Shown piece by piece: positions 1 to 13,998 of a DNA stretch of 13,998 nt. The notes beneath the pieces were generated by a model that was not told where the DNA came from, searched no databases, and saw only the letters and a list, made by a program, of their open reading frames with translations. A program made the position numbers and the translations under genes. Source of the DNA: Alphaproteobacteria bacterium (GTDB taxonomy: Bacteria; Pseudomonadota; Alphaproteobacteria; Micropepsales; Micropepsaceae); the NCBI GenBank assembly GCA_026400305.1, contig JAPLPI010000277.1, positions 1-13,998 on the forward strand, written 5' to 3'. The first letter of the stretch is position 1. Every line of letters starts with the position of its first letter.

Positions 1-171
1 GTGTCGGGCTTCTATTTCGCCCATCCCGAAAGCCGCTATTTCGGCATCGGCAAGATCGAGCGCGACCAGGTGGAAGATTATGCCAAACGCAAGGGCTGGG
101 ACTTGGAAACGGCCGAACGGTGGCTATCTCCTATCCTGAATTACAATCCGCGGACGGTAGACGCCGCGTAG
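1..171 (+). CDS. metH: Cobalamin-dependent methionine synthase, C-terminal end (partial)
   Basis: Only the last 56 codons are in the window; the gene starts upstream and ends at TAG (169-171). The protein transfers a methyl group from methyltetrahydrofolate through cobalamin to homocysteine. This piece is the end of the AdoMet-binding reactivation domain, which remethylates oxidised cobalamin. The residues [18 protein letters not shown] followed by [12 protein letters not shown] and [12 protein letters not shown] match the conserved closing segment of MetH as I remember it from E. coli and relatives. The stop lies 8 bases before the next ATG, so metH and the DjlA-like gene are probably co-transcribed. 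The GTG at base 1 is an internal valine codon, not a start. Confidence 0.9.
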
Positions 172-179
172 GGGAATTG

Positions 180-881
180 ATGTCCGTCTGGGGTAAAGTC
201 AGTGGCGCCGCGGCCGGCCTGTTTGTGGGCGGGCCCATCGGCGCGCTGGTCGGCGCCGTGGCGGGGCATTTCTTCCTGGACCGCGACAGCGATCCCGGCG
301 TCACCTTCACCATCGCCATCATTGCGCTGGCCGGAAAAATGGCGCGCGCCGACGGCGTGGTCACCGAGGAAGAGTTCAACATTTTCCAGCGCGTGTTCGG
401 CGTGCCCCCGCACGAGGAAGCCAATGTGCGGCGCATCTTCAACCTGGCGCGCCAGGACATGGCGGGCTTCGAGCATTATGCCAGCCAGATCGCGCGCCTG
501 TTCATGGGCAATCCCGCCATACTGGAAGACATCCTGGACGGGCTGTTCGAGATCGCCAAGGCGGACGGGGTGCTGCATCCCTGCGAGGCCAAATTCCTGG
601 AGCGGGTGGCGGAAATATTCGGCTTTGCGCCCAATGAATTTCGCCGCATCCGCGCCAGCCATTTCGCGCCGGAGCTGACCGACCCCTATGTGATCCTGGG
701 CCTGTCCTATGCCGCCGATGATGACGAGCTGAAACAGACCTATCGCCGGCTGGTGCGCGAGAACCATCCCGACAGCCTGATGGCGCGCGGCGTGCCGGCC
801 GAATTCATCAAGCTGGCCAACGACAAGCTGGCGGCGATCAACAGCGCCTATGAGAAAATCTGCACCGAGCGGGGCGTGTGA
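180..881 (+). CDS. djlA: DjlA-like membrane co-chaperone (TerB + DnaJ domains)
   Basis: A 233-residue protein. Residues 8-32 form a glycine-rich hydrophobic segment (AAAGLFVGGPIGALVGAVAG), a likely single membrane anchor like that of DjlA. Residues about 42-155 are a TerB-like helical domain with two acidic repeats (MARADGVVTEEE and IAKADGVLHPCE). Residues about 168-233 are a C-terminal J domain (DPYVILGL...) with the diagnostic HPD at 196-198, which in this family stimulates the DnaK ATPase. I chose the ATG at 180 because a GGGGA ribosome site (171-175) precedes it and because it puts the membrane segment near the N-terminus. The frame stays open back to a GTG at 120, but that start would overlap metH and add 20 residues without family support. 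Its stop overlaps the next start by one base (TGATG). The chaperone role is inferred from the domains; the client is unknown. Confidence 0.88.
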   Translation: MSVWGKVSGAAAGLFVGGPIGALVGAVAGHFFLDRDSDPGVTFTIAIIALAGKMARADGVVTEEEFNIFQRVFGVPPHEEANVRRIFNLARQDMAGFEHYASQIARLFMGNPAILEDILDGLFEIAKADGVLHPCEAKFLERVAEIFGFAPNEFRRIRASHFAPELTDPYVILGLSYAADDDELKQTYRRLVRENHPDSLMARGVPAEFIKLANDKLAAINSAYEKICTERGV

Positions 882-1546
882 TGCGTAGCGTTCCGCGGCC
901 ATCGCCCAATCATGATGACAGGGGCGGCGCAGCTATCGACATGCTGGTGTTGCACTATACCGGCATGACCAGCGGGGCGGCGGCGATAGAACGATTGTGC
1001 GATCCGGACGCGAAGGTGTCGGCGCATTACACCATGGATGAAGACGGTACGGTATACGCGCATGTGCCCGAAGAGCGCCGCGCCTGGCATGCCGGCGTGT
1101 CGCATTGGGCGGGAGCCGATAACGTCAATTTCCGCTCCATCGGCATCGAGATCGTCAATCCCGTGCATGAATTTGGGTATCGCGCCTTTCCCGAGGCGCA
1201 GATCGTGGCGTTGATCAACTTGTGCGGCGGCATCGTGGCGCTCCATGCCATTCCCGCCTCGCGCGTACTGGGTCACAGCGATGTGGCGCCGGCGCGCAAG
1301 GACGATCCGGGCGAATTGTTTCCGTGGCAGCGCCTGGCGGAAGCGGGCATCGGTGTGTGGCCGCAAGGTGTGAAAAGTGATCTGGGTGCCGAGGCGCTGA
1401 CCCGTTACGGCTATGACCCGAACGCCCCGCAGGACAAGGTGGTCACCGCCTTCCAGCGCCATTTCCGGCCCAAAAGCCTGACCGGCCAATGGGATGGTGA
1501 ATGCGCCGGGCTGCTGGCTGGATTGCTGGGACCGCAGAGCGTATAA
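881..1546 (+). CDS. N-acetylmuramoyl-L-alanine amidase, AmpD type, with C-terminal peptidoglycan-binding-like domain
   Basis: A 221-residue Amidase_2 family zinc enzyme that cleaves the bond between MurNAc (or anhydro-MurNAc) and L-alanine in muropeptides. The expected active-site residues are present: H25 in LVLHYTGM, E90 in IGIEIVNP, and H132, K140 and D142 in GHSDVAPARKDDPG. Residues about 165-217 look like a PG_binding_1 domain (ALTRYGYDP, VVTAFQRHFRP, TGQWDGECAGLLAGLL). No signal peptide is visible, so cytoplasmic recycling of anhydro-muropeptides, as by AmpD, is more likely than periplasmic hydrolysis. That is inference; an AmiD-like role is the alternative. ATG 881 shares its A with the TGA of the upstream gene, so translation is probably coupled. 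The TAA stop lies inside the probable -10 element of rnpB. I leave the symbol empty because ampD and amiD cannot be told apart with certainty here. Confidence 0.88.
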   Translation: MRSVPRPSPNHDDRGGAAIDMLVLHYTGMTSGAAAIERLCDPDAKVSAHYTMDEDGTVYAHVPEERRAWHAGVSHWAGADNVNFRSIGIEIVNPVHEFGYRAFPEAQIVALINLCGGIVALHAIPASRVLGHSDVAPARKDDPGELFPWQRLAEAGIGVWPQGVKSDLGAEALTRYGYDPNAPQDKVVTAFQRHFRPKSLTGQWDGECAGLLAGLLGPQSV

Positions 1547-1547
1547 C
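1523..1547 (+). promoter_or_regulatory. Probable rnpB promoter
   Basis: TTGCTGG (1523-1529), 10 bases, then CGTATAAC (1540-1547) fits the Caulobacter-type housekeeping pattern with mismatches in both halves. The -10 ends 7 bases before the first base of the RNase P RNA P1 helix, the right distance for initiation at the mature 5' end. The TAA stop of the amidase gene (1544-1546) is part of the -10. Called by position and similarity only. Confidence 0.5.
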
Positions 1548-1554
1548 CCGCGCC

Positions 1555-1917
1555 GTCAGATGGCCGGGTGACCGCGGGCTCCGCAAGGGGTTCGAGGAAA
1601 GTCCGGGCTCCACGGAAAAACGGTGCCGGATAACGTCCGGCGGGGGCGACCCCAGGGATAGCGCCACAGAAATGACACCGCCTACCGGCCTAAAGCCGCG
1701 GCAAGGTTGAAATGGTGCGGTAAGAGCGCACCGCGTTCCTGGCAACAGGAGCGGCTAGGCAAGCCCCACCGGGAGCAAGACCAAATAGGGACGGCACGTA
1801 GGCTTTTTCGGCCAGCCGTCCGGGTCGGTCGCGTGAGGTGTTCGGTAACGAACGTCCCAGAGGAATGGTCACCCCTTCAGCAATGAAGGACAGAACCCGG
1901 CTTACAGGCCATCTGAC
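1555..1917 (+). ncRNA. rnpB: RNase P RNA (bacterial type A)
   Basis: This is the catalytic RNA of ribonuclease P, which matures tRNA 5' ends. The ends are set by helix P1: 1555-1565 (GTCAGATGGCC) is the perfect reverse complement of 1907-1917 (GGCCATCTGAC), 11 pairs. The universal P4 strands are present: GAGGAAAGTCCGGGC at 1594-1608 near the 5' end and CAGAACCCGGCTTA at 1891-1904 near the 3' end. Other conserved blocks follow in order: ACAGAAA (about 1667), GGTAAGAGCGCACC (about 1719-1732) and GGAGCAAGACCAAATAGGG (about 1772-1790). The 363-base length is normal for the type. Short open frames that cross it are not genes. The sequence after P1 is AT-rich (ATTTTATTTATCA) but forms no clear hairpin terminator. 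Confidence 0.96.
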
Positions 1918-1933
1918 ATTTTATTTATCATCC

Positions 1934-2446
1934 TCATACGTCGCAGCTCGAGTCGGCTTCGCCGAGAGGGAGAAGGAAGCTGGTGGATGCGGCTTGTCGC
2001 TCGGCGGAATGCCTCGCTCGCGCTAGGACAGCTTCTCTATAGGACAGCTTCTCTAGTGTCGCTTCGTCGGCATCGCCGTTGAAATATTTTTCCAGCAGGT
2101 TGAAGAACAGCAGCTCGTCGGGGGCGGCTTCGGCGAACAGGGTCAGGCTGGAGCAGAGCTTCATGTCGTCGGGTGTTCCAAAAATCTCGCGGGCGCTTTT
2201 GCCCCGCACATTCATCAACGCCTGGCAGCAGTCGCGGTAGCGCGCGCCCAGCACAGGATGGGCCAGATAGCGGGCGGCTTCCACCGAATGGATGGCGTAT
2301 TGCCGCGACATGGCGCTTTGGCCCAGTCCCAGAAGTTGCGGAAACACGAACCACATCCAGTGGCTTTGCTTCTGGCCCGCGCGCAGTTCCGCCAATACCT
2401 GGGCATAGATAGGCGCCTGGGCGTTGACGAAGCGCTCCAGGCTCAT
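1934..2446 (-). CDS. DUF1810 family protein with aberrant C-terminal tail
   Basis: A 170-residue protein. Residues 1-135 match the DUF1810 family, whose function is not established: LERFVNAQAPIYAQVLAELR, KQSHWMWFVFPQLLGLGQSA, YLAHPVLGARYRDC, AREIFGTPDDMKLCSSLTLF. It starts with ATG at 2446-2444 inside an ATGA overlap with the upstream dehydrogenase, so translation is probably coupled. Family members usually run about 135-150 residues and end near this LEKL. Here a 16-base tandem duplication (2024-2055) follows L134 and removes the frame of what would be a TAG stop after S135. The last 35 residues (from YREAVL to the end) therefore look like translated non-coding DNA. The core fold should be intact; whether the tail is tolerated is unknown. 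The stop lies only 16 bases from the 3' end of convergent rnpB. Confidence 0.85.
   Translation of the reverse strand: MSLERFVNAQAPIYAQVLAELRAGQKQSHWMWFVFPQLLGLGQSAMSRQYAIHSVEAARYLAHPVLGARYRDCCQALMNVRGKSAREIFGTPDDMKLCSSLTLFAEAAPDELLFFNLLEKYFNGDADEATLEKLSYREAVLARARHSAERQAASTSFLLPLGEADSSCDV
1953..1965. other. Short hairpin in the convergent region
   Basis: TCGGC-TTC-GCCGA can form a 5-base-pair stem between the 3' ends of rnpB and the DUF1810 gene. Neither side has a T run, so it is not a standard intrinsic terminator. It lies inside the aberrant tail of the DUF1810 frame. Confidence 0.3.
2024..2055. repeat. 16-base perfect tandem duplication over the ancestral DUF1810 stop
   Basis: TAGGACAGCTTCTCTA occurs at 2024-2039 and again, directly adjoining, at 2040-2055. 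On the minus strand a single copy would read CTA GAG AAG CTG TCC TAG (L E K L S stop). With two copies the frame reads TCC TAT AGA GAA and runs on to a TGA at 1936-1934. Sixteen is not a multiple of three, which is why the stop is lost. Confidence 0.95.
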
Positions 2447-3312
2447 ACGCCGGCCTTTTTTGCGGAGACTTCGCCGATGGCGGCCCAGTCCTTGTCCTGC
2501 CAGCCCCAGGCGACGGCCTGGTCGAAATGCGTCTTCAGCAGTTCGGCGGTTGGCATGTCCACGCCCAATCCTTCCGCGGCGCTGCGCGCCAAGTTCACGT
2601 CCTTCAAGCCCAGGGTGAGGGCAAAGCCCGCCGGCTCGTAGCTGCGATTGAGCACCATGGCGCCATAGGCCTTGAACACCGCGCCGGTGAACAGCCGCCC
2701 GCCCAGCACGTCATGGAACAGGGCGGGGTCCACGCCGCCCTTGCGCAGCAGGGCAAAGACTTCGCCGATCGCTTCCAGCTCGCTGGCGATCATGAAGTTG
2801 GCGGCGATCTTGAACAGGTTGGCTTTCTCGGGTGCGTCCATGGTCACGGTGCGAGCGCCGATCTTGTCAAACACCGACTGCATGGTGGCGAGCGGTGCGG
2901 CATCGCCGCCGGCGATCAGCGCCAGTTGTGCCGATTCCGCCATGTCGGGTCGGCCCATCACCGGCGAAGAGATATAGGCCAAGCCCGCCGCCTTGTGTCC
3001 CGCCGCCAGTTCGCGCGCGAAGTCCACCGAGATGGTGGCCATGTTCACATGGATCAGGTTTTTTGCGGCTTTTTCGAGCAGGGGACCGGCAAGCCCGACT
3101 TCGCGCATCACCGCGTCGTTCGACAGCATGGAGAAGACTGCATCGCCCTGCAGCGCATCTTCCGGCGACCTGGCGGCAACCGCGCCCTTGGCGGCCAGCG
3201 TCGCGACCGGCTCCTGCGAGCGGTTCCACACCGTCACCTGGTGGCCGGCCTTCAGCAGGTTCGACGCCACGTGATTGCCCATGCGGCCCAGGCCGATAAA
3301 TCCGATTTTCAT
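2443..3312 (-). CDS. NAD(P)-dependent oxidoreductase, 3-hydroxyisobutyrate dehydrogenase / 6-phosphogluconate dehydrogenase-like family
   Basis: A 289-residue beta-hydroxyacid dehydrogenase, the usual length for the family. The N-terminal Rossmann motif is MKIGFIGLGRMGNHVASNLL (residues 1-20, GxGxxG). The substrate loop is at 115-136 (SSPVMGRPDMAESAQLALIAGG). The catalytic lysine is K168 in FKIAANF, with N172 next to it, and K238 lies in LGLKDVNLA. The family oxidises or reduces beta-hydroxyacids and small aldehydes with NAD(P); the substrate here cannot be read from sequence. The SSPVMGR loop differs from the common DAPVSGG form, so a valine-degradation role is not assured. I prefer ATG 3312-3310: AGGGA lies about 10 bases upstream, and the family starts MKIGFIG. 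A TTG two codons earlier is possible. Its TGA overlaps the start of the DUF1810 gene (ATGA). Confidence 0.88.
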   Translation of the reverse strand: MKIGFIGLGRMGNHVASNLLKAGHQVTVWNRSQEPVATLAAKGAVAARSPEDALQGDAVFSMLSNDAVMREVGLAGPLLEKAAKNLIHVNMATISVDFARELAAGHKAAGLAYISSPVMGRPDMAESAQLALIAGGDAAPLATMQSVFDKIGARTVTMDAPEKANLFKIAANFMIASELEAIGEVFALLRKGGVDPALFHDVLGGRLFTGAVFKAYGAMVLNRSYEPAGFALTLGLKDVNLARSAAEGLGVDMPTAELLKTHFDQAVAWGWQDKDWAAIGEVSAKKAGV

Positions 3313-3405
3313 CACCAACTGTCCCTTGATTGCATGTCGCCGCGCGGCAGAAAGGCTTTGAGAATGGGCATTATCGGCACGTCAGGCCGCCGATGGCGCG
3401 GCGCA

Positions 3406-3433
3406 GTTTTAGCCCTAATCCTGTCACCGACAA
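3406..3433 (-). promoter_or_regulatory. Probable promoter of the dehydrogenase-DUF1810 unit
   Basis: Read on the minus strand: TTGTCGG (3433-3427), 13 bases, then GCTAAAAC (3413-3406). The -10 fits the Caulobacter housekeeping consensus GCTANAWC exactly, and the -35 differs from TTGACGS by one base, with spacing inside the allowed 10-14. Transcription would begin near 3400, leaving a leader of about 85 bases. Inferred from sequence only. Confidence 0.55.
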
Positions 3434-3537
3434 GCCGGTCACCGCGCTGCCGCCGTTTCACGAATCATCTTCCGGTTGCAGGGGCGGGGCGGCCGGAACG
3501 GCTGCAATCTTTGATTGTGCTTCCGGGCGCCCGGGGC

Positions 3538-3550
3538 AAAATCGTTAACG
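3538..3550 (+). repeat. 13-base direct repeat, copy 1
   Basis: AAAATCGTTAACG, identical to 3623-3635 and 85 bases away. The core CGTTAACG is palindromic, so a dimeric DNA-binding protein could recognise it. A TTAA-N7-TTTA array, close to the CtrA box TTAA-N7-TTAA, starts inside this copy (3545-3559). Confidence 0.6.
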
Positions 3551-3604
3551 GGCTGTTTACCACCGTCACCATAGTGTTACCACGTTCTTTAATTGTTCTT
3601 CTGA

Positions 3605-3620
3605 ACCCCACCGCTGGGGT
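3605..3620. other. Small inverted repeat upstream of mraZ
   Basis: ACCCCA-CCGC-TGGGGT makes a perfect 6-base-pair stem with a 4-base loop. No T run follows on the plus strand. It lies between the AT-rich repeats and the mraZ promoter; an operator or chance are both possible. Confidence 0.35.
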
Positions 3621-3622
3621 CG

Positions 3623-3635
3623 AAAATCGTTAACG
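3623..3635 (+). repeat. 13-base direct repeat, copy 2
   Basis: AAAATCGTTAACG again. Here the palindrome extends to a perfect 10-mer, TCGTTAACGA (3627-3636). It lies about 37 bases upstream of the proposed mraZ -35. Confidence 0.6.
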
Positions 3636-3672
3636 ACACAAGTCAAGCCACTCAAATATTTGGGTTTTTGGT

Positions 3673-3702
3673 TTGACTGGATATTCCGTCCCATGCTATC
3701 CC
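3673..3702 (+). promoter_or_regulatory. Probable mraZ (dcw operon) promoter
   Basis: TTGACTG (3673-3679), 15 bases, then GCTATCCC (3695-3702). The -35 is strong; the -10 keeps GCTA and the final C of GCTANAWC but has two mismatches. Initiation near 3708 would give a leader of about 85 bases. The -10 is embedded in the CCCA repeats, so bound MraZ would cover it. Confidence 0.5.
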
Positions 3703-3717
3703 ATACTGTCCCAAAGG
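3688..3717 (-). promoter_or_regulatory. Probable MraZ-binding repeats
   Basis: Three units with a strict 10-base period: GTCCCATGCT (3688), ATCCCATACT (3698), GTCCCAAAGG (3708). CCCA falls at 3690, 3700 and 3710. On the minus strand this is TGGGN repeated with 5-base spacers, the form described for MraZ sites in gammaproteobacteria. A fourth, weaker unit (GTCCATTTGG) begins at 3718. The position over the -10 and start of the mraZ promoter fits autorepression. Confidence 0.7.
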
Positions 3718-3792
3718 GTCCATTTGGCCCGCCGGCGCGCGCGGCCCCTTCGGCCCGCGGAAGGCACTCGGGGGCAGGGGGTATCAGGTGCC

Positions 3793-4263
3793 ATGACCGG
3801 GTTGGTCCAACCGTTCATTTCGACGGTGGCAGGCTCGCTCGACAGCAAGGGGCGGGTTTGCATTCCCGCCACCTATCGCCACCTCCTGGCCGCGCAGAAC
3901 ACCACCGGCGTTTTCGTCTGCCCCAGTTTCATCGATCCGGCGCTGGATGCCTTCGGCCAGGATCTGCTCGACCGCATCAATGCACGTCTCGCGGGTCAGG
4001 ACCCGTTTTTCTCCGCCAGCTTCGATGACGAAGCCACCGCCCTGATCGCGCGCACCCAGTCGCTGCCGATCGACGAGAATGGCCGCGTGCGCATTCCCGA
4101 CGCGATGATCGAACATGCCGGCCTGAAGGACAAAATCGTCTTCGTCGGCAAGGCGCAGAAATTCCAGATCTGGGACGAAGCCCGCTACGCGCCCATCGAG
4201 GCCGAAGCGCTGGCGCGGGTGAAGGCCAAAATGGAACGCGCCCGCAGCGGGGAGGCGTCATGA
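3793..4263 (+). CDS. mraZ: Transcriptional regulator MraZ
   Basis: A 156-residue protein with two AbrB-like (MraZ) repeats. The first has DSKGRVCIP at 17-25 and the second DENGRVRIP at 94-102; this DxxGRxxxP signature is diagnostic for the family. MraZ forms ring-shaped oligomers and represses its own dcw promoter in bacteria where it has been tested. I chose ATG 3793 because it starts just ahead of the first repeat ([17 protein letters not shown]). The frame is open further upstream, but that would run through the promoter and operator. A weak CAGG lies just before the start. The last codons overlap rsmH as ATGA. The three phased CCCA repeats about 80-100 bases upstream are its likely target. 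Confidence 0.95.
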
Positions 4264-5168
4264 GCGGCCATATCCCCGTGATGCTGAACGAAGTGCTGGA
4301 AATGCTTTCGCCGCGCGACGGCGCATCCTATGTCGACGGCACTTTTGGCGGCGGCGGTTATGCCAGCGCCATCCTGGAAGCGGCCGATTGCACGGTGCTG
4401 GGCATCGACCGCGATCCCGACGCCATCGCGCGTGGCCAGACGCTGGTGGAACGTTTCGCCGGACGCCTGACCCTGGTGCAGGGCGAGTTCTCCTGCATGG
4501 ACCAGTTCGCGCAGGAGAGCGACGGCGTGGTGCTGGACCTGGGCGCGTCGTCCTTCCAGTTCGACCAGTCGGCGCGCGGTTTCTCGTTTCGCGAAGATGG
4601 ACCGCTGGACATGCGCATGAGCCTGTCGGGGGAAAGCGCCGCCGACTTCGTGAACACCGCCGACGAACGCACCCTCAGCCTGACCATCTCGCGCTACGGC
4701 GAAGAGAAAAACGCCCGCCGCATCGCCCGCGCCATCATCGCCGCGCGCCCCGTCACCGGCACCGCGCAGCTGGCCGCCATCGTGTCGGAAGCGCAGGGGC
4801 CCGCCGCCTTGCGTCACGCCATCCATCCGGCCACCCGCACCTTCCAGGCGCTGCGCATCCATGTGAATGACGAACTGGGCGAGCTGGAACGCGGCCTGGA
4901 TGCGGCGCTGAAGATCCTGAAGCCGCAAGGCCGGCTGGTGGTTGTGTCCTTCCACAGCCTGGAAGACCGCATGGTCAAGCGCTTCCTGACAGAACGTTCG
5001 ACAGCTGCGCCGCGCGCCTCGCGTCACGCCCCCGCCGATACGCGCGCCCATGGCGCGGCGTTCCAGCTTCTCACCACCCGTCCGCGCACACCCACGGACG
5101 AGGAAATCAGCAGCAATCCTAGAGCCCGGTCCGCCAAGTTGCGCGCTGGCCTGAAACTGGCGGCATAG
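4260..5168 (+). CDS. rsmH: 16S rRNA (cytosine(1402)-N4)-methyltransferase
   Basis: A 302-residue RsmH (MraW), an AdoMet-dependent enzyme that N4-methylates C1402 in the decoding centre of the small ribosomal subunit. Visible family motifs are [11 protein letters not shown] (4-14), the AdoMet loop [10 protein letters not shown] (25-34), the acidic strand end GIDRDPDAI (48-56), [20 protein letters not shown] (90-109), GPLDMRM (114-120), [14 protein letters not shown] (146-159), [18 protein letters not shown] (189-206) and [16 protein letters not shown] (227-242). LGASS replaces the more usual LGVSS, a mild change. The start overlaps the mraZ stop by 4 bases, with GGGGAGG (about 4250-4256) inside mraZ as ribosome site. 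Confidence 0.97.
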
Positions 5169-5177
5169 GAGAGCATC

Positions 5178-5549
5178 ATGGTTCGTATCCTGAACTTCTT
5201 CTGCTTGGCGTTGATGGCCTTCACAATCCTGGCGCTCTACCGCGTCTCCGAAAAAACCCGCGTCGCCCACATGGAGCTGAACCAGGTCAAGAGCCAGATC
5301 GCCCGGGAGCGCGGCACCATCGGCGTGCTGGAAACCGAATGGCAGCATGTGGCGTCGCCGGACCGCATCCAGCAGCTGGCGCAGGCGCGGCTTGGCATGG
5401 CGGACAGCGCATCGGTGCAGCTGAGCTCCTTCGACCAGATCCCGCGCCGCGGCGTCGAAGCCCCGCTGAACAACAGCCCAGTCCACAATGCCAGTGCGCA
5501 GTTGCCTGTTGCCGCGCCGGCGCCCGCACCAACCGCTCCCAATATGTGA
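5178..5549 (+). CDS. ftsL: Cell division protein FtsL
   Basis: A 123-residue small bitopic protein. It has a short cytoplasmic start, one membrane helix at about 4-21 (ILNFFCLALMAFTILALY), a coiled-coil-like stretch at about 25-57, and the conserved end of the periplasmic domain LETEWQHVASPDRIQQLAQA (51-70) followed by RLGM. The last 30 residues are proline- and alanine-rich and probably disordered. In known divisomes FtsL pairs with FtsB and, with FtsQ, activates FtsWI. The call rests on this architecture, on the position between rsmH and ftsI, and on the LETEW/RLGM motif. TAGGAGA (5166-5172), which overlaps the rsmH stop, is a good ribosome site. Confidence 0.9.
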   Translation: MVRILNFFCLALMAFTILALYRVSEKTRVAHMELNQVKSQIARERGTIGVLETEWQHVASPDRIQQLAQARLGMADSASVQLSSFDQIPRRGVEAPLNNSPVHNASAQLPVAAPAPAPTAPNM

Positions 5550-5553
5550 GGAT

Positions 5554-7152
5554 ATGAGCGAGACTATCCACCAACGGCGCATCATTATCGGAGCGGTCAT
5601 CTGTGTCGCCGCTTTCGCGCTGGTGGGAATCCGTCTCGTCCATGTCACCCTGCTGAAATCCTGGGAAGGCGGGCGCGCCGCCACCGCCGTGGTGGCCCGC
5701 GCCGACCTGACCGACCGCAATGGCGAGCTTCTGGCGCGCGACCTGCCGGTCAAGGATCTCTATGCCCGTCCCGTCGTGTTCTGGGACAAGCGCGAAGCGG
5801 CGCGAGGCCTGGCCGCCGCAACCGGCGCCGACGAACGCCGCCTGCTGAACGGCTTCAACAACGCCAAGCATCCCTATGTGCTGGTGGCCCGCCAGATCAC
5901 GCCCGCCACCGAGGCCCGGGTGATGCATCTGGGCCTGCCCGGCCTGGAGTTCGAAGCTGGCGGCAAGCGCTATTATCCCGATGGCCGCAATGCCGCGCAG
6001 GTGATTGGCGTCACTGATGCCGACAATGCCGGTGTCAGCGGTCTTGAGCTGGGCCTGCAGGATCAGATCCAGAAGGCGGCCGGCGGAAAGGTCGCCACCT
6101 CGATCGACATGCGCGTGCAATATATCCTATCGCATGAGGTCAAGCAGGCCCGCGATACCTTCACGGCCCACGCCGCCGGCGGCATCGTGATGGACGTCAA
6201 TACCGGCGAAGTGCTGGCCATGACCTCGCAGCCGGATTTCGATCCCAACCAGCGCAGGCTGGGCGAGCATGACTCCACCCGAAACATCATGGCCCAGGAC
6301 GTCTACGAGCTGGGCTCCATCTTCAAGATCCTGACCTTCACCATGGCGCTGGAGGATCGCACCCTCAAAAGCCTGGACGAGGTTTTCCCCATCGGCCAGG
6401 GCATGAAGCTGGGCAAGTTCACCATCCATGAAGCCGAACACATGCCGACGACGTTGCCGGCGCGCGATATCCTGGCCCAGTCTTCCAACATCGGCACCAG
6501 CCAGATCGCGCTTCGCAGTGGCTCGACCCGCCAGCGCGATTTCCTCACCCATGTGGGGATTCTCAAGCCGCTGAAGAGCGAGTTGCCGGAAAGCGCGCGG
6601 CCACTCTATCCGCCCAGCAGCAACTGGGGCGAAATCGCCACCGCCACCATCGGCTTTGGCCAGGGCATCTCGGTGACGCCGCTGTCCTTCGTCGCGGCCG
6701 CGGCGCAAGTGGTGAATGGCGGACGCAGCATCGTCCCGACATTCGTGAAGCAGGAGAAGGCCGATCTGCGCGGCGAGCAGATCATCCGCCCGGAGGTTTC
6801 GGAGCAGATGCGGGACCTGCTGCGCTATGTCGTGACCAACGGTTCGGGCAAGCGCGCCGACGTCGTCGGTTATGACGTGGGCGGCAAGACCGGCTCGGCC
6901 CAGGTGCCGGGGCCTGGCGGCCGGTATATTCCGCACGCGCTGCGCACCAGCTTCTACGGCGTGTTCCCGGCGCACAATCCCCGCTATGTCGTGTACATCC
7001 TGCTGGATCAGCCGCATGGCACAAAGGCGACGGCCGGTTTCGCGCTGGCCGGCTGGACGGCGGCGCCCGCTGTCGGCCGGGTCATCGCCCGGATCGCGCC
7101 ACTGCTGGGCGTGCCCAACGTTCCCCCACCGACCAGGCTGGCCTCGCAATGA
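5554..7152 (+). CDS. ftsI: Septal peptidoglycan transpeptidase FtsI (PBP3)
   Basis: A 532-residue class B penicillin-binding protein that crosslinks septal peptidoglycan with FtsW. Layout: a cytoplasmic start, a membrane helix at about 10-30, a pedestal domain (ADLTDRNGELLARDLP at 50-65; RYYPDGRNAAQVIGVTDADN at 139-158, then AGVSGLE), and a transpeptidase domain. The active-site motifs are complete: SxxK as S255-K258 (YELGSIFK), SxN as S310-N312 (AQSSNIG) and KTG at 445-447 (GGKTGSAQ). I took ATG 5554, 4 bases after the ftsL stop with GAGG just upstream. The frame extends back to 5488, but that adds an arginine-rich stretch overlapping ftsL. The stop overlaps murE (ATGA). Confidence 0.96.
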   Translation: MSETIHQRRIIIGAVICVAAFALVGIRLVHVTLLKSWEGGRAATAVVARADLTDRNGELLARDLPVKDLYARPVVFWDKREAARGLAAATGADERRLLNGFNNAKHPYVLVARQITPATEARVMHLGLPGLEFEAGGKRYYPDGRNAAQVIGVTDADNAGVSGLELGLQDQIQKAAGGKVATSIDMRVQYILSHEVKQARDTFTAHAAGGIVMDVNTGEVLAMTSQPDFDPNQRRLGEHDSTRNIMAQDVYELGSIFKILTFTMALEDRTLKSLDEVFPIGQGMKLGKFTIHEAEHMPTTLPARDILAQSSNIGTSQIALRSGSTRQRDFLTHVGILKPLKSELPESARPLYPPSSNWGEIATATIGFGQGISVTPLSFVAAAAQVVNGGRSIVPTFVKQEKADLRGEQIIRPEVSEQMRDLLRYVVTNGSGKRADVVGYDVGGKTGSAQVPGPGGRYIPHALRTSFYGVFPAHNPRYVVYILLDQPHGTKATAGFALAGWTAAPAVGRVIARIAPLLGVPNVPPPTRLASQ

Positions 7153-8612
7153 CGCCACAATCACATTCGACAATGGCGAGCATCAAAGGCTTTGCAGGCC
7201 TTACAATTACAGGCTTGGCAAGCGACAGCCGCAAAGTGAAGCCGGGTTACCTGTTCGCGGCGCTGGCCGGGACCAAAACCGATGGTGCGCGCTTTGTGAA
7301 GGATGCCGTGGCGCGCGGCGCCGTGGCGGTGCTGGGTGCGCCGGTCCTGGCCGATGATGTGGCGGCGCTGGGCGTGCGTTTCATTCCCGATGAAAATCCC
7401 CGCGCCGGCCTGGCGCGCTATGCCGCCGCCTTTTTCGCCAGTCAGCCCGACATCGTTGCGGCCGTTACCGGCACCAAAGGCAAGTCTTCCATCGTCGCTT
7501 TCCTGCGCGAGATCTGGACGGCGCTGGGCAAGTCGGCGGCCAGCCTGGGGACTGTCGGCGTTACCGGTCCGAACGGCACCATCCCGCTGTCGCACACCAC
7601 GCCCGATCCGGTGGAAATCCATGAACTGCTGGCGACGCTGAAAGCCGATGGCGTGGACCATCTGGCACTCGAGGCGTCCAGCCACGGGCTGGACCAGCAT
7701 CGGCTGGACGGCGTGCGGATCAAGGGTTGCGGCTTCACCACCATCACCCGTGACCATATGGATTATCATCCGACGTTTGAGGATTACCTGACCGCCAAGC
7801 TGCGGCTGTTCTCCGAAGTGGTGGCCGATGGCGGCGTGGCGGTCATCAATGCCGATGCCGATCATGCGGATCGTTTCATCGCCGCGGCGCAGGCGCGCGG
7901 GCTGAAGCTGATTACCGTGGGCCGCAAGGGCGAAACCATCCAGCTGGATCGTCGCGAAGACCGCGGCGGCGCCCAGGCGCTGACCCTGCATTACCAGGGC
8001 AAAATTTATTACGTCGAACTGCCGCAAGCCGGCGCCTTCCAGGCCTCGAATGCGCTGGTAGCGGCGGGCCTTGCGATTGGCCTGGGCGAGGACTCCGCCA
8101 AGGTGTTCGCCGCGCTGGAGCATCTGAAGGGTGCGCCGGGGCGGATGGAGAAGGTTGCCTTCGCCGCTTCGGGCGCGCCGGTCTATGTCGATTACGCTCA
8201 TACCCCGGATTCGCTCGAAAAAGTGCTGGAGGCCCTGCGCCCCCACACCGCGGGCCGGCTGCATGTCGTGTTCGGCTGTGGCGGCGACCGGGACAAGGGC
8301 AAACGCCCGCTGATGGGCGCGGCCGCTGTGAAGCTGGCCGACGACGTGATCGTCACCGACGACAATCCCCGCACCGAGGATGCCGCCACCATCCGGGCCG
8401 CGATCCTGGCGGCGGCGCCGGGCGCGCGGGAGATCGGTGACAGGGCCGAGGCCATCCGCGCGGCCATGGCCGACCTGAAGACCGGCGATGTGCTGATCAT
8501 CGCCGGCAAGGGCCATGAGACGGGCCAGTATATAAAGGGCGAAGTGTTCCCCTTTTCGGACCGCGAGCAGGCGATTGCCGCCGCGCTGGCTTTGGGAGGC
8601 CGCGCGACATGA
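7149..8612 (+). CDS. murE: UDP-MurNAc-L-Ala-D-Glu:meso-diaminopimelate ligase
   Basis: A 487-residue Mur ligase that adds the third stem-peptide residue in the cytoplasm. N-terminal UDP-binding part: ITGLASDSRKVKPGYLFAAL (20-39). ATP loop: VTGTKGKSS (106-114). Central domain: LEASSHGLDQHRLDG (174-188) and TRDHMDYHPTFEDYLTAKLR (200-219), with K217 as the expected carbamylated lysine. C-terminal domain: VYVDYAHTPDSLEKVL (345-360), GCGGDRDKGKRPLMG (376-390) and DDNPRTED (404-411). The DNPR motif (405-408) is the signature of meso-diaminopimelate rather than lysine specificity. The ATP loop carries K110 where Asn (or Ser in rhizobia) is common. The start overlaps the ftsI stop by 4 bases. Confidence 0.97.
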   Translation: MTPQSHSTMASIKGFAGLTITGLASDSRKVKPGYLFAALAGTKTDGARFVKDAVARGAVAVLGAPVLADDVAALGVRFIPDENPRAGLARYAAAFFASQPDIVAAVTGTKGKSSIVAFLREIWTALGKSAASLGTVGVTGPNGTIPLSHTTPDPVEIHELLATLKADGVDHLALEASSHGLDQHRLDGVRIKGCGFTTITRDHMDYHPTFEDYLTAKLRLFSEVVADGGVAVINADADHADRFIAAAQARGLKLITVGRKGETIQLDRREDRGGAQALTLHYQGKIYYVELPQAGAFQASNALVAAGLAIGLGEDSAKVFAALEHLKGAPGRMEKVAFAASGAPVYVDYAHTPDSLEKVLEALRPHTAGRLHVVFGCGGDRDKGKRPLMGAAAVKLADDVIVTDDNPRTEDAATIRAAILAAAPGAREIGDRAEAIRAAMADLKTGDVLIIAGKGHETGQYIKGEVFPFSDREQAIAAALALGGRAT

Positions 8613-9967
8613 GCCTGTGGTCGTCCGCCGAAGCTGAAAATGCCACTCTGGGCAAGGCGTCCAAGCCGTTCGCCGTGAACGGGCTGTCGATCGACACTCG
8701 CACCATCCAGGAAGGCGACTTGTTCGTCGCCCTGAAGGGCGACAATCGCGACGGCCATGATTTCGTGCGCGCCGCGTTCGAGGCCAAGGCCGGTGCGGCC
8801 TTGGTGACCCACACGCTCGATGGCGTCACGGGCGCGCTGCTCACCGTCGGTCATACCCAGCGCGGCCTGGAAGACCTGGCGCGCGCCGCCCGGGCGCGCA
8901 GCAACGCAAAGATTCTGGCCGTCACCGGCAGCGCCGGAAAGACCACCACCAAGGAAATCCTGCGCCTAGCCTGCAATGCGCTGGGCCGCACCCATGCCAG
9001 CGCCGCCAGCTACAACAATCACTGGGGCGTGCCGCTGTCGCTGGCTGCCCTGCCGCGCGACGCCGAATATGGCGTCTTTGAAGTGGGCATGAACCATTTC
9101 GGCGAACTGCGGAATCTGGTCAGCTTTGTGCGTCCGCATGTGGCGCTGATCACCACAATAGCGCCCGCGCATCTGGAATTCTTCGGCAACTGCGAATCCA
9201 TCGCCGATACCAAGTCGGAAATCTTCGAAGGCTTGCTCCCGGGTGGCGCCGGTCTTATCCCGTCGGACAGCGCATATGCCGACCGCCTGAAGGCGCGCGC
9301 CAGGCAGGCGCAGGTCTCGCGCATCGTCACCTTCGGCAGGGACGGCGACGCCAGGCTGATTTCCCTTGCTCCCGATGGCGAAGGCATGCGCGTCAAGGCT
9401 GATATCCTGGGCGTGGTGGTGGATTGCCATGTCGGCGCGCCGGGCGAGCATATCGCCCAGAATGTGGTGGGCGCGCTTGCTGCCATCGCGCTGCTGGAAG
9501 GCGACGTGCTGAACGCCGCCGCCGCGCTGAAGAACTTCACGGCCTTGAAGGGTCGCGGCGCGCGCTTTGACGCCAATGGCATCTCGGTCATCGACGAAAG
9601 TTATAACGCCAATCCGGCCTCCATGGCGGCGGCGCTGGCGCTGCTCGGCGACGCCAAGGGCCGCAAGATCGCGGTGCTGGGCGACATGCTGGAAATGGGC
9701 GAGGGCGGTATCGCCCATCACGCCGGCCTGGCCGCGCCGATTGACGCGAACAAGACCGACCTGGTGTTCGCCAGCGGCGCCCAGATGAAGGCGCTGTGGG
9801 AAGCGTTGCCGGCGTCGCGCCGCGGCGGCTATGCCGAAAGCTCGACCGCCCTGCTGCCGATGGTGACCAAGGCATTGAAATCCGGCGACACCGTGCTGGT
9901 CAAAGGCTCCAACGGAGCGCGCATGTCCGTGATTGTGGAATCTCTCAAGCAAGAGAAGGGCGCCTGA
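8609..9967 (+). CDS. murF: UDP-MurNAc-tripeptide:D-alanyl-D-alanine ligase
   Basis: A 452-residue Mur ligase that attaches D-Ala-D-Ala to finish the cytoplasmic pentapeptide. It shows the N-terminal segment [20 protein letters not shown] (25-44), the ATP loop [12 protein letters not shown] (105-116), [12 protein letters not shown] (134-145), [13 protein letters not shown] (158-170), APAHLEFFG (185-193), and the C-terminal-domain motif [11 protein letters not shown] (329-339). Length is typical for the family. It overlaps murE by ATGA and has GGGAGG (8594-8599) as ribosome site. Its TGA shares one base with the mraY ATG. Confidence 0.97.
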
Positions 9968-11058
9968 TGCTTTATTACCTGTCGCTTCTCACCCATACCG
10001 ACCAGCTCGCCTTCTTCCGCCTGTTCAAATATCTCAGCTTCCGCTCGGTGGGCGCCATTGTCACCGCGCTGATGATCGCCTTCATGATCAATCCCATGCT
10101 GATCCGCTGGCTGAAGGTGAAGCAGGGCAAGGGCCAGCCGATCCGCGCCGACGGTCCCCAGCGCCACATTCTGGAAAAGGCCGGCACCCCGACCATGGGC
10201 GGGTTGCTCATCCTGATTCCCTGGATCAGCTCCACCGTGCTGTGGGCCAGCCTGTCCAACCGCTATGTCTGGATCGCGCTGCTGGTGACGGTCAGCTATG
10301 GCCTGTTGGGATTTCTGGACGACTATTATAAGGTGACCAAGCGCACCTCGGACGGGCTCTCTGGGCGCACCAGCCTGCTGATCGAGTTCGGCGTGGCCGC
10401 GATCGCCACCTGGCTGATCATGCAGTCCGAGACGCCGGCCCTGTCGGGCGCGCTGGCGGTGCCCTTCTTCAAGGCGGCGCTGTTGCCGCTGGGCCTGTTC
10501 TTCCTGGTGGTCGGCGTCTTTGTCATCGCGGGCGCCGCCAATGCGGTGAACTTCACCGACGGGCTGGACGGTCTGGCCATCATGCCGGTGATGATCGCGG
10601 CCGCGACCTTCACCCTGATCGTCTATCTGGTGGGCAACGAGAAATTCGCCGCCTATCTGCAGATTCCCTACATCGAATATTCCGGCGAGCTGGCGATTTT
10701 CCTGGCGGCGCTGGTGGGCGCTGGGCTCGGCTTTCTTTGGTACAACGCCCCGCCCGCGGCCATCTTCATGGGTGATACCGGTTCATTGCCGCTGGGCGGC
10801 GCGTTGGGCGTGGTCGCCGTGTCGGTCAAGCACGAGATCGTGCTGGGCCTGGTGGGCGGTTTGTTCGTGCTGGAAACCGTCTCCGTCGTGGTGCAGGTGG
10901 TTTCCTTCAAGCTGACCGGCAAGCGCGTCTTCCGGATGGCGCCCATTCATCATCATTATGAACAGCTGGGCTGGACCGAGCCCACCATCGTGATTCGTTT
11001 CTGGATCGTGGCGGTGGTGCTGGCGCTGCTCGGCCTCGCAACCTTGAAGCTTCGCTAG
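9967..11058 (+). CDS. mraY: Phospho-N-acetylmuramoyl-pentapeptide transferase (lipid I synthase)
   Basis: A 363-residue polytopic inner-membrane enzyme, about ten hydrophobic segments, that transfers phospho-MurNAc-pentapeptide from UDP to undecaprenyl phosphate. Signature sites: KAGTPTMGG (71-79), FLDDYYK (116-122) with the paired aspartates D118 and D119, [13 protein letters not shown] (192-204), [18 protein letters not shown] (261-278) with D270, and [10 protein letters not shown] (323-332). These are the magnesium, nucleotide and HHH motifs expected for MraY. I chose ATG 9967 because AGAAGGG lies just before it and because the N-terminus then matches the family (MLYYL...). The frame is open back into murF, but that start has no support. 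The TAG is followed directly by the murD ATG. Confidence 0.97.
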
Positions 11059-11796
11059 ATGATCCCAAGCCGCGCCTTCGCCAATCGCACCGTCGCCATC
11101 TTCGGCCTGGCCCGCACCGGGCTGGGCGCGGTGCGCGCGCTGGTGGCCGGTGGCACGCGGGTGATTGCCTGGGACGATGACAGCAATGCGCGCGACCTGG
11201 GCGGCCAGGAAGGCGCTAAGCTGATGCCCTGGCGCGAATGGCCGTGGGAAACTATCGCCGCGCTGATCCTGTCGCCCGGCGTGCCGCTGACCCACCCCAA
11301 GCCGCATGGGGTGGTGGAACATGCCAACCGCGCCAAGGTGCGCATCATCGGCGATGTGGAACTGTTCGCCCATGAAATCCGCCCCGATCCGAACGGCAGC
11401 GCCAAGGCGCCCGTGATCGCCATCACCGGCACCAACGGCAAGTCCACCACCACCGCGCTGGTGGGGCACATATTGAATGCCTGCGGCTTCGACGCCCAGA
11501 TCGGCGGCAATATCGGCAAGTCGGTGCTGGAACTGTCGCCGCCTTCGGCCAAGACCATCTATGTGCTGGAAATGTCCAGCTTCCAGATCGACCTGGCGCC
11601 GGGCCTGACACCCGATGGCGGCATCCTGTCCAACCTGTCGCCTGATCACTTCGACCGTCACGGCACGATGGACAATTACGCCGCCATCAAGGCGGCGGCG
11701 CCCAGGCCCCTCCGGTTTCGGTGGGCAAGGTGCTGGGCCGTGGCATCTTCGTGGTGGACTGCACTCTCTATGACGCCATGGGCGCGCGCGCGGTGA
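11059..11796 (+). CDS. murD: murD, N-terminal fragment as the sequence stands
   Basis: Residues 1-211 of this 245-residue frame are genuine MurD. They hold the N-terminal substrate-binding fold with IFGLARTGLGAVRAL (14-28) and LILSPGVPLTHP (69-80), the ATP loop ITGTNGKSTTTALVGHIL (122-139), the IGGNIGKSVLEL loop (148-159), EMSSFQIDLA (171-180), and NLSPDHFDRHGTMDNYAAIK (192-211). From about residue 213 the frame turns to arginine- and tryptophan-rich sequence unlike any Mur ligase (PRPLRFRWARCWAVASSWW), the sign of out-of-frame reading, and stops at 11794-11796. Alone it lacks the catalytic C-terminal domain and should be inactive. Confidence 0.7.
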   Translation: MIPSRAFANRTVAIFGLARTGLGAVRALVAGGTRVIAWDDDSNARDLGGQEGAKLMPWREWPWETIAALILSPGVPLTHPKPHGVVEHANRAKVRIIGDVELFAHEIRPDPNGSAKAPVIAITGTNGKSTTTALVGHILNACGFDAQIGGNIGKSVLELSPPSAKTIYVLEMSSFQIDLAPGLTPDGGILSNLSPDHFDRHGTMDNYAAIKAAAPRPLRFRWARCWAVASSWWTALSMTPWARAR

Positions 11797-12377
11797 AGGT
11801 CATGGACATGGCCACCGCCGCACGCCTGCCCGGCGCGCACAACTGGCAGAATGCGGCGCTGGCCTATGGCGCCGTGCGGCCCTTTATCTCGGACACCAAG
11901 GCGATTGCCGCGGCCATCGCCAGCTTCCCGGGGCTGGCACACCGGATGGAAGATGTCGGCCATATCGGCAAGGCCGCCTTTATCAATGACTCCAAGGCCA
12001 CCAATGCCGACGCGACGGCGCGGGCCTTGGCGGTGTATCCCGACATTTTCTGGATTGCCGGCGGCAAGCCCAAGGAAGGCGGCATTGAAAGCCTTTCCGA
12101 ATTCTTCCCCCGGGTGCGCAAGGCCTATCTGATCGGCGAGGCGGCGCCCGCCTTCGCCCGCACCCTGGACGGCAAGGCGCCTTACGACATGTCTGGCACA
12201 TTGGAGATTGCGGTGGCCAAAGCCGCCGCCGATGTGGCGGCATCTTCGGCGGCGGCGCCCGTGGTGCTGTTGTCGCCGGCCTGCGCCTCCTACGACCAGT
12301 TCAAGGATTTCGAACAGCGCGGCGATGTTTTTCGTAGCCTGGTGTCCAAGCTGCCCCGTGACGTGATGGTGGCATGA
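11721..12377 (+). CDS. murD: murD, C-terminal fragment as the sequence stands
   Basis: This frame holds the end of the central domain and the whole C-terminal domain: ARLPGAHNWQNAALAYGAV, GLAHRMEDVGHIGKAAFIND followed by SKATNADATARAL, FWIAGGKPKEGG, and LLSPACASYDQFKDFEQRGD. Genuine MurD-like sequence in this frame already begins upstream of the first GTG, at about 11700 (AQAPPVS). So GTG 11721 is just the first start-like codon after the break, not an independent start, and no ribosome site precedes it. The last codons overlap ftsW by ATGA. Confidence 0.65.
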   Translation: MGKVLGRGIFVVDCTLYDAMGARAVKVMDMATAARLPGAHNWQNAALAYGAVRPFISDTKAIAAAIASFPGLAHRMEDVGHIGKAAFINDSKATNADATARALAVYPDIFWIAGGKPKEGGIESLSEFFPRVRKAYLIGEAAPAFARTLDGKAPYDMSGTLEIAVAKAAADVAASSAAAPVVLLSPACASYDQFKDFEQRGDVFRSLVSKLPRDVMVA

Positions 12378-13525
12378 TGTTGAACCGTTCGGACAAAAGC
12401 GGGTTTGCCAACTGGTGGTTCACGGTGGACCGGGTTGCGCTGCTTTGCATGCTGGTGCTGGCCGGCATCGGCTTGATGCTGGCCTTTGCCGCCAGCCCCG
12501 CCATCACCGGCGGGCCGCTGTCTGCCGGCGACTTCCGCTATACCGCGCGTCAGGTGGTGTTTGCATTCATGGCCATCGGCATCCTGTGTTCGGTTTCGCT
12601 GCTGTCGTTGCGCCAGATTCGCATGCTGGCGGCGGTGACCTTTGCCTGCGCCCTGATCGGCTCGTTCCTGGTGTTGTTCATCGGCGCCGACGTGCTGGGC
12701 GCGCGCCGTGAGCTGGATCTTGGGCCATTTGCGTTGCAGCCTTCGGAATTCCTCAAGCCTAGTTTCGCGATCCTGGCCGCCGCGGTGCTGGCCGACCGCC
12801 AGCCGCTGGCGATTCCCAAGCCGCTGGTGACGTTTTTGCTGCTGATACCGGCGCTGCTGATCCTGATCCGCCAGCCGGACGTGGGCCAGACCGGCCTGCT
12901 GCTGTGCCTGTGGGGCGCCATGCTGTTCTTCTGGGGCATGTCATTTGTGTGGGTCGGCGCCGGCATCGGCATTGCCGGGGCGCTGGGCTTTGTCGCCTAT
13001 GAAATCTTCCCCCACGTCCATCATCGCGTGGAGCAGTATCTCAGCGAGGACGGTACCGGCTATCAGGCCGGGCTGGCGCTGAAAGCCTTTGCCCATGGCG
13101 GGCTTGCCGGTGTCGGCCCCGGCGCGGGCACCATCAAGTACCGCATTCCCGACGCTCATTCCGACTTCATCTTCGCGGTAGCGGGCGAGGAGTTCGGCTT
13201 CCTGCTGTGCGGATTGATCGCGCTGATGTTCTGCATCCTGACCGTGCGGCTACTGCTGCGTTCGGCTGCTGCCCGCGAGCCTTTCGCGCAATTGGCGGGT
13301 GCGGGCCTGGCCGTGGTGACCGCCGTGCAGGCCTTCATCAACATGGGCGTTGCGGTATCGCTGCTGCCGGCCAAGGGCATGACCTTGCCCTTTATCTCCT
13401 ATGGCGGTTCCTCGCTGTTTGCCGTGGCCCTGACCATGGGCTTTGCCCTGGCGGTCACCCGCCAGCGTCCCAACATCCGCATGGCCACGCGCGATGATCC
13501 CACCTTCTTCATGGTGCGCGCATGA
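12374..13525 (+). CDS. ftsW: Septal peptidoglycan polymerase FtsW (SEDS glycosyltransferase)
   Basis: A 383-residue integral membrane protein with about ten hydrophobic helices and a short cytoplasmic start (MMLNRSDKSGFANWWFTVDR). It polymerises lipid II at the septum together with FtsI. SEDS family markers present are GARRELDLGPFALQPSEFLK (motif after helix 3-4), LIRQPDVGQTGLLL with the aspartate expected to be catalytic, PDAHSDFIFAVAGEEFGFLL, and LLPAKGMTLPFISYGGSSL near the C-terminus. FtsW rather than RodA is inferred from the place between murD and murG. It starts at ATG 12374 in an ATGA overlap with murD; the next codon but one frame over (ATG 12377, second Met) is an equally plausible start. 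Confidence 0.95.
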   Translation: MMLNRSDKSGFANWWFTVDRVALLCMLVLAGIGLMLAFAASPAITGGPLSAGDFRYTARQVVFAFMAIGILCSVSLLSLRQIRMLAAVTFACALIGSFLVLFIGADVLGARRELDLGPFALQPSEFLKPSFAILAAAVLADRQPLAIPKPLVTFLLLIPALLILIRQPDVGQTGLLLCLWGAMLFFWGMSFVWVGAGIGIAGALGFVAYEIFPHVHHRVEQYLSEDGTGYQAGLALKAFAHGGLAGVGPGAGTIKYRIPDAHSDFIFAVAGEEFGFLLCGLIALMFCILTVRLLLRSAAAREPFAQLAGAGLAVVTAVQAFINMGVAVSLLPAKGMTLPFISYGGSSLFAVALTMGFALAVTRQRPNIRMATRDDPTFFMVRA

Positions 13526-13998
13526 GCCTTGTTGTCCTGTCAGCAGGCGGTACCGGCGGGCATCTGTTCCCTGCCCAGGCGCTGGCGGGCGAACTAGTCA
13601 AGCGCGGCTGCGAGATCGTGGTGATGACCGACTCCCGTTTCGCCAATTATGCCACCGCCTTCCCGCGCGCCCGGATCGAGACAGTGCCGTCCTCGCCCTT
13701 TAATGCCATCGCCTCGCCCTTCAAGATCGCGGCCGGCATCGCCATCGCCTTCGCCAAGCTGCTGAAGCTGAGGCCCGATGCGGTGGTCGGCTTCGGTGGC
13801 TATCCCAGCGTGCCGGTGATGGTCGCCGCCAATCTGGCACGCCTGCCCACCGCCATCATCGAGCAGAATGCCGTGGTCGGCCGCGCCAACCGGCTGGTGA
13901 TGAACAAGGTGAAGCTGGTGGCGGCGGCTTTCCCCATCGCCCGCTTCGCGCCCACCGATGCGTCCAAGGTGGTGCTGACCGGCAATCCCCTGCGTCCC
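13522..13998 (+). CDS. murG: UDP-GlcNAc:lipid I GlcNAc transferase MurG (partial, N-terminal part)
   Basis: The first 159 codons; the window ends inside the gene. MurG adds GlcNAc to lipid I on the cytoplasmic membrane face to give lipid II. The N-terminal glycine loop is SAGGTGGHLFPA (7-18), followed by the family segments VVGFGGYPSVPVMVAANLA, IIEQNAVVGRANRLV and VLTGNPLRP. The usual HEQN motif reads IEQN here; Glu, Gln and Asn are kept. The ATG overlaps the ftsW stop by 4 bases. Family members are about 360 residues, so a little under half is visible, and the C-terminal UDP-GlcNAc-binding domain lies outside. Confidence 0.96.
   Translation, partial: MSLVVLSAGGTGGHLFPAQALAGELVKRGCEIVVMTDSRFANYATAFPRARIETVPSSPFNAIASPFKIAAGIAIAFAKLLKLRPDAVVGFGGYPSVPVMVAANLARLPTAIIEQNAVVGRANRLVMNKVKLVAAAFPIARFAPTDASKVVLTGNPLRP

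Follow-up and report, generated by a model that had tools for sequence, protein, structure and literature searches.

The murD gene of the metagenome bin considered here is written in two reading frames, although it stands in a cell-wall cluster whose other frames are open. This raises the question of whether a cell has lost an essential enzyme or whether the break belongs to the record alone. Passages of PMC4816537 describe the Mur ligases as absolutely essential to the survival of bacteria, and also call carbamoylation of Lys198 in Escherichia coli MurD essential for activation. The window, as we call the whole 13,998-nucleotide stretch of DNA that was analysed, is the entire contig C108 of genome G000. 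This bin comprises 438 contigs with a total of 2.28 Mb; its completeness is given as 89.4% and its contamination as 2.34%.

MurD is the UDP-N-acetylmuramoyl-L-alanine--D-glutamate ligase (TIGR01087; structures such as 2jff and 1uag). Both halves of the gene in the window are plain MurD in the usual placement, with a GTNGKST motif, which we take to be nucleotide-binding, and a lysine that by its context would be the equivalent of E. coli Lys198. According to the list of open reading frames, all frames of the surrounding cluster other than murD are open; rsmH, murE and murF score over their curated cut-offs, mraZ, ftsI and ftsW match their families below cut-off, and ftsL, mraY and murG were named by position and translation alone. 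The features are collected in Table 1.

Table 1. Coordinates of murD, its break and the surrounding cluster in the window
Feature	Position	Strand	Remarks
Division/cell-wall cluster	3673..13998	+	mraZ, rsmH, ftsL, ftsI, murE, murF, mraY, (murD), ftsW, murG; murG cut by the contig end
murD	11059-12377	+	Between mraY and ftsW; two frames, switch at 11693/11694
murD 5′ part	11059..11693	+	N-terminal domain and first half of central domain, to the lysine of YAAIK (codon 211); TIGR01087 positions 1-199
Error-like tract	11618..11760	+	Five single transversions: 11618, 11650, 11673, 11710, 11760
Out-of-frame tail of upstream ORF	11692..11796	+	ORF of 245 aa in total; from the ORF list
Junction	11693..11694	+	94 bases of relatives missing; frame switch
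murD 3′ part	11694..12377	+	End of central domain and C-terminal domain; in phase with 11697; TIGR01087 positions 228-440

In the profile search, residues 11-212 of the upstream frame scored 170.9 bits and the 218-aa ORF of the downstream frame 160.7 bits, each below the TIGR01087 cut-off of 211.95 bits, and the N-terminal, central and C-terminal domains of MurD are not found within one reading frame. The original prediction had placed the two halves in different frames and had estimated a loss of 25-32 residues whose length leaves remainder 1 on division by 3, all of which was confirmed. Against G078, the closest same-genus genome found, the left and right alignment blocks are offset by exactly 94 bases, that is 31 codons plus 1 base and hence a change of frame; comparison with G090 gave the same offset of 94. 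The blocks with G078 are gapless over 4003 bases (7691-11693, 92.9% identity) and 2306 bases (11693-13998, 94.3%), the 94-base loss being the sole indel in 6.3 kb at 93-94% identity. A chimera of two distant organisms was considered and rejected, both flanks matching G078 in order and at similar identity. As to how the bases were lost, the proposed deletion between short GC-rich repeats could not be upheld: no direct repeat was found at the break ends, which have 1 base in common in G078 and none in G090, counts to which the window's own intact form might add a few shared bases.

The missing part is the central-domain block directly after the putative carbamylated lysine. It was not found elsewhere in its own genome, where the only matches were the two flanks on C108, and it is present in G078, in G090 and in every one of the 120 listed relatives (the best 120 of 7994 over threshold in a protein search with the G078 MurD). 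The same shortened yet in-frame MurD in close relatives, which the original prediction had named as a finding that would speak against it, did not occur among these best 120 of 7994 either; their only internal gap of at least 10 residues is one of 11 residues in P0029, and it lies elsewhere. The 24 close MurDs (P0001-P0024, the G078 protein being included as P0001) are all 470-475 residues long, and the length is 470-474 residues for P0003 and 19 further listed MurDs at least 94% identical to that of G078. Outside the lost block the window follows these proteins closely: its first part is identical to the G078 MurD at 203 of 211 residues and to P0003 at 207 of 211, and its second part to P0003, the nearest among the matches listed, at 215 of 221.

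The junction itself appears to be private to the window. DNA matches to 11500-11900 exist in 56 of the 60 same-genus genomes (own included), and among the matches listed none except the window's own crosses the junction with more than 24 bases on its short side. A 24-base junction string occurs without mismatch in its own genome only (69 genomes searched). Ten other genomes match it with 2-3 mismatches. In nine, the match lies far from murD or on a different contig; the tenth, G089, has no murD DNA match by which the string could be placed. At the protein level, a MurD match over the cut-off is present in 57 of the 60 genomes that form the family sample, the window's own genome among them. A search with the 245-aa frame found the junction in none of the best 120 of 4258 proteins, in a database that keeps one representative per 90% cluster, behind which a member with the junction may be hidden. 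Likewise, the 7-residue words from the first part of the out-of-frame tail are absent from all 241 proteins compared.

The bases on both sides of the cut are altered as well. Each of the five single transversions in the error-like tract is non-synonymous and changes a residue that is invariant, meaning identical in all 24 close MurDs (353 such residues); the five differ in type and share no single-base pattern. The tract begins 75 bases to the left of the cut and ends 67 bases to its right, and is about as long as one 150-base read. With tract edges placed at the outermost changes after the data had been seen, which favours both of the following tests, the window differs at 6 of the 353 invariant residues, five among the 43 in 11617-11763 and one among the 310 elsewhere, and of the differences from G078 in the aligned genes, non-synonymous transversions make up 5 of the 9 inside the tract and 28 of the 308 outside it (Fisher P 0.0008). 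A scan permutation over murD packed five changes into a 147-base interval in 172 of 50,000 shuffles; when each of the 24 relatives was taken as focal in turn the maximum in such an interval was 3. The signal was weaker in a wider scan over five genes (murF to murG) with three relatives, where 491 of 20,000 shuffles gave five changes within 150 bases. Clusters of private changes are not unique to the junction, since six private amino-acid changes, with no indel, lie in about 50 bases of mraY in G078, which is also a metagenome bin (L045; window counterpart 10036-10084); they may mark another error tract or a genuinely variable site.

A long-dead gene would decay over its whole length. Outside the tract, murD contains no stop and a single change at its 310 invariant residues, so it is unlike an old pseudogene, and this candidate was rejected. 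The rejection is less clear-cut by the three-relative count, in which murD has 6 private amino-acid changes outside the tract versus 8 in the aligned parts of murF, mraY, ftsW and murG together. From these sequences, murD as a whole may be evolving somewhat faster. Non-synonymous changes make up 17 of its 80 differences outside the tract, a share similar to the 22 of 91 in murF and higher than the 2 of 54 in ftsW.

A second error-like tract was met in the same bin while rpoB was being checked. This gene is present as pieces on C180, C437 and C409. The end of C437 (3842-4225, L142) and the start of C180 (1-384, L141) overlap with 14 mismatches in 384 bases, a single overlap having been examined. 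All 14 mismatches are transversions, and 9 of 127 amino acids differ. Compared with five same-genus genomes, C437 alone differs at 8 of the 14 positions, C180 alone at 1 and both at 1, while the relatives themselves vary at 4. Real strain differences are expected to be rich in transitions at third positions, and in the window versus G078 transversions account for 131 of 317 differences. An origin of the overlap from two strains is unlikely, because all 14 mismatches are transversions. Over the whole compared length, private changes were found at 37 of 1203 invariant columns in C180 (15 transversions) and at 51 of 1359 in C437 (27 transversions). Such changes of both kinds along the two contigs fit their distance to the five relatives, and the all-transversion overlap is the telling part. 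Both copies sit at contig ends, which together with the private changes along both contigs leaves a small chance for two strains; the end of C437 looks error-like. The rpoB tract shows that error-like stretches exist in the bin, not that the murD tract is one. A further rpoB start on C409 (22-333, L143) shares about 73% identity with the C180 start where the two match, and C409 probably comes from another organism within the bin.

The suggestion that the cell would need a second MurD or some bypass gained no support, and incompleteness of the bin bears on it. Profile search of the whole genome found the two murD pieces and the related murE and murF, and no second murD. This absence carries little weight, because murC likewise lacks a match of its own there and dnaE is represented by a piece only, matching at profile positions 1-85 at a contig end. 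In G090 and G078 murC comes after murG, and the window contig stops inside murG.

Taken with the state of the bin, the changes around the cut argue for an error-rich local mis-join. We consider that the broken murD very probably arose in the assembly of this low-quality metagenome bin: the record does contain the frame break, but the cell most likely does not. The earlier suggestion of a local assembly collapse is supported as far as a fault of assembly is concerned, an error-like tract bracketing the cut and another occurring in the bin, but not as far as collapse between repeats is concerned. Coverage at 11618-11760 would be thin, the contig there most likely depending on a single read or a handful of reads that were poor or chimeric. 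Such reads, chimeric or mis-joined, would have jumped over 94 bases of the real gene and brought in several base errors, and the assembler would have adopted them as consensus. The living population would then most likely have an ordinary full-length MurD. Assemblers usually require more than one read over a k-mer, which counts against such an origin. Our confidence is tempered slightly by the position of both rpoB copies at contig ends and by the greater number of private changes in murD than in its neighbours by the three-relative count. The case is like known misassemblies in kind: passages of PMC8021871 say that strain mixtures give fragmented assemblies or misassemblies, and passages of PMC10265787 that chimeric reads cause erroneous k-mers and false overlaps, the passages cited not describing the murD locus.

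The main rival is that the 94 bases were really and recently deleted, in a single strain or in a minor part of the cells, and that the assembler caught this form, the cells dying or persisting beside intact siblings with no bypass. The clean cut, collinear with relatives on both sides, would agree with it, and so would the good conservation of the rest of murD at residues invariant in the 24 relatives, as a very recent loss predicts, although by the wider count murD has more private changes than its neighbours. A deletion alone, however, does not explain five non-synonymous transversions at invariant residues around the cut. The MurD step, moreover, is an essential one, as the passages on Mur ligases have it (PMC4816537), next to wall genes with open frames. 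We regard this deletion as unlikely. Another rival is a real deletion in which a double-strand break was mended by an error-prone process that showered the join with mutations; such repair could leave changed bases clustered to the left and right of a cut whose ends have about one base of homology. Passages of PMC9262586 report, for yeast and human cancers, mutation clusters that stem from single strands exposed during break repair. Yet our literature search for bacterial cases yielded one paper, on yeast, the mixture of changes does not follow a single-base pattern and the rpoB overlap of the same bin points to a simpler source, which makes repair of this kind very improbable.

A working MurD in split or shortened form can hardly be entertained more seriously. 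It would require the 245-aa and 218-aa ORFs to cooperate, or a ribosomal frame change at the GCG run, and both frames do run on for long distances without a stop to the left and right of the cut; but no change of frame can restore 31 residues of the central domain, the block is kept by all of the best 120 of 7994 relatives, and the five altered residues flank the cut at sites invariant in the 24 close MurDs. Just as far-fetched, to our mind, is a living lineage that lost MurD function by the 94-base deletion and a mutation shower and kept the rest of its wall cluster, relying on an unrecognised enzyme for D-glutamate ligation or on life without a wall. If the loss were real, the indispensability of MurD in walled bacteria would be called into question. 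An artefact, our preferred reading, makes the locus mainly a warning about seemingly dead essential genes in fragmented bins. Even where there are no reads, such a gene can be assessed by whether private changes crowd at invariant sites near the break and whether similar tracts occur at contig overlaps of the same bin.

Two other metagenome murD genes are frameshifted like that of the window, P0123 (269 aa, on a 24 kb contig) and P0169 (279 aa, on a 113 kb contig). They leave the MurD frame near residues 216-220, within about 10 residues of the break in the window. Unlike it, their tails fit a small indel and no 94-base loss, as judged by eye against the other frames of G078, and neither holds the junction of the window. 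Among the 120 shorter MurD sequences listed, many of which were probably cut off by contig ends, the end points are scattered between residues 125 and 450 and past the latter. Of the 120, 18 fall in the interval 200-224, and five leave MurD near residues 213-220 and continue into an unrelated tail of more than 10 residues. A hotspot for frame breaks at this residue of murD was considered and rejected on these listed sequences, though there may be a mild one.

In another genome of the same genus, G049 (3.0 Mb, about 10 contigs, 95% complete), neither MurD nor MurC gave a match over the family cut-off; the whole cluster is probably missing from that assembly. Upstream of the cell-wall cluster, the window carries a class A RNase P RNA (RF00010, 333.6 bits) at 1556-1920, and the gene preceding it matches AmpD below the cut-off.
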